This document shows, in pieces, positions 1 to 64,000 of a DNA stretch of 64,000 nucleotides. Under the pieces are notes generated by a model, which worked only from the letters and a program-made list of their open reading frames with translations, was not told the origin of the DNA and did not search any database. This DNA comes from Streptomyces pristinaespiralis (GTDB lineage: Bacteria; Actinomycetota; Actinomycetes; Streptomycetales; Streptomycetaceae), in contig NZ_CP011340.1 of the NCBI RefSeq assembly GCF_001278075.1, forward strand, positions 7,313,501 through 7,377,500. Direction: 5' to 3'. The position numbers were made by a program, and so were the translations under genes. Each line of letters starts with the position of its first letter. The first letter of the stretch is position 1.

Positions 1-444
1 CGTGAAGACCGGATGTGTGACGATCCGCATGTAGCGGCTGTGCAGCAGCATCAGCAGCACCTCGCGCGGCCCCTTGCGGCCGCGGCCGGCGACGGGCAGC
101 GCGCGCAGCGCCAGCGTGATCGGAGCACCGAGCAGCAGCACGATCGGCGACAGCATGCTGATCACCATGTGCTGCACCATGTGCACGCTGAACATGACCA
201 TGCCGTAGTCGTTCAGCTTGGTGCACATCATCAGCGCGATGCTCAGCACACCGACGGTGAACCAGACGGTCCGGCTCACCGGCCAGCTGTCGCCGCGCTT
301 CCGCAGCCGTGCCACACCCCAGCCGTACAGGCCGAGCGCGAGGAGGCAGCCGACGAGGAAGAACACGTCCGGTGAGAACTCGAGGCCCCGCCCCAGCGTG
401 AACGGCGGCAGATCCATCGTCGTGCCGTGCCCGCTGTGATCCAT
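1..444 (-). CDS. ctaG: cytochrome c oxidase assembly protein, CtaG-like (partial, C-terminus outside window)
   Basis: The first 148 residues of a polytopic membrane protein are present; the rest lies beyond the left edge. The ATG at 444 has a GGGAG ribosome site upstream. The N-terminus begins MDHSGHGTTMDLPPF and is followed by membrane helices containing YGWGVARLRKR, VHMVQHMVISM and LRALPVAGRG. These resemble the actinobacterial caa3-type CtaG family, which helps deliver copper to the Cu-B centre of cytochrome c oxidase. The His/Met-rich start and the HMVQHM helix fit a copper role. Function is from family resemblance only. The gene reads away from pfkA, with a terminator between the two. 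Confidence 0.8.
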   Translation of the reverse strand, partial: MDHSGHGTTMDLPPFTLGRGLEFSPDVFFLVGCLLALGLYGWGVARLRKRGDSWPVSRTVWFTVGVLSIALMMCTKLNDYGMVMFSVHMVQHMVISMLSPIVLLLGAPITLALRALPVAGRGRKGPREVLLMLLHSRYMRIVTHPVFT

Positions 445-519
445 CTGTGCACTCCCGGAGGGCTTCCTGACCCGTACCGGTGATTCGTACGGGATGTCCG
501 CTTGCTCGCACCAGAGTAG

Positions 520-555
520 AACCGCCCCCGGTCGCGGCTGCGACCGGGGGCGGTT
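520..555. terminator. perfect hairpin terminator downstream of pfkA
   Basis: Positions 520-535 and 540-555 form a 16-bp perfect stem with a 4-nt loop, between the pfkA stop codon and the start of the ctaG-like gene. The stem is almost all G/C and there is no long T tract, as is common for terminators in high-GC actinobacteria. Confidence 0.75.
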
Positions 556-585
556 CACCGGATTCCATGCGGCTCGGCGGACGGG

Positions 586-1611
586 TCAGAGGACCGTCTC
601 GGCCTCTTCGTACCGCTCCACCGGGACCGTCTTCAGGGTCTCGGTGGCCTCTGCGAGGGGCACCATCGTGATGTCGGTGCCGCGCAGCGCCGTCATCATG
701 CCGAACTCGCCGCGGTGCGCCGCCTCCACCGCGTGCCAGCCGAACCGGGTCGCGAGGACACGGTCGTAGGCGGTGGGGGTGCCGCCGCGCTGGACGTGGC
801 CGAGGATCACCGGACGGGCCTCCTTGCCGAGCCGCTCCTCCAGCTCGACGGAGAGCTGACGGGCCACGCCGGCGAACCGCTGGTGGCCGTAGATGTCCTT
901 GCCGCCCTCGTCCCACTGCATCGAGCCCTCGCGGGGCTTCGCGCCCTCCGCGACCACCACGATGGCGAACCGCTTGCCCGCCTCGAAGCGCGCGCCGACC
1001 CGCTTGGTCAGCTCCTCGATGTCGAAGGGGCGCTCCGGCACCACGATCGCGTGCGCGCCGGCCGCCATGCCGGAGTGCAGCGCGATCCAGCCGGTGTGCC
1101 GGCCCATGACCTCGACGATCAGGACGCGCTGGTGCGACTCGGCCGTCGTCTTCAGACGGTCGAGCGCCTCCGTGGCGACGCCCACGGCGGTGTCGAAGCC
1201 GAAGGTGACATCGGTGGAGGAGATGTCGTTGTCGATCGTCTTGGGCACGCCCACGATCGGCAGACCGCCCTCGGACAGCAGACGGGCCGCCTTGAGGGTG
1301 CCCTCACCGCCGATGGGGATGATCGCGTCGAGGCCCAGATCGGCCACATGTCCCTTGGCCCGCTCCACGCCGTCGCGCAGATGCGCGGGCTGGACCCGGG
1401 AGGAGCCGAGGATCGTGCCGCCGCGGGCCAGGATGCCGCCCACCGCGTCGAGGTCGAGCTTGCGGTAGTCGCACTCCAGGAGGCCCTTCCAGCCGTCGTG
1501 GAAGCCGATGACCTCGTCACCGTGGTCGACTACGGCGCGGTGCACGACGGAACGGATGACGGCGTTCAGACCGGGGCAGTCGCCGCCGGAAGTGAGCACA
1601 CCAATGCGCAT
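586..1611 (-). CDS. pfkA: ATP-dependent 6-phosphofructokinase
   Basis: A 341-residue group III (mixed clade) phosphofructokinase that phosphorylates fructose 6-phosphate to fructose 1,6-bisphosphate in glycolysis, in the cytoplasm. It starts MRIGVLTSGGDCPGLNAVIR, the nucleotide-binding start of the family. It then shows GGEGTLKAA (a Gly where PPi-dependent enzymes carry Asp), PKTIDNDI (substrate loop with Lys) and MGRHTGWIA. The Gly/Lys pair is the combination known from ATP-dependent Streptomyces enzymes. Length is normal. The gene stands alone, with its own terminator and a 5' region of about 190 bp. Confidence 0.95.
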   Translation of the reverse strand: MRIGVLTSGGDCPGLNAVIRSVVHRAVVDHGDEVIGFHDGWKGLLECDYRKLDLDAVGGILARGGTILGSSRVQPAHLRDGVERAKGHVADLGLDAIIPIGGEGTLKAARLLSEGGLPIVGVPKTIDNDISSTDVTFGFDTAVGVATEALDRLKTTAESHQRVLIVEVMGRHTGWIALHSGMAAGAHAIVVPERPFDIEELTKRVGARFEAGKRFAIVVVAEGAKPREGSMQWDEGGKDIYGHQRFAGVARQLSVELEERLGKEARPVILGHVQRGGTPTAYDRVLATRFGWHAVEAAHRGEFGMMTALRGTDITMVPLAEATETLKTVPVERYEEAETVL

Positions 1612-1734
1612 TGCCCGAAAACCTTTACAACGTGGGCGGACTCCCGGACCACGTCGTCCGGTCGGTTCCGTGCCACCCTACCGGCGCGGGGCGGGGGTTC
1701 TGAAACGGGCGTCCGCCTGGTGGGACCGCGCCCA

Positions 1735-1766
1735 CGGCCCCTCCGCTCAGCTGAGCGAAGGGGCCG
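1735..1766. terminator. hairpin terminator after the murT-gatD operon
   Basis: Positions 1735-1750 and 1751-1766 form a 16-bp inverted repeat with one mismatch, directly downstream of the gatD stop codon and upstream of pfkA. The centre is CTCAGCTGAG, so a few central bases would form the loop. Confidence 0.6.
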
Positions 1767-1798
1767 CAGAATGGGTGCTCGGGTGAGCGGAGGGACCG

Positions 1799-2533
1799 TC
1801 AGGCGGGCTGTGTCGCGGCCGCGATCCGCTCCGCCCGCAGAGCCTCGTACCAGCGGTCGTCCGTGGGCGGCAGCGCGTTCACATCGAGGGCCAGCTTCAG
1901 CAGCAGATCCGCGATCTGCGGGTTGCGGGCCATCACGGGGCCGTGCATGTACGTGCCGAAGACGGTGTCGTTGTACGCCCCCTCCGTGCCGTCACCGGTG
2001 CCGTTGCCCCGGCCGAGAACGGTCCGGGCGAACGGACGCGCCGTCGGGCCGAGATGCGTGATGCCCTGGTGGTTCTCGAAACCGGTCAGCTGGGGCAGGC
2101 CCAACTGCGGGTCGATGTCCGCCAGTACGTCACCGACGCAGCGCTCGCCCTCGCCGCGGGTGGACACCACGTCGATCAGGCCGAGGCCCGGCTCGCGCTC
2201 ACCGAGGTCGTTGATGAACTCGTGGCCGAGGATCTGGTAGCCGGCGCAGACCGAGAAGATGATGGCGCCGTTCGACGCCGCCCTGCTCAGGCCGCCGTCG
2301 CGGCGCAGCCGCTCGGCCGCCAGCCGCTGCGGACGGTCCTCACCGCCGCCGATCAGGTAGATGTCGCCGGAGGTGGGCACCGGCTGGTCGCTGCGTACGT
2401 CGATGCGCATCACGTCGAGACCGCGCTGGCGGGCACGGCGCTCCACCACGAGGGCGTTGCCCTGGTCGCCGTAGGTGCTGAGCAGGTCCGGGTAGACCCA
2501 CACCAGACGCAGGCTGCTGTCACTCATTCTCAT
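1799..2533 (-). CDS. gatD: lipid II isoglutaminyl synthase, glutaminase subunit GatD
   Basis: A class I glutamine amidotransferase of the CobB/CobQ type. It releases ammonia from glutamine for its partner MurT, which amidates the D-glutamate of lipid II during peptidoglycan synthesis. The nucleophile Cys sits in IFSVCAGYQILG and the catalytic His in FGTYMHGP. An upstream in-frame GTG at 2554 is possible. I prefer the ATG at 2533 because GGAGAGG precedes it by a few bases; a second ATG at 2527 is also possible. The gene follows murT by about 24 nt, consistent with a two-gene operon. Confidence 0.9.
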   Translation of the reverse strand: MRMSDSSLRLVWVYPDLLSTYGDQGNALVVERRARQRGLDVMRIDVRSDQPVPTSGDIYLIGGGEDRPQRLAAERLRRDGGLSRAASNGAIIFSVCAGYQILGHEFINDLGEREPGLGLIDVVSTRGEGERCVGDVLADIDPQLGLPQLTGFENHQGITHLGPTARPFARTVLGRGNGTGDGTEGAYNDTVFGTYMHGPVMARNPQIADLLLKLALDVNALPPTDDRWYEALRAERIAAATQPA

Positions 2534-2557
2534 CGGTCCTCTCCGTCCGTCCACCGG

Positions 2558-3796
2558 TCAGTTGCCGACACGACGGCGTACGTCCTGGAAGGCTGTGTAG
2601 TTGGCGATCAGCTCGATCCTGCCGGGCGGGGCGCTCTGCACCGCCTCGTCGACCGACTCGCACACACGGAAGTCCAGGCCCGCCACTTCCAGCCGCACCG
2701 CGAGGTCCAGCCTGCGGTCGCCGATCACGTAGATCGGGTGGCCGGCGAGACGGGTGTAGTCGACGTCCCACAGCCAGGAGGTGTCCGTGCCGTCCGCGCC
2801 GCGGGCGTTGACGGAGAGGATCACCGGCGTCGGCGGCGGGTCGATCAGCGAGAACGTCTCGAGCCAGCCGGCCGGGTTCTTCGCCAGCAGCAGCCGGACG
2901 TCACGGCCGAGGAAGGAGACGACGTCGTACCGGCCGGCCACGGCCTGCACCTGGTACATGCGCTCCAGGGCGACCTGTGGCGGCACACCGAAGCAGGCGG
3001 CGACAGCGGCGGAGGTGGCGGCGTTGGCCTTGTTCGCGCGGCCGGGCAGTTGCAGGTGGATGGGCCAGGCCGAGCCGTGCGGGTCGATGACGTGGTCACC
3101 GCTGAGCACCCAGCTCGGCGCCGGACGGCGGAAACCGCACTCGCCGCAGAACCAGTCGTCGCCCGGACGCTGCATCACACCGCCGCAGGACGGGCAGGAC
3201 CAGGCGTCGTCCTTCCACTCCTGGCCTGCGGCGACCCACACCACGTTGGGGGAGGAGGAGGCGGCCCACACGACCAGCGGGTCGTCCGCGTTGGCGATGA
3301 CCATCGCCTTCGAACCGGCAAGCCCCTCACGCCACTTCTCGGCCAGCATCCTGGTCTCCGCGGCGCGGTCCAGCTGGTCGCGCGACAGGTTCAGCAGCGC
3401 GATGGCCTTGGGCGTCACATCCCTCGCCACACCGGCGAGGTACTTCTCGTCGACCTCGATCACACCGAAGCGGGCGTCCGAGCCGCCCGCCAGCGCCGAG
3501 GTGATACCCGCCGGCATGTTGGCGCCGAGCGCGTTCGAGACGACCGGGCCACTGGCCCGCAGCGCCTCGGCGATCAGCCTCGTCGTCGTGGTCTTGCCGT
3601 TGGTCGCAGAAACGAGGACCACGTCCAGGTGCTGCGCCAGCCTCCCCAGCAGATCGGGGTCGAGCTTGAGCGCCACCCGGCCGCCGATCACCGATCCGCT
3701 GCCGCGCCCGGCGGCGCGGGACACCGCTGCTGCGGCCTTGCCCGCCGTCACGGCCAGCTTGGCTCGCGGCGTCAGGGGCTCCGAGTTGCCTGACAT
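2558..3796 (-). CDS. murT: lipid II isoglutaminyl synthase, Mur-ligase-like subunit MurT
   Basis: A Mur-ligase-fold protein that uses ATP and GatD-derived ammonia to amidate the alpha-carboxylate of D-Glu in lipid II. The ATP-binding loop is SATNGKTTTTRL. The central insertion CPSCGG ... CGECG forms a Cys4 zinc ribbon characteristic of MurT. The C-terminal domain ends just before gatD. An in-frame ATG at 3817 exists, but AAGGAGG lies ahead of the ATG at 3796, giving a start MSGNSEPL. The pair is essential in the Gram-positives where it has been studied. Confidence 0.92.
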   Translation of the reverse strand: MSGNSEPLTPRAKLAVTAGKAAAAVSRAAGRGSGSVIGGRVALKLDPDLLGRLAQHLDVVLVSATNGKTTTTRLIAEALRASGPVVSNALGANMPAGITSALAGGSDARFGVIEVDEKYLAGVARDVTPKAIALLNLSRDQLDRAAETRMLAEKWREGLAGSKAMVIANADDPLVVWAASSSPNVVWVAAGQEWKDDAWSCPSCGGVMQRPGDDWFCGECGFRRPAPSWVLSGDHVIDPHGSAWPIHLQLPGRANKANAATSAAVAACFGVPPQVALERMYQVQAVAGRYDVVSFLGRDVRLLLAKNPAGWLETFSLIDPPPTPVILSVNARGADGTDTSWLWDVDYTRLAGHPIYVIGDRRLDLAVRLEVAGLDFRVCESVDEAVQSAPPGRIELIANYTAFQDVRRRVGN

Positions 3797-3922
3797 CGTC
3801 CTTGATCCTCCTTGCATCGGTCGGGACTCAGCCTATCCAGCTCCGGTCGGCCGCCCGCACCGCGGCACCGTCGGAAAAGGTGGAGGTCACGGGTGAACGG
3901 GTGGGAACGTACGCTGGGCGCC

Positions 3923-4495
3923 ATGCGAAACCGGCCGATCCCCGGCAGTACCGGACGCGTCAGGCCGATGAGCCTGCTCGCGGATCCGGTCCTGCACAAG
4001 CCCTGTGAGACCGTGACCGACTTCGGCCCGGACCTCGGGCGACTCGTCGAGGACCTCTTCGCGACGATGTACGCGGCCCAGGGTGTCGGTCTCGCCGCGA
4101 ACCAGGTCGGTGTCGGGTCGAGGGTGTTCGTCTACGACTGTCCCGACGACGAGGACGTCCGCCACCTCGGACACGTCGTCAACCCCCGCCTCGTGGAGGC
4201 GGACGGCGTCACGGTCCGCGGTCCGGAGGGCTGTCTGTCGCTGCCCGGCCTGGAGGCCGGCACGGAACGCTTCGACCGCGCGGTGGTCGAGGGCGTGACC
4301 TGGGAGGGCGAGCCGGTGCGGGTGGAGGGAACCGGGTTCTTCGCGCGCTGCCTGCAGCACGAGTGCGACCACCTGGAGGGGCTGGTGTACGCGGACCGGC
4401 TCACGCCGTGGCGGCGGGCGCGGCTGGCGAGGGCGGTACGGAAGGCGTCCTGGGGGACGCCGGAGCGGGTGGAGCGGGTCCGGCCGGGGGCGTAG
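3923..4495 (+). CDS. def: peptide deformylase
   Basis: A metalloenzyme that removes the N-formyl group from nascent proteins at the ribosome. All three diagnostic motifs are present: GVGLAANQVG (motif 1), EGCLS (motif 2, with the metal-ligand Cys) and QHECDHLEG (motif 3, HExxH-type with two His ligands and the catalytic Glu). The 190-residue protein starts at the ATG of MRNRPIPG. An open frame extends upstream but lacks family similarity. There is no clear ribosome site, so the message may be leaderless. It is divergent from murT. Confidence 0.93.
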   Translation: MRNRPIPGSTGRVRPMSLLADPVLHKPCETVTDFGPDLGRLVEDLFATMYAAQGVGLAANQVGVGSRVFVYDCPDDEDVRHLGHVVNPRLVEADGVTVRGPEGCLSLPGLEAGTERFDRAVVEGVTWEGEPVRVEGTGFFARCLQHECDHLEGLVYADRLTPWRRARLARAVRKASWGTPERVERVRPGA

Positions 4496-4576
4496 CGCCT
4501 GCGGCGGGCTGTTCCCCCCACCCCGCCCCTTCCCGATACCGGGCTCCGCGCTCCGCGCGGTGTTTGGGGCGGCCCC

Positions 4577-4611
4577 CTGCCCCCCGGACCCCCGCGCCTC
4601 GAACGCCGGCC
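4577..4611. repeat. GC-rich element resembling a dispersed Streptomyces intergenic repeat
   Basis: The gap between def and the tetR gene contains a C-rich stretch ending CTCGAACGCCGGC. From memory, closely similar strings recur in gene gaps across Streptomyces genomes. Only one copy is seen in this window, so the repeat status is inferred. Confidence 0.35.
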
Positions 4612-4660
4612 GGGCCGCACATCGATGCGGCGGGAAGGGGGAGAACGGGCGCCGCGGACC

Positions 4661-5296
4661 TCAGAAGCCGGGGCCGTCCGCCCGGTCCTCGACCTGGAAG
4701 AGGCGGCCGCACAGCAGATCCGTCAGGCTGGCGACCAACTCCGCCCGCGAGCACGGCCGTTCGCCGAGCCACCAGTCGCCCGCCGCATGCATCATGCCGA
4801 CGATGCCGTGGCCCCAGACGCGGGCCACCAAGTCTCCGCCGGGGCCCAGGTCGACGCGGTCGGCGATGACCGTGCCGAGTTCCTCGCCGAGGCGCCGCAG
4901 CAGCGGCGCCGAGTGGCGGCCCACGTCGAAGCCCGCTTCCGAGGGCTGGTTGTCCTCCGCCGGGTGCATCAGGAAGCGGTACACCTGGGGCCGTGCCTCG
5001 ATCGCGGCGAGATACGTGTCCAGCGTGCCGGCGACCCGCTCCCTGCGGTCGACGTCCGCGTCCACGGCCACCTGCAGCGCTCTGAGGAGCGCGTCGGTGT
5101 GGCGCTTGGCCAGGGCCCGGTAGAGGCCGCCCTTGTCACCGAAGTGACGGTAGAGGATCGGCTTCGTGATGCCCGCTTCCGCGGCGATGGCGTTCATGGA
5201 GGCGTGGGGCCCGTCCCGGAGCACCACCCGGTCGGCGGCCTCGAGGAGCTCCCGGCGCCGCTGGTCGGCCGACCGCTGGTGTTGTGTGGTCTCCAT
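4661..5296 (-). CDS. TetR/AcrR family transcriptional regulator
   Basis: A 211-residue repressor-type protein. The N-terminal helix-turn-helix includes AEAGITKPILYRHFGDKGG, and the C-terminal half is an all-helical ligand and dimer domain. The ATG at 5296 has GGGGAG upstream; an upstream in-frame start at 5362 lacks such support. It is transcribed divergently from the acyl-CoA dehydrogenase at 5463, with two palindromes in the 166-bp gap. It therefore probably controls itself and that gene, with an acyl-CoA or fatty acid as ligand (inference). Confidence 0.9.
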   Translation of the reverse strand: METTQHQRSADQRRRELLEAADRVVLRDGPHASMNAIAAEAGITKPILYRHFGDKGGLYRALAKRHTDALLRALQVAVDADVDRRERVAGTLDTYLAAIEARPQVYRFLMHPAEDNQPSEAGFDVGRHSAPLLRRLGEELGTVIADRVDLGPGGDLVARVWGHGIVGMMHAAGDWWLGERPCSRAELVASLTDLLCGRLFQVEDRADGPGF

Positions 5297-5381
5297 GTGT
5301 TTCTCCCCGCCCGGACGATTGCGTGACGCTTGCGCAAAGTAACACCCTGCCGCAATGGTCACATGATCGGGCCATGGCTGG

Positions 5382-5430
5382 TTGACAGGGGCTACCGGTC
5401 GGTAACAGACTGCTTGTTACCGCAGGTAAC
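5382..5430. promoter_or_regulatory. promoter region with two palindromic operators
   Basis: TTGACA at 5382-5387 is a good -35 for the acyl-CoA dehydrogenase. It is followed by TACCGGTCGGTA (5393-5404) and the perfect palindrome GTTACC-GCA-GGTAAC (5416-5430). Both are the size and symmetry of TetR-family operators and would overlap the promoter. No convincing -10 was found. Confidence 0.5.
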
Positions 5431-5462
5431 ATGCAGGTTGTCGCAAGTGTTCTGGAGGGGAC

Positions 5463-6692
5463 ATGACCGAGTTCACGCTCGATCTCAACGAGGATCAGAA
5501 GCAGGTCCGTGACTGGCTCAACGGTTTCGCCAAGGACGTCATGCGACCCGCCGCCGCCGAGTGGGACGAGCGTGAGGAGACCCCCTGGCCCGTGATCCAG
5601 GAGGCGGCCAAGCTCGGAATCTACTCCCTCGACTTCTACGCCCAGCAGTTCTTCGACCCCACCGGCCTCGGCATCCCGATGGCGATGGAGGAACTGTTCT
5701 GGGGCGACGCCGGCATAGCGCTCTCCATCGTCGGCACCGGGCTCGCCGCCGTGGGCGTCCTCGCCAACGGCACGGAGGAGCAGATCGGCACCTGGATCCC
5801 GCAGATGTACGGCGACGCGAACGATGTGAAGGTCGCCGCCTTCTGCTCCTCGGAGCCGGACGCCGGTTCCGACGTCGCCTCCATGCGCACCCGCGCCGTG
5901 TACGACGAGGCGAAGGACGAGTGGGTGCTCAACGGCACCAAGACCTGGGCGACCAACGGCGGTATCGCAGGCGTCCACGTCGTCGTCGCCGTGGTCGATC
6001 CCGAACTCGGCTCCAAGGGCCACGCCTCGTTCATCGTCCCGCCGAACACGCCCGGTCTGTCCCAGGGGCAGAAGTTCAAGAAGCACGGCATCCGCGCCTC
6101 GCACACCGCGGAGGTCGTGCTCGAGGACGTCCGCGTTCCCGGCGGCTGCCTGCTCGGCGGCAAGGAGAAGCTGGACGAGCGCCTGGCGAGGGCCCGCGAG
6201 CGGGCGAAGGCCGGTGGCGGCGAGCGTGTGAAGAACGCGGCTATGGCCACCTTCGAGGCCTCCCGCCCCGCCGTCGGGGCCATGGCCGTCGGCACCGCCC
6301 GCGCGGCCTACGAGGTCGCGCTCGACTACGCCACGACCCGGGAGCAGTTCGGCCGCCCGATCATCGACAACCAGGGCATCGCCTTCCAACTGGCCGACAT
6401 GCGCACCCGGATCGACGCCGCGCGTCTTCTGGTGTGGCGCGCCTCGTGGATGGCGACCACCGGCAAGCCGTTCACCTCCGCCGAGGGCTCCATGTCGAAG
6501 CTGTTCGCCAGCGAGACCGCCAAGCAGGTCACCGCCCAGGCCATCCAGATCCTCGGCGGCAACGGCTTCACCCGCGAGTACCCGGTGGAGCGCATGCACC
6601 GCGACGCGGCGATCTACACGATCTTCGAGGGCACCAGCGAGATCCAGCGTCTGGTGATCGCCCGCACCCTGTCGGGCATGCCCATCCGCTGA
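5463..6692 (+). CDS. acyl-CoA dehydrogenase
   Basis: A 409-residue FAD enzyme that introduces an alpha-beta double bond into acyl-CoA thioesters (beta-oxidation or branched-chain catabolism). Family signatures are present: CSSEPDAGSD near the flavin, TKTWATNGG, and the C-terminal YTTREQFGRPI-type and QILGGNGFTREYPVERMHRDA blocks with the helix IFEGTSEIQRLVIAR. The latter carries the usual catalytic Glu position. GGAGGGG precedes the ATG. The regulator at 4661 is divergent, and a terminator follows at 6709. The substrate chain length cannot be told. Confidence 0.93.
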   Translation: MTEFTLDLNEDQKQVRDWLNGFAKDVMRPAAAEWDEREETPWPVIQEAAKLGIYSLDFYAQQFFDPTGLGIPMAMEELFWGDAGIALSIVGTGLAAVGVLANGTEEQIGTWIPQMYGDANDVKVAAFCSSEPDAGSDVASMRTRAVYDEAKDEWVLNGTKTWATNGGIAGVHVVVAVVDPELGSKGHASFIVPPNTPGLSQGQKFKKHGIRASHTAEVVLEDVRVPGGCLLGGKEKLDERLARARERAKAGGGERVKNAAMATFEASRPAVGAMAVGTARAAYEVALDYATTREQFGRPIIDNQGIAFQLADMRTRIDAARLLVWRASWMATTGKPFTSAEGSMSKLFASETAKQVTAQAIQILGGNGFTREYPVERMHRDAAIYTIFEGTSEIQRLVIARTLSGMPIR

Positions 6693-6708
6693 CCCCGGCG
6701 GGCAGGAC

Positions 6709-6746
6709 GAAGGCTCCGGACACCCCTTCGGGGAGCCGGAGCCTTC
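6709..6746 (+). terminator. hairpin terminator after acyl-CoA dehydrogenase
   Basis: Positions 6709-6719 pair perfectly with 6736-6746 (11 bp). The interior can form a second short stem capped by a TTCG tetraloop. It lies 17 nt past the stop codon and also ends the convergent small membrane gene, so it may act in both directions. Confidence 0.75.
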
Positions 6747-6757
6747 CGTGTACCGAT

Positions 6758-7024
6758 TCAGCGCCGTGTCAGCTTCTCGATCAGCATCGAGGGCAGCAGC
6801 AGCGCCACGAAACCGAGCTTGAACAGCACCGGCGAGACCACCACCCCCAGGACGATCCCCAGCACGAACGATCCGTACGGCATCTCGTACCCGATCAGGG
6901 GCAGTGTGCCGCCCACGAACGCCTCGTAGGCGGCCCAGACGCCCAGCGCCAGACCGAGCACACCGCCGACGAAGCCGACGCCGACCGGCCACATGGCGTC
7001 GTCGTCACCGCGTTTCTTCCCCAC
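6758..7024 (-). CDS. small two-helix membrane protein, function unknown
   Basis: An 88-residue protein I do not recognise beyond its type. The GTG start at 7024 is chosen because GGGGGGA lies 6 nt before it; the open frame continues upstream without support. After a short charged N-terminus (GKKRGDDD) there are two hydrophobic segments. The first begins WPVGVGFVGG and the second YGSFVLGIVLGVVVS, with a basic C-terminus (EKLTRR) likely in the cytoplasm. It sits between the acyl-CoA dehydrogenase (convergent) and the broken glutathione peroxidase. Confidence 0.7.
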   Translation of the reverse strand: MGKKRGDDDAMWPVGVGFVGGVLGLALGVWAAYEAFVGGTLPLIGYEMPYGSFVLGIVLGVVVSPVLFKLGFVALLLPSMLIEKLTRR

Positions 7025-7071
7025 CGCATCCCCCCCGGGAAATGGCAGCCCTGACGTCGCACCCCGCGACG

Positions 7072-7556
7072 TCAGGCAGACAGTACTGCCTCGACGGCCG
7101 CCAGCACCTCCGGCGACTCCGGTTCGGTACCGGGACGGAAACGGGTCACCTCGCCCCGCGGGGAGATGAGGAACTTCTCGAAGTTCCACTGGATGTCGCC
7201 GGCCTCGCCCTCGGCGTCCGCGACCTTCGTCAGCTCCGCGTACAGGGGGTGACGGCCTTCGCCGTTCACGTCCGTCTTCTCCAGCATCGGGAAGGACACC
7301 CCGTACGTCGCCGAGCAGAACGTGGCGATCTCCTCGCGCTGCCCGGCTCCTGGCCCCCGAACTGGTTGCAGGGCACGCCGAGGACCGTGAAGCCCCGGTC
7401 GCCGTACTCCTTCTGCAGCCGCTCGAGGCCCGCGTACTGCGGGGTCAGTCCGCACTTGGAAGCCACATTGACCACCAGGACCGCCTGGTCCCGGTAGTCG
7501 CCGAGCGAGGTCGCCTCGCCGGACAGGGTGCGCAGCGGGATGTCGTACAGAGTCAT
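7072..7556 (-). pseudogene. gpx: glutathione peroxidase, frameshifted
   Basis: The sequence encodes a complete glutathione/thioredoxin-dependent peroxidase, but in two frames. The first frame starts MTLYDIPLRT and carries VNVASKCGLTPQY (peroxidatic Cys) and GVPCNQFGGQEPG. The second frame continues with EEIATFCSATYGV through IQWNFEKFL to the C-terminus. One base appears missing near 7335-7337. With it restored, the product would be about 161 residues, the family's usual length. Either a sequencing error or a real lesion would give this; the intact flanking codons argue for a recent event. Confidence 0.85.
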
Positions 7557-7689
7557 CGAAGCTCCTCACAGGGTCGCCGCCCCGCGGCCGGACGGCCGCA
7601 CCGGTGGACGACCGATGAAAACACAGGTGCGCCCACGGCGGAGTACGGGCGTCACGTCGGACAACGCCGCCGGGGACGGCGATCTTCCC

Positions 7690-7709
7690 CCGTGGCCGGA
7701 GGGCCACGG
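7690..7709 (-). terminator. short hairpin after tesB
   Basis: CCGTGGCC (7690-7697) and GGCCACGG (7702-7709) form an 8-bp perfect stem with a 4-nt loop, 13 nt beyond the tesB stop codon. It is a plausible terminator, but short. Confidence 0.45.
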
Positions 7710-7721
7710 CCCGGCGGCCGG

Positions 7722-8588
7722 CTACACCGGCCGGAACAGGCCCTCCTGCACCACCGACACCAGCAGCCGGCCCTCACGGTCGTAGATCCGGCCGCGGGCG
7801 AGCCCACGGCCGCCCGTCGAGATCGGCGACTCCTGGTCGTAGAGGAACCACTCGTCGGCGCGGAAGGGCCGGTGGAACCACATGGCGTGGTCCAGCGAGG
7901 CCATGTCGAAGCCCCGGCGCCCCCACAGCGGCTCGACCGGGATGCGCACCGCGTCCAGCAGCGTCATGTCGCTCGCGTACGTCAGCGCGCAGGTGTGCAC
8001 CAGCGGATCGTCGCCGAGCGGGCCGACCGCACGCATCCAGACGGCGCTGCGCGGGTCGGCGTCCTTGATCTCGTCCGCAGTCCAGCGCAGCCGGTCCACG
8101 TAGCGGATGTCGAACGGCTGGCGCCGGGCCATCCGCTCCAGCGCCTCCGGCAGCTCGCCCAGATGCTCCCGGATCTCCGTCGCCACGGTGGGCAGCGACT
8201 CGGGGTCCGGGAAGTCGAGACGCGGCGGCAGCTGGTGCTCGATGCTGCCCGGCTCGGGGCGGTGGAACGACGCCGTCAGGTTGAAGATCGTGCGTCCCTC
8301 CTGCACCGCGGTGACCCGGCGGGTGGTGAACGAGCGGCCGTCCCGGACCCGTTCGACCTGGTACACGATCGGCACCCCGGGGCGTCCCGGACGCAGGAAG
8401 TAGGCGTGCAGCGAATGGACCGGACGGTCGCCGTCCGTGGTCCTGCCCGCGGCGACCAGGGCCTGACCCGCCACCTGCCCGCCGAAGACACGCTGGAGGG
8501 ACTCGTTCGGGCTGAGTCCCCGGAAGATGTTGACCTCGATCCGTTCCAGATCGAGCAGATCGACCAGACGCTCGGCCGGATTCGTCAT
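7722..8588 (-). CDS. tesB: acyl-CoA thioesterase II
   Basis: A 288-residue double-hotdog thioesterase that hydrolyses medium- and long-chain acyl-CoA to free fatty acid and CoA. It starts MTNPAERLVDLLDLERIE. The N-terminal hotdog has FGGQVAGQALVAA and HSLHAYFLRPG. The C-terminal hotdog has ASLDHAMWFHRPFRADEW, with the conserved active-site Asp of the LDH motif, and then YDQESPIS. The open frame runs further upstream, but family similarity begins at 8588. It follows the helicase gene by 16 nt and is probably cotranscribed with it. Confidence 0.93.
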   Translation of the reverse strand: MTNPAERLVDLLDLERIEVNIFRGLSPNESLQRVFGGQVAGQALVAAGRTTDGDRPVHSLHAYFLRPGRPGVPIVYQVERVRDGRSFTTRRVTAVQEGRTIFNLTASFHRPEPGSIEHQLPPRLDFPDPESLPTVATEIREHLGELPEALERMARRQPFDIRYVDRLRWTADEIKDADPRSAVWMRAVGPLGDDPLVHTCALTYASDMTLLDAVRIPVEPLWGRRGFDMASLDHAMWFHRPFRADEWFLYDQESPISTGGRGLARGRIYDREGRLLVSVVQEGLFRPV

Positions 8589-8604
8589 CCTTGAGTTCTC
8601 CCTG

Positions 8605-11118
8605 TCACAGCCGGCCGACGGACGTGACCCGCACGACCGCCCGGCCCTCTTCGTCGGAGGCCGCCAGATCGACCTCCGCGCTGATACCCCAGTCATGGTC
8701 GCCGTTCGGGTCGGCGAAGGTCTGCCGCACGCGCCACAGGCCGTGCGCCGCGTCCTCCTCGATGGACAGGAGCTTCGGACCGCGGGCGTCGGGGCCGGTG
8801 CCCAGGTCGTCGTACTCGTCCCAGTACCCGTCCATCGCCTCGCCCCAGGCATCCGCGTCCCAGCCCGACTCGGCGTCCATCTCGCCCAGTTCGCCCACCC
8901 GGTCCAGGGCGGCCAGCTCCACCCGGCGGAACAGCGCGTTGCGGACCAGCACCCGGAAGGCGCGGGCGTTCGCCGTGACCGGCTTGACCTGGTCGGCCTT
9001 CTCCTGCGCCTCCTCGGCCGTCTCCACCTCCGGATTGGCGAGCTGCTCCCACTCGTCCAGCAGGCTGGAGTCGACCTGGCGGACCATCTCACCGAGCCAG
9101 GCGATCAGGTCCTCGAGGTCCTCCGTCTTCAGGTCGTCCGGGATGGTGTGGTCGAGCGCCTTGTACGCGCTCGCCAGGTAGCGCAGCACGATGCCCTCGG
9201 TGCGGGCCAGTTCGTACCAGGAGGTGAACTCGGTGAACGTCAGCGCCCGTTCGTACATGTCACGGATGACGGACTTCGGCGACACCGGGTGGTCGCCGAC
9301 CCAGGGGTGCGACTTCTTGTAGACGTTGTAGGCGTGCCACAGGAGCTCCTCCAGCGGCTTCGGGTACGAGATCTCCTGGAGACGCTCCATGCGCTCCTCG
9401 TACTCGATGCCGTCCGCCTTCATCCTGCCGACGGCCTCACCGCGCGCCTTGTTCTGCATGGCGGCGAGGATCTGACGCGGATCGTCCAGCGTCGACTCGA
9501 CGACGGAGACCATGTCCAGCGCGTAGGACGGGGACTGGGGGTCGAGCAGGTCGAAGGCGGCGAGGGCGAACGTCGACAGCGGCTGGTTCAGCGCGAAGTC
9601 CTGCTGGAGGTCGACGGTGAGCCGGACGGTGCGGCCCTCCGCGTCGGGGGTGTCCAGCTGTTCCACCACTCCGCCGTCGAGCAGCGAGCGGTAGATGGCG
9701 ATGGCCCGGCGGATGTGGCGCAGCTGGGCCTTGCGCGGCTCGTGGTTGTCCTCGAGCAGCCGGCGCATGGCCTCGAAGGCGTTGCCGGGCCGGGCGATCA
9801 CCGAGAGGAGCATGATGTTGGTGACCCGGAAGCGGGAGGTCAGCGGCTCGGGCTCGGACGCGATCAGCTTCTCGAAGGTGCTGTCCGACCAGGCGACGAA
9901 GCCCTCCGGGGCCTTCTTCCTGACCACCTTGCGGCGCTTCTTCGGGTCGTCGCCGGCCTTCGCGAGCGCCTTCTCGTTCTCGATGACGTGCTCGGGCGCC
10001 TGCGCGACGACCAGGCCCGCGGTGTCGAAGCCGGCCCGGCCCGCACGCCCCGCGATCTGGTGGAACTCACGTGCCCGCAGCGTCCGCACCCGGCTGCCGT
10101 CGTACTTGGTGAGCGCCGTGAACAGCACCGTGCGGATGGGGACGTTGACGCCGACGCCGAGCGTGTCGGTGCCGCAGATGACCTTCAGCAGGCCGGCCTG
10201 GGCCAGCTTCTCCACCAGCCGCCGGTACTTGGGCAGCATGCCCGCGTGATGCACACCGATGCCGTGCCGGACATAACGGGACAGGTTCTTGCCGAACTTG
10301 GTGGTGAACCGGAAACTGCCGATCAGGTCGGCGATCTTGTCCTTCTCCTCGCGCGAGCACATGTTGATGCTCATCAGCGACTGGGCGCGCTCCACGGCCT
10401 GCGCCTGGGTGAAGTGGACGATGTAGACCGGCGCCTGCTTCGTCTCGAGCAGCTCGGTCAGCGTCTCCGTGATCGGCGTCAGCCGGTACTCGTACGAGAG
10501 AGGCACCGGCCGGGTCGCCGACCGGACGACGGTGGTGGGACGGCCGGTGCGGCGGGTCAGGTCCTTCTCGAACATCGAGACGTCACCGAGGGTCGCCGAC
10601 ATCAGGATGAACTGGGCCTGCGGCAGCTCCAGGATCGGGATCTGCCAGGCCCAGCCGCGGTCCTGCTCGGCGTAGAAATGGAACTCGTCCATCACCACCT
10701 GGCCGACGTCGGCGTGCTTGCCGTCGCGCAGGGCGATCGAGGCCAGCACCTCCGCGGTGCAGCAGATGACCGGCGCGTCGGCGTTCACGGACGCGTCGCC
10801 GGTCAGCATGCCCACGTTCTCCGTGCCGAACAGCTTGCACAGGTCGAAGAACTTCTCTGAGACGAGGGCCTTGATCGGCGCGGTGTAGAAGGTGACCTGG
10901 TCGTTCGCCAGTGCCGCGAAGTGCGCGGCCGCCGCGACCAGGCTCTTCCCTGAGCCGGTCGGGGTCGAAAGGATCACGTTCGCCCCGGAGACCACCTCGA
11001 TCAGCGCCTCCTCCTGAGCCGGATAGAGCGTGATGCCCTGGCCCTCCGCCCAGGAGGAGAAGGCTTCGTACAGGGCATCGGGGTCGGCGTCTGGCGGCAG
11101 CTGATCGATAAGGGTCAC
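8605..11118 (-). CDS. Ski2/Mtr4-like DEAD/DEAH-box RNA helicase
   Basis: An 837-residue superfamily 2 helicase. The N-terminal RecA domain has Walker A TPTGSGKSLVAA, motif Ia TAPIKALVSEKF, the DEFH box (VVMDEFHFY) and SAT (ILMSATLGD). The second domain has HHAGMLPKYRRLVEKL and the arginine-rich motif FHQIAGRAGRAG. The C-terminal third, rich in acidic residues, is specific to actinobacterial homologues. The likely role is ATP-driven remodelling or decay of RNA. The GTG start at 11118 (VTLIDQLP) is preferred over the open frame upstream. tesB follows directly. Confidence 0.9.
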   Translation of the reverse strand: MTLIDQLPPDADPDALYEAFSSWAEGQGITLYPAQEEALIEVVSGANVILSTPTGSGKSLVAAAAHFAALANDQVTFYTAPIKALVSEKFFDLCKLFGTENVGMLTGDASVNADAPVICCTAEVLASIALRDGKHADVGQVVMDEFHFYAEQDRGWAWQIPILELPQAQFILMSATLGDVSMFEKDLTRRTGRPTTVVRSATRPVPLSYEYRLTPITETLTELLETKQAPVYIVHFTQAQAVERAQSLMSINMCSREEKDKIADLIGSFRFTTKFGKNLSRYVRHGIGVHHAGMLPKYRRLVEKLAQAGLLKVICGTDTLGVGVNVPIRTVLFTALTKYDGSRVRTLRAREFHQIAGRAGRAGFDTAGLVVAQAPEHVIENEKALAKAGDDPKKRRKVVRKKAPEGFVAWSDSTFEKLIASEPEPLTSRFRVTNIMLLSVIARPGNAFEAMRRLLEDNHEPRKAQLRHIRRAIAIYRSLLDGGVVEQLDTPDAEGRTVRLTVDLQQDFALNQPLSTFALAAFDLLDPQSPSYALDMVSVVESTLDDPRQILAAMQNKARGEAVGRMKADGIEYEERMERLQEISYPKPLEELLWHAYNVYKKSHPWVGDHPVSPKSVIRDMYERALTFTEFTSWYELARTEGIVLRYLASAYKALDHTIPDDLKTEDLEDLIAWLGEMVRQVDSSLLDEWEQLANPEVETAEEAQEKADQVKPVTANARAFRVLVRNALFRRVELAALDRVGELGEMDAESGWDADAWGEAMDGYWDEYDDLGTGPDARGPKLLSIEEDAAHGLWRVRQTFADPNGDHDWGISAEVDLAASDEEGRAVVRVTSVGRL

Positions 11119-11249
11119 ACCCCCATCTTGCCTGTCCCGGGCCCGGATGAGGGAACCGGCCGTGAGCGGCAAGATCATGACCGATACGCTGCCCTGTCAA
11201 CTGGGGTCAGGCACAACAGCGATGGGGCGACGATGGGGCGGGAACGCAC

Positions 11250-12041
11250 ATGATGGGACCGGCGCACTCTCTGTCCGGGGCGGCCGCCTGGCTGGGGGTG
11301 GGAGCGGCGACCGCCGCGGCGGGGCATCCGATGCCGTGGCCCGTCCTCGTCGTCGGAGCGCTGATCTGCGCGGGCGCGGCACTGGCGCCCGACCTGGATC
11401 ACAAGGCGGCGACGATCTCACGGGCCTTCGGGCCCGTGTCACGCGGGCTGTGCGAGATCGTCGACAAGCTGTCGTTCGCCGTCTACAAGGCGACACGGAA
11501 ACAGGGCGACAAGCGCAGGACCGGCGGGCACCGGACGCTGACGCACACCTGGCTGTGGGCCGTCCTCATCGGCGCGGGCGCCTCCGCCCTGGCGATCTTC
11601 GGCGGCCGGTGGGCCGTCCTCGCGATCCTCTTCGTCCACATGGTGCTGGCCGTGGAAGGACTGCTGTGGCGGGCCGCCCGGGTCTCCAGCGACATCCTGG
11701 TCTGGCTGCTGGGAGCGACCAGCGCGTGGATCCTCGCCGGCGTCCTGGACAAGCCCGGCAACGGCGCGGACTGGCTGTTCACCGCCCCCGGCCAGGAGTA
11801 CCTGTGGCTGGGCCTGCCGATCGTCCTCGGCGCCCTCGTCCACGACATCGGCGACGCCCTCACCGTCTCCGGCTGCCCGATCCTGTGGCCGATCCCGATC
11901 GGCAACAAGCGCTGGTACGCCGTGGGCCCGCCGAAGCCGATGCGCTTCCGGGCCGGGAGCTGGGTGGAGCTGAAGGTGCTCATGCCGGCGTTCATGCTGC
12001 TGGGCGGGGTGGGCGGGGCGGCCGCGCTCAACTTCATCTGA
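11250..12041 (+). CDS. YdjM/DUF457-type membrane-bound metal-dependent hydrolase
   Basis: A 263-residue integral membrane protein. The family signature is visible: GPAHSLSGAAAWL at the N-terminus, APDLDHKAATIS, and GGHRTLTHTWLW. The conserved His and Asp residues could bind a metal ion. About five hydrophobic segments follow. The E. coli relative YdjM is LexA-regulated, but the biochemical activity is unknown. An ATG at 11250 and another at 11253 are equally possible. It is divergent from the helicase and convergent with the ABC gene that ends at 12093. Confidence 0.8.
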   Translation: MMGPAHSLSGAAAWLGVGAATAAAGHPMPWPVLVVGALICAGAALAPDLDHKAATISRAFGPVSRGLCEIVDKLSFAVYKATRKQGDKRRTGGHRTLTHTWLWAVLIGAGASALAIFGGRWAVLAILFVHMVLAVEGLLWRAARVSSDILVWLLGATSAWILAGVLDKPGNGADWLFTAPGQEYLWLGLPIVLGALVHDIGDALTVSGCPILWPIPIGNKRWYAVGPPKPMRFRAGSWVELKVLMPAFMLLGGVGGAAALNFI

Positions 12042-12052
12042 GGTGCCCGGCG

Positions 12053-12084
12053 GCCGGCCCCGCGCGGAACGGGCGGGGGCCGGC
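12053..12084. terminator. hairpin between convergent genes
   Basis: GCCGGCCCC (12053-12061) pairs with its complement at 12076-12084 across a 14-nt loop, in the 51-bp gap between the YdjM-like gene and the convergent ABC gene. It could end both transcripts. Confidence 0.55.
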
Positions 12085-12092
12085 TACCGGGG

Positions 12093-13874
12093 CTACCCGT
12101 GCCAGGAGCGCCAGAGCGCCGCGTACGCACCGTCCGCGGAGACGAGCTCGTCGTGACTGCCGAGCTCGCTGATCCGGCCCTCCTCGACCACCGCGATCAC
12201 GTCGGCGTCGTGCGCGGTGTGCAGCCGGTGCGCGATGGCGACGACCGTGCGGCCGTCGAGGACACGGGACAGCGAGCGCTCCAGGTGGCGGGCCGCCCGC
12301 GGGTCCAGCAGCGAGGTGGCCTCGTCCAGCACCAGCGTGTGCGGGTCCGCGAGGACGAGGCGCGCCAGCGCGATCTGCTGTGCCTGCGCCGGGGTCAGCG
12401 AGAGCCCGCCGGAGCCGACCTCGGTGTCCAGACCGTCGTCCAGCGCCCGCGCCCAGCCGTCCGCGTCCACCGCGCCCAGCGCGGTCCACAGCTCCTCGTC
12501 CCCGGCGGAGGAGCGGGCGAGGAGGAGGTTGTCCCGCAGCGAGCCGACGAAGACGTGGTGCTCCTGGTTGACCAGGGCCACGTGCTCCCGCACCCGCTCG
12601 GCCGGCATGCCGGACAACTCGGCCGAGCCGAGCGTGACATGGCCGCTGCGCGGCGCGTAGATGCCCGCGAGCAGCCGGCCCAGCGTGGACTTGCCGGCGC
12701 CGGACGGGCCGACCAGGGCCATGCGGGTGCCGGGCGGCACCTCCATCGAGACCTTGTGCAGCACGTCGACGCCCTCGCGGTAACCGAAGTGCACCCGGTC
12801 GGCGCGGACGTCCCGGCCGTCGGGACGCAACCGGTCGTCGCCCGCCTCCGGTTCGATCTCCCGCACGCCCACCAGCCGCGCCAGGGACACCTGCGCCACC
12901 TGGAGCTCGTCGTACCAGCGCAGGATCAGGTTCACCGGGTCGACCATCATCTGGGCGATCAGCGCGCCGGTGGTCAGCTGGCCGATCCCGATCCAGCCCT
13001 GCAGCACGAACACGCCGCCGATCATCAGCACGGAGGTCAGCACGGTCGCGTGGGTGAGGTTGATGACGGGGAAGAGGACGGACCGCAGATAGAGGGTGTA
13101 CCGCTCCCAGGCCGTCCACTCCTTGATGCGCCGGTCGGAGAGGGCGACGCGGCGCGCCCCGAGCCGGTGCGACTCCACGGTGCGGCCGGCGTCGACGGTC
13201 TCGGCGAGCACGGCCGCAACCGCCGCGTAACCGGCGGCCTCCGAGCGGTACGCCGACGGTGCGCGCCTGAAGTACCAGCGGCAGCCGACGACGAGCAGGG
13301 GCACCGCCACCAGTACGGCGGGCGCGAGCGGCGGCGCGGTCACGGTGAGCCCGCCGAGGAGCAGCACGATCCAGAAGACGCCGATCGTCAGCTGCGGCAC
13401 GGCCTCGCGCATGGCGTTGGCGAGGCGGTCGACGTCCGTGGTGATACGGGACAGCAGGTCGCCCGTCCCGGCGCGTTCGAGCACACCCGGAGGGAGCCCC
13501 ACCGAGCGCACGAGGAAGTCCTCGCGCAGATCGGCGAGCATCCGTTCGCCCAGCATCGCCCCGCGCAGGCGCACCAGCCGGACGAAGACCGCCTGGACGA
13601 CGAGGGCCACCGCGAACAGGGCGGCCGTGCGTTCCAGGTGCAGGTCGCGCGCTCCGTCCGCCGCCTTCTCCACGAGCGAACCGAGGAGCCACGGACCGGC
13701 CATCGAGGCGACGACGGCGACCGTGTTGACGGTGACGAGGAGCGCGAAGGCGCCGCGGTGCCGCCGCAGCAGCTCGCTCACGTACGCGCGCACGGTGGCC
13801 GGCGTGCCCACCGGCAGGGTGGTCGCCGTGCGGAGGGCCGCCGGATCGTACTCCGGTGGCGCCAGGCCGATCAT
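12093..13874 (-). CDS. ABC exporter half-transporter with intact Walker A and degenerate signature motif
   Basis: 593 residues: six-helix membrane domain (about 40-320), then a nucleotide-binding domain. Walker A is GPSGAGKST (389-397), Walker B TLVLDEATS with the catalytic Glu, and the H-loop IAHR (His549). The signature is LTPAQ (493-497) in place of LSGGQ. Its partner at 13871 has the opposite defects, so the two should form a heterodimer with one working ATP site. The genes overlap by 4 nt (ATGA), so translation is coupled. The substrate is unknown; multidrug or peptide export is usual for this type. The promoter is probably that of the marR operon. Confidence 0.93.
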   Translation of the reverse strand: MIGLAPPEYDPAALRTATTLPVGTPATVRAYVSELLRRHRGAFALLVTVNTVAVVASMAGPWLLGSLVEKAADGARDLHLERTAALFAVALVVQAVFVRLVRLRGAMLGERMLADLREDFLVRSVGLPPGVLERAGTGDLLSRITTDVDRLANAMREAVPQLTIGVFWIVLLLGGLTVTAPPLAPAVLVAVPLLVVGCRWYFRRAPSAYRSEAAGYAAVAAVLAETVDAGRTVESHRLGARRVALSDRRIKEWTAWERYTLYLRSVLFPVINLTHATVLTSVLMIGGVFVLQGWIGIGQLTTGALIAQMMVDPVNLILRWYDELQVAQVSLARLVGVREIEPEAGDDRLRPDGRDVRADRVHFGYREGVDVLHKVSMEVPPGTRMALVGPSGAGKSTLGRLLAGIYAPRSGHVTLGSAELSGMPAERVREHVALVNQEHHVFVGSLRDNLLLARSSAGDEELWTALGAVDADGWARALDDGLDTEVGSGGLSLTPAQAQQIALARLVLADPHTLVLDEATSLLDPRAARHLERSLSRVLDGRTVVAIAHRLHTAHDADVIAVVEEGRISELGSHDELVSADGAYAALWRSWHG

Positions 13875-15724
13875 GCTGTCTCCTCGATGTCTTCGGTGCC
13901 GGCCTTGGTGAACCGTGCCGCGACGGGGCCGCGCGGGGCGGCCACGAGGCGCTGCTCCGATTCGGTCTCCCGGGTCACGACCGCCCGGTAACGGGGTTCC
14001 GTGCGCAGCAGTTCGCGGTGCGCGCCGACCGCCACGACCTCGCCCTCGTGGACCAGGACGACCCGCTCGGCACGGTCGAGCAGCAGCGGCGAGGACGTGA
14101 ACAGGACCGTGGTGCGGCCCGCGCGCAGCTTCCGCACGCCGTCCGCGATCCGCGCCTCCGTGTGCGAGTCGACGGCCGACGTCGGCTCGTCGAGCACCAG
14201 CACCTCGGGGTCGGTGACCAGCGAACGCGCCAGCGCGAGCCGCTGCCGCTGGCCGCCGGACAGGGAGCGCCCGCGTTCGGTGATGGGCGCCTTCATGGGG
14301 TCGTTGTCGAGGGACGCCTGTGCCAGCGCGTCGAGGACGTCACCGGACTCCGCCGCGGTCAGCGCCCGCTCGGCGGTGACCGCGCCCGAGGCGGGGACGT
14401 CGAGCAGTTCCGTGAGGGTGCCGGAGAGCAGCACCGGGTCCTTGTCCTGGACGAGCACCGCGGTGCGGGCCTCTTCGAGCGGCCGGTCGTCCAGCGCGAC
14501 GCCGCCGAGCAGCACGGAGGGCAGGCCGTCCGGTTCCGCCGGGTGGCCGCCGAGTCGTTCGGCGAGCCGTCCCGCCGCGTCCGGGTCGCCGCAGACGACG
14601 GCGGTGAGCGTTCCGGCCGGGACGAGAAGGCCGGTCGCCGGGTCGTAGAGATCGCCGGCCGGCTCGCGTGCGTCGTCCGTGGGCGAGTCCTGCCGGGCGC
14701 TCCGCTCGAGGGACAGCACCCGGGCGGCGCGGCGCGCCGAGGGCCGGGAGAAGGAGTACGCCATGGCGATCTCCTCGAAGTGCCGGAGAGGGTAACTCAG
14801 CAGCATCACCGCGCTGTACACGGTGACCAGTTCGCCCACGGTGATCCGGCCCTCGCCGACGAGCCCGAGGCCGTACCAGACGACCGAGATCAGCAGCAGG
14901 CCCGGCAGCAGCACCTGGACGGCGGAGATGGCCGACCACATACGGGCGCTGCGGACGGCGGCGGTGCGGACCTCCTGGGACGCGTGCCGGTAGCGCTTCA
15001 GGAAGAGCTCCTCGCCGCCGATGCCGCGGAGCACCCGCAGCCCGGCGACCGTGTCGGAGGCGAGTTCCGTGGCGCGGCCCGCCTTCTCCCGCTGGACGTC
15101 CGCGAGACGGGTGGCCCGGGGGAGCAGCGGCAGGACGCCGAGGGCGAGCACCGGGACGCCGACGGCCACGAGGACGCCGAGGGCGGGCTGGTAGATCAGC
15201 AGGCCGACACAGACCAGCACGACGGTGAAGGCGGCGGCGAGGAAACGGGAGACCGCTTCGACGAACCAGCCGATCTTCTCGACGTCGCCGGTGGACACGG
15301 CCACCACTTCGCCGGCCGCGACCCGCCGGGTGAGCGCGGAGCCCAGCTCGGAGGTCTTGCGGATCAGGAGCTGCTGGACGCGCGCCGCGGCGGTGATCCA
15401 GTTGGTGACGGCCGTGCGGTGGAGCATGGTGTCGCCGACCGCGATGCAGACGGCGGAGACGGCGAGCAGCGCACCCGCCACGGCGAGGGAACTGCCGGAC
15501 TTCTCCACGACCGCCTGGACAGCCCTGCCGACCCCGTAGGGAAGCGCCATGACGGAGACGAAGTGCAGCATCCCCCAGGACAGCGAGCGGAGTTGGCCAC
15601 GCAGCTGCCGGCGTCCGAGCCAGAGGAGGAAACCCGGCCCCGACCGGACGTCCGGCAGACCGGGGTCGACATACGGAAGGTCGCGAATCTGCATGATGTC
15701 CCAGATCGTTCGGAAGGTCGGCAC
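13871..15724 (-). CDS. ABC exporter half-transporter with degenerate Walker A and intact signature motif
   Basis: Membrane domain followed by a nucleotide-binding domain. The P-loop reads VVCGDPDAAGRL (about 376-387) and lacks the GKS/T lysine. The H-loop His is replaced (VLFTSSP). The signature LSGGQRQRLALAR and Walker B VLVLDEPTS are normal. This is the partner of the protein at 12093. The GTG at 15724 (VPTFRTIWDI) has GGGAGG 11 nt upstream; an ATG at 15694 (MQIRDLPYVD) matches my memory of homologue N-termini but has a weak ribosome site. It lies 78 nt after marR in the same direction. Confidence 0.9.
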   Translation of the reverse strand: MPTFRTIWDIMQIRDLPYVDPGLPDVRSGPGFLLWLGRRQLRGQLRSLSWGMLHFVSVMALPYGVGRAVQAVVEKSGSSLAVAGALLAVSAVCIAVGDTMLHRTAVTNWITAAARVQQLLIRKTSELGSALTRRVAAGEVVAVSTGDVEKIGWFVEAVSRFLAAAFTVVLVCVGLLIYQPALGVLVAVGVPVLALGVLPLLPRATRLADVQREKAGRATELASDTVAGLRVLRGIGGEELFLKRYRHASQEVRTAAVRSARMWSAISAVQVLLPGLLLISVVWYGLGLVGEGRITVGELVTVYSAVMLLSYPLRHFEEIAMAYSFSRPSARRAARVLSLERSARQDSPTDDAREPAGDLYDPATGLLVPAGTLTAVVCGDPDAAGRLAERLGGHPAEPDGLPSVLLGGVALDDRPLEEARTAVLVQDKDPVLLSGTLTELLDVPASGAVTAERALTAAESGDVLDALAQASLDNDPMKAPITERGRSLSGGQRQRLALARSLVTDPEVLVLDEPTSAVDSHTEARIADGVRKLRAGRTTVLFTSSPLLLDRAERVVLVHEGEVVAVGAHRELLRTEPRYRAVVTRETESEQRLVAAPRGPVAARFTKAGTEDIEETA

Positions 15725-15802
15725 AGACCTGCCAGCCTCCCGCCCTGGGACGGGCGGCAGCAAACGATTTAATGCCGGTGCCCCGGGCCGGGGTCCGGTC
15801 GG

Positions 15803-16249
15803 TCAGCAGTGCGGTCCTGGGCTGTCGACCAGCGTGGAAAGCAGGCCGGCGAGGGTCTCGCGCTGCTGCGTGGTGAGGGGGGCGAGCACGTCCTCGGCGG
15901 CTGCCCGGCGCGCGTCGCGCAGGGCGCGCAGCGTGGCGCGGCCCTTGTCGGTCAACTCGATCCGGGTGACCCGGCGGTTGGCCGGGTCGGGCACCCGGCG
16001 GACCCGCCCGCCCGCCTCCAGGCCGTCGACCAGGCTGGTGACGGCGCGGGGGACCACCTCGAGACGCTCCGCCAGATCCGCCATCCGGGGCGGCTGTTCG
16101 TAGTGCGCGACGGTGCGCAGCAGTCGCGACTGGGCGGGGGTGATGGCTATGTCCGCCGACTGGAGCTGGCGCTTCTGGCTGCGGTGGAGCCGGCGGGTCA
16201 GCCGGAGCAGCTGCTCGGCGAGCAGGCCGTCGGCGTCGGGGGTGCTCAT
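15803..16249 (-). CDS. MarR family transcriptional regulator
   Basis: A 148-residue winged-helix protein. The recognition helix region is MADLAERLEVVPRAVTSLVDGLEAGG and the wing RVRRVPDPANRRVTRIELTDKG, both typical. It heads the operon of the two-component ABC exporter and is divergent from the third exporter at 16338. The 88-bp gap holds two overlapping inverted repeats. I infer that it represses all three exporter genes and is released by a ligand that the exporters remove. The C-terminus is normal for the family. Confidence 0.93.
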   Translation of the reverse strand: MSTPDADGLLAEQLLRLTRRLHRSQKRQLQSADIAITPAQSRLLRTVAHYEQPPRMADLAERLEVVPRAVTSLVDGLEAGGRVRRVPDPANRRVTRIELTDKGRATLRALRDARRAAAEDVLAPLTTQQRETLAGLLSTLVDSPGPHC

Positions 16250-16254
16250 GCCGG

Positions 16255-16307
16255 GAACAATATCAGGACCTTGTTCATTGTGAGTATAGGTAACAATGAG
16301 CTAGGCT
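16255..16307. promoter_or_regulatory. divergent MarR-type operators and promoters
   Basis: GAACAA (16255-16260) with TTGTTC (16271-16276) is one inverted repeat. TCATTGT (16275-16281) with ACAATGA (16293-16299) is another, overlapping it by 2 nt. On the minus strand TATACT (16283-16288) is a strong -10 inside the second repeat. On the plus strand TAGGCT (16302-16307) is a candidate -10 for the TTG-started gene. Binding by the MarR protein is inferred. Confidence 0.55.
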
Positions 16308-16337
16308 CTTACATCGCATCCCTGCCTGAGGAGACCA

Positions 16338-18146
16338 TTGCGGCCCGAACACACCACCTGGACACCACCGCCCAAGGACCCGGACCAACCGCCCGCCGAG
16401 GTGCGGCGGATCCTGCGGCTCTTCCGGCCCTACCGCGGCCGGCTCGCCGTCGTGGGCCTGCTCGTCGGCGCCTCGTCGCTGGTCTCCGTCGCCTCGCCGT
16501 TCCTGCTGCGGGAGATCCTCGACACCGCGATCCCGCAGGGCCGCACCGGGCTGCTGAGCCTGCTCGCCCTCGGCATGATCGCCACCGCCGTGATGACGAG
16601 CGTCTTCGGTGTGCTCCAGACGCTGATCTCCACCACCGTGGGCCAGCAGGTGATGCACGACCTGCGCACCGGGGTCTACGCACAGCTGCAGCGGATGCCG
16701 CTCGCCTTCTTCACCAGGACCCGCACCGGCGAGGTCCAGTCGCGCATCGCCAACGACATCGGCGGCATGCAGGCCACCGTGACGTCGACGGCCACCTCCC
16801 TGGTCTCCAACCTCACGGCGGTCGTCGCGAGCGTCGTCGCCATGCTCGCCCTGGACTGGCGGCTCACCGTCGTCTCCCTCGTCCTGCTGCCGCTGTTCGT
16901 CTGGATCAGCCGCCGGGTCGGCCGCGAGCGGAAGAAGATCACCACCCAGCGGCAGAAGCAGATGGCCGCGATGGCCGCCACCGTCACCGAGTCCCTGTCC
17001 GTCAGCGGCATTCTCCTCGGCCGCACCATGGGCAGGGCCGACTCCCTCACCAGGTCCTTCGCCGAGGAGTCGGAGCGCCTGGTCGACCTCGAGGTGCGCT
17101 CGAGCATGGCCGGCCGCTGGCGGATGTCGACCATAGGGATCGTCATGGCGGCCATGCCGGCCCTCATCTACTGGGCCGCGGGCTTCGCGCTCCGGACCGG
17201 CGGGCCCGCGATCTCCATCGGCACGCTCGTCGCCTTCGTCTCGCTCCAGCAGGGCCTGTTCCGGCCCGCCGTGAGCCTGCTCTCCACCGGGGTGCAGATG
17301 CAGACGTCGCTCGCCCTCTTCCAGCGGATCTTCGAATATCTCGACCTGCGCGTCGACATCACCGAGCCCGCGCAGCCCGTGGCACTCGGCAAGGTCCGGG
17401 GCGAGGTCCGCTTCGAGAAGGTCGGCTTCTCCTACGATCCCGCGCAGGAGCGGCCCACCCTCGACGGCATCGACCTGACCGTCCCCGCCGGGGGCTCCCT
17501 CGCGGTGGTCGGCCCGACCGGCTCCGGCAAGTCCACCCTCAGCTACCTGGTCCCCCGGCTGTACGACGTCACCGACGGCCGGGTCACCATCGACGGCGTC
17601 GACGTACGGGACATGGCCTTCGACACGCTCGCTCAGACGGTGGGGGTCGTCTCCCAGGAGACGTATCTCTTCCATGCCTCCGTCGCCGACAATCTGCGCT
17701 TCGCCAAGCCGGACGCCGGCGACGAGGAGCTCGAGGCCGCCGCCCGCGCCGCGCAGATCCACGACCACATCGCGTCCCTCCCCGACGGGTACGACACCCT
17801 GGTCGGCGAGCGGGGCTACCGCTTCTCCGGCGGGGAGAAGCAGCGGCTCGCCCTCGCCCGCACCATCCTGCGCGACCCGCCGGTCCTGGTTCTCGACGAG
17901 GCGACCAGCGCACTCGACACACGTACCGAGCACGCGGTGCAGCAAGCCATCGAGTCCCTGTCACGCGGGCGCACCACGATCACCATCGCCCACCGGCTCT
18001 CCACCGTCAGGGACGCGGACGAGATCGTCGTGCTCGACGAAGGGCGCATCGCCGAGCGCGGCAGCCACCGCGTACTCATGGAGCGGGACGGCCGCTACGC
18101 CGCCCTCGTCCGCAGGGACGCCCGGCTGACCCCTGTCACGCCCTGA
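16338..18146 (+). CDS. homodimer-type ABC exporter (membrane plus ATPase domains)
   Basis: 602 residues with every nucleotide-binding motif intact: Walker A GPTGSGKST, Q-loop VVSQETYLF, signature FSGGEKQRLALAR, Walker B VLVLDEATSALD and H-loop IAHRLST. It should therefore work as a homodimer, unlike its neighbours. The membrane domain covers about residues 35-320. The start is a TTG at 16338 preceded by GAGGAG 4 nt away; no ATG or GTG fits better. It is divergent from marR, and a hairpin follows at 18231. The substrate is unknown. Confidence 0.93.
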   Translation: MRPEHTTWTPPPKDPDQPPAEVRRILRLFRPYRGRLAVVGLLVGASSLVSVASPFLLREILDTAIPQGRTGLLSLLALGMIATAVMTSVFGVLQTLISTTVGQQVMHDLRTGVYAQLQRMPLAFFTRTRTGEVQSRIANDIGGMQATVTSTATSLVSNLTAVVASVVAMLALDWRLTVVSLVLLPLFVWISRRVGRERKKITTQRQKQMAAMAATVTESLSVSGILLGRTMGRADSLTRSFAEESERLVDLEVRSSMAGRWRMSTIGIVMAAMPALIYWAAGFALRTGGPAISIGTLVAFVSLQQGLFRPAVSLLSTGVQMQTSLALFQRIFEYLDLRVDITEPAQPVALGKVRGEVRFEKVGFSYDPAQERPTLDGIDLTVPAGGSLAVVGPTGSGKSTLSYLVPRLYDVTDGRVTIDGVDVRDMAFDTLAQTVGVVSQETYLFHASVADNLRFAKPDAGDEELEAAARAAQIHDHIASLPDGYDTLVGERGYRFSGGEKQRLALARTILRDPPVLVLDEATSALDTRTEHAVQQAIESLSRGRTTITIAHRLSTVRDADEIVVLDEGRIAERGSHRVLMERDGRYAALVRRDARLTPVTP

Positions 18147-18230
18147 CGGCGCCCGCTCGGCGCCCGCGCGCCCTGCCCCGCGCGCCCCTGCCCCGCACGG
18201 TCTGCCCCGCCCGGTCCGCCCGCACGCGAC

Positions 18231-18268
18231 GGCGCCGCCGCTCCCGTGGGACGGGGAGCGGCGGCGCC
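18231..18268. terminator. strong bidirectional hairpin terminator
   Basis: A 15-bp perfect stem (18231-18245 with 18254-18268) and an 8-nt loop lie between the ABC exporter gene and the convergent 19-codon gene. TTTC follows on the plus side. Confidence 0.8.
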
Positions 18269-18283
18269 TTTCGTGAACGATCG

Positions 18284-18343
18284 TCAGACGAGCCAACCCA
18301 CGAAGTGGACGACGCCGGCCAGCAGGTTGGTGATGAAGTTCAT
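18284..18343 (-). CDS. 19-residue hydrophobic peptide
   Basis: A micro-gene encoding MNFITNLLAGVVHFVGWLV. It has its own ribosome site, GAGGAG 11 nt before the ATG, and the hairpin at 18231-18268 follows its stop codon by 15 nt. The peptide is almost wholly apolar with one His and one Trp, long enough for a single membrane-inserted or amphipathic helix. I do not recognise a function. It could be a membrane-active peptide, a subunit of a membrane complex, or the visible part of a small RNA. The clean ribosome-site and terminator architecture is the main reason to believe it is expressed. Confidence 0.6.
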   Translation of the reverse strand: MNFITNLLAGVVHFVGWLV

Positions 18344-18599
18344 GGTGATGCTGTCTCCTCGTACATGGTGCTCATGATGGGACTGCGCAGTCGCCGCGGT
18401 CTGCAGCCCGTCGCTTGCGCACCGTAAGCATCCCGTGCGGCAAGGGCGTTGGGCCCGCCGAGCCCGTACGACCACACGTTCTGGGGAACAACCGCGCTAG
18501 CGTTCGTCTGTTCGCGCCCGGCTGGGTGGTCGGCGGGGGCGTCGTGTCGTCGGACGCCGGCTCCCCGGATCGGCCCGGGCACCGGGTTAGCGTGCCCGT

Positions 18600-19469
18600 A
18601 TGACGAACGAGCCCTCGCCGCCGGGACGGTCCGGGCGCCGGCCCCGCCTGACGCGCCGCGGTCGGCTGGTGCTGGTGGCGGGCGCCGTGGTGGTGACGGC
18701 CGCAGCGGTCCTCGTGCCGCTGCTGACCGCCGAGCCGGAGAAGCAGCACCGCCCCCCGCCGCCTTTGCAGCAGAAGCTCGTCATCCCGGAGGGCTGGCGC
18801 GCCACCCAGGTGTACGCCGCGGTCGACAAGGCGCTCGAGGCCCCGCCGGGTACCACCGGGAAGACCGCCGCCACCGCGAAGCTGAAGCTCCCGGCCGACG
18901 CCCGGGGCAACCCGGAGGGCTACCTCTTCCCGGCCACGTATCCCTACGACACCACCAGCACCCCGGCCGGCCTGCTCAGTTTCATGGTCAACACCTCCGC
19001 CCAGCGCTTCAGCAGCCGGCGCATCGCCGATGGGATCGCCCGCAACCGCCTGACTTTCCATCAGGCGGTGAACATCGCCAGCATCGTGCAGGCCGAGGCC
19101 GACACCGCCGAGGACATGGGCAAGGTCGCCCGCGTCATCCACAACCGGCTCGCCCAGGGCATGCCGCTCCAGATGGACTCGACCATCAACTACGCGCTGG
19201 GCCGCAGCACCGTGGACACCACGACCGCGGACACCCGGCTGCGCAGCCCGTACAACACCTATGAGAACCAGGGCCTGCCGCCCTCACCCATCGACAACCC
19301 GGGGGAGGAGGCGATGCACGCGGCGGTCTCGCCGCCGCCGGGGGACTGGCTCTACTTCGTGACGGTGGAACCGGGCGACACCCGCTTCACCAGCAGCTAC
19401 GAGGAACATCAGCTGCACGTGGCGGAGTTCAACGCCGCACGGGCGAAGGCCCGTGCCACGGGCGACTGA
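18600..19469 (+). CDS. short MltG/YceG-like endolytic transglycosylase
   Basis: 289 residues: a basic N-terminus, one membrane segment (LVLVAGAVVVTAAAVLVPLL), then a YceG domain facing outside. Family motifs are PEGYLFPATYPYD, NIASIVQAEAD (the Glu of this helix is the expected catalytic residue), MDSTINYALG, SPYNTYENQGLPPSPIDNPG and the final YFVTVEPGDTRFTSSYEEH. MltG enzymes cut nascent glycan strands and end peptidoglycan polymerisation. This copy is well under the usual length and lacks the long N-terminal region, so it is likely a paralogue. TTAGCGT about 10 nt before the ATG and no ribosome site suggest a leaderless message. Confidence 0.85.
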   Translation: MTNEPSPPGRSGRRPRLTRRGRLVLVAGAVVVTAAAVLVPLLTAEPEKQHRPPPPLQQKLVIPEGWRATQVYAAVDKALEAPPGTTGKTAATAKLKLPADARGNPEGYLFPATYPYDTTSTPAGLLSFMVNTSAQRFSSRRIADGIARNRLTFHQAVNIASIVQAEADTAEDMGKVARVIHNRLAQGMPLQMDSTINYALGRSTVDTTTADTRLRSPYNTYENQGLPPSPIDNPGEEAMHAAVSPPPGDWLYFVTVEPGDTRFTSSYEEHQLHVAEFNAARAKARATGD

Positions 19470-19490
19470 GACGCCGGCACGGATGGGCGG

Positions 19491-20573
19491 TCACACGGGT
19501 GCCGGTTCCTTCTCGAGCAGCCGGGTGATCTCCCGTACGGCGGCCCGTCCGGCGCGGTTCGCACCGATCGTCGAGGCCGAGGGGCCGTAGCCGACGAGGT
19601 GCACGCGGGCGTCGCGCGCCGCCCGGGTGCCGTCCACCCGGATGCCGCCGCCCGGCTCACGCAGGCGCAGCGGCGCGAGATGGTCGATCGCCGCCCGGAA
19701 GCCGGTCGCCCACAGGATCACATCGGCCTCGACGCTCCGGCCGTCGTCCCAGGCGACCCCGGACGGTGTGATCCGGTCGAACATCGGCAACCGGTCGAGC
19801 ACCCCGGTCCGGCGGGCCTCCCGGACCGCGTCGGTCAGCGGCAGGCCGGTCACCGAGACGACGCTCCTCGGCGGAAGTCCGCGCCGTACGCGTTCCTCGA
19901 CCAGCGCGACCGCCGCCCGCCCGGCGTCCTCGTCGAACGGACCCTCCCGGAAGACCGGGGGCCGTCGTGTCACCCAGGTCGTCCCTGCCGCCACCTCGGC
20001 CAGCTCCATCAGATGCTGGGTCCCGGACGCTCCGCCGCCGACCACGATCACCCGCTTGCCCGCGAACTCGTCCGGGCCGCGATAGTCCGCGGTGTGCAGC
20101 TGCCGGCCGCGGAAGGTCTCCTGTCCCGGGTAGCGCGGCCAGAACGGGCGGTCCCAGGTCCCGGTCGCGTTGATCAGCGCCCGCGTCGACCAGACCCCCT
20201 CGGAACTCTCCACCGACAGCCGTCCGCCGTCCCCTTCACGGACGGCCGCGACCCCGACGGGCCGGTGCACACCCAGGCCGAAACGCCGTTCGTAGTCGGC
20301 GAAGTACGCGCCGATCACCTCCGCGGAGGGCCGTTCGTCGTCCGCGCCGGTCAGTTCCATGCCGGGCAGGGCGTGCATGCCGTGCACCTTGCCGTAGGTG
20401 AGCGAGGGCCAGCGGAACTGCCAGGCGCCGCCGGGCCGCGGGGCGTGGTCGAGCACCACGAAGTCCCGGTCCGGCAGCAGGCCCGCGCGCCGCAGGTGGT
20501 ACGCGGCGGACAGGCCGGCCTGCCCCGCGCCGACGACCACCACGTCCACTTCCCGAGCTCCCAAGTCGTTCAC
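19491..20573 (-). CDS. flavin-containing monooxygenase, CzcO-like
   Basis: About 360 residues with two dinucleotide folds: the FAD motif VVVGAGQAGLSAAYHL at the N-terminus and the NADPH motif VIVVGGGASGTQHL in the middle. The ILWATGFR and LVGYGPSASTIGANR segments are typical of NAD(P)H-dependent flavoprotein monooxygenases that oxygenate S, N or ketones. GTG at 20573 (VNDLGARE) is the chosen start. A second GTG about 24 nt further in has a better-spaced GGGAG and could be the true one. It is divergent from the YjbQ-family gene; the substrate is unknown. Confidence 0.87.
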   Translation of the reverse strand: MNDLGAREVDVVVVGAGQAGLSAAYHLRRAGLLPDRDFVVLDHAPRPGGAWQFRWPSLTYGKVHGMHALPGMELTGADDERPSAEVIGAYFADYERRFGLGVHRPVGVAAVREGDGGRLSVESSEGVWSTRALINATGTWDRPFWPRYPGQETFRGRQLHTADYRGPDEFAGKRVIVVGGGASGTQHLMELAEVAAGTTWVTRRPPVFREGPFDEDAGRAAVALVEERVRRGLPPRSVVSVTGLPLTDAVREARRTGVLDRLPMFDRITPSGVAWDDGRSVEADVILWATGFRAAIDHLAPLRLREPGGGIRVDGTRAARDARVHLVGYGPSASTIGANRAGRAAVREITRLLEKEPAPV

Positions 20574-20647
20574 GTTTCTACCAACAGGGCGGGCGGCACG
20601 GATCTTCCCGCGGGGCCCCACCGGCCGCGGGACGAGAGGATGGGGTC

Positions 20648-21070
20648 ATGCCCGGAACCTTCACCACCACGACCCTGTCCATCAGCACCGGCTCCGACGA
20701 GGCGGTCACCGACCTGACCACGGAGTGCGAGCGCTTCCTCAGCGAGAACGCGAACGGTGCCGACGGCCTGCTCAACATCTTCGTCCCGCACGCGACCGCC
20801 GGTATCGCCGTCATCGAGACCGGGGCGGGCAGCGACGACGACCTGCTGGCCACGCTGCACACCCTGCTCCCGGCCGACGACCGCTGGCAGCACCGGCACG
20901 GGAGCCGCGGCCACGGCAGGGACCATGTGCTGCCCGCACTGGTCCCGCCCCATGCGACGCTGCCCGTGATCGGCGGCCGGCTGGAGCTCGGCACCTGGCA
21001 GTCCGTGTGCCTGGTCGACACCAACAAGGACAACCCGGACCGCCGGGTCAGGTTGAGCTTCCTGGGCTGA
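20648..21070 (+). CDS. YjbQ/UPF0047 family protein (secondary thiamine-phosphate synthase-like)
   Basis: A 140-residue protein of the YjbQ fold. Conserved residues are seen in VPHATAGIAVIE, HGRDHVLPALVPPHATLPV, GRLELGTWQSV and DTNKDN. Several His and Asp residues in these motifs line a metal or phosphate pocket in solved structures. E. coli YjbQ has weak thiamine-phosphate synthase activity, but the physiological role is not settled. A GC-rich hairpin follows. Confidence 0.85.
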   Translation: MPGTFTTTTLSISTGSDEAVTDLTTECERFLSENANGADGLLNIFVPHATAGIAVIETGAGSDDDLLATLHTLLPADDRWQHRHGSRGHGRDHVLPALVPPHATLPVIGGRLELGTWQSVCLVDTNKDNPDRRVRLSFLG

Positions 21071-21104
21071 CGGGGCCGGCCACGCTCGACCCCGGCCGCA
21101 CGCG

Positions 21105-21137
21105 GACGCCCCCGGGGAGCGGTCCACCGGGGGCGTC
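21105..21137. terminator. hairpin terminator between convergent genes
   Basis: An 11-bp perfect stem (21105-21115 with 21127-21137) around an 11-nt loop, placed between the YjbQ-family gene and the convergent ferredoxin-reductase fusion gene. Confidence 0.7.
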
Positions 21138-21169
21138 GGAGCCAGGGCGGCGCGGCGGCCGCGCGTCGG

Positions 21170-22828
21170 TCAGCGTGGTATCAGACGACGGCCGGACCTC
21201 GCCGACTTCACCAGCTCCGCGACCGTGGCCAGCTTGACCCGCGGCCGGCCTTCACGCCGGCCTCGGGCGACCTCGGCCCGCTCGATCGCCGCCAGCCCGG
21301 ACGCGTCCACGACCTGGCGGTTGCGGCTGCGGACCAGCCGCTGGAACGCCTTCGCCGGACGGGCGGGCGCCGGCAGCGTGCCGTCGACGGCGTCGGAGAG
21401 GAGCGTGCCGACCGTCTCGGCGGCACACGTGCGGTTCGCGCCGATGCCGCCGGAGGGCCCGCGCTTGATCCAGCCCACGACGTACGTCCCCGGCATCCCC
21501 GTCACGCGGCCGTTCTCGTGCGGCACGGTGCCGGTGGCCTCGTCGAACGGCAGGCCGGCGATCGGTGCTCCCCGGTAGCCGACGGCCCGCATCAGCATGC
21601 CGGCGGGTATCTCGCGCGCTTCCGGTGTGCCCGTGGTGCGCACGGCGCGCGCGGCGCGCACGGAGTCCTCGCCGAGGATCTCCGACGGTGCGGAGTGGAA
21701 ACGGAACACGATGCGCCGCCCCGGGGCGGGCGGGAGGGACCAGTCCACCGCGCGGCGGGTGACGTCCTTCAGATCGGCGGCCTTGTCCTTGGGGCCGGCA
21801 CCGGTGATGCCCGCACCGATCCGTGGATCGTGGTCGTCCACGACCAGTTCCACGCCGGGCAGGTGCTTGAGGGCGAGCAGTTCCGACCTGGTGTACGCCG
21901 CGTCCGAGGGGCCGCGGCGGCCGAGGAGCACCACCTCGCGCACCTTCCCGGCGCGCAGGGCGGCCAGCGCGTGGTCGGCGATGTCGGTGCCGGCCAGCGT
22001 CTCCGGATCACTGACCAGGATCCGGGCGACGTCGAGGGCGACGTTGCCGTTGCCGACCACGATCACGCGCTCGGCCGACAGGTCCACGGCGTCCGCCGCG
22101 ACCTCGGGGTGGGCGTTGTACCAGGCGACGAACGCCGTCGCGGAGATGCTGCCGGGCAGGTCCTCTCCCGGGATGCCGAGGCGGCGGTCGTACGACGCAC
22201 CGACCGCGTAGATCACCGCGTCGTGGTGTGCGGCGAGCTCCTCCGCCGTGACGTCCTTGCCGACTTCGACGCCCAGGTGCATCCGCACCCGCGGATGCGT
22301 GTGGAACCGCCCGAAGGCGTCACCGGCCTTCTTGGTCGCCGGATGGTCCGGTGCCACGCCGTAGCGCACGAGACCGCCGGCCACCGGCAACCGGTCGACC
22401 AGCGTCACCTCGGCGCCGGTGTGCAGCAGCAGGTCCTGCGCCGCGTACATGCCGGCCGGGCCGGTGCCGACGATCGCGACCCGGATCGGCGCGAAGTCGG
22501 CCGGCAGGACCCGCTTGAACTCCGGCGCTCCCCAGACGTGGAAGTTCGGGCTGTCGCCCGCCGGTTGCGGCACCTGGTCCTCGAAGTAGGCCGCGTTGAT
22601 CGCGGCGTACTCCTGCTGCGACCCGGACAGGCTGTCGACGGGGAAGATCGCGTCCACCGGGCAGGCGTCCGCGCAGGCGCCGCAGTCGATGCAGGATCTC
22701 GGGTCGATGTACAGCATCTCCGTGCTGCCGAAGGCCCGTTCCTCCGGGGTGGGGTGGATGCAGTTGACCGGGCACACGGCGACGCAGGTGGCGTCGCTGC
22801 AGCAGGTCTGCGTGATGGCATAGGTCAT
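21170..22828 (-). CDS. fprB: ferredoxin-fused ferredoxin:NADP+ reductase (FprB type)
   Basis: 552 residues. The N-terminal 7Fe-type ferredoxin has CCSDATCVAVCPVNC and CIDCGACADACPVDAI. The adrenodoxin-reductase-like part begins at about residue 113 with the FAD motif VAIVGTGPAGMYAAQ. It continues with GGLVRYGVAPDH, the NADP motif VIVVGNGNVALDVARI and GWIKRGPSGGIGANR. Electrons pass from NADPH through FAD to the attached iron-sulfur domain. The gene lies 65 nt downstream of the diiron oxygenase in the same direction, so I infer it reduces that oxygenase. No ribosome site is visible. Confidence 0.93.
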   Translation of the reverse strand: MTYAITQTCCSDATCVAVCPVNCIHPTPEERAFGSTEMLYIDPRSCIDCGACADACPVDAIFPVDSLSGSQQEYAAINAAYFEDQVPQPAGDSPNFHVWGAPEFKRVLPADFAPIRVAIVGTGPAGMYAAQDLLLHTGAEVTLVDRLPVAGGLVRYGVAPDHPATKKAGDAFGRFHTHPRVRMHLGVEVGKDVTAEELAAHHDAVIYAVGASYDRRLGIPGEDLPGSISATAFVAWYNAHPEVAADAVDLSAERVIVVGNGNVALDVARILVSDPETLAGTDIADHALAALRAGKVREVVLLGRRGPSDAAYTRSELLALKHLPGVELVVDDHDPRIGAGITGAGPKDKAADLKDVTRRAVDWSLPPAPGRRIVFRFHSAPSEILGEDSVRAARAVRTTGTPEAREIPAGMLMRAVGYRGAPIAGLPFDEATGTVPHENGRVTGMPGTYVVGWIKRGPSGGIGANRTCAAETVGTLLSDAVDGTLPAPARPAKAFQRLVRSRNRQVVDASGLAAIERAEVARGRREGRPRVKLATVAELVKSARSGRRLIPR

Positions 22829-22893
22829 GTCGTCAACTCGGCTCGGCTCGGCTCAGGTTCGGTCGGGTCGTCGGGTCGGGTCGCGGCCTGGGG
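22829..22893. repeat. simple direct repeats in the gap between the oxygenase and reductase genes
   Basis: The 65-bp spacer is built of short reiterated strings: CGGCT three times near 22840-22853 and GGTCG/GGGTCG several times in 22861-22883. The arrangement leaves no clear ribosome site ahead of the reductase gene. It may reflect slippage, or an RNA structure between two cotranscribed genes. Confidence 0.5.
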
Positions 22894-23808
22894 TCAGATC
22901 AGGTTGGCGCGCTTGTAGAAGAACAGGGCCGGACCGGTGAGCAGACCGGCCGAGGCCAGGAACTCCATGAGGCCCGAACAGCTCGACCGCATCATGGACT
23001 TGTGGTGCTCGTTGGCCTTGGCCTCGTCGACAGCGCGCCGCTCGTCGAGTCCGGCGTTCGCGTAGACGCTCCTGTTCACCATGCTGGTGACGATGACGTA
23101 GGACGCGACAGCGACGACGAAGGCGTTGATCTGCCGCCGGATCCGGCCCGCTCCCCGGAGGCGCCTACGCGTCTCGTCACGGGCGAACTTCATGTGCCGG
23201 GACTCCTCGACGACATGGATGTTGTTGATCGTCCTGACGAACGGCACAACCCGCTCGTCGCGCATCCAGTCGCGCTGCATGACGTCGAGAACCTCTTCCG
23301 CGACGAGGATCGCGGCGTACGCCGCCTCGCCGAAGGCGACGGTCTTGAAGACGCGGCCGAGTTCGACCGCGAGGCGGTGCGGCCGGTACGCGGGGGCCCC
23401 GAGCTTCTGGGCGCCGCGGGCGAACATGATCGAGTGCCGGCACTCCTCGGCGATCTCGGTGAGCGCCCACTGGAACCTGGCGTCGGTCGGGTCCTTCGCG
23501 TAGATGTCACGGAGGACCATCTGCTGAAGGATCATCTCGAACCAGATGCCGGTGCTGGCGACGGACGCGGCTTCCTGCCGCGTCAGCTCCTTGCGCTGGG
23601 CGTCCGTCAGTTCGTTCCAGTACGCGGTGCCGTAGAGGGTGCTCCACTCGGGGCTGGCGCCGTGGAAGTCCTTGTCCAGCGGCGTCTCCCAGTCCACCTC
23701 TGTGGCGGGGTCGTACGCGAGCACGGCGGCCGAGTCGAGCAACCGCCGGGCGACGTCCTGCTCGTGGGGCCGTTCCTGCGACTTGGGCCGGAGGGTGCTG
23801 CTGGACAT
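22894..23808 (-). CDS. AurF-like diiron oxygenase
   Basis: A 304-residue helical protein with paired metal-binding helices: EIAEECRHSIMFARG in the middle and HVVEESRHMKFARDE later. These ExxxH-type patterns mark the p-aminobenzoate N-oxygenase (AurF) branch of non-haem diiron proteins. The ATG at 23808 has AGGAG 7 nt upstream. The reaction is unknown; N- or C-oxygenation of a small molecule or fatty acyl chain is possible. The fused ferredoxin-reductase gene downstream supplies a plausible electron source. As I recall, M. tuberculosis fprB (Rv0886) also has such a neighbour (Rv0885). Confidence 0.85.
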   Translation of the reverse strand: MSSSTLRPKSQERPHEQDVARRLLDSAAVLAYDPATEVDWETPLDKDFHGASPEWSTLYGTAYWNELTDAQRKELTRQEAASVASTGIWFEMILQQMVLRDIYAKDPTDARFQWALTEIAEECRHSIMFARGAQKLGAPAYRPHRLAVELGRVFKTVAFGEAAYAAILVAEEVLDVMQRDWMRDERVVPFVRTINNIHVVEESRHMKFARDETRRRLRGAGRIRRQINAFVVAVASYVIVTSMVNRSVYANAGLDERRAVDEAKANEHHKSMMRSSCSGLMEFLASAGLLTGPALFFYKRANLI

Positions 23809-23907
23809 GGTGCGGCTCCTCGCAACGAGTGGTGTGATGTTCCTTGTTCCGCTGTCGGGGCCGGCGGACGCCGGCGGCCGTCCTCGCCGCCGGGGATACC
23901 GCCGCAG

Positions 23908-23956
23908 CTTGTTAGACGCGACGTCTAGCAAGCTGTTAGACGGACCGTATAGCAAG
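23908..23956. promoter_or_regulatory. two tandem palindromic operators upstream of the diiron oxygenase
   Basis: CTTGTTAGACG (23908-23918) faces CGTCTAGCAAG (23922-23932) with one mismatch. A second, looser copy follows: GTTAGACG recurs at 23935 and TAGCAAG at 23950, both exactly 24 bp after the first copies. This is the layout of a cooperatively bound TetR-family operator. It lies in the 309-bp gap 23809-24117. The rest of that gap holds no gene that I can support, only the terminator at 24056-24102. Confidence 0.65.
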
Positions 23957-24055
23957 AGCGGGCGCGGGCCTACCCCTCAGTACGAAATCGATGAGAGGTC
24001 CTGCCGGACGTCGCCGGCGTGAGCTGCGGTCAGTGCCGGAAATCAGGCGAAGTGC

Positions 24056-24102
24056 CGTGAAAAACAAGGGGGCGGGACGGCCGTACCGCGCCGCCCCGCC
24101 CC
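24056..24102 (-). terminator. intrinsic terminator of the spermidine-synthase-like operon
   Basis: A 13-bp stem with one mismatch (24069-24081 with 24090-24102) is followed on the minus strand by a T-rich run (TTGTTTTTC). This makes it the most classical rho-independent terminator in the window. Confidence 0.75.
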
Positions 24103-24117
24103 ACGTGCCCGAAGGAC

Positions 24118-25842
24118 TCAGTAGTTCTGCCACTCGTTGAGCGTGTACTCCAGCACCACCGGGTCCATCAGCGTGCTCGCCCGGACGTCCAGAGGACGGC
24201 GGTCCAGCGGGAAGACGGCGGCGGCCTCGAGGACGGCGTCGTCCAGGAACCGCAGGGGCGGCGCCTGTTCGGCCAGGCGCAGGGCCGGCGGCGGGCCGTC
24301 GGTGCCGGGGGTGGCCAGGATGAAGCCCCAGTTGCCGAAGCTCGGTACGTCCACCTGGTACTCGGTGGTGCGGTAGCCGGCCTCGCCGATCGTCGCGGCG
24401 ATGGACCAGTACGACTTCGGGGCGAAGAACGGGGACCCGCCCTGCACCATGACCTGGCTCCCGGGCTTCAGGACCTGCTTGAGCAGGTGGTAGAACTCCA
24501 CCGAGTACAGCTTGGCGAGCGCCGCGCTGTCGGGGTCGGGGAAGTCGATGACGACCGTGTCGAAGCGCCGTGTGGCGTCCCGCAGCCAGTTGAAGGCATC
24601 GGCGTTGACGGCCGTGACCCGGCGGTCGCTCAGCGCGTCCCGGTTCAGCTCACGCAGCGGCCCGAAGGTGCGGGCGAGCCTGGTCATCGCCGGGTCGAGG
24701 TCGACCAGCGTGACGTCCTCGACGTCGTCGTAGCGCAGGACCTCGCGCAGGGCGAGCGCGTCGCCGCCGCCGAGGATCAGCACCGAGGACCGCCTGCCCG
24801 ACAGCGCCGGGTGGACGAGGGCCTCGTGGTAGCGGTACTCGTCGACGGAGGAGAACTGCAGATCGCCGTTGAGGAACAGCCGCATGTCGGGGTCCCCGGT
24901 GAAGGCGGTGGACCGGGTGACGACTATGTCCTGGTAGGGCGTGGTCTCGGCGTGCACGATCGGGTCGCGGTACAGCTGCTGCCGTGCGGTCACCTCGATG
25001 TCGTCGGCCAGCGCGTACACCGTGCCCAGCACGGCGAGGACGGCCGCCATGCCGGCCAGCAGCGACACGCGTACGACACGGCGGGTCTTGCGGCGGAAGA
25101 TCCACAGGACGACGACGACTCCGGCCACGGCATTGACGGCGCCCACCACCAGCGCGCCCTTGAGCTGCCCGAACGCGGGAAGCAGCAGAAGCGGGAAGCA
25201 CAGCCCGCCGACCAGCGCCCCGATGTAGTCGACGGCGAACATGTCGGCGACGGCGCTGCCCGCCTCCTGCCGTCTGATCCGCTGGAGCAGCGTCATCAGC
25301 AGCGGGATCTCGGCCCCGATGAGGAGGCCGACGGCGAACGTGACCACCACCATCGACGGCATGTAGATCCGCAGCCAGGCGAACGACACGTAAAGGACGA
25401 GCACCGAGAGCCCGCCGACGAGCGCGAGCACTCCTTCCACCAGGGCGAAGGCGCCGACGGCCCGCCGTTGCAGCGGCTTGGCCGCCAGCGAGCCGATGCC
25501 CATGGCGAAGACCATGACGGAGATGACCACGGAGGTCTGCATCACGGAGTTGCCGATGAGGTAACTGCCCAGCGCCGTCAGGGCCAGTTCGTACACCAGG
25601 CCGCAGGCCGCGCAGAGGAACACCGCGAACAGCAGCAGGAAGCGCGCCCCCCGCGAGTAGGCGGTCGGCGGGTTCTCCGTGGCGGGTTTTGGGGCGGTGG
25701 TCCCTCCGGCGGTCGGGGCCGACGCTGCCCGGTCGGAGGCCGAGCCTTCCGGGGCTTTGCCGCCCACGGTCGCCTCGCCCGCGGTCGCCCCACCCGCGGG
25801 CGCCTCGTCCGCAGCCGTGTCGTCCGAAGTGGTGGCGCCCAT
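24118..25842 (-). CDS. membrane-anchored spermidine-synthase-like aminopropyltransferase
   Basis: 574 residues in three parts. There is an Ala/Thr/Pro-rich N-terminal tail (1-60). A block of about seven membrane helices (65-290) follows. The C-terminal half is a spermidine-synthase domain: DLQFSSVDEYRYHEALVHPAL, LILGGGDALALREVLRY, VDLDPAMTRLAR, and DTVVIDFPDPDS with the expected Asp residues. Classical enzymes move aminopropyl from decarboxylated SAM to putrescine; for these membrane forms the substrate is unproven. It is the last gene of the operon with DUF350, DUF4247 and DUF2617, and sits 8 nt after the DUF350 gene. Confidence 0.88.
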   Translation of the reverse strand: MGATTSDDTAADEAPAGGATAGEATVGGKAPEGSASDRAASAPTAGGTTAPKPATENPPTAYSRGARFLLLFAVFLCAACGLVYELALTALGSYLIGNSVMQTSVVISVMVFAMGIGSLAAKPLQRRAVGAFALVEGVLALVGGLSVLVLYVSFAWLRIYMPSMVVVTFAVGLLIGAEIPLLMTLLQRIRRQEAGSAVADMFAVDYIGALVGGLCFPLLLLPAFGQLKGALVVGAVNAVAGVVVVLWIFRRKTRRVVRVSLLAGMAAVLAVLGTVYALADDIEVTARQQLYRDPIVHAETTPYQDIVVTRSTAFTGDPDMRLFLNGDLQFSSVDEYRYHEALVHPALSGRRSSVLILGGGDALALREVLRYDDVEDVTLVDLDPAMTRLARTFGPLRELNRDALSDRRVTAVNADAFNWLRDATRRFDTVVIDFPDPDSAALAKLYSVEFYHLLKQVLKPGSQVMVQGGSPFFAPKSYWSIAATIGEAGYRTTEYQVDVPSFGNWGFILATPGTDGPPPALRLAEQAPPLRFLDDAVLEAAAVFPLDRRPLDVRASTLMDPVVLEYTLNEWQNY

Positions 25843-25850
25843 CGTCCGGT

Positions 25851-26288
25851 TCAGGAGACCGCGGCGCCGACCATGAAGGCCGTGCCGATGTACATCGCGG
25901 CCTGGACCCAGGCGGCGGGGTGGGGGCGGTCACCGTTGTCGTCGAGCACGGCGTGACCCAGCCGGCCGGGGGTGAGCAGACCCACGACGACGGCGATGAA
26001 CGTCATCACGACGACGCCGGACAGCCCGTACAGCAGAGTGCTGAGGAGCCCCAGGCCGAGGCCCTGCTCGGACTCGCTCGCCCGGATGGACTGGTCGATG
26101 ACGAGGCCGATGGCGATCGTCTGGCCGGCGAGGAGCACCGCCGCGCCGCGGTTGCGCTCGGTCCACACCACATGGACGAGTTTGCCGGGGGTCACCAGGT
26201 CGAGGGCTATGAAGCCGACGGCCATGACGATGAAGCCGACCAGACCGTAGAGCAGGGCGACGCCTGCCGACTCGAAGATCTCTGCCAC
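25851..26288 (-). CDS. DUF350 membrane protein
   Basis: 145 residues, with four hydrophobic segments arranged as two similar helix pairs: ALLYGLVGFIVMAVGFIALDLVTPGKL and TLLYGLSGVVVMTFIAVVVGLLTPGRL show the internal repeat. DUF350 proteins are of unknown function and in actinobacteria travel with membrane spermidine-synthase-like enzymes, as here. Confidence 0.85.
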   Translation of the reverse strand: MAEIFESAGVALLYGLVGFIVMAVGFIALDLVTPGKLVHVVWTERNRGAAVLLAGQTIAIGLVIDQSIRASESEQGLGLGLLSTLLYGLSGVVVMTFIAVVVGLLTPGRLGHAVLDDNGDRPHPAAWVQAAMYIGTAFMVGAAVS

Positions 26289-26365
26289 GGGTATGCCTTT
26301 CGGGGACGTCGTCGAGGGGTGCGGGTGGGTGCGCGACCGGAGTCGGAACTAGGCGCGGCGGGCGG

Positions 26366-26767
26366 TCACTTGCCGGATCCGGGGCCGCCGCCACGGAACT
26401 CGTTGCTGTCCGGGTCCGGCCAGACGGACCGGATGTTGGACTTCCAGCGTCGGTAGCCGGTGCGGTAGTCGTCGATCTCTATCCGGCTGCCGCTCTGGTG
26501 CGGGACGATCGAGACGATGTCGTCCCGGTAGCGCAGGAAGACCTTGCCGGAGTCGTCGATACGGTCACGGGCCGAGGTGTGCCCGTCGATCTCCTTCGCG
26601 ACCTTGGACGTGGTGTCACTGGTGTCGACATAACCCAGGCCGCTGCTGGTGTACTGCTGGCGTATCCAGGTGGACGGTACGTCGTTGCCGTCGTCCGGTT
26701 CACTGGAGCAGGCGGTGAGCGCGATCGTGGCGAGCATCGTCACGCTGATGAGTCGGGCTGTCTTCAT
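26366..26767 (-). CDS. DUF4247 lipoprotein
   Basis: 133 residues starting MKTARLISVTMLATIALTACSS, a signal peptide with a lipobox (LTAC) whose Cys would be lipidated, placing the protein on the outer face of the membrane. The mature part (GLGYVDTSDTTSKVAKEI ... VFLRYRDDIVSIVPH) matches the DUF4247 type. GGAGG precedes the ATG. Its first bases overlap the stop codon of the DUF2617 gene (ATGA), so translation is coupled. Function is unknown. Confidence 0.85.
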   Translation of the reverse strand: MKTARLISVTMLATIALTACSSEPDDGNDVPSTWIRQQYTSSGLGYVDTSDTTSKVAKEIDGHTSARDRIDDSGKVFLRYRDDIVSIVPHQSGSRIEIDDYRTGYRRWKSNIRSVWPDPDSNEFRGGGPGSGK

Positions 26768-27258
26768 CGGGCCTCCAGCCGGGTAAATGTCGCCACGATC
26801 TGGCGGCTCTGCGGGTAGGTGTGCCAAGTGCGCCAGCCCAGACCGGTGCCGAGCCGCTCGACGGTCAGCGCGGTGACCGCCTCGGGGGAGCCGGGGAAGA
26901 TGCCGTGCAGCGACTCGGCGGCGTCGTCGGACCGCTTGCGGATCCGGTGCACCTCTTCGCTGAACCCGGCGGCGGTGAAGTGCCGGACGCGGGCGGTGAA
27001 GCGGTAGTGCCACTCGTCGAACTCGTGCACCTCGGACCCGGGCAGCCCCCCGGCGACGCCCGGCAGGCAGGCCACGGTCTCCCGGACCGGCCCGGCGAAG
27101 ACCTGGTGGGACGCGCCGAGGAGCCGGAGCTGGACGTCGAGGCCGCCGACGGTGAGGTCGCGTACGGCGAGAGCCTCGCGTGCGGGCCGGCCGAGGGTGA
27201 AGGAGAGCTGGTCCGCGTCCGTGTCCAGATACGGGGTCGTCAGTTCTATACCGCTCAC
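26764..27258 (-). CDS. DUF2617 family protein
   Basis: 164 residues from the GTG at 27258 (VSGIELTTPY), with AGGA upstream. Recognisable stretches are DADQLSFTLGR, LGASHQVFAGP, HEFDEWHYRFTARV and GWRTWHTYPQSRQIVATFTRLE. The family has no known activity. It is the first gene of the operon. In the comparable M. tuberculosis order (Rv2597-Rv2601, from memory) a DUF4178 gene lies between this and the lipoprotein gene; here the two overlap directly, so that member is absent. Confidence 0.83.
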   Translation of the reverse strand: MSGIELTTPYLDTDADQLSFTLGRPAREALAVRDLTVGGLDVQLRLLGASHQVFAGPVRETVACLPGVAGGLPGSEVHEFDEWHYRFTARVRHFTAAGFSEEVHRIRKRSDDAAESLHGIFPGSPEAVTALTVERLGTGLGWRTWHTYPQSRQIVATFTRLEAR

Positions 27259-27501
27259 GTGTTCCTGCCCCGACGGGGGCCGGCGACTGCCGGGGCGGGG
27301 CGTTGTGTCCGCGCGGCGGCCCGGGCGGGGAGGGCGGACACGGGTCCGGCGCCGAGGGCGGCGAGGTCGGGCTTCAACGGTGTTCCCCACGACTTCGGGA
27401 CGGGCAGTGAGCGCGCTGAGTATGGCACAGCGTCACGGCGCCGCTTTCAGGGGGAACCCACCCGGACTTCCCAGGGATCGGCTGCGCGCGGTTCGGCGTC
27501 G

Positions 27502-28779
27502 TCAGCCGCGTTGCGGGCCTTGTTCATCACCCGGGCGGGGGACGGTGATGGCGAGGAGGGCGGTGTCGTCGTCCACTCCGGTGCCGAGGTTGTCGAGGAG
27601 GTCCCTCAGCGCCGCGATGGTGGCCGTGGCCGTCGTCGGGGCCAGGGACCGGGCGAGGTCCAGGAGTGCCTCGTCGCCGTAGCGTTCGCCGGCCATGGTG
27701 GTCCGGGCCTCGGTGAGGCCGTCGGTGTAGAGCAGCAGCGTGTCGCCGGGGCCCAGGTGGAGGGTGGCGGTGGCGATGTCGGCGTCGGGAAGGACACCGA
27801 TCAGCTGCCCGCCGGGGGTGTGCACGTAGTCGACGCCGGCGTCGGCGCGCATCAGCAGCGCGGGCGGGTGCCCGCCGCTGGCGAGGGTGATGTCGAAGCC
27901 GCCGCGGTCGGCGGGGGTGAGCAGGCCGAAGACGACGGTGCAGAAGTTCGGGTCATCGGCCTGGTACTCGTGGTTCAGCACGGTGTTGAGGTTGTCGAGC
28001 ACGGCGGCCGGGTCGGGGTGGTAGACGGCGGCGGCCCGCAGGGTGTAGCGGGCCAGCGAGGTGATGGCCGCCGCAGTGGCACCCTTGCCGCGCACATCGC
28101 CGAGGAACAGTCCCCACGTGCCCGCGCTCAGGGGGAACAGGTCGTAGAAGTCGCCGCCGACCTCGTCGACCGAGGCGATGTGGTAGTGCGCGGCGACATC
28201 CAGGCCGGGGACGTTCTCCAGCGCGGGCGGCAGCAGCGTCCGCTGGAGTGTGGTGGCCAGGCGCTGGAGGCGTTCCCGTTCCCGGTCTGCTTCCTGCCGG
28301 GCGCGGAGCAGTTCCGTCTCGTACGCGCGGCGGTCACGGGCGTCGAAGACGGTGGTGCGGATCAGCAGGGGCCGGCCGTCGCTGTCCCTCTTGACGGCGG
28401 AGGTGACCAGGACCGGCAGCCGGCCGCCGTCGGCGGCCTTCAGCTCCAGCGCGATACCACTGACCTCTCCCTGGAGTCGCAGGAGCGGCGCGAAGTGGGT
28501 CTCGTGGTAGAGCTTCCCGCCGACGGTGAGCAGGTCGGCGAACCGCTTGCGGCCCACCAGGTCCTCGCGCCGGTGACCGAGCCAGTCCAGCAGGGTGCGG
28601 TTGATCTTGGCGATCCGCCCGTCGAGGAGGGTGGAGAGGTAGCCGCACGGCGCGTTCTCGTACAGGTCCTCCGCGCTGTCCTCGAGCAGCGCGGAGACCT
28701 GGCTGCCGCTCGCCACGCCGCCGGGGTCCGGGTCCAAGGGGCCGTCGGATGCGCGGCCGGGGACGTCCCCGGACGTCAC
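27502..28779 (-). CDS. PAS-domain PP2C phosphatase, RsbP-like
   Basis: 425 residues: a PAS domain (about 38-150, starting ENAPCGYLSTLLDGRI), a coiled-coil linker (YETELLRARQEADRERERL) and a SpoIIE-type PP2C phosphatase. The phosphatase metal-binding motifs are all present: VDEVGGDFYDLF, LFLGDVRGKG, ASGGHPPALL, LLYTDGLTEAR and GVDDDTALLAI. Such enzymes dephosphorylate anti-anti-sigma factors. The domain order equals Bacillus RsbP, and the gene just upstream encodes an RsbQ-like hydrolase with a 4-nt overlap. The target sigma regulator is not in this window. Confidence 0.9.
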   Translation of the reverse strand: MTSGDVPGRASDGPLDPDPGGVASGSQVSALLEDSAEDLYENAPCGYLSTLLDGRIAKINRTLLDWLGHRREDLVGRKRFADLLTVGGKLYHETHFAPLLRLQGEVSGIALELKAADGGRLPVLVTSAVKRDSDGRPLLIRTTVFDARDRRAYETELLRARQEADRERERLQRLATTLQRTLLPPALENVPGLDVAAHYHIASVDEVGGDFYDLFPLSAGTWGLFLGDVRGKGATAAAITSLARYTLRAAAVYHPDPAAVLDNLNTVLNHEYQADDPNFCTVVFGLLTPADRGGFDITLASGGHPPALLMRADAGVDYVHTPGGQLIGVLPDADIATATLHLGPGDTLLLYTDGLTEARTTMAGERYGDEALLDLARSLAPTTATATIAALRDLLDNLGTGVDDDTALLAITVPRPGDEQGPQRG

Positions 28780-29588
28780 CGGCCCGCCCGGGCGGCGAAG
28801 GAGGCGATCGCCGCTGCGGTCGCCTCGGGCGCGCTGAGCTGCGGGCAGTGCCCGGTCGCGTCGAGGGTGACCAGCTCGCTCCCGTCGATCTGCGCGTGCA
28901 CGAACGCCCCCACCTCGCGGGGGGCGATCGCGTCCTCGGCGCTCTGCGCGATCAGCGTCGGGACACGCACCTCGGCGAAATCGTCCCGGTTGTCGGACAG
29001 GAACGTGGCGCGGGCGAAGACGCGGGCGATCCTGGGGTCGGTGCGGCAGAAGCTGTTGGTCAGCTCCTCACCCAGTTCCGGGCGGTCCGGGTTGCCCATG
29101 ATCACCGACGCCATCGCCGCCGACCAGCCCAGATAGTTCGAGTCCAGGGACTCCAGCAGCTCGTCGATGTCCTCGGCGCTGAAGCCGCCCCGGTAGCCGG
29201 TCGCGGGATCGTCGATGTAGCAGGGCGACGGGGTGAGCAGGACCAGCCCGGAGAAGCGTTCCGGTTCGCGCACCGCTGCCAGTACGCCGACCGTCGCACT
29301 GACCGAGTGTCCGACGAAGACCACGGGGCCGGGATCCAGCTCGTGGCAGATCTCCAGCACGTCATCGGCGTAGCCGTCGAGCGCCGCGTACCGCTCCTCG
29401 TTCCATGCCGACAGATCGGACAGGCCGGCCCCCACGTGGTCGAAGAGCACGACCCGGAAGTCGCGTTCCAGCGTCGGGACGACCAGGCGCCACAGGTTCT
29501 GGTCGCACCCGAACCCGTGCGCCAGCATCACCACCGGACCGTCGGTCCTCCCGGTCTCGGTGACACGGTTCCTGTTCCGTACATCCAT
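28776..29588 (-). CDS. rsbQ: alpha/beta hydrolase, RsbQ-like
   Basis: 270 residues with the RsbQ/D14/KAI2 signature: HGFGCDQNLWR, VVLFDHVGAGLSD, the nucleophile Ser in VFVGHSVSATVG, an Asp in AQSAEDAIAP and the His in DATGHCPQLS, so the triad is complete. RsbQ of Bacillus passes an energy-stress signal, probably a small hydrophobic ligand, to the PAS domain of RsbP. The coupling (ATGA overlap) to a PAS-PP2C gene supports the same role. No ribosome site is seen. An unusually AT-rich patch at about 29620-29640 may be its promoter. Confidence 0.88.
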   Translation of the reverse strand: MDVRNRNRVTETGRTDGPVVMLAHGFGCDQNLWRLVVPTLERDFRVVLFDHVGAGLSDLSAWNEERYAALDGYADDVLEICHELDPGPVVFVGHSVSATVGVLAAVREPERFSGLVLLTPSPCYIDDPATGYRGGFSAEDIDELLESLDSNYLGWSAAMASVIMGNPDRPELGEELTNSFCRTDPRIARVFARATFLSDNRDDFAEVRVPTLIAQSAEDAIAPREVGAFVHAQIDGSELVTLDATGHCPQLSAPEATAAAIASFAARAGR

Positions 29589-29701
29589 ACGGACATCTTC
29601 GCATCAAAGCGGCGAACATCTGAATATCGCCATATATCGGACTCGCCTCGCGTGGTATCGGGCCGTGGCCACGGGACACGGCGCACCTCGGCGGGACCGC
29701 G

Positions 29702-29725
29702 CTGGTCGCAGTCCTGGTCGCAGTC
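29702..29725. repeat. 12-bp tandem duplication
   Basis: CTGGTCGCAGTC occurs twice head to tail in the 218-bp gap between the rsbQ-like and FkbM genes. No gene or other structure is apparent in that gap. Confidence 0.5.
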
Positions 29726-29806
29726 CTGGGCGAGCGGCGGTGAGGAGTGGCTGCAACCAGTGGCCGATACGGTCCGGAGGCGTGACCAGCGCCTTTCGCA
29801 ACAGCC

Positions 29807-30586
29807 CTAGGGCGCCGCCGTGCCGCCGGGGACGCGTCCGTCCGGCAGGAAGAGCACCGAATTGATGTACCGGCCGTCCCTCGGGATCAGGGCCCTGCGC
29901 AGCAGGCCCCGGTGCACCAGGTGCTCCGTCCTGGACTGGTGGCCGGCCAGGTCGAAGTCGGCCAGCGGCATCCACGAGCGGGCGGCCAGGACCCAGCCCC
30001 GGTAGCCCTGGCCGGTCAGCAGGGCGACCACCGGGGCGATGGGGCGGATACGGGTCTCGAGCTCGACGAGGAGCGCCGGGCGGTCCCTCCGGAGCAGGCC
30101 GGAAGCCCCGAGCAGCGCCGCCAGTTCCTCGCCGTCCACGTCCACCTTCACGAAGCGCACGCCGTGCAGCCCGAGGCTGTCGACCGTGACCGTCCGCACG
30201 TCCACGCTGTGTGAGTGGATCTCCCGGCGGGCGAGCGAGGAGACCCCCCGGTCCCCGCGGTCGCCCGCCGGCAGCCACAGCCGGGCGGTGCCCTCACGGT
30301 CCCCGGCGGCCGCCTGTACGACGCGGGCGTTGCCGGGCAGCGTCGACCGGAGGTGCCGGGCCAGGTGGGGCACGGGTTCCAGGGTCACGACCCGCTCGCA
30401 GCGGGCGGCGAGCCGGCGGGACCAGGGGCCGTACCAGCCGCCGATGTCGATCGCCGTGCCTCCTCGCGGGCAGAAGTCGGCCAGCCGACTCAGTTCCGGT
30501 TCGAAGCGCGGATACAGGGCGCAGGCCGCGGAGCCGACCCAGCGGGTGGGCAGGCGGGAGGCGACCGCTGCCGCAAGCGTGGTCAC
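29807..30586 (-). CDS. FkbM-type SAM-dependent methyltransferase
   Basis: 259 residues. SAM-binding motif I is GGTAIDIGGWYGPWS, followed by VVTLEPVPHLARHL, VQAAAGDREGTARLW, VRTVTVDSLGLHGVRFVKVDVDGEE and ALLVELETRI. These are the landmarks of the FkbM family, which O-methylates sugars and polyketides. It is the last gene of the proposed surface-glycan operon and overlaps the Trm112-like gene by 4 nt. I infer sugar methylation. Confidence 0.85.
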   Translation of the reverse strand: MTTLAAAVASRLPTRWVGSAACALYPRFEPELSRLADFCPRGGTAIDIGGWYGPWSRRLAARCERVVTLEPVPHLARHLRSTLPGNARVVQAAAGDREGTARLWLPAGDRGDRGVSSLARREIHSHSVDVRTVTVDSLGLHGVRFVKVDVDGEELAALLGASGLLRRDRPALLVELETRIRPIAPVVALLTGQGYRGWVLAARSWMPLADFDLAGHQSRTEHLVHRGLLRRALIPRDGRYINSVLFLPDGRVPGGTAAP

Positions 30587-30792
30587 TCGGCGGCCGCCCG
30601 CAGGTACGTGGCGTGGTCGTCCTCCGTGACCCTGCTCCCCGAGGACGGAAGCAGCTGCGGGATGCCGTCCACGATGGGGTAACTGAGCTGGAGCCTCGGG
30701 TTGTAGAGGATGTTCTGTTCGCTGAGCAGCGTCAGCGGGCCCTTGTCGAGCGGGCAGGCGAGGATGCGCAGCAGCGGGTCGTCGGCGTCCAT
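30583..30792 (-). CDS. Trm112-like small protein
   Basis: 69 residues: DPLLRILACPLDKGPL ... YNPRLQLSYPIVDGIPQLLPS. This is the Trm112/UPF0434 pattern, a small zinc-ribbon-like fold. In other systems Trm112 stabilises and activates methyltransferases. Only one of the Cys ligands is present. Its 4-nt overlap with the FkbM methyltransferase gene, in a cluster with three methyltransferases, makes a partner role attractive (inference). AAGGAAGG precedes the ATG. Confidence 0.85.
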   Translation of the reverse strand: MDADDPLLRILACPLDKGPLTLLSEQNILYNPRLQLSYPIVDGIPQLLPSSGSRVTEDDHATYLRAAAE

Positions 30793-30822
30793 GGCACCTT
30801 CCTTGGGTTCGGGTGATCGGAT

Positions 30823-30848
30823 CCGGTCGGTCCGGTCGGTCCGGTCGA
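30823..30848. repeat. 9-bp simple repeat in an intra-operon gap
   Basis: CCGGTCGGT is repeated about three times in the 68-nt gap between the transporter and Trm112-like genes. It resembles the repeats of the 22829-22893 gap. Confidence 0.5.
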
Positions 30849-30860
30849 GTGCGGCAGCCC

Positions 30861-31748
30861 TTACGTGCGCGGGGCCGGATCGTGGCGCGGGAGCGCGAGC
30901 AGCACGGACAGCGCCAGCGCCGTACCGGCCACGCGCAGAGTCAGCAGGAGCGGATCCTCCGGCAGCCGCTCCCCGAACGTGATCGTCCCGAGCACCGCCG
31001 TGAACAGGCACGTCACCGTCGTGCAGACGGGCACGATGAGGGAGGCGCGGCAACGCTGCAGCGCCGTCTGCGACATGACGAGACCGGCCGCCGCGGTGAA
31101 CATCAGCAGGTACGGGTAGGGCGAGGTGAACAGCGAGTGGGCCGCGTCGGTGACGTCGGCCGTGGTCAGGCGACTCGACGCGCCCTTGATCGCCAGCGAG
31201 CTGACCCCGTACAGCAGGCCCACGGCCACGCCGTAGCCGATGCCGTTGGTCGGCAGCCGGTGGCGCTTGCGGGAGCGCTGCTCGACCCGGCCGTAGAGCC
31301 ACACGCCCGCGGCGAGTGTCGGCACGCTCACCAGCAGCACCAGCGTCCACGGAGCTCCGCCGCTCACCGTGTCCTCGTCCTCGCGGACGGAGGCGACGAC
31401 CATCAGGAGCGCCACGAGCACCGCGCCGAGGGCGTAGCGCTCGCGGCCCGACGGCTGCTCGCCGAGCACCGCCGACGACAGCAGCAGGAGCAGCACGAGG
31501 CCCGACACGAAGATGCCCTGCGCGGCCGCGATCGGCAGCGCCCGGTAGACGATCAGCTGGGCCGCGAACCCGGCGGCCAGCGCCAGCGATCCGGCGATCC
31601 ACGCCGGACTGGTCAGCAGCACCAGGACGACGTGCACGGGCCTGCCGGCGGAGAGCGCCGGGAGCCGGCCGAGGGCTCTCTTCTCCAGTACGAAACCCAC
31701 GCTGTACAGCAGGTTGGCCACCAGCGCCGCGCCCACGCCCCACCACAC
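30861..31748 (-). CDS. EamA/DMT-family transporter
   Basis: 295 residues, nearly all hydrophobic, with about nine or ten membrane helices in two homologous halves. It begins VWWGVGAALVANLLYSVGFVLEKRAL, as drug/metabolite transporters of the EamA type do. A charged loop lies near the centre (RVEQRSRKRHR). In this operon it could move a lipid-linked sugar or a precursor across the membrane; that is inference. GTG at 31748 lies 5 nt after the preceding methyltransferase stop codon. Confidence 0.82.
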   Translation of the reverse strand: MWWGVGAALVANLLYSVGFVLEKRALGRLPALSAGRPVHVVLVLLTSPAWIAGSLALAAGFAAQLIVYRALPIAAAQGIFVSGLVLLLLLSSAVLGEQPSGRERYALGAVLVALLMVVASVREDEDTVSGGAPWTLVLLVSVPTLAAGVWLYGRVEQRSRKRHRLPTNGIGYGVAVGLLYGVSSLAIKGASSRLTTADVTDAAHSLFTSPYPYLLMFTAAAGLVMSQTALQRCRASLIVPVCTTVTCLFTAVLGTITFGERLPEDPLLLTLRVAGTALALSVLLALPRHDPAPRT

Positions 31749-31753
31749 GGCCG

Positions 31754-32473
31754 CTACCCCCGCCGGGCGTGCGCGAGGAGGACGGACGCCGCACCGGGCA
31801 CCGCGCACGCCGCCCGGTCCAGCAGCCGCAGCCCGCGCGGCACCCCGTGGAACGGCGCGCCCGTGATCCGCACGTCGTGGAATCCGGCGGCCGTGAGGTA
31901 CGAGCGCAGGGCACGGGCCGTGTACAGCCGCAGGTGGCCCACCACCTGCGAGCCGGGCCGGCCGTGGATCCCGCGCAGGCTCACCTCGGAGAACACGGGC
32001 TGCACCCCGGCCAGCAGCAGGGCGCGGTTGTACCAGGCCGCGAGGTTCGGCGTGGAGAGCATCAGATGGCCGCCCGGCCGCAGGATCCGACGCAGTTCGT
32101 CCAGTGCGTGGTCCGGGTCGACCAGATGCTCGATGACCTCGCTGAACAGCACCGCGTCCGCGCACCCGTCGGCGAGCGGCAGCCCGCAGTCGAGTTCGCC
32201 GCGCACCACGTTCCCGAGGTGCGGGCGGGCGCGGCGCAGCGCGTCGTGCGACCAGTCGACGCCGACGAGCCGGTGGCCGCGGAGGAACGGCGCCGCAGCC
32301 CGCGCCGCGCTGCCGTCGCCGCATCCCACGTCGACGACGAGCTGCCCCGGCGACGTGCCGAGGGCCTCGGCCAGCAGCCGTGCCTGGCGTCTGCTGCGGG
32401 CGTCGCCCGAGGCGACCGGGACGGCCGGATCCTCGTAGAAGTCCCGCAGGGCCGGTGAGCCGGTGCCGGTCAC
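31754..32473 (-). CDS. class I SAM-dependent methyltransferase
   Basis: 239 residues. Motif I is QLVVDVGCGDGSAARAA. It is followed by LVGVDWSHDALRRARPH, the post-motif ADAVLFSEVIEHLVDPDHALDELRRILRPGGHLMLSTPN, and a hydrophobic C-terminus. These are features of UbiE/COQ5-like and glycan methyltransferases. The GTG start at 32473 overlaps the stop of the acyltransferase gene (GTGA), so translation is coupled. Confidence 0.88.
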   Translation of the reverse strand: MTGTGSPALRDFYEDPAVPVASGDARSRRQARLLAEALGTSPGQLVVDVGCGDGSAARAAAPFLRGHRLVGVDWSHDALRRARPHLGNVVRGELDCGLPLADGCADAVLFSEVIEHLVDPDHALDELRRILRPGGHLMLSTPNLAAWYNRALLLAGVQPVFSEVSLRGIHGRPGSQVVGHLRLYTARALRSYLTAAGFHDVRITGAPFHGVPRGLRLLDRAACAVPGAASVLLAHARRG

Positions 32474-33783
32474 AGGGCCTCCATCGCCGTCAGATGGTGG
32501 ACGAACAGTTCGCGCAGCCGTACGCCGTCGTCGTCGCAGAGCAGGGAACGCGACCACCGCAGCACCAGATGGAGCCGGCCATCCGTGGAGGCGGTGGTGA
32601 CGGTGAGCCCGCGCGGCATCCTGGCCGGCGCGGAGAACCACACGGCGAAGGCCCGCCCGGCGTCGCCGAAGTCCAGCGGGTACGGGATGCGGCCGATGTT
32701 GCTCAGCAGCGTCGTCGAGGTCCACGGCGCGGCCAGCAGCCGCAGGCCGCGGGTGAGCCCCGCCCGCGCCGCGACCGGCAGGACGGGGAGTGTCAACAGG
32801 CCTGCTCCGTGGCCCAGTTGAGGCCGTGGCTCGGCCTTGAGGGCGCGGGTCCGTTCCGCGGTGCGGCGCAGCAGCAGCGCGAGGTCGAAGCCGTCGGTCC
32901 CTGTGGCCGTCTCTGTGGCCGTGAAGCCGACCTCGACCAGACGGGTGCCGTTGCCGATGGGCATCTCGGGTCCCCGGCTGCGGTCGTCAACGGGCATGGT
33001 GATGCGCAGCGGCCGGCGCGGCGCGCCGTGCGCCCGGTTCCAGCCGGCGACGGTCAGGGCGGTGGCCACCATCAGCTGGTCGTTGACGGTGTAGGAAGCT
33101 CCCGCTTCCCGCCGGGGCACGGGCAGTTCGGTGACGAGCATCGCGTTGCCCGGCACCGGCCCCGGGGTGCCTGCCGCGACCCGCGCGGGTCTGCCGGGCA
33201 GGGTCGGGCCGCCCGCCCGGTGCGGCCGTCCGGCGGGTGCCGGCCGGGCCGGCGGGGGCAGGGCGGGGGCCGGCGCACCGCTGTAGATCTCCGCCGCCGT
33301 GGCCGCCAGCCGCAGGCACGCGGGGCCGTCGAGAGCCGTGTGGTTGAGCGTGAACACCAGCACGCAGCCGTCTCTGCCGGGCTCCTCGACGACCTCGAGC
33401 CGCAGCGGCGGCGAGGACGTCAGGGGCGGCGCCTCGGCGAGGGCGCGGTCCCGTGCCCGGGCGAGGGCGCCCGCCGCGCGCGGCGGGAACGTCACCACCT
33501 CCGTGTCGGGCCGGCGCGTCAGCTCCCACTCGTAGCGCCGTGCGAGCGGCCCGCGGGCCCGCTCCCGCATCAGTGCGCGCGGATACCGGCACAGGGCCTC
33601 GCCGAAAGCGGAGCGCAGCCGGTCCGGTTCGATGGCGCCGGGGAGATGGATCTCGATGTGCACCGTGTTGGGTTCCGTGTCCTGCGCGCAGTGCCGTGCG
33701 ACCTCGTCGACGACCGGGAACGGCACCCGCGGCAGGTCCGGGTACGCCGCGTCGGGGGATGTGGGGCGTTCGACCGTCGCCAT
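32470..33783 (-). CDS. condensation-domain-like acyltransferase (HxxxD)
   Basis: 437 residues of the CoA-dependent acyltransferase superfamily (NRPS condensation domain, PapA5 and wax-ester synthase relatives). The catalytic motif is NHTALDG (His148, Asp152). Later parts include VNDQLMVATALTVAGWNR and STTLLSNIGRIPYPLDFG, resembling the second half of that fold. An acyl group on a sugar or lipid is a reasonable product. It overlaps the AftD-like gene upstream by 1 nt (TGATG) and the methyltransferase gene downstream by 4 nt, so it is embedded in the glycan operon. Confidence 0.75.
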   Translation of the reverse strand: MATVERPTSPDAAYPDLPRVPFPVVDEVARHCAQDTEPNTVHIEIHLPGAIEPDRLRSAFGEALCRYPRALMRERARGPLARRYEWELTRRPDTEVVTFPPRAAGALARARDRALAEAPPLTSSPPLRLEVVEEPGRDGCVLVFTLNHTALDGPACLRLAATAAEIYSGAPAPALPPPARPAPAGRPHRAGGPTLPGRPARVAAGTPGPVPGNAMLVTELPVPRREAGASYTVNDQLMVATALTVAGWNRAHGAPRRPLRITMPVDDRSRGPEMPIGNGTRLVEVGFTATETATGTDGFDLALLLRRTAERTRALKAEPRPQLGHGAGLLTLPVLPVAARAGLTRGLRLLAAPWTSTTLLSNIGRIPYPLDFGDAGRAFAVWFSAPARMPRGLTVTTASTDGRLHLVLRWSRSLLCDDDGVRLRELFVHHLTAMEAL

Positions 33784-36700
33784 CAGAGACTCCTTCCGGG
33801 GTGGTGGGGCGGCGGTCCGCCGCTGCCGGACGCCGGGGGCGCCGGTGCACCGGGCGGCCGGGGCGGACGAGGTTCCGGTGTGCCGGAACCGGGTGGGCGG
33901 CCTGCGTCGGGGACCGTCGCCCGCGGGGCGGCCGGTCCGCCGTACCGGTGGGCGCCGGTGGGGCCGCCATGTTCCCGCCCGACGCTCACCAGAGCCGCGA
34001 ACAGGGCTGTCAGGGCGAGGAGTTGAGCCGCCGGTCCGTACGCGCCCCGGTCCGGTGAGAGCCCGTCACCCGCGCCCAGCACGGCCACCGCGCCGGCTCC
34101 GGCCATCGCCGTGAACGCGAGCGGTACGAGCAACACCGGTCGCAGCCGTGCCACGACCGCCAGCACGGGCACCACCACCGCCACCGGGCCGGCGACCACC
34201 ACGGCCACCAGGGTCAGGGCCACCGTGCCGAGCAGCGGCCCGGGCGCGGGAGGCGCCGCCGCGGTGTGCTCCGCGGCCCGGCCGCGTCGCCCGAGGAGCG
34301 CGAGGCACACCAGCACGGCGAGCAGCAGCCCCGCGCCGGCGAGCCCGGCGCGGTACATCCACGACGGTTCGTACTCGAGCTCCACCGTGCCGCCCTGCCC
34401 CGCGGGGATAAGCCAGCCCTGCTGCCAGCCGTCGATCCGCAGCGGGGTCAGCTCCTCACCGTCCAGCGTGGCCTTCCAGCCGGGGTTGTGGTTCTCGTGG
34501 AGCTGGAGGTACGAGGCGTCTCCCGGCCCGACCCGCACGGACCGGTGGTCACCCGTGCCTTCCCGGACCTCCAGGGCCCGTTCCGGCCCGGCGGACGCCG
34601 GCGTACCGGTCGTGAGCGTGACGCCGGTGACGGCGAGGGGGCCCGCGTCCCCGGCCTCGACCGTGTGGGTCCGTTCGTCGAGGTCCACCCGGCTCCCGTC
34701 CGTGCAGAGCGAGACGTCGACGGGCCGGCGCCCGGTCAGGTCCCGTACCCGGCCTTCGGCGCGGGTCTCGAGGAACTGCCCGTCGACGGAGAGGACCGGC
34801 CCCTTGCCGCACGGCAGCGTGAACGTCTTGTCCGGGTCCGGCTGTGGTGCGCGGAACTCCTTCAGGGCCGGGATGTGGATCTCGCTCAGGCCGACCGGAA
34901 GCTGCAACTGGTCGTCGGCGACCGGGTTGTGCAGCGTCAGCGGCGCGGTCCGCGAGACGGTGATGTCCATCCGGTCGGTGGTGATGGGCGGGAACCGGGC
35001 CATGCCGTTCTCGTCCACGGCGGCGACGGCGGTCCCGTCGGGCGAGCTGATCTGCACCTGTTCGGGCCGGGTGGAGAGCCCGCCGGCCGCCGCGAAGACG
35101 ATCTCGCCGACCGAGGTCTTCTTCGGCCAGGACAGATGGAGCACCGGACGCTCACCGGCGATCCAGGCCGTGGTGAGGTCGCCGTCCGTGAGGTTGCGGG
35201 GGCTGAGGTTCGTTCCCAGGGCCGCCGTCGAGTCGGCGCTCGTGACGATCTTGTCGCGCTGACCGGTCAGTTCGAACAGCAGCTTGTCCAGCGCTTCGCC
35301 CGGCACGGGCAGTGCGGTGGCACGGACGGTGTACGCGCCGGAGCGGGCCGCGGTGAACTGCCGGTGCAGCCCCACCTCGGCGGCCACCGCGGACAGTCCG
35401 CCCGGGTCGCTGCCGCGCTGGAGCGAGTAGACGACGGAGCCGCCGGTCTCCTTCGGGGCGTCCTCGGGAAGCCGGAGCATGCGCGTGACCTGGACGCTGG
35501 GCACGGTGATCTCGGCGAACCCGGCCCCCGTCAGCCCGGGGCGCCCCTGCTGGGACTCAAGGACGGTGACCTTCAGCCAGGACGCGGCCCCTTCCGGGGC
35601 GTCGACCTGCTGGACGGAGCCGTCGGGCCGGAGGGCACTCGTACGGCTGCCGAGGTCGGTCTCGACACGGACGGCCGTCGGCGCGGCGCGGACGTTGCCG
35701 CTTGGCAGCGGGGTCAGCCGGAGCGTGGCCGGCACGGTCGTCGGCCCGTTGAAGTCGATCCTGACCCATTCGCCCTCCGGTGAGCCGGGCGAGCCCTCCG
35801 CCCAGCCGGTGGCGGGGTTGCCGTCGAAGGCGTTGACCGGGTCGTACTGCGGCAGGTGGAAGAGCCAGTTCCCCGCGGACGACGCGCTCACGGAGGCGGC
35901 GCCCCGGAGCACGGCGGTGGTCTGGTGCCCAGGGCTCGTCAGGGGCAGGATCTGCCGCGGCTCGGCACCGGGGTCCTGCACCGCCTCGGCGGCGTTGCGT
36001 TCCTCGCGGGTGTAGGTGTGGGACGTGTTCGAGTTGACCAGCCCGAAGCGGGTGTCGGCGCGGCGCATCCCGTCCCCCGCCGCGTACAGCGACGGCCGGT
36101 CCACGCCCGGGAGTTCGTCGCCGGCGAGAACGGCCGGCCGGCCGTCGAGCCGCCCGCCCGCGGACAGCGGCAGCAGGGACTCCGGACCGCCGCTGACGAC
36201 GGCCGCCGCCGACGCCGGCGTCAGCCGGGCCTTGCCGGGGCGAGCGGTGCCGGCCGGGGGTTCGTAGATCTCCACGGCCCGCTGGCGGGGGAACAGCCCC
36301 TCGACCTGGACCGGTGTGTCCTCGGCGATCCGCCCGCCGGTCAGCACGGGGCCGAAGCCGGCGACGCGCCTGTAACCGGACGCCTCCAGGGTCCGTTTCA
36401 CCGTGGTGGTCGGGACGTGGCCCAGCTGGCGGGGGTCGAGGTCGTTGCGCACCACGACGTGGTGCAGCCCGGCCCGCCGCAGAAAGGCGCTCAGGCCCGG
36501 TACCTCGCCTCCGGTGGTGAGCGCCTGCTCGACGGCGTCCATCGCACGGCGGTTGCCCGGTGTGCCGAAGGGCACGTAGTCCCGCTGCGCCCACGGTGAG
36601 CGCGCGAGGACGTCCAGCGGCTGGTCGATGGGAGAGCCCCAGGTGTAGATGCCGTGCGCGGTCGCCGGCACGACGAGGGCCCGGTCCTGGGCCGCGTTGT

Positions 36701-38054
36701 CCGCCAGCCAGTCGGCGGTCGTCTCCCAGTACGCGGGCAGCCGCTGGAACGAACCGGGCTGGAGGATCGAGCCGTTGACATACGGCCAGCACAGGCCCGG
36801 CAGTACGAGAAGGGCCGCCGCCGGGACGAGGCGCCGCCCGCGCAGCCTCGGCACGAGGGAGACGACGGCGGTCAGGTGCGTCAGGCCCAGGGCCAGCGCC
36901 AGCGCGGCTCCCGTCTGGAACTTGTAGACGTTGCGGAACGGCACCAGCGGGCCGTCGAGCCAGTCCCGCACGGTCCCGTGGAAGGGGCCGCCCAGCGCCC
37001 CGCCGTACCCGGCCAGCGTGACGAGGCAGACGGTGAGCACGGTCACCACCAGCCAGCGGCGTTCGGGCAGATCCCGCCGGGCGAGACCGGCGAGCCCCAG
37101 TGCGGCGGCGAGCGCGGAGCACATGACGACAAGGGCCGAGGTGACGACGGTCCAGCCGGCCGGGAGCCACGCCTCGCCGAAGTTGAGATAGCCCACCCAG
37201 TTCCCCGCGCCGCGCAGCACCTCGGTCGCCGACATCGTGGCGGTGGTGGTCTGCGAGGACTCCACGTACGGCATGAAGTTCTCGCCGTACACGCCGAGGA
37301 GCAGCAGCGGAACGATCCACCAGGCGGTGGCGAGGACCACCGAGGGGGTCCACCAGGCGATGAGCGCCCGCTTGCGCGGACCGCCGGGCCGGCACAGCAG
37401 GTAGAACCCGACGGGCAGCAGAGAGGCAAGTGTCGACGCGGCGTTCACGCCGCCCATCAGGGGGATCAGCAGCGCGGAACGGGCTGCGGCGATCCGGGGC
37501 GCGGTGTGCGGGTTCGTCAGCGGCAGCAGCACCCACGGCAGCATCGCGCCGGGCAGCGCGGCCGCGGAGGTCGAGCCGACGACGATCGTGTACGTGGGCC
37601 ACAGGGCGTAGACGGCCGCGCCGAGGAGCCTGCTGCCCGGCGAGCCGGCACCCAGCCGCTCCGCCAGCCGCAGCGCCCCCCAGAAGGCCGTGGTGACCAC
37701 GATCGAGAGCCACAGCCGCTCCGCGAGCCAGACGGGCAACTGGACCAGATCCGCCAGCGCGTGGAACGGCAGCATGGGGACGGCGTAGCCGATGTACTGG
37801 TCGGCGATGCCGCCGAAGCCGGACCGGTCGTGCCACAGACCGCTCAGGTCGCTGAGGAACTGCCACGGGTCGGCGACCACGCCGAGCTTCGTCTCGAACG
37901 TCATCCGGCCCGGCGACACCGCCAGGAAGGCCACGAACACCGCCGCCCAGAAGCCCACCAGCCAACGGCGCGACCGGGGTTCCGGCGACCGGCCGGAGGG
38001 CGGACCGCCGGCCGCGGGACGGGCGGGCGGTCGTGTGTGGACAGCGCTGGTCAT
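33783..38054 (-). CDS. AftD-like membrane arabinofuranosyltransferase (DUF3367) with discoidin-type domains
   Basis: A 1423-residue GT-C glycosyltransferase. The N-terminal part (about 35-430) has some 11 membrane helices starting RWLVGFWAAVFVAF. The family's DUF3367 core follows, with FHALADLVQLPVWLAERLWL and GPFHGTVRDWLDGPLVPFRNVYKF. Two F5/8-type modules are visible, one around EWVRIDFNGPTTVPATLRL and one around NLTDGDLTTAWIAGERPVL. The C-terminus has three or four more helices. AftD adds arabinofuranose from decaprenyl phosphate in mycobacteria; the sugar used here is unknown. The start is the ATG overlapping the upstream stop codon; a GTG lies 6 nt before. Confidence 0.87.
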   Translation of the reverse strand: MTSAVHTRPPARPAAGGPPSGRSPEPRSRRWLVGFWAAVFVAFLAVSPGRMTFETKLGVVADPWQFLSDLSGLWHDRSGFGGIADQYIGYAVPMLPFHALADLVQLPVWLAERLWLSIVVTTAFWGALRLAERLGAGSPGSRLLGAAVYALWPTYTIVVGSTSAAALPGAMLPWVLLPLTNPHTAPRIAAARSALLIPLMGGVNAASTLASLLPVGFYLLCRPGGPRKRALIAWWTPSVVLATAWWIVPLLLLGVYGENFMPYVESSQTTTATMSATEVLRGAGNWVGYLNFGEAWLPAGWTVVTSALVVMCSALAAALGLAGLARRDLPERRWLVVTVLTVCLVTLAGYGGALGGPFHGTVRDWLDGPLVPFRNVYKFQTGAALALALGLTHLTAVVSLVPRLRGRRLVPAAALLVLPGLCWPYVNGSILQPGSFQRLPAYWETTADWLADNAAQDRALVVPATAHGIYTWGSPIDQPLDVLARSPWAQRDYVPFGTPGNRRAMDAVEQALTTGGEVPGLSAFLRRAGLHHVVVRNDLDPRQLGHVPTTTVKRTLEASGYRRVAGFGPVLTGGRIAEDTPVQVEGLFPRQRAVEIYEPPAGTARPGKARLTPASAAAVVSGGPESLLPLSAGGRLDGRPAVLAGDELPGVDRPSLYAAGDGMRRADTRFGLVNSNTSHTYTREERNAAEAVQDPGAEPRQILPLTSPGHQTTAVLRGAASVSASSAGNWLFHLPQYDPVNAFDGNPATGWAEGSPGSPEGEWVRIDFNGPTTVPATLRLTPLPSGNVRAAPTAVRVETDLGSRTSALRPDGSVQQVDAPEGAASWLKVTVLESQQGRPGLTGAGFAEITVPSVQVTRMLRLPEDAPKETGGSVVYSLQRGSDPGGLSAVAAEVGLHRQFTAARSGAYTVRATALPVPGEALDKLLFELTGQRDKIVTSADSTAALGTNLSPRNLTDGDLTTAWIAGERPVLHLSWPKKTSVGEIVFAAAGGLSTRPEQVQISSPDGTAVAAVDENGMARFPPITTDRMDITVSRTAPLTLHNPVADDQLQLPVGLSEIHIPALKEFRAPQPDPDKTFTLPCGKGPVLSVDGQFLETRAEGRVRDLTGRRPVDVSLCTDGSRVDLDERTHTVEAGDAGPLAVTGVTLTTGTPASAGPERALEVREGTGDHRSVRVGPGDASYLQLHENHNPGWKATLDGEELTPLRIDGWQQGWLIPAGQGGTVELEYEPSWMYRAGLAGAGLLLAVLVCLALLGRRGRAAEHTAAAPPAPGPLLGTVALTLVAVVVAGPVAVVVPVLAVVARLRPVLLVPLAFTAMAGAGAVAVLGAGDGLSPDRGAYGPAAQLLALTALFAALVSVGREHGGPTGAHRYGGPAAPRATVPDAGRPPGSGTPEPRPPRPPGAPAPPASGSGGPPPHHPGRSL

Positions 38055-38770
38055 GAACACCGCCGGAGAATGAGGAGGAGGTTCCAGGTGGCGAACTCAC
38101 GCAGGCCCGGCACACGCGGGACGAGCTCGGGGAGGACCGGCCAGTACCGCGAGCGCGCGCAGACGAGGTCCACATCGCCGCGGCCCCTGACATGGCGCAG
38201 TGTCGGGCCGACACCGATCGCGAAGAGGTTCTCGCCGAGCCGGTGCTTCGCGGCCCGCCCGCTGCGGCGCTCGAACCGGGCACGGGCCCGCTCCGCGCCC
38301 AGATAGTGCCAGGGCGCCCACTCGTGACCGCCCCACGGCGAGAGCCAGTTGGTGAACGACACGTAGATCAGTCCGCCGGGCCGGGTGACGCGGACCATCT
38401 CGCTCAGGAAGGTCCGCGGGTCGGCGACGTGTTCCAGCACGTTCGACGAGAAGCAGACGTCGGCCGCGCCCTCGGCGAGGGGGAGGAGGTATCCGTCGGC
38501 GACGACCGTTCCCTCGCCCGGAGAGGCCGCCAGTTCGGTGACGTCCGGTTCGAAGAGGTAGCCGTGTGCGCCGCGCCGTCTGAACTCACGGGTGAAGTGA
38601 CCGCTGCCGCCGCCGATGTCGACGACGACCCGGCCGTCCAGCTTCATGTACCGCTCCACCTGGTCGGCCGCGTCGCGGGCGAGCAGCCCGTAGGCACGGG
38701 CGGGGTCGGCCTGTTCGCGCATGAACGCCCGGAAGAGCGTGAGGGAACGCCGGAACGAAGGGTCCTTCAC
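38051..38770 (-). CDS. class I SAM-dependent methyltransferase
   Basis: 239 residues. Motif I is RVVVDIGGGSGHFTREF, with an acidic residue after strand 2 in GYLFEPDVTEL. VLEHVADPRTFLSEMVRVTRPGGLIYVSFTNW is the post-motif region and GGHEWAPWHYLG a conserved stretch of glycan-related methyltransferases. It starts at GTG 38770, overlapping the GT4 gene stop by 4 nt, and its own stop overlaps the ATG of the AftD-like gene by 4 nt. Confidence 0.88.
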   Translation of the reverse strand: MKDPSFRRSLTLFRAFMREQADPARAYGLLARDAADQVERYMKLDGRVVVDIGGGSGHFTREFRRRGAHGYLFEPDVTELAASPGEGTVVADGYLLPLAEGAADVCFSSNVLEHVADPRTFLSEMVRVTRPGGLIYVSFTNWLSPWGGHEWAPWHYLGAERARARFERRSGRAAKHRLGENLFAIGVGPTLRHVRGRGDVDLVCARSRYWPVLPELVPRVPGLREFATWNLLLILRRCS

Positions 38771-39972
38771 GTCCGCGCGCCGTTCGTGGTGGCGGGTGTC
38801 CCGCTCCGTGGAACGGGTGAGCGGCCCACCGCTTCCTCGGCCACGGCCTCGAAATGCCGCACCGTGCTGCTCCAGCGGAAGGCGGCGGCGCGCTCGGCGG
38901 CGGCCTTCCCCATGTCCTCGCGCCGGTCGCAGTCGAGGGCCAGCGTGCACCACGCCGCGGCGAACGACGACTCGCCGCGGCACAGCAGGCCCGTGACGCC
39001 GTCCTGGACCGAATCGCGCAGGCCGGGTACGTCGAAGCCCAGGGTGGGGGTGCCCCGTGCCCCGGCCTCCGTCACCACAAGGCCCCAGCCCTCGACGGCC
39101 GCGGGATGCAGCAGCAGCCACGACTCGCAGAGCAGGCGGTGCTTCTCCTCCTCCGGCACATGGCCGGTGAACTCGACGCCCTCACCGGCGAGTCGCTCCA
39201 GACGGGCCCGCTCCGGCCCGTCGCCGACGACGACGAGCCGGCCACCGGTGACCGGCCGGACCCGTTCCCACAGGCGCAGCAGCAGATCGACGCGCTTGTA
39301 GTCGACCAGCCGGCCCAGCGCGAGGAACATCGGCGTCCGCGAGCGCGGGCTGCGCGCGGCCGGTTCGTCGACGCCGTTGTGCACGACCCGGATCCGGCGG
39401 TCGGGCACGCCGATCGCGCGCAGGGCGCCGGCCGTGGACGGAGAGACGGCCACCATGAGGTTGCCGCGGTGCGCGCGGGCGAGCGCCCAGTGTTCGAGCA
39501 GCCGTCCGGCACGGGCCACGGGCGGCGGGAAGCGCATGTCCCAGAGCTCGGTGTGGACGTGGTTGACCAGGCAGACGGTGGGACCGCGGTGCCAGAGGGG
39601 GGCCAGGTACGGCATGCCGTTGCACACCTCGACCAGCAGATCGCACGCGCCGACCTGCCGGGCGAACGCGGACCGTGCGCCGGCGTAGTGCCCGAGCCGG
39701 CCGCCGGCCGACACCACCCGGTACGAGCGGTGCACGGCGGGCCCGCCGCACAGCAGGGTGATCCGGTGGCCCCGCGCGGTGAGGCCCTGCGCGAGCTGGT
39801 CCACGAGCAGTTCGGAGCCGCCGGCGGCGGAGTTGCCGAGGTCACGGTGGGCGAGGAAGACGATGTGCCGGGGGCTTCCGGACAACTCCGGGAGCACGGC
39901 CTGGCGTTGGTGCGGGCGGGCCGGCGGCTGCTGCCGCGCCTCGAGCAGTGGGGGAGGTACGTGCTGGGGCAT
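38767..39972 (-). CDS. GT4-family glycosyltransferase
   Basis: About 401 residues from the ATG at 39972, with GGAG five nt upstream. GT-B fold signs are HRDLGNSAAGGSELLVDQLAQGL (acceptor side) and PRRIRVVHNGVDEP-like donor loop residues. ALGRLVDYKRVDLLL is the donor region, and EGWGLVVTEAGARGTPTLGFDVPGLRD contains the ExxxxxxxE nucleotide-sugar motif of GT4 retaining enzymes. It probably starts the coupled part of the glycan operon. Sugar and acceptor are not predictable. Confidence 0.9.
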   Translation of the reverse strand: MPQHVPPPLLEARQQPPARPHQRQAVLPELSGSPRHIVFLAHRDLGNSAAGGSELLVDQLAQGLTARGHRITLLCGGPAVHRSYRVVSAGGRLGHYAGARSAFARQVGACDLLVEVCNGMPYLAPLWHRGPTVCLVNHVHTELWDMRFPPPVARAGRLLEHWALARAHRGNLMVAVSPSTAGALRAIGVPDRRIRVVHNGVDEPAARSPRSRTPMFLALGRLVDYKRVDLLLRLWERVRPVTGGRLVVVGDGPERARLERLAGEGVEFTGHVPEEEKHRLLCESWLLLHPAAVEGWGLVVTEAGARGTPTLGFDVPGLRDSVQDGVTGLLCRGESSFAAAWCTLALDCDRREDMGKAAAERAAAFRWSSTVRHFEAVAEEAVGRSPVPRSGTPATTNGART

Positions 39973-40136
39973 GGGTGCTCCAACTCGTTTCGGGGTGCGG
40001 AGGGGAATGGGGGGGTGGCGGTGCCGGGTCGGGGACGGTGGGGGGTGACCGGGGGGCCGTGCTGTGGTGGGGACAGCCAGTTTTGGATACGCCGTCGGCG
40101 CGCGGCTACTCACCGGTATGACAACTTGTGCGCCTC

Positions 40137-41120
40137 TCAGGCGGGCGGACTCGTCATCATGTGAGCATTCGCGCGGTCCGGAGCCGGACGGCGACCGCGT
40201 GCCACCAGCGCGGCGCCGATCACCGCGAGCAGGCCGCCCAGTGCCGCCGCGCCCACCGGAGCGGTGGAACCGAGGACGGCGAGCTTGCCGCTGTCGCGTG
40301 AGGCGAGCTCGACCTGCTGCCGCTGTGTCTCCGCCGTGAACGCGAGCCGCTCGCTCTCCAGCAGCACCACCGCGTCCTTGTCCGAGCCCGGCGCGCGCAG
40401 CGTCTTACGGGGACCGATGGCGGCGTGCACGATCCGCCCGGTGCGCCGGTCCACGACCAACTCGACGGCGCTGTTGGAGTACCACTCCTCGGCCAGCACC
40501 TGCGGGGCCTTGTCCCTGCCGACCAGCCGTCCCGGCACCTGGCGCACCCCGGTCCTGGTCGGCGGCACGCTGCCGGTGAACCGCAGGCCCTCGTAACCCT
40601 GGATCTTCGCCGTGCCGCTGTAGCGGAGCCGGATCACGCCCCCGAGCGTGCCGTCCCACCAGCGGTAGGAGCGCTTCTCGACGTCGAAGGGGAACTTCAG
40701 GTAGGCCTCGCCGTCGAAGACGGGGGACTCGTCGCAGCAGTGCACCGGCTCGTTGGTGGCCCGGTCGGTCACCCAGCGCTCCAGCGTCCACTGCAAGGAG
40801 TCCCGGGTGTCGGCGGCCGGCAGGGTGGCGTCGCTGTCGACGGAGGTGGACACGTCCCACACGGCGTTGCCGCTCTTCTCGCTGTCGGCCACGTCGCCCC
40901 GTACCTGACGGGTCACCGTGATCCGCTGCCCGTGCACGGTTCTCACCTTCGAGGTGTCGAAGTAGCTGCCGGTGCCGGTGAACACGGTGGTGGTGTCGAC
41001 GTCGACGGGTGTGCGCTTGGCCTGGGGTGCCACGTACCAGGCGAGAAGGGGAGCCAGCACGAGCAGGAAGACTCCTGCCCCGAAGAGCAGAAGCGAGGTC
41101 GGTGAAGCAGTACGGCGCAT
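40137..41120 (-). CDS. DUF3068 (porin PorA-like family) membrane protein
   Basis: 327 residues. An N-terminal membrane anchor (LLLFGAGVFLLVLAPLLAWYV) is followed by a long extracytoplasmic beta-rich domain with a CC pair (VHCCDESPVFDGEAYLKFPFDVEK). A C-terminal membrane helix (GAAALGGLLAVIGAALVARG) closes it. The domain matches DUF3068, common near surface-glycan genes in actinobacteria and annotated as PorA-like, though pore activity is not shown for this form. It is separated from the GT4 gene by 164 bp and has a clear promoter at 41195-41224. Confidence 0.85.
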   Translation of the reverse strand: MRRTASPTSLLLFGAGVFLLVLAPLLAWYVAPQAKRTPVDVDTTTVFTGTGSYFDTSKVRTVHGQRITVTRQVRGDVADSEKSGNAVWDVSTSVDSDATLPAADTRDSLQWTLERWVTDRATNEPVHCCDESPVFDGEAYLKFPFDVEKRSYRWWDGTLGGVIRLRYSGTAKIQGYEGLRFTGSVPPTRTGVRQVPGRLVGRDKAPQVLAEEWYSNSAVELVVDRRTGRIVHAAIGPRKTLRAPGSDKDAVVLLESERLAFTAETQRQQVELASRDSGKLAVLGSTAPVGAAALGGLLAVIGAALVARGRRPAPDRANAHMMTSPPA

Positions 41121-41194
41121 CCGGCACTCCTGGATCGGAAGAAGTCGCAGGGAGATGCACGGACCCCGGGCCGGTCAGCCCTCGAGGGCTCAGA

Positions 41195-41224
41195 ACAGTA
41201 GGCAGCCACTTGACGGAATGTCAA
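41195..41224 (-). promoter_or_regulatory. consensus-like promoter of the DUF3068/glycan cluster
   Basis: On the minus strand TTGACA (41219-41224) and TACTGT (41195-41200) are 18 bp apart, a good match to a housekeeping sigma factor promoter. The -35 is part of a palindrome TTGAC-GGAAT-GTCAA (41210-41224), with a further GTCAA at 41231-41235. A repressor may bind there, and could also affect the divergent gene at 41305. Confidence 0.6.
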
Positions 41225-41304
41225 TGTACTGTCAACACTGTGCGTTCAGCCGGTGGGGGCCGGCCGACGGGTGGGGATCGCCTCCAGCTAGGAGCTGACC
41301 CGAC

Positions 41305-41457
41305 ATGCGCAGACTTCTTGCCGCCGCCGTCACCGCAGCGTTGGCCGCGGCGCTCGCCGTGGGCACGGCCCTCGGCATCGTGGCCGCGCTGCAGAGCACC
41401 CCGGAGCAGCCGAACACCCCGCTGATCAGTTACGACACCGGGCGGCCCGCCCGATGA
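41305..41457 (+). CDS. small secreted or membrane-anchored protein (DUF2613-like)
   Basis: 50 residues: a basic start (MRRLLAAAVTAALAAAL), one hydrophobic segment and a short polar tail (LQSTPEQPNTPLISYDTG). AGGAG lies 10 nt before the ATG. The stop codon overlaps the ATG of the PucR gene (ATGA). From memory, a small secreted protein gene (Rv0236A, DUF2613) sits next to aftD in M. tuberculosis; here too the neighbour across the promoter region is the AftD-bearing cluster. Family membership is tentative. Confidence 0.7.
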   Translation: MRRLLAAAVTAALAAALAVGTALGIVAALQSTPEQPNTPLISYDTGRPAR

Positions 41458-42662
41458 CGCGCCCCGCGTGGAGCGAGGTCCCCCAGGCGCAGCTCGACCG
41501 GTTCGCCGCGATCGCCCTCGCCGGGGCCCAGGAGCTCGCCCAGGAGATCCTCGGCGAGATACGGCGCGAGCACCCCGAACTGAGGCTCACGGGGGACGAG
41601 TCGGGCGAGCCGATGGCGCTCGTCGGCATCCGCCGCGCCATCGAGGGCTTCGTGCACAACCTGGCGTCAGGCACCGGGCGTCCCCGCGTACCGCCGGACG
41701 TCTTCCAGGAGTTCGGCCGCGGCGAGGGCCGCGGCGGCCGCAGCCTCGACTCGCTCCAGGCCACCTACCGGCTCGGCGTCAGACTGGCCTGGCGGCGGTT
41801 CGCCGAGATCGGCCAGCAGGTCGACATCGCCGCTCCCGCCATGTACGAACTCGCCGAATCCGGCTTCGAGTACCTGGACGGCCTGGTGGAACAGTCGGTA
41901 CGGGGCTACGCCGAGGCCGCTGCCCGCCGTGCGGGCGAAAGGCTGCGCCTGCAACGCCAGTTGATCGACCTGCTGCTCGTGGAGCACCGCGGCGACCCGG
42001 CCGGGACGCTCGCGGAAAGGGCCGCCCGCATCGGCTGGGACCTGCCCGCCACCGTCGCCGTCGGCGTTCTGGTACGCCCCGCCAGGGAAGCCGTCGCACC
42101 GGCCGTCGAACAGGGCATCCTCCTCGACATGGAGAGCGAACAGCCGCGCATCGTCGTGCCGGAACCGTGCACCGCCGGCCGTGCGGAGACCCTGCGCCGT
42201 GCCACGGCCGGCTGGTCGGGTGCGATCGGCCCGCCGGTGCCGCTCGCGGCCGCCGCCAGGTCGCTGCGCTGGGCGGAGACGGCGGTCCGCCTCATCGAGA
42301 GCGGACTGCTGCCGGACGGCGAGGTGCTGCACTGCACGGAACGCACGGAGGAACTGGTCTTACTGCCGTCGGGGGAGCTGATCGACGCGGCGGCCCGCCG
42401 CTGCCTGGCGCCCCTCCGCGACGCCGCCCCCACCCAGGCCCGCCGCCTTGCGGAGACCCTGCTCGCCTGGATGGAGACCGCGGGCGGAGCACCCGAGGTG
42501 GCGCACCGTCTGGGCATCCACCCCCAGACGGCCCGCTACCGGCTGCGGCAGATCCGCGAACTGTGGGGCGACCTGATCGACGACCCCGACCGCCGCTTCG
42601 AGATGCTGCTCGTGCTGCGTTCCCAGCGGCTGCGCGGGCAACTGGGGGAGGGCGGTCTCTGA
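41454..42662 (+). CDS. PucR/CdaR family transcriptional regulator
   Basis: 402 residues. The C-terminal helix-turn-helix (about 345-395) includes VAHRLGIHPQTARYRLRQIRELWGDLI, the PucR C-terminal signature. The N-terminal half (ALVGIRRAIEGFVHNLAS, SLDSLQATYRLGVRLAWRRF) is the ligand-independent domain seen in many Streptomyces members, and the middle is a GGDEF-like CdaR fold. It is translationally coupled to the small protein before it. Its target may be the divergent glycan cluster (inference). Confidence 0.9.
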   Translation: MTRPAWSEVPQAQLDRFAAIALAGAQELAQEILGEIRREHPELRLTGDESGEPMALVGIRRAIEGFVHNLASGTGRPRVPPDVFQEFGRGEGRGGRSLDSLQATYRLGVRLAWRRFAEIGQQVDIAAPAMYELAESGFEYLDGLVEQSVRGYAEAAARRAGERLRLQRQLIDLLLVEHRGDPAGTLAERAARIGWDLPATVAVGVLVRPAREAVAPAVEQGILLDMESEQPRIVVPEPCTAGRAETLRRATAGWSGAIGPPVPLAAAARSLRWAETAVRLIESGLLPDGEVLHCTERTEELVLLPSGELIDAAARRCLAPLRDAAPTQARRLAETLLAWMETAGGAPEVAHRLGIHPQTARYRLRQIRELWGDLIDDPDRRFEMLLVLRSQRLRGQLGEGGL

Positions 42663-42678
42663 ACGTGCGCCCGCAGCC

Positions 42679-43365
42679 TCACGCCCCGCCCATGACCCAC
42701 CCGTACGCGGCCTCCGCCGTGAACTCCCGCTGCCCGCCCTTGAACAGCAGGTCCGCCGCGAGGAACGCGGTGTCCTCCGCCGTGTCCTCGACGTACGGCA
42801 CGGCGATGCACCTCATCCCCGCCGCGCGGGCGGCCGCCGCCCCCGGCGGCGCGTCCTCCACGACCACGCAGTCGGCCGGTGCCGCGGCCAGGCGCCGCGC
42901 CGCCTCCAGGAAGACGTCGGGCTCCGGCTTGCCGCGGCCGACCTCCTCCGCGGACACGGTCACCGCGATGTGCGCCGCGAGACCGGTACCGGCGAGCACG
43001 GCCTCGATGGCGGCCCGTGAGGAACCGGAGGCCACCGCCATCGGCACGCCCCGGGCCGACAGGCGCTCCATGAACGCGCGCATCTGGGGAAACACGTCCG
43101 TCGATGCGCTCGCCAGCTCCAGGTAGGCGCGGTTCTTCGCGGCCAGCAGCTCGTCGAGCGGCGCGTCGAGGGCGTACCGGGCGCGCAGGATCTCCAGTGT
43201 CTCCCGGGTGCCGATGCCGATGAACCGCGTGTGCTGCTCCCAGTCGAAATCGAGCACCCCGTGCGCCGCGAGGACCCGGCGTCCCGCTTCGAAGTAGTTC
43301 GGCTCGCTGTCCACGAGCGTGCCGTCGAGATCGAAGATGACAGAGGGGGTACGCGCAGTGCTCAT
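42679..43365 (-). CDS. HAD-superfamily phosphatase (beta-phosphoglucomutase-like)
   Basis: 228 residues with all four HAD motifs: FDLDGTLVDSEPN (nucleophile Asp), AVASGSSRAAIEAVL (motif II Ser), GRGKPEPDVFLEAARRL (motif III Lys) and VVVEDAPPGAAAARAAGM (motif IV acidic pair). The helical cap between motifs I and II fits sugar-phosphate phosphatases or phosphoglucomutases. The ATG at 43365 is used; an open frame continues 39 nt upstream without a ribosome site. The gene is convergent with pucR, with a 16-nt gap. Confidence 0.9.
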   Translation of the reverse strand: MSTARTPSVIFDLDGTLVDSEPNYFEAGRRVLAAHGVLDFDWEQHTRFIGIGTRETLEILRARYALDAPLDELLAAKNRAYLELASASTDVFPQMRAFMERLSARGVPMAVASGSSRAAIEAVLAGTGLAAHIAVTVSAEEVGRGKPEPDVFLEAARRLAAAPADCVVVEDAPPGAAAARAAGMRCIAVPYVEDTAEDTAFLAADLLFKGGQREFTAEAAYGWVMGGA

Positions 43366-43390
43366 GCCGTCCAGCATGCCAAGCGCCGGT

Positions 43391-43873
43391 TCAGCGCGGC
43401 GCACCGGCCGACCGGCCGACGGCCTCGACCAGCGGCAGCAGCCGGTAGGGCACCCGCTCGCGCAGGGCCATCTCGGTGCGGGTGCGCACCACGCCGGGCA
43501 GATTGATCAGCCGCTGGATGACGTCCTCGAGATGTCCGTTGTCCCGCGCGGCGACCCGGGTCAGCAGGTCCCCGCCGCCGGTGATCGAGAACGCCTCGAT
43601 GATCTCGGGCACGGCCGCCAGGGCGTCGCCCACCTCGTCCAGATGCCCCTGGGTGACCTCGATGTGCACGAAGGCCAGTACCGGATGCCCCAGCGCGCCG
43701 GGGGAGAGGTGGGGCCCCGTCCCGGTGATCACGCCGTCACGCTCGAGGCGGTCGATCCTGGCCTGCAGCGTCCCGCGGGCGATGCCGAGGATGCGGGCGT
43801 ACTCACGCACACTCGTGCGCGGCTGCTCGATCAGCAGACGCAGGATGCGGGTGTCGAGCTCGTCCACCGCCAT
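43391..43873 (-). CDS. Lrp/AsnC family transcriptional regulator
   Basis: 160 residues: an N-terminal helix-turn-helix (DELDTRILRLLIEQPRTSVREYARILGIARGTLQARIDRLERDGVI) and a C-terminal RAM ligand domain (AFVHIEVTQGHLDEVGDALAAVPEIIEAFSITGGGDLL). Such proteins sense amino acids. The ATG at 43873 is used. Downstream lies the HAD gene, 25 nt away, possibly cotranscribed. Confidence 0.9.
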   Translation of the reverse strand: MAVDELDTRILRLLIEQPRTSVREYARILGIARGTLQARIDRLERDGVITGTGPHLSPGALGHPVLAFVHIEVTQGHLDEVGDALAAVPEIIEAFSITGGGDLLTRVAARDNGHLEDVIQRLINLPGVVRTRTEMALRERVPYRLLPLVEAVGRSAGAPR

Positions 43874-43966
43874 GGTCCGTCGGGCCCTTTCGCGGCGCGT
43901 ATCAGGGACCTCCACCGTACCAATGGCCCAGTGGGACGGGCCCGGACGGGGCCGGTGCCCCGTGGC

Positions 43967-46687
43967 TCACCACTCGAAGTCGTCCAGCAGCGTGCCCCCG
44001 GGCGGCACCTGCCCGTCGGTCAGCGACTGTTCCGTCCAGATCACCTTCCCGGTCGGTGTGTACCGCGTTCCCCACCGGGCGGACAGCTGGGCGACCAGGA
44101 ACAGGCCACGGCCGCCCTCGTCGGTGGAGGCCGCACGCCTCAGGTGGGGAGAGGTGCTGCTGCCGTCCGACACCTCGCAGATGAGGCTCCGCTCGTAGAG
44201 CAGCCGCACCCGGATCGGCTCGCTGCCGTACCGGATCGCGTTGGTGATCAGTTCACTGAGGACCAGCTCGGTGGTGAACCCGGCCGCATCGAGGCCCCAC
44301 TCGTCCAGCTTGCGGCTGCACGCGCTGCGGACGGGCGCCACCGCCGCGGGGTCGCGCGGGACGTCCCAGGTGGCGATCCGGCTCTTGTCGATCAGCCGGG
44401 TGCCGGCCACGAGCAGGGCGATGTCGTCCCGCCGGGTCGCCGGCACCATGGCGTCGAACACTGCCTCGCAGATCTCCTCCGGGCTCCGGTCGGCCCGGCC
44501 CGCGAGAACCGTGCTCAGCGCGTGGAAACCGGCGTCCAGATCACGGTGGCGATGCTCCACGAGCCCGTCGGTGTAGAGGACCAGACGGCTTCCCTCCGGC
44601 AGCCGCACCTCCGCGGACTCGAACGGCAGACCGCCCAGGCCCAGCGGCGGGGACACGGGCAGCGGAAGGAACTCCACGCTGCCGTCCGGACGTACGAGGG
44701 CCGGCGGCAGATGCCCGGCCGTAGCGAGCGTGCACATACCGGAGACCGGGTCGTAGATGGCGTAGAGGCAGGTGGCGCCGGTGATCCCCTCGGTGCCCTC
44801 GCCCGGCTCGTCCTGGTCGATGCGGCCGACCAATTCGTCGAGACGGGCGAGGAGTTCGTCCGGGGGAAGGTCGAGGGTGGAGAAATTGTGGACCGCGGTA
44901 CGCAGCCGGCCCATCGTCGCGGCGGCGTGCAGCCCGTGGCCCACCACGTCCCCGACGACGAGGGCGACCCGTGCCCCCGGCAGCGGGATCACATCGAACC
45001 AGTCGCCGCCGACCCGGGCCTGCGCCGGCAGATACCGGTAGGCGATGTCGACGGCGCTGTGACTGGGCACACCATGCGGCAGCAGGCTGCGCTGCAGCGT
45101 CTCGGCCATGGTGTGCTCGCGGGTGAAGCGGCGGGCGTTGTCGATGGCGACAGCGGCCCGCGTGGCCAGTTCCTCGGCGAAGGACAGGTCCTCCTCGCCG
45201 AAGCGCTCGTCGCGCTCCGAACGCCAGAAGTTGACCATGCCCAGCACCACGCCACGGGCCTGCAGCGGAGCAGTGATCAGCGAGTGGACCCCGTACGCGA
45301 GGGCGTTGTCCGCTCCTTCGGGGTCCTGGGCACGCCAGCCGTCGGCGACGGTCAGATCGGCCTCGAGCACCGCGTGCCCGCCCGACAGGGCCGCGGCCAT
45401 CGGCGTCGCGGGGGAGAGGAAGCGGATCACGTCGCCCACCGGCTGGAAGGGGTGGTCCGTGCGGATGCCGGTCAGCGCGGCGCGGCGCATCTCCGTCGGA
45501 GCGCCCGACGGCTCGTCACCGTGCAGCACCGGGTTCAGCAGCTCGACGGTGACGAAGTCCGCGAACCGGGGGACCGCCACCCGGGACAGCTCCTCCGCGG
45601 TCCGCACCACGTCCAGCGTCGTGCCGATCCGCCCGCCGGCGTCGTAGAGGATCTTCAGACGCTGCCGGGCGGTCTCGGCCGTGCCGGACAGGGCCCGCAG
45701 TTCCGTGGTGTCCCGCAGGGTCGCCACATTGCCGGAGTGCCCCCCGTACGGAACCGTGGGGCGGGTGCTCACCGCGAGCAGCCGGTCCCCGGCCGAGCGC
45801 ACCTCGTCGGTCACGGAACGGTCGGAGGCCAGCAGAGCGGCGATGCCGCTGTCGAGGCCGAGGTCGGTGACGAGGCGTCCGTCGGCGTCCGGCGGCAGTT
45901 CGAGGAGCCGCCGGGCCTCGTCGTTCGCCAGCATCAGCCGCCCGTCGCCCCCGACGATCAGGACGCCCTCGCGCACCGCGTGCAGGACCGCGTCGTGGTG
46001 CTCGTACATCCGGGTCATCTCGGCGGGACCGATGCCGTGCGTCTGGCGGCGCAGCCGGCGGCTAACCAGGAGGGCGCTGCCCGTGGCCAGGGCCAGTGCC
46101 CCGGCGGCGGAGAACAGGAGCATCGGGAGCTGCCGGTCCACCGCGTTGCCCACGTTCTCGATCTGTACGCCCGCCCCCACCAGGCCGATGACGTCGCCCC
46201 GGGAGTCGACGACGGGGACGACCGCCCGTGCGGCGTCGCTGGGAGCGCCTTCGTAGATCTCGGTGAAGGCCTCACCGGCTGCCGCTCGCTCGACGCCGGC
46301 GGTGCGCGCGCCGATCAGGCGCGGGTCGGTGTCGGCGTACCGGATCCCGTTCTTCGCCATCACGGTGACGAAGTCGACGCCCGCCTCCTGGCTCGCACCG
46401 ACGATGAGCGGCTGGAGCGCGGCGGTGGGGTCCGGCGACGTGAGCGCGGCCGCCGTTCCGGGGGCGTGGGCGAAGGCCGCGGCGGTCGCCAGCGACCGGT
46501 TCTCCGCTTCCTGCTCGCTCTGATTCCTCGCCTGGAGCACCAGCGCGGCCACCGCGGCGATGATCAGCAGCACCGCGACCGCGATCTGCAGGAGGAGTAC
46601 CTGCCCGGCGACGGTGCGCGCGCCCAGCAGGGACTCCCGCGGTCCCCACAGCGGGCGCCTCGATGTGTCGGGCCTGTGCCCGTTCAT
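43967..46687 (-). CDS. membrane sensor with CitA-like PAS, GAF, PP2C (SpoIIE) and HATPase domains
   Basis: 906 residues. Order: TM1 (about 28-52), extracytoplasmic sensor (55-185) with VTVMAKNGIRYADTDPRLIG, the pattern of CitA/DcuS ligand domains, and TM2 (188-208). Next come PAS (about 225-330), GAF (350-520), PP2C phosphatase (540-740; VGGDWFDVIPL, VVGDVVGHG, TAGHLPPALV, LYTDGLVEH, RRDDIALLVA) and a C-terminal RsbW-like HATPase (VLSELITNAIRYG, EGGRGLFLVAQLSARWG). It joins an anti-sigma-type kinase and its opposing phosphatase. ATG 46687 has GGAG upstream; the frame is open to 46798. Confidence 0.92.
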   Translation of the reverse strand: MNGHRPDTSRRPLWGPRESLLGARTVAGQVLLLQIAVAVLLIIAAVAALVLQARNQSEQEAENRSLATAAAFAHAPGTAAALTSPDPTAALQPLIVGASQEAGVDFVTVMAKNGIRYADTDPRLIGARTAGVERAAAGEAFTEIYEGAPSDAARAVVPVVDSRGDVIGLVGAGVQIENVGNAVDRQLPMLLFSAAGALALATGSALLVSRRLRRQTHGIGPAEMTRMYEHHDAVLHAVREGVLIVGGDGRLMLANDEARRLLELPPDADGRLVTDLGLDSGIAALLASDRSVTDEVRSAGDRLLAVSTRPTVPYGGHSGNVATLRDTTELRALSGTAETARQRLKILYDAGGRIGTTLDVVRTAEELSRVAVPRFADFVTVELLNPVLHGDEPSGAPTEMRRAALTGIRTDHPFQPVGDVIRFLSPATPMAAALSGGHAVLEADLTVADGWRAQDPEGADNALAYGVHSLITAPLQARGVVLGMVNFWRSERDERFGEEDLSFAEELATRAAVAIDNARRFTREHTMAETLQRSLLPHGVPSHSAVDIAYRYLPAQARVGGDWFDVIPLPGARVALVVGDVVGHGLHAAATMGRLRTAVHNFSTLDLPPDELLARLDELVGRIDQDEPGEGTEGITGATCLYAIYDPVSGMCTLATAGHLPPALVRPDGSVEFLPLPVSPPLGLGGLPFESAEVRLPEGSRLVLYTDGLVEHRHRDLDAGFHALSTVLAGRADRSPEEICEAVFDAMVPATRRDDIALLVAGTRLIDKSRIATWDVPRDPAAVAPVRSACSRKLDEWGLDAAGFTTELVLSELITNAIRYGSEPIRVRLLYERSLICEVSDGSSTSPHLRRAASTDEGGRGLFLVAQLSARWGTRYTPTGKVIWTEQSLTDGQVPPGGTLLDDFEW

Positions 46688-46841
46688 AGCGCTCCACTTC
46701 CCGGAGATGGGCGCCGACGCCGGGCGGACGCCCGGCGAAAGGCCACGTACCGCGCTCCGGACCGGGCGGTCGGCCCGGTCATGTCTCTTTTCTAACACTT
46801 GATGCGCTTTCGAGGGGTCGCCCCACGGCGGCGCGTACCAC

Positions 46842-48266
46842 TCAGCGCACCACCTCTTCCCTTGTCATCGGGGGCTCGGCGGGCGTCAGGGCCGGCGGGC
46901 CGAGGAGCACCGCCCGGAGCACCTTCGGCGCGAACAGGGCGCTGAGCGGAGCGGTCAGCGTCAGTACGGAACGGAACGCCCGTCCGACGACCGGGTCGCC
47001 CGGGTAGCGGTGCTGGACGCGGGACAGGTACCAGCCGGCCGCCCGGTCGGCGGCCCTGACGGTCACGGCGCTGCCCACCGCCCCCGGCATCTGCTTGTCC
47101 GCCCCCGCCGAGATGTCCCAGGCCTGGCGTGACGCCTCCAGGAGCGCACGCTGGACCCGGCGTGTGGTCGGTGTCCGCCGGGGGTCGGCCAGCGCGTCGC
47201 GCAGTGCCACCGCGCTCATCGCGGCCACCGCCATGCCCTGCCCCTAGATGGGGTTGAACGTGCACAGCGCGTCGCCCGCGGCGAGGAAACCGGCCGGCCG
47301 GCGTCCGGGCCGGTCGTAGCGGCGGCGCATGTTCGACGTGCCGCGGAAGCCGAACGGCGGCGCCTCCGGCCGCGCCTCGCGCAGCCAGTCGTGGATGAAG
47401 GGATGCGGGAGACGGGCCGCGTAGGCGGTGAACCCCTCCTCGTCCGTGGGGGGTTCGTCGCCCCGCAGTCCCGAGAGGGTCACCAGGTACCGGCCGTCCT
47501 CCAGGGGCAGCACCCCGCCCCCGTACACCTGCGACGGACCGGGCAGGACGTAGTAACCGAGCGACCGGGAGCCGAGGTTGTCGCCCTTGTTGTGATAGAC
47601 GCGGGAGGCGTACGCGAGGCCGGTGTCGATGGTCTCCTCCTCCGCCGGCTCCGCCCCGATCGCCGACAGCCACTGGGGCGCGCGCGAGCCCCGACCCGAA
47701 GCGTCCACCACCAGATGCGCCTCGAGCGGCCGCGGCTCCTGGCCGGCTCCCGCGCCGCGATCGCGCACCAGGACGCCCCGTACGCGCGTGGAGTCCCCGA
47801 GCAGTCCGACGGCCTCGGTCGATGTGAGGACCCTGATCGAGGGCCGGGCGAGGACGCGCCGGCGCACCAGGTGCTCCACCTGGCCGCGCGAGCCGGTGTA
47901 GAGGTGCGTCGTGGCCTCCGTACGGCTGAACCAACGGCCGCCCTGCCACTGGACCATGTCCGACGGCATGCCGACCCGGGGCGCACCCGACGCCCTCAAC
48001 TCGGCCATGAAGCCCGGCAGCAGGTCCTCCAGCGCGAGCTGACCGCCCTCCAGCAGCACATGGGGGTGCCGGCCCTGTGGGACACCGGGGCGCGGTGCGG
48101 CGCCCTCGGGGAAGCGGTCCCGCTCGACGAGCGTCACCGTGTCGGCGTGGTCCGCGAGCACATGCGCCGTGAGCAGCCCGGCGAGGCTCCCCCCGACGAC
48201 GACAGCGTGGCGCCCCCCTGTGCCTTGCCGCCCCCAACTGCCGCTCCGCCGCGCGTCGTCCACCAT
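46842..48266 (-). pseudogene. FAD-dependent oxidoreductase interrupted by one amber codon
   Basis: Two parts in the same frame. The first (48266 to 47244) starts MVDDARRSGSWG and has the FAD motif AVVVGGSLAGLLTAHVL, RPGVPQGRHPHVLLEGG, and the second FAD contact GDALCTFNPI followed by TAG (47246-47244). The second begins GQGMAVAAMSAVALRDAL and runs to 46842 with no other fault. In relatives the TAG position is Tyr (NPxYGQGM). One base change therefore removes the C-terminal third. The frame is otherwise clean, so the lesion is recent or a sequencing error. Read-through is also possible. GGGAGG precedes the start. Confidence 0.85.
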
Positions 48267-48332
48267 GCGTGTGCCTCCCGTGGTCAGCGAGTCGATCGAG
48301 CAAGACCAGTATCCCGGCCGGCCGTGCCCGGC

Positions 48333-48995
48333 TCACCGTCCTCCGGCGCCGCCCATACGCAGGAACCAGTCCCGGGCCGCGTCCGCCGCCGCCTCCAAGG
48401 TCCCTGGTTCCTCGAAGAGATGGGTCGCCCCGGGGATCACATGGACCCGGTATTCGGCGGTCAGCTGCTCGGCGGCCTCCTCGTTGAGGTCCAGCACCAC
48501 GCGGTCCTCCCCGCCCACGATCAGCAGGACCGGCGCCCGTACCCGTCCGAGCGCCGTGCCCGCCAGGTCCGGACGGCCGCCCCGGGACACCACGGCGCTC
48601 ACCCGGTCCGCCCTGGCCGCCGCCGCGACGAGCGCCGCGGCGGCGCCCGTGCTCGCACCGAACAGACCCACCGGCAGGGACCCGGTGTCCGGCCGTTCGG
48701 CGAGCCGGTCCACGGCCGCCGTGACCCGCCGGCCGAGCAGCGGGATGTCGAAGCGCAGTTCGGCTGTCACCCGGTCCACGCGTTCCTCCTCCTCGCTCAG
48801 CAGGTCGATGAGCAGCGTGCCGAGCCCCGCACGCTGGAGCGTCAGGGCCACCTGCCGGTTGCGCGGGCTGTGCCGCGAGCTGCCGCTCCCGTGGGCGAAG
48901 CACACGACGCCCGGAGCCGCTTCCGGCAGTACCAGATCACCCGTCAGGGTGACGTCGCCGGCGTCGATGGCGACCGTCTCCGTTGCCGTTGCCAT
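48333..48995 (-). CDS. alpha/beta hydrolase (dienelactone-hydrolase-like)
   Basis: 220 residues from the ATG at 48995, with AGGAGG well placed. It has the GxSxG nucleophile in LFGASTGAAAAL, an Asp in IVGGEDRVV and the His in PGATHLFEEPG. The oxyanion region FAHGSGSSRHSPRN is typical of the short dienelactone-hydrolase-like group in Streptomyces, whose substrates are unknown. It lies just upstream of the broken oxidoreductase on the same strand, 66 bp away. Confidence 0.85.
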   Translation of the reverse strand: MATATETVAIDAGDVTLTGDLVLPEAAPGVVCFAHGSGSSRHSPRNRQVALTLQRAGLGTLLIDLLSEEEERVDRVTAELRFDIPLLGRRVTAAVDRLAERPDTGSLPVGLFGASTGAAAALVAAAARADRVSAVVSRGGRPDLAGTALGRVRAPVLLIVGGEDRVVLDLNEEAAEQLTAEYRVHVIPGATHLFEEPGTLEAAADAARDWFLRMGGAGGR

Positions 48996-49415
48996 GTGAC
49001 CGCACCTCCTGCGCGTCTCGTCCGTACGGCGGCCGCTCTCCCGCCGGTGCCGCCTCGGCCCGTGCCGCCACCGCCCGGATGGGGGCGGGTACCCCTGGAC
49101 GGCGAGGACCCACGACCGGACGGCGAGGACCCACGACCGGACGGCGAAGGCCGACGTCGCAACACGCCCCGGGGGAGGCCGGGTGGTCCGCGCCCCGGGC
49201 CCCGTCGGAGGGCCGGGGCCCACAGGCCGTGGGCCAATGGCCGGCTCCGTGGCTCACGGTCGCGCGCTCCGCTGAGCCAATGGCCCAGTCGGATCGGGAT
49301 GAGTTGAGCCAGCGTGCCGGAAGGTGTTGTCATAGACGTGTCGATGGCGCTGCGGGATTCCGCGGCGCCTTTTTCATGCCCGGAAGAAACCCGAACGAAA
49401 TGGGGGCGGTAAGCA
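48996..49415. repeat. gene-free gap with a 21-bp tandem repeat
   Basis: This 420-bp gap between divergent genes contains 2.6 copies of a 21-bp unit at 49097-49150. Copies 1 and 2 (49097-49117, 49118-49138) are identical. The gap also contains GGCCAATGGCC and, further on, AGCCAATGGCC near 49275. No coding frame with family similarity was found. Promoters for both flanking genes must lie here, but I could not fix them. Confidence 0.7.
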
Positions 49416-50924
49416 GTGCTGAAGAGGATGTTCGTCGCCGCGGACCCGGGACGGCTGCGCCTGCGCAGTGCCGTGCGGGCCGTGCTCGGCATCGGCCTGG
49501 CGGTCGCCGTCTGCGCTCTCGCCGGTCTCGCTCTGCCCGCGGTCGTCACCGGCGGGCTCTCCGCGCTCCTCGCCCTGTTCACCGTCACGGACCGCACGGT
49601 CCGCGGCCAGGCCGTCACCACCGCGCTGCTGCCGGTCGTCGGCCTTCCCGTACTGGCTCTCGCCGCCGGCCTGCACGACCACGCCGTGCCCCGAGACCTG
49701 GCCTTCCTCGCCGTGGCCGGCGCCGGTGTGTACGCGCGGCGGTGGGGTCCGCGCGGCCACGCGCTCGGCACCTTCGCCTTCATGACGTTCTTCGTGGCGC
49801 AGTTCCTGCACACCGCGCCCCGCCAGCTCCCCGAGGTGTACGCCGCCGTGCTGCTGGCCGTGCTGGCCTCCTCGGCCGTCCGCTTCGGGCTCTGGTGCTA
49901 CGAGCGGCGGCTGCCGGCACCGGTCGTCCCGGTGCTGCCCGGCGGCTCGGGACTCGCCCGGATCACCACCCGGCAGGCCGTCCAGGCGATGGCGGGCGGG
50001 GCCTTCGCGCTCGTCGCCGGCCAGGTCGTCTCCGGCGACCGCTGGTACTGGGCCGTCGGCGCCTCCTGGTGGGTCTTCGTCAACACCTCCTCGCGCGGGG
50101 AGACCCTGGTCCGCGGCTTCCGCCGGGTCCTCGGCACGTTCCTGGGCATCGGCGCCGGAGTTCTCGTCGCCGTCCCGCTCCACGGAGCGACCGTCCCCAC
50201 GGCGGTGCTCACCGCCGTGTGCGTCTTCGGGATCTTCTACACCGCGGCCGTCTCGTACAGCTGGATGATGTTCGCCGTGACGGTCCTGGTCAGCCTGCTG
50301 TACGGGCTGCTCGGCTTCCTCGAGCCGGCCCTGCTGCTGCTCCGCCTCGCGGAGACGGCCGTGGGCGCGGCGGGAGCGATGCTCGCCGTGCTGTTCGTCC
50401 TTCCCGTCACCACGCACGCCACCACCCACGCCTGGATCGAGCAGGCCGTGCGCAGTGTGCACCGCTGCACCGCCGAGGCCGCCGCACGGCTGGCCGGCGC
50501 GGTGGACGCCGACCCGGCCCCGCACGTCGCGGAGCTGGAAGGGCTGCTCGCCAGGGTCCGGCTGTCGCTCGCGCCGCTGACGCATCCCCTCTCGCCGCTC
50601 CGTGCCCGCAAGGCGCGCGCCCGCCGGGTGCTGGCGCTCCTCGACGACTGTGCGCGCGAGGTGCGGGGGCTGGCCGCGGTCGCGGCGCACCCGCGCGCCT
50701 CGCACGACGCCCGCCTCGCGGCGGCCTGCCGGCGGGTGGAGGCGGCCGTCCACGCCCTGGTGGCGCCGCCCTCCGCCCCGGCGCCCGTGGCGGCCGTTCC
50801 CGTGCCCAGGCACCACCCGGGGGCCGAGGCCGCACTCGCGCACCTGCACGGCCTGGAGCGGGCGCTCGCGGAGCTGGCCGCTCCCGTCCGCACGTCGCCA
50901 CGCGCACCGCTCGTAGCGGCCTGA
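49416..50924 (+). CDS. FUSC-family membrane transporter
   Basis: 502 residues in two similar halves. Each has four to six helices (RAVLGIGLAVAVCALAGLALPAVVTGG and QAVQAMAGGAFALVAGQVV begin the two), as in fusaric acid and aromatic acid exporters. The second half contains RWYWAVGASWWVFVNTSSRGET and a GTFLGIGAGVLVAVPL loop-helix typical of FUSC. The long cytoplasmic C-terminus (from about 340) is Ala/Arg-rich and helical. GTG at 49416 with an upstream GGGGGCGG is the start. Confidence 0.87.
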   Translation: MLKRMFVAADPGRLRLRSAVRAVLGIGLAVAVCALAGLALPAVVTGGLSALLALFTVTDRTVRGQAVTTALLPVVGLPVLALAAGLHDHAVPRDLAFLAVAGAGVYARRWGPRGHALGTFAFMTFFVAQFLHTAPRQLPEVYAAVLLAVLASSAVRFGLWCYERRLPAPVVPVLPGGSGLARITTRQAVQAMAGGAFALVAGQVVSGDRWYWAVGASWWVFVNTSSRGETLVRGFRRVLGTFLGIGAGVLVAVPLHGATVPTAVLTAVCVFGIFYTAAVSYSWMMFAVTVLVSLLYGLLGFLEPALLLLRLAETAVGAAGAMLAVLFVLPVTTHATTHAWIEQAVRSVHRCTAEAAARLAGAVDADPAPHVAELEGLLARVRLSLAPLTHPLSPLRARKARARRVLALLDDCAREVRGLAAVAAHPRASHDARLAAACRRVEAAVHALVAPPSAPAPVAAVPVPRHHPGAEAALAHLHGLERALAELAAPVRTSPRAPLVAA

Positions 50925-51051
50925 GCCGTTCCTCCGGGGCCGCCGAGCGTTCCCCGGCCTGTCACCGGATTGGTCTGGACCAAGCTGCTACCTTCGTGGC
51001 GGCAGCAGTGATCCACGACGGACGGCCGGCGGGCCGAAGAGGGGCGGCACA

Positions 51052-52101
51052 GTGGCCGAGAACAGTGCGGGGCGGGCCTTCATCGGCTCGTTCACCTCGG
51101 CGGGAGGACGCGGCATCGTGGCCGCGACCGTGGACCCGGGGACCGGAGCGCTCATCGAGACAGGGGCCACCGACGCCGTCGCCGACCCCTCCTACCTGGC
51201 CGCCGTGACGACGCCCGCCGGCACGGTCCTCTACGCGGTCTCCGAGACCGAGGACGGGGCGGTGGCGGCCTTCGCCGCCACAGGCGGAGACCCGCGGCCC
51301 ATCGGCCGGCAGGTGCCGGTGGGCGGCGCCTCCCCGACGCACATCGCGGTCTCGCAGGGGCACCTGATGACCGCCAACTACGGCTCCGGCAGCGTGAGCG
51401 TCCTGCCCGTGGGCACCGACGGCGCGCCCGGCCCGCTCGGCGGCGTCATGCGGCACGAGGGACACGGCCCGGTGGTGGAACGCCAGAGCGCGCCGCACGC
51501 CCACCAGGTGCTTCCCGACCCGACCGGGCGCTGGGTGCTCAGCGTCGACCTCGGGACCGATTCCGTACGGATCTGCGCGCTCGACACCGCCGCGGACGCC
51601 CTGACACCCCACCGCGAGATGCCGCTGCGGCCGGGTACCGGGCCGCGTCACCTCGCCTTTCACCCGGACGGGCGGCACGCCTACGTGCTCGGTGAACTCG
51701 AGCCGACCGTCACGCTCTGCCGCTGGGACCCGGCCGCCGGCCTGCTGGAACCGGTCGGCGAGACGGCGGTGGTCCCTGACGGCACGGCCGGTCCCGTCCA
51801 CCCGTCCGCGCCGGTCGTCTCGCACGACGGCCGGCACCTGTGGGCCGCGGTCCGCGGGCGCGACAGCATCGCCGTGCTCGCGCTCGACGCTACGGGGGAG
51901 CGGGCGACGTTCGTCACCGACGTGCCGTGCGGCGGGCACTGGCCCCGGGACCTCGCACTGGATCCGACGGGCCGTCGCCTCTACGCGGCGAACGAGCGCT
52001 CGGGCGACGTGACCTGGTTCACCGTCGACCCGTCCACGGGCATCCCGCACCACAGCGGGTCCCTCGCCGTTCCGGCGGCGTCCTGCGTGGTCTTCGCCTG
52101 A
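51052..52101 (+). CDS. beta-propeller lactonase (YbhE/6-phosphogluconolactonase-like)
   Basis: 349 residues of the seven-bladed lactonase family. Repeating motifs such as SPTHIAVSQGHLMTANYGSGSVSVLPV, RHLAFHPDGRHAYVLGELEPTVTLCRW and RDLALDPTGRRLYAANERSGDVTWF are visible at each blade. Members hydrolyse 6-phosphogluconolactone or other lactones in the cytoplasm. GTG at 51052 lies after GAGGGGCGG. The gene stands alone. Confidence 0.9.
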   Translation: MAENSAGRAFIGSFTSAGGRGIVAATVDPGTGALIETGATDAVADPSYLAAVTTPAGTVLYAVSETEDGAVAAFAATGGDPRPIGRQVPVGGASPTHIAVSQGHLMTANYGSGSVSVLPVGTDGAPGPLGGVMRHEGHGPVVERQSAPHAHQVLPDPTGRWVLSVDLGTDSVRICALDTAADALTPHREMPLRPGTGPRHLAFHPDGRHAYVLGELEPTVTLCRWDPAAGLLEPVGETAVVPDGTAGPVHPSAPVVSHDGRHLWAAVRGRDSIAVLALDATGERATFVTDVPCGGHWPRDLALDPTGRRLYAANERSGDVTWFTVDPSTGIPHHSGSLAVPAASCVVFA

Positions 52102-52644
52102 AGCCTCTGCCCGGACCCGGCCGGGGCGACCCGGGGGCGGGTCAGGTTGCGGCTGGCGGACGGGATGTGCGGGACGGGGACCGGGGCCTACGCGGGTGGC
52201 CCGGCGGCGGGGGTGCGCGCGGCCAGGGAAAGTGCCGCGGTTCCGGTGCCCGGAACGTCCAGGTGTGCCCAGGAGGGGGGCGCCGACATGCACGCCGGAG
52301 GGCGGGTGGCGGACGCACTGGCGTGACGTGGGCCGGGTGCCCACGCAGGTGTGCCGGGCGGCCGGGTGCGCCGTCGGTACGCCGGTGGGCACGTGGCGCG
52401 GGGGAGCCGATGCCGGTGGCCGGAGGGCCTGGGGCGCACAGGGGCGTGCGTACGCCGGTGGGCCGGAGAGTGGCGGCGCATGCGGCGTGGTCACGGGGGC
52501 CGCAGGCCTACGCGGGTGGCCGGGCGGCCGGGGTGCGCCGTCGGTACGCCGGTGGGCACGTGGCACGGGGAGCCGATGCCGGTGGCCCGGAGGCCGGGGC
52601 GCACGAGGGTGTGCGCCATGGGGCGCCGGTCACCGGACGACGCA
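52102..52644. repeat. gene-free region of imperfect direct repeats
   Basis: No supportable gene in the 631-bp gap. A segment of about 95 bp at 52353-52450 recurs at 52519-52615, 166 bp later, with only a few differences. Its left flank GGCCTACGCGGGTGGCC occurs at 52186 and 52505. GTACGCCGGTGGG is seen three times (52378, 52450, 52545). The open frames through it encode Arg/Gly/Ala repeats without family similarity. It may be a decayed tandem array or a family of non-coding repeats. Confidence 0.75.
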
Positions 52645-52692
52645 CGCAGGGCCCGTGCCGGGCGACTCGTGTCGCCCGGCACGGGCCCTGCG
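52645..52692. terminator. 22-bp perfect hairpin
   Basis: 52645-52666 pair without mismatch to 52671-52692 around a TCGT loop, the longest perfect hairpin found in the window. It lies just downstream of the CbiX-like gene (minus strand), so it is most likely that gene's terminator. Confidence 0.85.
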
Positions 52693-52732
52693 CGTGATGC
52701 TCCTCGTCGGCCGTGACCGCCGCCCGGTGACG

Positions 52733-53650
52733 TCAGTGGGGCGGCGTCCCGGGCTGCGGCGCGATGCCCAGCGCGGTCGTGTACTGCGACAGCACCAGCT
52801 TGCCGATCGCCGGGTACGCGCCGAGCGCCTCCGCGGCCGGGCAGCCCGCGTCCTTCGCGGCGGCGTCGAGCAGGCCCTCGGGCAGCTCAGGACCCACCAG
52901 GTACGGGGCGAGAGCCAGCTGCACCGACCCGGAGCCGCGCAGCTGCTCCGCGATCGCGGCGACCGAGCCCTCCTCGTCGAGCGCGGCGGCCATCACCGGC
53001 ACGGCCAGGCGCGCGGCGAGCAGCATGCCGGTGATCCCCGCGGCCTGCACCGCTTCCTCGCCGCCCACGGTGGCCAGAATGATGCCGTCGGCGGCGGTGG
53101 CCACCGTGAACAGCCGGGCGCGGTCGGCGCGCGCCAGACCGGCCTCGGAGAGGCGTACGTGCACGGCCTCGGCCAGCAGCGGGTGCGGGCCCAGGACGTC
53201 GGTCAGCTCCGCGGCGGCGCGGCTGTCCATGACGGCCTGTCGGACGCGGCGCATCAGCGCGTTGTCCGGGCCCGCCAGCAGCGGCACGACGACCGCGGCG
53301 GGTCCCTCGGGCTCCGCCACCTCACGACCGGCGGCCTTGGCGATCTCGTAGCGCTCGGTACGCCGTGCGGCGGTGTGCGCGAGCACGTTCTGCAGCGTGG
53401 GGTAGTCGGCGTCGTCACCGTCGAGGTAGCCGATGGCGACGTCGAGGCCGGGCAGCTCGGACCGGGCGATGCTTATGACCTCTTCGGCCAGGCTGCGCGT
53501 GGTGGGCGACGGGGCGCCGGGCACAGCGAGCACGAGGGCGGGCGCGCCCTCGGGAGCCGCCACGGGCTCCGGGCGACGGTGTCGCCCGGACTGGCGGGGT
53601 CGCGGCATTCGTACAGGCAGGCCGGGTGCAGGCCCAGTGGAGGAGCTCAT
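52733..53650 (-). CDS. CbiX/sirohydrochlorin-chelatase-like protein lacking the usual catalytic histidines
   Basis: 305 residues with a basic N-terminal tail and two chelatase-like half domains (ALVLAVPGAPSPTTRSLAEEVISIAR and GIILATVGGEEAVQAAG). Other recognised parts are GYLDGDDADYPTLQNVLAHT, LGPHPLLAEAVHVRLSEAGL and APYLVGPELPEGLLD. Where chelatases have AHGSR and a second His in PLFL..GxH, this has AVPGAPS and PLLAGPDN. It may have lost metal insertion and serve as a binding or regulatory relative. TAGCAT eight nt before the ATG and no ribosome site suggest a leaderless message. Confidence 0.75.
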   Translation of the reverse strand: MSSSTGPAPGLPVRMPRPRQSGRHRRPEPVAAPEGAPALVLAVPGAPSPTTRSLAEEVISIARSELPGLDVAIGYLDGDDADYPTLQNVLAHTAARRTERYEIAKAAGREVAEPEGPAAVVVPLLAGPDNALMRRVRQAVMDSRAAAELTDVLGPHPLLAEAVHVRLSEAGLARADRARLFTVATAADGIILATVGGEEAVQAAGITGMLLAARLAVPVMAAALDEEGSVAAIAEQLRGSGSVQLALAPYLVGPELPEGLLDAAAKDAGCPAAEALGAYPAIGKLVLSQYTTALGIAPQPGTPPH

Positions 53651-53722
53651 GGCGCCGCATGCTACTGGTTTTGCCTGAGCGGCTGTTCGGGGAGGGGGCG
53701 GACGAGCGTCATCTGTCCCGGT

Positions 53723-54733
53723 TTATCCCGTGGGGCGTTCGTGACCGTCCCGCCACCCCGTCCCACCTGGGACGTAGAGCATCGTCGGATGCTCCGGCAA
53801 CCGCAGTTCACCGGCCGCGAGGGAGGCCGCGAGGCGCAGCGCACCGAAGAGCGGGTCGCCGTCCGCGGGCACCTGGCGGGCGTGCGGCAGCTGCCCGGCC
53901 AGCTCGGCACGCAGCGGGCCGAGCAGCGGTTCGCCCAGCTTCAGCAGTCCGCCCGTCAGGGCGACCTCGCAGCCCTCCGGCACCTCGTCCGCCGGAGGGC
54001 AGACGGCGGCTGCGGCCTCCGCGATGTGCCCCGCGGCCCGCTCGAGGATGCCCGCCGCCACCGGGTCGTGCCCGGCGCACCGGCCGACCTCGGGGGCGAA
54101 GGAGGCGAGCACCGCGGGCCGGTCCGTGCGGGGGTAGAGCATCCCCGGCACCTCCGCGGCCGGGCCGAACGTCGACTCCATCCGCTCCAGCAGTGCGGCC
54201 GAGCCGCCCCGCCGGCCGTCGTGGGCGCGCAGCGCCGCCTCGAGCCCGGCCCTTCCGATCCAGGCGCCGCTGCCGCAGTCGCCGAGCAGGTGGCCCCAGC
54301 CGTCGGCACGTCGCCAGGAGGTCAGGTCGGTGCCGAGGGCGATCATTCCGGTGCCGGCCGCCACCACCGCCCCCGGCACGTCGCCCAGCGCGCCCGCGTA
54401 CGCCGTGACCGCGTCGGCGGCCAGGCCCATTCGCCGCACGCCGAGCGCGTTCTCCAGCGCGGCGGGCAGTTCGGCCCGCAGCCGGCCGCCCAGTGTGGCC
54501 ATCCCGGCCGCGCCGATCACCACGGCGGACAGCCGGCCGGTCCCGGCCTTCTCCATGAGCTCCCGCACCATGGGAACCAACTGCTCCCGCATGTGCCCGG
54601 CGTCGATCCCCGCGCCGCCGGTGCGCACCGGCTCGGCGGAGAAGGCGGTCCGCGCCTGCGCCGGCTGCCCGGCCTCCGCGAGCGCCACGCGCAGTCCGGA
54701 GCCGCCCGAGTCCACACCCAGCACCCAGCTCAC
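53723..54733 (-). CDS. BadF/BadG/BcrA/BcrD-type ATPase (N-acetylglucosamine kinase-like)
   Basis: 336 residues of the actin-like ATPase fold. The phosphate-1 loop is LGVDSGGSGLRVALAEAG, with VVAAGTGMIALGTD (phosphate 2), GWGHLLGDCGSGAWIG and ALTGGLLKLGEP (adenosine loop). This pattern fits N-acetylglucosamine or related sugar kinases. The GTG at 54733 is used; upstream residues are not conserved and the ribosome site is weak. The gene is divergent from ung. Confidence 0.85.
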   Translation of the reverse strand: MSWVLGVDSGGSGLRVALAEAGQPAQARTAFSAEPVRTGGAGIDAGHMREQLVPMVRELMEKAGTGRLSAVVIGAAGMATLGGRLRAELPAALENALGVRRMGLAADAVTAYAGALGDVPGAVVAAGTGMIALGTDLTSWRRADGWGHLLGDCGSGAWIGRAGLEAALRAHDGRRGGSAALLERMESTFGPAAEVPGMLYPRTDRPAVLASFAPEVGRCAGHDPVAAGILERAAGHIAEAAAAVCPPADEVPEGCEVALTGGLLKLGEPLLGPLRAELAGQLPHARQVPADGDPLFGALRLAASLAAGELRLPEHPTMLYVPGGTGWRDGHERPTG

Positions 54734-55051
54734 GGCAGCCGCCGGGTGAGGGGGCGGGCGTCTTGACGCGGCGACAGCTCGTTCACGCGACTCCAGGAAG
54801 AAGGGGACCGGCAACGACGGCGGCAGCCTATCCCCAGGTCGGCCATGTCGGTGTGCGACGGGGGAGGTTGGGGCCGTAGGGGCGCTGTTCCGGACCGGCG
54901 GTCGAGTGCGGCCCGTCCGCGTCCCCGCGGTCTCCCCGGCGGGCGCGAGCGCTCAGGGTCCGCTGGGCGTCCTCGGGCGTCGACGTCTGCGGGGCCCGGG
55001 CACTGCACCGCCGGTCGGAGGGCACTGTGTGGGCCGGTAGAGTGACGGGCC
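54734..55051. other. gene-free gap between the BadF-like gene and ung
   Basis: A 318-bp gap. It must hold divergent promoters. The only one I can support is the -10 of ung (55038-55043). No repeat, RNA gene or coding frame with similarity was seen. Confidence 0.5.
55038..55043 (+). promoter_or_regulatory. -10 element of a probably leaderless ung message
   Basis: TAGAGT ends 8 nt before the GTG of ung. There is no ribosome site between, so transcription would start at or next to the start codon. A -35 could not be recognised. Confidence 0.4.
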
Positions 55052-55729
55052 GTGGCAGCACGACCGTTGAGTGAACTTGTGGAGCCCGGCTGGGCCGAGG
55101 CGCTGCGCCCCGTCGCCGGGCGCATCGCGGCGATGGGTGACTTCCTGCGTGCGGAGATCGCGGCGGGCCGGACCTATCTGCCGGCAGGGCAGCATGTTCT
55201 GCGCGCCTTTCAGCAGCCCTTCGACGAGGTGCGGGTGCTGATAGTGGGACAGGACCCCTACCCCACACCGGGAATGGCGATCGGCCACAGCTTCGCGGTC
55301 GCACCCGAGGTCCGTTCGCTGCCGGGCAGTCTGGAGAACATCTTCCGGGAACTGCACACGGACCTCGGCGTGGACCGCCCGTCGAACGGCGACCTGACTC
55401 CCTGGACCCGTCAGGGTGTGCTGCTGCTCAACAGGGCGCTGACGACGGCCCCTCGCAAGCCCGGGGCGCACCGCGGCAAGGGCTGGGAGGAAGTGACCGA
55501 GCAGGCCATCAGGGCGCTCGCCGCCCGGGGCAAGCCGCTGGTGTCGGTGCTGTGGGGTCGTGACGCCCGCAATGCCCGCCCCCTGCTGGGTGACCTGCCG
55601 GCCATCGAGTCCGCGCACCCCTCGCCGATGTCGGCGGACCGGGGCTTCTTCGGTTCACGGCCCTTCAGCCGTACCAACGAACTCCTGCTCCGGCAGGGGG
55701 CCCAGCCGGTCGACTGGCGGCTCCCGTAG
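55052..55729 (+). CDS. ung: uracil-DNA glycosylase
   Basis: 225 residues, family 1 UNG, removing uracil from DNA to start base-excision repair. Motif A is [17 protein letters not shown], which contains the catalytic Asp. Motif B is [23 protein letters not shown], with the catalytic His and the minor-groove loop. [11 protein letters not shown] holds the uracil-pocket Asn. The residue after GQDPY is Pro, where many bacterial UNGs have His. GTG at 55052 is the start, with a -10 box ahead. Confidence 0.92.
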
Positions 55730-55748
55730 CCACAACGAGGACGCAGCA

Positions 55749-55973
55749 CGCGTACGGGGCGGTGATCTCCCGCAACAGGGTCAGCGCCTCGCGCAGTTGT
55801 GTCATCCGGCGCTTGCCGAGGTGGGCCTTCCCCTCCTTCTCGGCCTCGGCGACCACGGCGTCGGCGACGGTCTTGGCCGCCGAGGCCCGCCCGGCGCCGC
55901 GGACCGGCCTGGCCCGCTTGTCGGTCGGGTCCGGCATCCGCTTCACATAGCCGGCCTCGGCCAGGACATCGCC
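55749..55973 (-). pseudogene. MarR-family C-terminal relic
   Basis: The minus strand between ung and the BNR protein gene contains a stretch like the wing and C-terminal helices of a MarR regulator (AGYVKRMPDPTDKRARPV, then KRRMTQLREALTLLREI). It has no intact DNA-binding start and continues without a normal stop. I read it as a truncated gene. Confidence 0.5.
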
Positions 55974-55997
55974 CTCGCCCTGGGACGGGAGCGCACC

Positions 55998-56234
55998 ATG
56001 CCGGAGCCCGCCGCGGCCGACGCGGCGGACCGGGTGTGGACCCTGCGCTTCCCGCCCCGGCCGTGGCCGCTGCCGAAGGCGCGGCTCGTCGCCACCGACA
56101 CCGACCGGGCCCGCGGCACGGGGGAGGAGATCAGCGCGCCGATCTCGGCGCTGCTGATGCTCCTCACCGGCCGTGCGCAGCATCTCCTCCCTCCGCCGCG
56201 CCCCGGCGCTCGCGCAGTCTCCGGACCGACGTGA
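55998..56234 (+). pseudogene. relic of a mycothiol-dependent maleylpyruvate-isomerase-family gene
   Basis: An open stretch starting MPEPAAADAADRVWTLRF and containing WPLPKARLVATDTDRARG and PISALLMLLTGR. This resembles the C-terminal domain of mycothiol-dependent (DinB-like) proteins, whose N-terminal four-helix domain is missing here. Together with the MarR fragment it fills the 514-bp gap 55730-56243, which has no intact gene. Confidence 0.45.
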
Positions 56235-56243
56235 GTCTCCCCC

Positions 56244-57329
56244 TCACTTCATGACGGCCGCCCGCACGCACAGCACGTCCGGCAGATGTGAGGCGAGCAG
56301 CTGCCAGCTGTCGCCGTCGTCCGCGCTCGCGTACACCTCGCCGTTGCGGTTGCCGAAGTAGACGCCCGCCGGGTCGGCGTCGTCCGTGCACAGGGCGTCC
56401 CGGAGCACCGTGCCGAAGTGATCGCCCTCGGGCAGGCCGGCCGACAGCGCCTCCCAGGTCTCGCCCGCGTCACCGGTGCGGTACACGCGGCAGCGGCGCT
56501 CGGCGGGGACACGGTCCGCGTCGGCGGTGATCGGGAACACGTACGCGGTGTTCGCGCGGTGCGGATGCGCGGCCATGGCGAAGCCGAAGTCCGACGGCAG
56601 CCCGGTCCCGATGTCGGTCCACTTCGCCCCGGCGTCGTCGCTGCGGAACACGCCCCAGTGGTTCTGCAGATACAGACGGTCGGGGTCTACGGCGTCCTGC
56701 GCGATCTTGTGGACGCACTGGCCGAACTCCGGGTTCGGGTCGGGGAGGAAGACCGCCGACACGCCCTGGTTCGACGGTGTCCAGCTCTCCCCGCCGTCCT
56801 TCGAGCGGAACACCCCGGCCGTGGACACGGCGACCGTCACGGCCAGCGGGTCCCTCGGATCGGTGATCACGGTGTGGACGGCTTCTCCGCCGCCGCCGGG
56901 CACCCACTGGGAACGCGTCGGGTGCTCCCACAGCGGCCGGACGAGCTCGAAGCTGGCGCCGCCGTTCTCCGAGCGGAAGAGCGCCGCGGGCTCGGTGCCC
57001 GCGTAGACCACGTCCGGGTCGGCGTCGGAGGCGGGGTGCAGCTGCCAGACGCGCTCCAGCGACGCGCCCGTGTCCTGGGGGAACTTGACGGCCGGCTTCT
57101 CCGGCTCGGTCCAGGTCTTTCCCAGGTCGTCCGAGTGGAACACCGACGGGCCCCAGTGCGCGCTGTCGCCGCCGACGAGGAGCCGTGGCACGGCGCGGCG
57201 GGTGTCGATGCCGATCGAGTACACGGCCTGCGCGTTGAAGTGCGGGCTACTGAACTCCCAGGTGCCGCCGCTCCTGCGGCCGATGAAGAGCCCTTTGCGT
57301 GTGCCCACGGTAAGAAGAACATCGGTCAT
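56244..57329 (-). CDS. BNR/WD40-type beta-propeller protein (sialidase-like)
   Basis: 361 residues of repeated BNR/Asp-box type: SDDLGKTWTEP, SENGGASFELV, SKDGGESWTPS, SDDAGAKWTDI, TGDAGETWEAL and SADDGDSWQLL (S/T-x-D-x-G-x-x-W). No signal peptide is visible. The start MTDVLLTVGTRKGLFIG is typical of the cytoplasmic WD40/YVTN group, which includes glycosidase-like and exo-sialidase-like proteins of unknown substrate. GGAGG lies 10 nt before the ATG. Confidence 0.85.
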   Translation of the reverse strand: MTDVLLTVGTRKGLFIGRRSGGTWEFSSPHFNAQAVYSIGIDTRRAVPRLLVGGDSAHWGPSVFHSDDLGKTWTEPEKPAVKFPQDTGASLERVWQLHPASDADPDVVYAGTEPAALFRSENGGASFELVRPLWEHPTRSQWVPGGGGEAVHTVITDPRDPLAVTVAVSTAGVFRSKDGGESWTPSNQGVSAVFLPDPNPEFGQCVHKIAQDAVDPDRLYLQNHWGVFRSDDAGAKWTDIGTGLPSDFGFAMAAHPHRANTAYVFPITADADRVPAERRCRVYRTGDAGETWEALSAGLPEGDHFGTVLRDALCTDDADPAGVYFGNRNGEVYASADDGDSWQLLASHLPDVLCVRAAVMK

Positions 57330-58070
57330 GACCTGCTACCTCCAGGACGCCTTTGTCTCGGTTGTGGGCCAGTCTGCACCCGGCCACTGACAGTGGCCCG
57401 CAGGACGCTCTCGGCGCAGGTGGGCGCCCTTCACCCGGACCGGCCCGGCAATGGAAGTGCTGACCGCCGGCAGCCCCGGAACTCATCGGTGACACGGAAA
57501 CGCGGACACATCGGCCGCCCCGGCCCCACGCGTCCACGCGCCGCCCCGGCGGGGGCCGAGCCACGCTTGCCCGCGCCGACCCGACCGCGCCCGCCCGCAC
57601 CGACCCGCACCGCGCCGACCCGCGCCGCGCGACCCGCCCGCACCGACCCGCACCGCGCCGCGCGACCCGCCCGCACCAACCCGTACTGCGCTGCGCCTGC
57701 GCGCCGACCCGCGCCTGTGCGCAAAACGTGGCGTGCGCAGCGAGCCCGCGCGGAAGGCGGGCCCCCGCGGGCCCGCTGCAACGCGGACCCCGCGCCGACC
57801 CGCACCGCGCCCGCCTGCGTCGAGACTGCCCGCACCGACCCGCACCGCGCCGACCCGCGGCGCGCGACCCGCCCGCACCGACCCGTACTGCGCTGCGCCT
57901 GCGCGCCGACCCGCGACTGTGCGCAAAATGTGGCGGGCGCAGCGAGCCCGCGCGGAAGGCGGGCCCGCGCGGGCCCGCTGCAACGCGGACCCCGCGCGGG
58001 CACACCGCAGCCGCAGCTGCCTCGCGCGGAGGCGGCTGCCGACCGCCTCCGCGGCGCGGCCCGACACCGC
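57330..58070. repeat. gene-free GC-rich tract with long direct repeats
   Basis: In the 741-bp gap between the BNR and OYE genes, 57661-57794 recurs at 57863-57996, 202 bp later, over 134 bp with about six differences and no gaps. 57601-57650 also recurs near 57837-57886 with one difference. The unit contains a conserved core GTGCGCAAAA(C/T)GTGGCG. Surrounding sequence is built of CGACCCGCACC-like strings. Open frames crossing it encode only Arg/Gly/Ala-rich repeats. I see no gene. Confidence 0.8.
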
Positions 58071-59150
58071 TCAGACCGAGCGGTGGTACTGCTGCGGCAC
58101 GTGCACATCGCCGCCCAGTTCGCGTGCCGCGTGACGCGCCCACGAGGGGTTGCGGAGCAGCTCGCGGCCGAGCAGCACCGCGTCGGCCTCGCCGTTCGCG
58201 AGGATCTTCTCCGCCTGCTCCGCGTCCGTGATCAGGCCGACCGCGGCCACCGGCAGGTCGGTCTCCGCCTTGACCCGTGCCGCGAACGGAACCTGGTAGC
58301 CGGGGCCGGTGGGGATCCGCACGCGGGCCGCGTTGCCGCCGCTGGAGACGTCCAGGAGGTCCACGCCGTGCTCCTTGAGGAGCGAGGCGAAGCGGACGGT
58401 GTCGTCCGGTGTCCAGCCTCCCTCCTCGAGCCAGTCCGTGGCCGAGATCCGGAAGAACAGCGGCAGTTCCTCGGGCCAGACGGCGCGCACCGCGTCCACG
58501 ACCTCCAGCGCGAAGCGCACGCGGTTGTCGAAGGAGCCCCCGTACTCGTCGGTGCGGTGGTTGCTGTGCGGTGACAGGAATTCGCCGATCAGGTAGCCGT
58601 GCGCGCCGTGGATCTCGGCGACCTTGAACCCGGCGTCCAGGGCGCGGCGGGCCGCGTCGGCGAACTGCCCGACGATCTCGGCGATCTGCACCCCGGTCAG
58701 CTCGTCCGGTACGGGATGCCCCTCGACGAAGGGGATCGCGCTGGGCGCCACGGGCTGCCATCCGTGCTGCTCCGGACCGACCGGCTCGCCGCCGTTCCAC
58801 GGCCGGTCGGTCGACGCCTTGCGTCCGGCATGGGCGATCTGGATGCCGGGCACCGTGCCCTGGCTCTCGAGGAACGCGGTGATCCGGCGGAACGCCGCGA
58901 CCTGGGTGTCGTTCCAGATGCCGAGGTCGGCGGGGCTGATGCGTCCCTCGGGACTCACCGCGGTGGCCTCGACGAGGATGAGGCCGGTGCCGCCGGCGGC
59001 GCGGGCGGCGTAGTGGGCGAAGTGCCAGTCGCCGGCGACGCCCGCGTTCGGGCCGAAGACCTCGGCGCTGTACTGGCACATCGGCGCCATCCAGACGCGG
59101 TTGGGGATGGTCAGTGACCGAAGGGCGTAGGGCTCGAACAACGCGCTCAC
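58071..59150 (-). CDS. NADH:flavin oxidoreductase, YqjM-type Old Yellow Enzyme
   Basis: 359 residues, an FMN-binding TIM barrel that reduces activated C=C bonds with NAD(P)H. YqjM-class marks are APMCQYSAE (Cys near the flavin), QIAHAGRKAST (substrate-binding His), AEIHGAHGYLIGEFLSPHSNHRTDEYGGSFDNR and the C-terminal ADAVLLGRELLRNPSW. GTG at 59150 with CGGAG upstream. It is divergent from the ArsR-like regulator, whose repeated boxes fill the gap. Confidence 0.93.
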   Translation of the reverse strand: MSALFEPYALRSLTIPNRVWMAPMCQYSAEVFGPNAGVAGDWHFAHYAARAAGGTGLILVEATAVSPEGRISPADLGIWNDTQVAAFRRITAFLESQGTVPGIQIAHAGRKASTDRPWNGGEPVGPEQHGWQPVAPSAIPFVEGHPVPDELTGVQIAEIVGQFADAARRALDAGFKVAEIHGAHGYLIGEFLSPHSNHRTDEYGGSFDNRVRFALEVVDAVRAVWPEELPLFFRISATDWLEEGGWTPDDTVRFASLLKEHGVDLLDVSSGGNAARVRIPTGPGYQVPFAARVKAETDLPVAAVGLITDAEQAEKILANGEADAVLLGRELLRNPSWARHAARELGGDVHVPQQYHRSV

Positions 59151-59168
59151 TGCGGGCTCCGTTCGGGA

Positions 59169-59335
59169 GAGGTCCGGTGTACTCCTCGTACGATAGACAC
59201 CGTAGTACGATGGAAGTCAAACTACGAGGGATATCGAACTACGAGAGCCGCCGAATTTCGCCGGTCACCGGTTCCGGGTGAGGGACGACGTGAGAGGGGA
59301 ACCACGAGGGGCGTCGAACTACGAAGGGCCTCGTA
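59169..59335. promoter_or_regulatory. repeated ACTACGA boxes between OYE and ArsR-like genes
   Basis: AACTACGAGGG (59220-59230), TCGAACTACGAG (59234-59245), AACCACGAGGG (59300-59310) and GTCGAACTACGAAGGG (59313-59328) form a direct set. CCTCGTAC occurs in the opposite orientation near 59184-59191 and 59329-59336, with GTAGTACGA at 59202. The repeats lie over the presumed divergent promoters, suggesting binding sites for the ArsR-like protein (inference). Confidence 0.6.
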
Positions 59336-59367
59336 CCATGGACCTCCCCGGACGAAGCGGAGCCGTC

Positions 59368-59718
59368 GTGACCACCGTGACCAGCCCTCGAGTGCTCGCC
59401 CACCCCGGCCGCGACGAGATCCGGCTGGAGAACGTGCTCCATGCCCTCGCCGACCCGATGCGACTGCGTGTCGTGCGTGAACTCGCGGCCGGTGAGGCGG
59501 ACCTGACGTGTTCCGACATCGAGCTGCCGGTCACCAAGTCGACGACCACCCACCACTTCCGGGTGCTGCGCGAGAACGGCGTGATCCGCCAGACCTACCA
59601 GGGCACCGCGAAGATGAACGGCCTGCGGCGGGACGACCTCGAAGCGCTGTTCCCCGGCCTGCTCGACCGGGTCCTCGAAGCGGCGGAGGCCCAGGAACGC
59701 CGCCTCGCCGACGACTGA
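59368..59718 (+). CDS. ArsR-type winged-helix regulator
   Basis: 116 residues from the GTG at 59368 (VTTVTSPRVLAHPGRDE), chosen for the GGAG five nt upstream. Starts at 59278 and 59338 are open but less supported. The helix-turn-helix is DIELPVTKSTTTHHFRVLRENGVI, with LENVLHALADPMRLRVVRELA before it. There is no Cys-rich metal site, so the signal is probably a small molecule and not a metal. It is divergent from the OYE gene and likely controls it. Confidence 0.88.
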   Translation: MTTVTSPRVLAHPGRDEIRLENVLHALADPMRLRVVRELAAGEADLTCSDIELPVTKSTTTHHFRVLRENGVIRQTYQGTAKMNGLRRDDLEALFPGLLDRVLEAAEAQERRLADD

Positions 59719-59757
59719 CACGCCCCCGGGACCAGCCTTCGCCGGCGTTCGCCCTCG

Positions 59758-61131
59758 TCAGTGCCCGGCCTCGCCGGGGCCGCCCGAGCCGGTTTCCCGT
59801 GCCGCCCCCAGGAGCCCCGCCCAGTCCGGGATCTTGACGGGCGGCCTGCCCAGGGCGCGCCCCAGCGCCGCTTCCGCCTCCTCGATCGCCAGCCACCCGC
59901 GCCACCGCACCGGCTGCTGCCCGAGGGCCCGGAGCTCGGCCTCCGGATCCGCGGCGAGGGGCCGCCCCACCAGGGCGGCCGCGTCCTCGAGCAGGGAGTT
60001 GACGGTCTCCTTCGCGCACGGGCGGTTGGTGCCGATCACACCGTTCGGGCCGCGCTTGATCCAGCCCGCCACGTACTCGCCGGGCGAGAAGCGACCGTCC
60101 CGCACGACCCGTCCCGCGACGTTCGGCACCACTCCGCGATCGGCGTCGAACGGCAGCCCTTCGGTCGGCACGCCCCGGTATCCCACCGCGCGCAGCACCA
60201 GCTGCGCCTCGATGTCCTGGTACGCGCCGGTCCCGCGTACGCCGCCCGTGCCGTCCGGCTCGGTCCGCTCGAAGCGGACACCACCGACGCGGCCGTCACG
60301 TTCCAGCAGCTCCACCGGCCGCAGGAAGAACCGCACATGGATGCGGCGAGGCCGGCCCTGCAGGGGCCTGGCGGCCCACTCCCGTACGACGGTGAGGTTG
60401 CGCCGCACGATCGCGGGCACGGCGGCAGGATCGGCGTACGCCGTTTCCAGCGCGAGATCCGAGGGGTCCACCATGACGTCCGCCGAGGGCAGGGCGCCCA
60501 GCTCCCGCAGCTCCTTGGTGGTGAACTTGGCGCCCGACGGGCCGCGCCTGCCCACCATGTGCACATCGCGCACCTGGCTGGCCGCCAGTGCGGCGAGCGC
60601 CCGTTCAGGGACGTCCGTCCCGCGCAGCTCGTCCGCGCCCCGCGCGAGGATGCGCGCCACGTCGACCGCCACATTGCCGACGCCGATGACGACGGCCGAC
60701 CGCGCCCCGAGGGCGAACGCGTCCGGGGGAGCGTCGGGGTGGGCGCTGTACCAGGAGACGAAGTCGGTGGCCGAGTGGCTGCCGGGCAGGTCCTCGCCGG
60801 GGACGCCGAGCTTGCGGTCCCTGGCCGCGCCCACGCAGTACACGACCGCGTGATAGAGCTCCAGCAGCTTCGCCGGACCGAGGCCCGCCCTGCCGACCTC
60901 GACGTTCCCCAGGAAATCGATCCGGTCGTCCTCGAGGACCGCCCGCAGGCTGTTCTGCAGCGACTTGATCTTCTCGTGGTCGGGAGCCACGCCGTAGCGC
61001 ACGAGCCCGTACGGGCAGGGGAGGCGGTCCAGGATGTGCACCCGGACATCGGGCACAGCGGTCTGGCCGACGAGGGCCTGCGCGGCGTAGACCCCGCTGG
61101 GACCCGATCCGACGACGGCGACGCGAAGCAC
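59758..61131 (-). CDS. fprA: ferredoxin:NADP+ reductase, FprA type
   Basis: 457 residues, adrenodoxin-reductase-like. The FAD motif is VAVVGSGPSGVYAAQAL, then CPYGLVRYGVAPDHEKIKSLQ, the NADP motif AVVIGVGNVAVDVARIL, HMVGRRGPSGAKFTTKEL and GWIKRGPNGVIGTNRPCAKET. There is no fused ferredoxin, in contrast to the paralogue at 21170, so it needs a separate ferredoxin partner. The GTG at 61131 has AAGGAG upstream. Domains and length are typical of actinobacterial FprA. Confidence 0.92.
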   Translation of the reverse strand: MLRVAVVGSGPSGVYAAQALVGQTAVPDVRVHILDRLPCPYGLVRYGVAPDHEKIKSLQNSLRAVLEDDRIDFLGNVEVGRAGLGPAKLLELYHAVVYCVGAARDRKLGVPGEDLPGSHSATDFVSWYSAHPDAPPDAFALGARSAVVIGVGNVAVDVARILARGADELRGTDVPERALAALAASQVRDVHMVGRRGPSGAKFTTKELRELGALPSADVMVDPSDLALETAYADPAAVPAIVRRNLTVVREWAARPLQGRPRRIHVRFFLRPVELLERDGRVGGVRFERTEPDGTGGVRGTGAYQDIEAQLVLRAVGYRGVPTEGLPFDADRGVVPNVAGRVVRDGRFSPGEYVAGWIKRGPNGVIGTNRPCAKETVNSLLEDAAALVGRPLAADPEAELRALGQQPVRWRGWLAIEEAEAALGRALGRPPVKIPDWAGLLGAARETGSGGPGEAGH

Positions 61132-61247
61132 GTGGCGCTCCTTCCCGCAGGGGGATCTCCAGCATCGCACCGGAGTGCGTCACTGGGGAGGCTTGCGCCC
61201 GCGCGTCCTTCCCGGCGCGTCCCGAGGCGGTCCGGCCCCTGCCCGCG

Positions 61248-61913
61248 TCACATGTTCCGCATCCGGCCGATCTCGGCCGTCTGCTGCGCGATCACGTCGT
61301 TGGCCATCTCCTCGACCTGGACGTTGTTCCCCTCGGACAGCACGTCGGCGGCCATCGTCACGGCGCCCTGATGGTGGGTGATCATGAGCTTCAGGAAGAG
61401 CTCGTCGAAGGCGCTCCCGTCGGACTCGCGCAGCTGCTTCAGCTGCGCCTGCGTGGCCATCCCGGGCATCGCGCCGTGGTCGTGTCCATGGGCGCCGTCC
61501 TTCTTCGGGCCGCCGTTGTTCGCGAGCCAGCCGCGCATCGAGTCGATCTCGGGCTTCTGGGCGGCGGCTATCCGCTCGGCGAGCCGCTTCACCTGTGTCG
61601 ACTCCGCCCGTTGCGGAGCGAGCGCCGTCATCTGCAGTGCCTGCTCGTGGTGTTCGATCATCATCTGCGTGTAGCCGAAGTCCGCGGAGTTGGGGCTGTC
61701 GTCCGGCAGCGCCGCGGCGGCCTCCTCCGCGGACAGGGTCCTGGCCGGCTCGCCGGGCTTGCCGGGCGCCACCACGGAGGGACCGTCCCCGCCCGCCGCC
61801 TTTTTCCGGCCGTCGGACTCCGACTCGCATGCGCCCAGGGCCAGTACGGCCACGGCGACCGCCGCGGCCGCGGCCGATCTGCGCAGACGCGCGGTACGGG
61901 GGCGGTTCAACAC
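61248..61913 (-). CDS. DUF305 lipoprotein
   Basis: 221 residues. A signal peptide ends in a lipobox (LALGACES). Two DUF305 helical repeats follow, each with the EHHEQ or THHQG metal-like motif (GYTQMMIEHHEQALQMT and LFLKLMITHHQGAVTMA), separated by a His-rich loop (HGHDHG). Copper or another metal may be bound (inference). GTG at 61913 with AGGAGG. It is divergent from the LVIVD protein gene; this pair recurs in Streptomyces, as I recall. Confidence 0.9.
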   Translation of the reverse strand: MLNRPRTARLRRSAAAAAVAVAVLALGACESESDGRKKAAGGDGPSVVAPGKPGEPARTLSAEEAAAALPDDSPNSADFGYTQMMIEHHEQALQMTALAPQRAESTQVKRLAERIAAAQKPEIDSMRGWLANNGGPKKDGAHGHDHGAMPGMATQAQLKQLRESDGSAFDELFLKLMITHHQGAVTMAADVLSEGNNVQVEEMANDVIAQQTAEIGRMRNM

Positions 61914-62015
61914 GGGTGACCTCCTGGGGAACTCGGGCCTCTTGGAACGGCCGCCTTCACTTACTGCGCACGTGTCGCCGGTCAGAAACCTTGATTACGT
62001 CCGTGTTGCCATCTG

Positions 62016-62043
62016 TTGAGATGTGCATGCTAGGGAAGATACT
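62016..62043 (+). promoter_or_regulatory. candidate promoter of the LVIVD gene
   Basis: TTGAGA (62016-62021) and GATACT (62038-62043) are 16 bp apart, a passable housekeeping promoter about 50 bp before the GTG. It is the best candidate in the gap, but not strong. Confidence 0.35.
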
Positions 62044-62095
62044 GCCGGGGTCCGTGAACCGTTCAACCATGAACGGATACCAGGGGAGGACCGTA

Positions 62096-63607
62096 GTGAT
62101 CCTGTTGCACACCACCCGAGTGCGACGCAGACGACTGGGTGTCGCCGCGGCGGCCGCCGGACTGCTCGCCACCATGCTGGCGGCGGGGCCGGCGGCGGCG
62201 ATTCCCGATCCGGGAGACGCCACCGCCCGCGAGGGCATCTCCGCGAGCGAGTCGGCGGAGACCAGGTCGGCCATCCGCGACGGCGAGATACCCGGCGTGG
62301 ACGAGGTCGTTCACAGCGACAACATCGAGCACGTGACGAACATCCCCAAGGATGCGATCACCGGCACCAACTCGGACCTGGCCTTCCAGGGCAGGTACGC
62401 GTTCGCCGGCAACTACGACGGCTTCGTCATCTACGACATCAGCAACCCGCGGAGCCCGAAGACCGTTTCGCAGGTCCTGTGTCCGGGATCGCAGAACGAC
62501 ATCACCGTCTCCGGCGACCTGCTGTTCCTGTCCACCGACTCCTCACGGAGCGACAACTCCTGCAACAGCACGTCCCAGCCGGCGACCGAGAAGTCGTCCT
62601 GGGAGGGCATGAAGATCTTCGACATCAGCGACAAGAAGAACCCGAAGTACGTCGCCGCGGTCGAGACGGCGTGCGGTTCGCACACCCACACGCTGGTGCC
62701 CGAGCGCAGGAACGTCTACGTGTACGTCTCCTCGTACTCGCCGAACGCCGCGTTCCCGGACTGCCAGCCGCCGCACGACGGGATCTCCGTCATCAAGGTG
62801 CCGCGCAAGGCCCCGGAGAAGTCGGCGATCGTGAACTTCCCGGTGCTCTTCCCGGGCGAGGGACCCGACGGCGGCGGCAACCCGGGCTCGCCCACCAACC
62901 CGGGCGTCTCCAAGACCACGGGCTGCCACGACATCACCGTGCTGCCCTCCAAGGACCTGGCCGCCGGTGCCTGCATGGGTGACGGCATCCTGTTCGACAT
63001 CGAGGACCCGGAGCACCCGAGGGTCATCGACCGGGTCCAGGACAACGTCAATTTCGCGTTCTGGCACTCGGCCAGCTTCAACCAGAAGGCGAACAAGGTC
63101 GTCTTCACCGACGAGCTCGGCGGCGGCGGCGCGGCCACCTGCAACGCCGAGATCGGCCCGAACCGCGGTGCGGACGGCATCTACGACATCGTGGGCAAGG
63201 GCGACAAGCGCAAGCTGGTCTTCCGCAGCTACTTCAAGATCCCGCGCCACCAGGCCGCGACCGAGAACTGCGTGGCCCACAACGGCTCCCTGATCCCGGT
63301 CAAGGGCCGCGACATCATGGTCCAGGCCTGGTACCAGGGCGGCGTCTCCGTGTGGGACTTCACCGACTCCTCGAAGCCGAAGGAGATCGCCTACTTCGAG
63401 CGCGGGCCGCTGAGCACCGACAGGCTCTCCGTGGCCGGTTCCTGGTCCGCGTACTACTACAACGGCTACATCTACTCCAACGACATGTCCAAGGGCTTCG
63501 ACGTCCTGAAGATCAGCGACCGGCGCACCGACGCCGGCGCGAAGGTGCGGATGCACGAGCTCAACGTGCAGACGCAGCCGGACTACTTCGACGACTTCGA
63601 CGACTGA
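62096..63607 (+). CDS. LVIVD-repeat exported protein
   Basis: 503 residues from the GTG at 62096, with GGAGG six nt upstream. An Arg-rich start (TTRVRRRRLG) and hydrophobic segment ending AAGPAAAIPD look like a signal peptide. The mature part holds LVIVD-type propeller blades such as DGFVIYDISNPRSPKTVSQV, EGMKIFDISDKKNPKYVAAV and GGVSVWDFTDSSKPKEIAYF, with many His and Cys. A catalytic role is not known. The hairpin at 63626-63657 follows. Confidence 0.85.
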   Translation: MILLHTTRVRRRRLGVAAAAAGLLATMLAAGPAAAIPDPGDATAREGISASESAETRSAIRDGEIPGVDEVVHSDNIEHVTNIPKDAITGTNSDLAFQGRYAFAGNYDGFVIYDISNPRSPKTVSQVLCPGSQNDITVSGDLLFLSTDSSRSDNSCNSTSQPATEKSSWEGMKIFDISDKKNPKYVAAVETACGSHTHTLVPERRNVYVYVSSYSPNAAFPDCQPPHDGISVIKVPRKAPEKSAIVNFPVLFPGEGPDGGGNPGSPTNPGVSKTTGCHDITVLPSKDLAAGACMGDGILFDIEDPEHPRVIDRVQDNVNFAFWHSASFNQKANKVVFTDELGGGGAATCNAEIGPNRGADGIYDIVGKGDKRKLVFRSYFKIPRHQAATENCVAHNGSLIPVKGRDIMVQAWYQGGVSVWDFTDSSKPKEIAYFERGPLSTDRLSVAGSWSAYYYNGYIYSNDMSKGFDVLKISDRRTDAGAKVRMHELNVQTQPDYFDDFDD

Positions 63608-64000
63608 TCCGGGATGTGACGTGACGCGCCGCCGGGCGGGGGACCGCCCGGCGGCGCACCCAGTTCCCAGTCCAGCCCGTACCGCTGGAACAGCTCCGCG
63701 CGCAGCCGCGCGCGGGCCATCGGTACGCCCGGCAGCAGCAGGGCGAAGACCGCGCCCATCAGCAGCCCGCGCAGCAGCGGATAGTCGGTGTCGACGTCCC
63801 GTGATCCGTAGCGCTCCACCGTGTCCCGCAGCAATGAGGCGAGCCGTTGCTGCTCCGGGCACTGCACGAAGCCGTCGGCCTGCAGGAGTCCCGCCATGTG
63901 CGTGCGCATCAGCACCGGATGCTCGGTCGCCAGGCCGAGGATCGCGTCGATGGCTCTCGCCAGCCGCTCGCGGCCGTCCTCTGTACGCGGTTCCCTCTCC
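63583..64000 (-). CDS. TetR/AcrR family regulator (partial, N-terminus outside window)
   Basis: The C-terminal 139 or so residues of a regulator that starts beyond the right edge. The helices LARAIDAILGLATEHPVLMRTHMAG and YPLLRGLLMGAVFALLLPGV look like the ligand and dimer domain of a TetR protein. No DNA-binding domain is in view. It ends inside the 3' end of the convergent LVIVD gene (25-nt overlap). Confidence 0.65.
   Translation of the reverse strand, partial: EREPRTEDGRERLARAIDAILGLATEHPVLMRTHMAGLLQADGFVQCPEQQRLASLLRDTVERYGSRDVDTDYPLLRGLLMGAVFALLLPGVPMARARLRAELFQRYGLDWELGAPPGGPPPGGASRHIPDQSSKSSK
63626..63657 (+). terminator. 14-bp perfect hairpin after the LVIVD gene
   Basis: 63626-63639 and 63644-63657 pair exactly around a 4-nt loop, 18 nt beyond the LVIVD stop codon. 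The hairpin also lies within the C-terminal coding part of the convergent TetR gene. Confidence 0.8.

Follow-up and report, generated by a model that had tools for sequence, protein, structure and literature searches.

The window analysed here, a stretch of 64,000 nucleotides from the soil bacterium Streptomyces pristinaespiralis, carries a cluster of ten genes, made up of nine ORFs on the minus strand and a divergent microprotein gene. The nine had been claimed in a first-pass annotation and all are confirmed, each with a family match of some strength. Following the direction of transcription, they encode a PgfA/LmcA protein of a periplasmic lipid-carrier family (40137..41120; PF11271, DUF3068/PorA), a GT4 glycosyltransferase (38767..39972, with an alternative GTG start at 40113; Pfam), an MtrP-like SAM methyltransferase, MT1 (38051..38770; Pfam), an AftD-like GT-C glycosyltransferase with CBM and F5/8C domains (33783..38054), an HxxxD acyltransferase of the PapA/WS-DGAT/condensation type, ATF (32470..33783), a second SAM methyltransferase, MT2 (31754..32473; Pfam), a DMT/EamA-like membrane transporter (30861..31748), a small Trm112-like/UPF0434 protein (30583..30792) and an FkbM-family methyltransferase (29807..30586; PF05050, TIGR01444). 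The coordinates bear out six tight junctions out of eight, with 4-nt overlaps at GT4/MT1, MT1/AftD, ATF/MT2 and Trm112/FkbM, a 1-nt overlap at AftD/ATF and a 5-nt gap between MT2 and EamA; the two loose junctions are PgfA/GT4 (164 nt to the ATG at 39972, or 23 nt to the GTG at 40113) and EamA/Trm112 (68 nt). Searches of the window for Rfam families and tRNAs gave no match, nor did a generic terminator scan.

For comparison across the genus, we used 35 of the 39 other AftD-positive genomes of the genus sample (without G246, G276, G294 and G315) and added G501 and G510 from the class sample; seven of the 38 Streptomyces loci (L061, L064, L065, L069, L070, L075 and L090), cut by contig ends, were left out of the set of 31 fully covered loci. 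As the first-pass annotation had expected, the genes are conserved together: PgfA, GT4, MT1, AftD, ATF, MT2 and Trm112, seven of the nine, are present in 31/31 full loci, the EamA/DMT gene in 29 and the FkbM gene in 22. Profile search and tblastn agree on these counts, although the profile search lists some genes repeatedly because its training ORFs ran back to the preceding stop codon. Most couplings recur as well, with denominators that take in a few loci without an assignable start: the exact 4-nt overlap is kept at MT1/AftD and at ATF/MT2 in 27/31 loci each and at Trm112/FkbM in 21/22, AftD/ATF overlap by 4 or 1 nt in 24/31, and the GT4/MT1 overlap is the least frequent, in just 14/31.

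The earlier list was right on the nine genes and overlooked two features upstream of them. The first is a conserved promoter/operator-like element, TTGACA-18-TACTGT, on the minus strand at 41195..41224, whose first box is overlapped by a palindrome, TTGAC-N5-GTCAA, at 41210..41224. This palindrome occurs once in the window against 0.03 expected, and in 34/38 Streptomyces AftD loci against 1/200 other loci; the four Streptomyces loci without it are L064, L069 and L075, which are cut off upstream, and L093. The box pattern lies upstream of PgfA in 30/31 full loci, against a mean of 0.08/31 in mononucleotide shuffles, and a generic sigma-70 promoter scan reported no promoter. The second overlooked feature is the divergent gene for a hydrophobic microprotein of 50 aa (41305..41457, plus strand), which overlaps by 4 nt a PucR-type HTH regulator gene (41454..42662, plus strand; PF13556). 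The microprotein is DUF2613-like in length and in its position adjoining the locus, and scores 16.9 bits against Pfam DUF2613 (PF11021), below the cut-off of 22.1. An HMM built from six copies (the window, L080, L081, L083, L085 and L097) finds ORFs in 30/38 Streptomyces loci; L083 and L085, both training copies, are counted among these 30. When ten relatives were scanned for DUF2613, the two ORFs from mycolata, which lie immediately upstream of aftD, passed with 79 and 84 bits, four of the other eight scored 11-20 bits, and four, two of them Streptomyces copies, had no match. Relatives of the PucR-type neighbor are likewise found in 30/38 Streptomyces AftD loci, and it is a possible regulator of the cluster.

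The gene at the head of the operon had been labeled DUF3068; the gene is real, but its family is properly PgfA/LmcA. Its product passes the NF053601 equivalog model with 318 bits against a cut-off of 160, its profile matches LmcA (MSMEG_0317; 7n3v) at E 1.2e-60, and its AF2 model (pLDDT 93) matches 7shw at E 2.0e-17 with a TM of 0.82 by target length, revealing the LmcA beta-barrel fold. Identity in the fold alignment is 20%, and single-sequence phmmer against the PDB gave no match, the relation showing up in profile and fold only; the window protein is a member of the PgfA/LmcA family. The window GT4, searched at E 1e-20, has a match in 30 of 34 genomes (a single one in 28 and a pair in 2) and none in the four AftD-less Streptomyces included. 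In all 30, the best match and an AftD-family gene are no more than 20 kb apart; for G371 and G422 the AftD lists also contain second, divergent copies of 277-291 bits, and it is such a copy that lies closest. MT1 is matched at 1e-68 by an HMM of the methyltransferase of mycolata loci.

The AftD-like enzyme carries PF11847 (GT-C_AftD, 730 bits) and PF24607 (CBM_AftD, 53 bits), and residues 27-1343 of its 1423 match Mycobacterium abscessus AftD (6w98) at E 4e-146. Since it also has F5/8C and CBM domains, and since one account (PMC8698533), in its accessible part, raises a possible anchoring role in a protein complex for the AftD-related Rv0226c/MmpA, the enzyme could be a carbohydrate-binding scaffold that holds an export complex together instead of a transferase. 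We consider this very unlikely, because position 54 is acidic in 79/79 homologs (Asp in 61, Glu in the window copy, which in this respect differs from the M. abscessus enzyme) and E265 and K378 are invariant in 79/79, a pattern that would fit retained catalysis.

For ATF and the transporter, family matches stay below the curated cut-offs. For ATF, which itself has a weak TIGR02946 match only, no Pfam match and nothing significant in a single-sequence search of the PDB, the HxxxDG motif is invariant in 32 homologs (H148, D152 and G153), of which four reach Pfam significance for PapA_C (PF16911), three for WS_DGAT_C and two for Condensation; homologs are also recorded for Streptomyces griseus and Streptomyces avermitilis. 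Structure prediction, run on the earlier HxxxD acyltransferase call, agrees with it in fold class, giving matches at E ~1e-11 with a low TM of 0.30-0.46 on a model of mean pLDDT 71. The DMT protein has sub-cut-off matches only, to NF038012 (34 bits, cut-off 50) and PF05653 (25 bits, cut-off 26.2), and the Trm112-like protein matches PF03966 with 42 bits and PDB 2jny at 9e-12. Taken as a set, these enzymes fit an acylated and methylated envelope glycoconjugate, in line with the methyl and acyl caps proposed in the first-pass annotation. Acylation, methylation and a GT4 are also what an MMP-type methylated polysaccharide, made in the cytoplasm, would call for, and MMP is known from mycobacteria, with a related one identified in Streptomyces griseus (PMC9883506, as far as its accessible part goes). 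The cluster published there, in the part accessible, consists of MeT1, MmpH, pMeT3 and ManT without AftD, PgfA or a transporter, whereas that of the window has at its center a GT-C enzyme and a member of a family of periplasmic carriers; on gene content this reading was rejected, and we regard it as most improbable.

AftD is patchy in the genus, being found in 40/101 Streptomyces genomes, and together with the PapA/condensation-type acyltransferase, the cluster's own conserved promoter palindrome and the divergent regulator, this might indicate a specialised-metabolite cluster that recruited an old core to make a secreted acylated, methylated glycolipid. The constancy of seven genes in 31/31 full loci and the absence of assembly-line genes among the 20 neighboring ORFs scanned argue against it, and make it unlikely.

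The first-pass annotation knew of no pathway with this gene set. For the core this did not hold, as PgfA, GT4, MT1 and AftD make up the core of a known locus, tmaT-lmcA-mmpA-GT-mtrP-aftD, described for Corynebacteriales (C. glutamicum cg3161-cg3168) in the accessible parts of the literature; for the nine-gene Streptomyces form it stood, no account having been found in the literature searched, chiefly open-access journals. AftD, PgfA, the GT and the MtrP-type methyltransferase are linked in the window as in that locus, and a DUF2613 gene lies upstream of aftD in the mycolata loci L202 and L207. The Streptomyces loci differ in having neither TmaT nor MmpA, in adding the HxxxD acyltransferase, MT2, the DMT transporter, the Trm112-like protein and often FkbM, and in forming a one-strand operon. 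The core, usually with TmaT and MmpA, is found in many Actinomycetes beyond Corynebacteriales. In a class sample of 197 genomes, AftD and PorA/PgfA occur together in 74 (Fisher p 4e-25), at most 25 kb apart in 68 of these and unlinked in 6; 15/89 AftD genomes have no PorA match, ten of them in family f78, and 13/87 PorA genomes have no AftD. The first locus profiles included relatives of the test loci, and the search was repeated with HMMs trained on mycolata copies (picked by the first labels), from genera that we take to be mycolata. These match GT4 in 56, PgfA in 54, MmpA in 52, TmaT in 47 and MT1 in 43 of 58 other loci, 12 of which have no genus assignment, one of the 12 being from Corynebacteriales. 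They also match GT4, PgfA and MT1 of the window, and those for TmaT (acyltransferase 3) and MmpA match none of its nine proteins; nor do the TmaT and MmpA ORF clusters have a Streptomyces member.

The likeness to M. abscessus AftD over residues 27-1343 raises the question of whether the enzyme uses decaprenyl-phosphate-arabinofuranose (DPA) to decorate a cell-wall arabinan of mycobacterial type, as the earlier reading of a decaprenyl-linked glycan would have it. That reading finds no support in the host genome, which is one contig: Emb has 0 matches, the best DprE1 match reaches 64.9 bits against a cut-off of 500, and DPPR synthase (UbiA) has no match at 1e-15. A DPA-fed arabinan is therefore unlikely in this strain and was rejected as the main reading, although a non-homologous donor route stays conceivable; the AftD-like enzyme may thus do a different job here. 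Emb and mycolate reductase, the latter searched at E 1e-60 with 50 first-look candidates scored in most genomes, were not found in 30/34 AftD-positive genomes, nor in any of the ten Streptomyces tested; among 38 genomes they were found only in the four of family f3. DprE1 is below its cut-off in 18/34 AftD-positive genomes (two of the 18 reach 484 and 224 bits, where the cut-off is 500), and 10/40 AftD-positive Streptomyces have neither a DprE1 nor a UbiA match. On the other side, DprE1 exceeds its cut-off in 12/30 AftD-positive genomes outside f3, and DprE1 and a UbiA homolog, each present in part of Streptomyces, are enriched with AftD: of 101 Streptomyces, 30/40 with AftD have DprE1 against 24/61 of those lacking it (p 5e-4), and thus arabinose use is possible elsewhere. 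Because of this enrichment the DPA-fed arabinan is kept as a rival explanation, a decidedly unlikely one.

We favor, at a probability of roughly 0.58, the reading that the cluster makes and exports a glycolipid or lipoglycan of the envelope that carries acyl and methyl groups, and that it is the Streptomyces form of a widespread actinobacterial envelope module of AftD, PgfA/LmcA, GT4 and MtrP, which also includes a DUF2613-type microprotein and, in most other families, TmaT and MmpA. In such an export line, GT4 would build the glycolipid at the cytoplasmic face, MT1, MT2 and FkbM, which the Trm112-like protein perhaps activates as a partner, would methylate it, and the HxxxD enzyme would acylate it in place of TmaT. 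The DMT protein may help to flip the glycolipid or a lipid-linked sugar. Outside the membrane, the AftD-like enzyme would add a sugar taken from a polyprenyl-phosphate donor, in this strain other than DprE1/UbiA-made arabinose, with polyprenyl-phosphate mannose as the obvious candidate, and PgfA would shuttle the product. A broader and more tentative proposal, to which we give somewhat less than even odds, is that the roles now ascribed to the locus in mycobacteria and corynebacteria (arabinose transfer by AftD, and mycolate acetylation and transport by TmaT, MmpA and MtrP) are not ancestral. AftD, PgfA, GT4, MtrP, TmaT, MmpA and the microprotein would then make and export a glycolipid in a range of Actinomycetes that have no mycolates and often no DPA, with AftD using another polyprenyl-phosphate sugar, and Streptomyces would have rebuilt the acylation and export end.

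Work on AftD, PgfA and MmpA has treated them as envelope proteins that are essential or important to mycobacteria and corynebacteria, where the purpose of PgfA/LmcA, in the accessible part of the literature, is unsettled between lipoglycan synthesis and mycolate traffic. The locus is present in just 40/101 Streptomyces and thus probably dispensable there. If it indeed works in these harmless bacteria with neither mycolates nor any known donor of arabinose, the basic chemistry of such proteins would become workable in Streptomyces, and the name “arabinofuranosyltransferase” would need checking for AftD relatives in many Actinomycetes.

The nine minus-strand genes that the first-pass annotation had placed here were borne out by ORF calling and family searches, as were its tight junctions: at six of the eight, the genes overlap by 1-4 nt or are 5 nt apart. 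All on the minus strand, they encode a PorA/PgfA protein (PgfA; PF11271), a GT4-family glycosyltransferase (GT4), a class I methyltransferase (MT1), an AftD-like protein matching GT-C_AftD at 730 bits together with CBM_AftD, an HxxxD protein without a Pfam match (ATF), a second class I methyltransferase (MT2), an EamA/DMT transporter whose family matches lie below the cut-offs, a Trm112-like protein matching Trm112p, and an FkbM-family protein. No recognizable glycan gene was found among the 20 neighboring ORFs scanned around the cluster, two of which gave no Pfam match. Divergent from the cluster lies an overlooked gene for a 50-aa DUF2613-like microprotein (41305-41457, plus strand), which carries TPEQPNTPLISYDT close to its end; DUF2613 ORFs also stand immediately 5′ of aftD in two mycolata loci (L202 and L207).

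The region ahead of PgfA contains a promoter-like element (window 41195-41224, minus strand) in which a TTGAC-N5-GTCAA palindrome overlaps a -35-like TTGACA-type box, and TA-N3-T comes 16-19 nt later. This box pattern precedes PgfA in 30 of 31 Streptomyces loci, against a mean of 0.08 in mononucleotide shuffles, and the palindrome itself is present at 34 of the 38 AftD loci from Streptomyces vs. 1 of 200 other loci, the upstream region being missing in three of the four negatives. The divergent PucR-type gene is one candidate regulator.

AftD is present in 40 of 101 Streptomyces genomes, and 38 loci were fetched from 37 genomes, 31 of them free of contig-end cuts. The genes are indeed conserved together, seven of the nine (PgfA, GT4, MT1, AftD, ATF, MT2, and Trm112) each occurring in 31/31 uncut loci, EamA in 29 and FkbM in 22. 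An exact 4-nt overlap joins MT1 to AftD and ATF to MT2 in 27 of 31 loci each, Trm112 to FkbM in 21 of 22, and GT4 to MT1 in just 14 of 31; PgfA and GT4 are spaced by more than 20 nt in 30 of 31, with one unassigned (ATG-type start used). In an AftD tree rooted on four loci from other classes, all 39 Streptomyces tips group in a single clade (support 0.964) whose sister is family f78. Three f78 genomes (G371, G413, and G422; L136-L138) carry AftD without a PorA/PgfA match plus a second, divergent AftD-like copy, and in L136 an HxxxD acyltransferase, 27% identical, lies downstream. The genome of the window also holds a second PgfA/LmcA paralog remote from the cluster (L099 11206-12195; C1:6449221-6450126), with 290.5 bits to PF11271 (cut-off 29.5) and 26% identity to the window PgfA; the other eight cluster proteins gave no match in the 20 kb around it.

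The core of the cluster (PgfA, GT4, MT1, and AftD) belongs to an older locus that extends beyond Streptomyces. PorA/PgfA was found in 42 and AftD in 35 of 246 genomes sampled across the phylum. Among 197 genomes of the class, AftD occurs in 89, PorA/PgfA in 87 and both in 74 (Fisher p = 4e-25), the two lying within 25 kb in 68 of these 74 and not so in six; ten of the 15 genomes with AftD and without PorA/PgfA belong to f78. The window GT4, used as query against 34 whole genomes at 1e-20, had matches in 30, the best one lying no more than 20 kb from an AftD-family gene in all 30 and no more than 2 kb away in 25, the remaining four genomes being the AftD-less Streptomyces included. By ORF clustering of 80 fetched loci, GT4, AftD, PgfA, and MT1 each span 12-14 family labels, and outside Streptomyces a TmaT-like acyltransferase 3 (nine labels) and a 600-aa MmpA-like protein (12 labels) are added. 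The C. glutamicum locus is described as cg3161 (AftD), cg3162, cg3163 (TmaT), cg3164, cg3165, cg3166 (putative glycosyltransferase), cg3167, and cg3168 (MtrP) (PMC7775120), cg3165 being MmpA (PMC11175481). Locus L102 of f3, the one family in which Emb and mycolate reductase were found among 38 whole genomes, has the order AftD, TmaT, PgfA, a further gene, MmpA, GT4, MT1. The locus of M. tuberculosis has its genes in a matching order and on matching strands.

A scan of named genomes confirmed at least 575 AftD relatives, of which 80 were analyzed, comprising 22 mycolata and 58 other loci from Micromonospora, Actinoplanes, Blastococcus, Nocardioides, Terrabacter, Intrasporangium, Jiangella, Pseudonocardia, and others. 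Genera such as Micromonospora are not known to contain mycolates, and mycolate reductase, confined to f3 among 38 whole genomes, agrees with their absence outside that family. HMMs built from 14-21 mycolata copies each were applied to the 58 non-mycolata loci and detected GT4 in 56, PgfA in 54, MmpA in 52, TmaT in 47, and MT1 in 43; among the window proteins they matched GT4 (7e-57), PgfA (8e-31), and MT1 (1e-68), with no match for MmpA or TmaT. At the thresholds applied, ATF, MT2, EamA, and Trm112 were found in 0/80 loci and FkbM in 3/80. In three Micromonosporaceae loci from Micromonospora and Verrucosispora (L209, L217, and L229), MmpA is preceded by an ORF that scores 323-327 bits against the Streptomyces FkbM profile, so that FkbM recruitment is not limited to Streptomyces. 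Homology of NCgl2761 and Rv0226c outside corynebacteria and mycobacteria has been denied in a passage of PMC8698533, and aftD synteny described for all Corynebacteriales in one of PMC6034362; the distribution found here exceeds both statements. The word Streptomyces is absent from the main text of PMC8972800, PMC9678360, PMC6034362, PMC7775120, and PMC8698533, and a literature search, most subscription papers being outside its reach, turned up no account of this locus from that genus.

As to function, the window PgfA is predicted by sequence and fold to be an LmcA-type carrier, with LIMP-2/CD36 among its weaker fold-search matches; LmcA has been likened to lipid-binding CD36 (PMC8972800). In AftD, position 54 is acidic in 79/79 sequences (Asp 61, Glu 18; Glu in the window copy) and E265, R374, and K378 are invariant. 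H148, D152, and G153 are invariant in ATF, whose predicted model, of modest quality, finds its matches in the condensation/HCT acyltransferase fold, with TM 0.30-0.46, and whose homologs in S. griseus, S. avermitilis, and others are labeled “condensation protein.” MT1 has its top match, and MT2 its fifth, in PDB chain 6f5z_A, which was deposited together with a chain of UPF0434/Trm112 type; this agrees weakly with a Trm112-dependent methyltransferase in the cluster. From the PgfA, AftD, ATF, and methyltransferase/Trm112 parts together we infer what may be an export line for an acylated, methylated envelope glycolipid or lipoglycan.

The idea that the AftD-like enzyme builds a mycobacterial-type arabinan from decaprenyl-phosphate-arabinose is not supported for this strain: its one-contig genome gave no match to DprE1 at 1e-30 (top family score 64.9) or to DPPR synthase at 1e-15, and Emb was not found in it. 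Emb occurs in four of the 38 whole genomes (34 AftD-positive), the same four f3 genomes that carry mycolate reductase. DprE1 exceeds the 500-bit cut-off in 19 of the 38; among the 34 AftD-positive genomes it does so in 16 (12 of the 16 outside f3), leaving 18 below it, two of them at 484 and 224 bits. Pointing the other way, among the 101 Streptomyces DprE1 is commoner with AftD (30/40 vs. 24/61 AftD-less, p = 5e-4), as are DprE1 and UbiA >200 bits together (22/40 vs. 14/61), so other species may use arabinose, but the locus itself probably does without it. DprE1 and a UbiA (DPPR synthase) homolog stand divergently about 1 kb apart in G285, G254, G336, and G128 (L145-L150, L153-L158), as judged by eye in the Streptomyces places compared, from genomes with or without AftD; this pair is a possible DPA locus. 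Lipomannan production is given as not known for Streptomyces in PMC5882110, whose passages on what else might draw on polyprenyl-phosphate mannose in S. coelicolor do not mention AftD. The cluster is real and conserved, and its main interest lies in the nature of its core rather than in the proposed arabinan.
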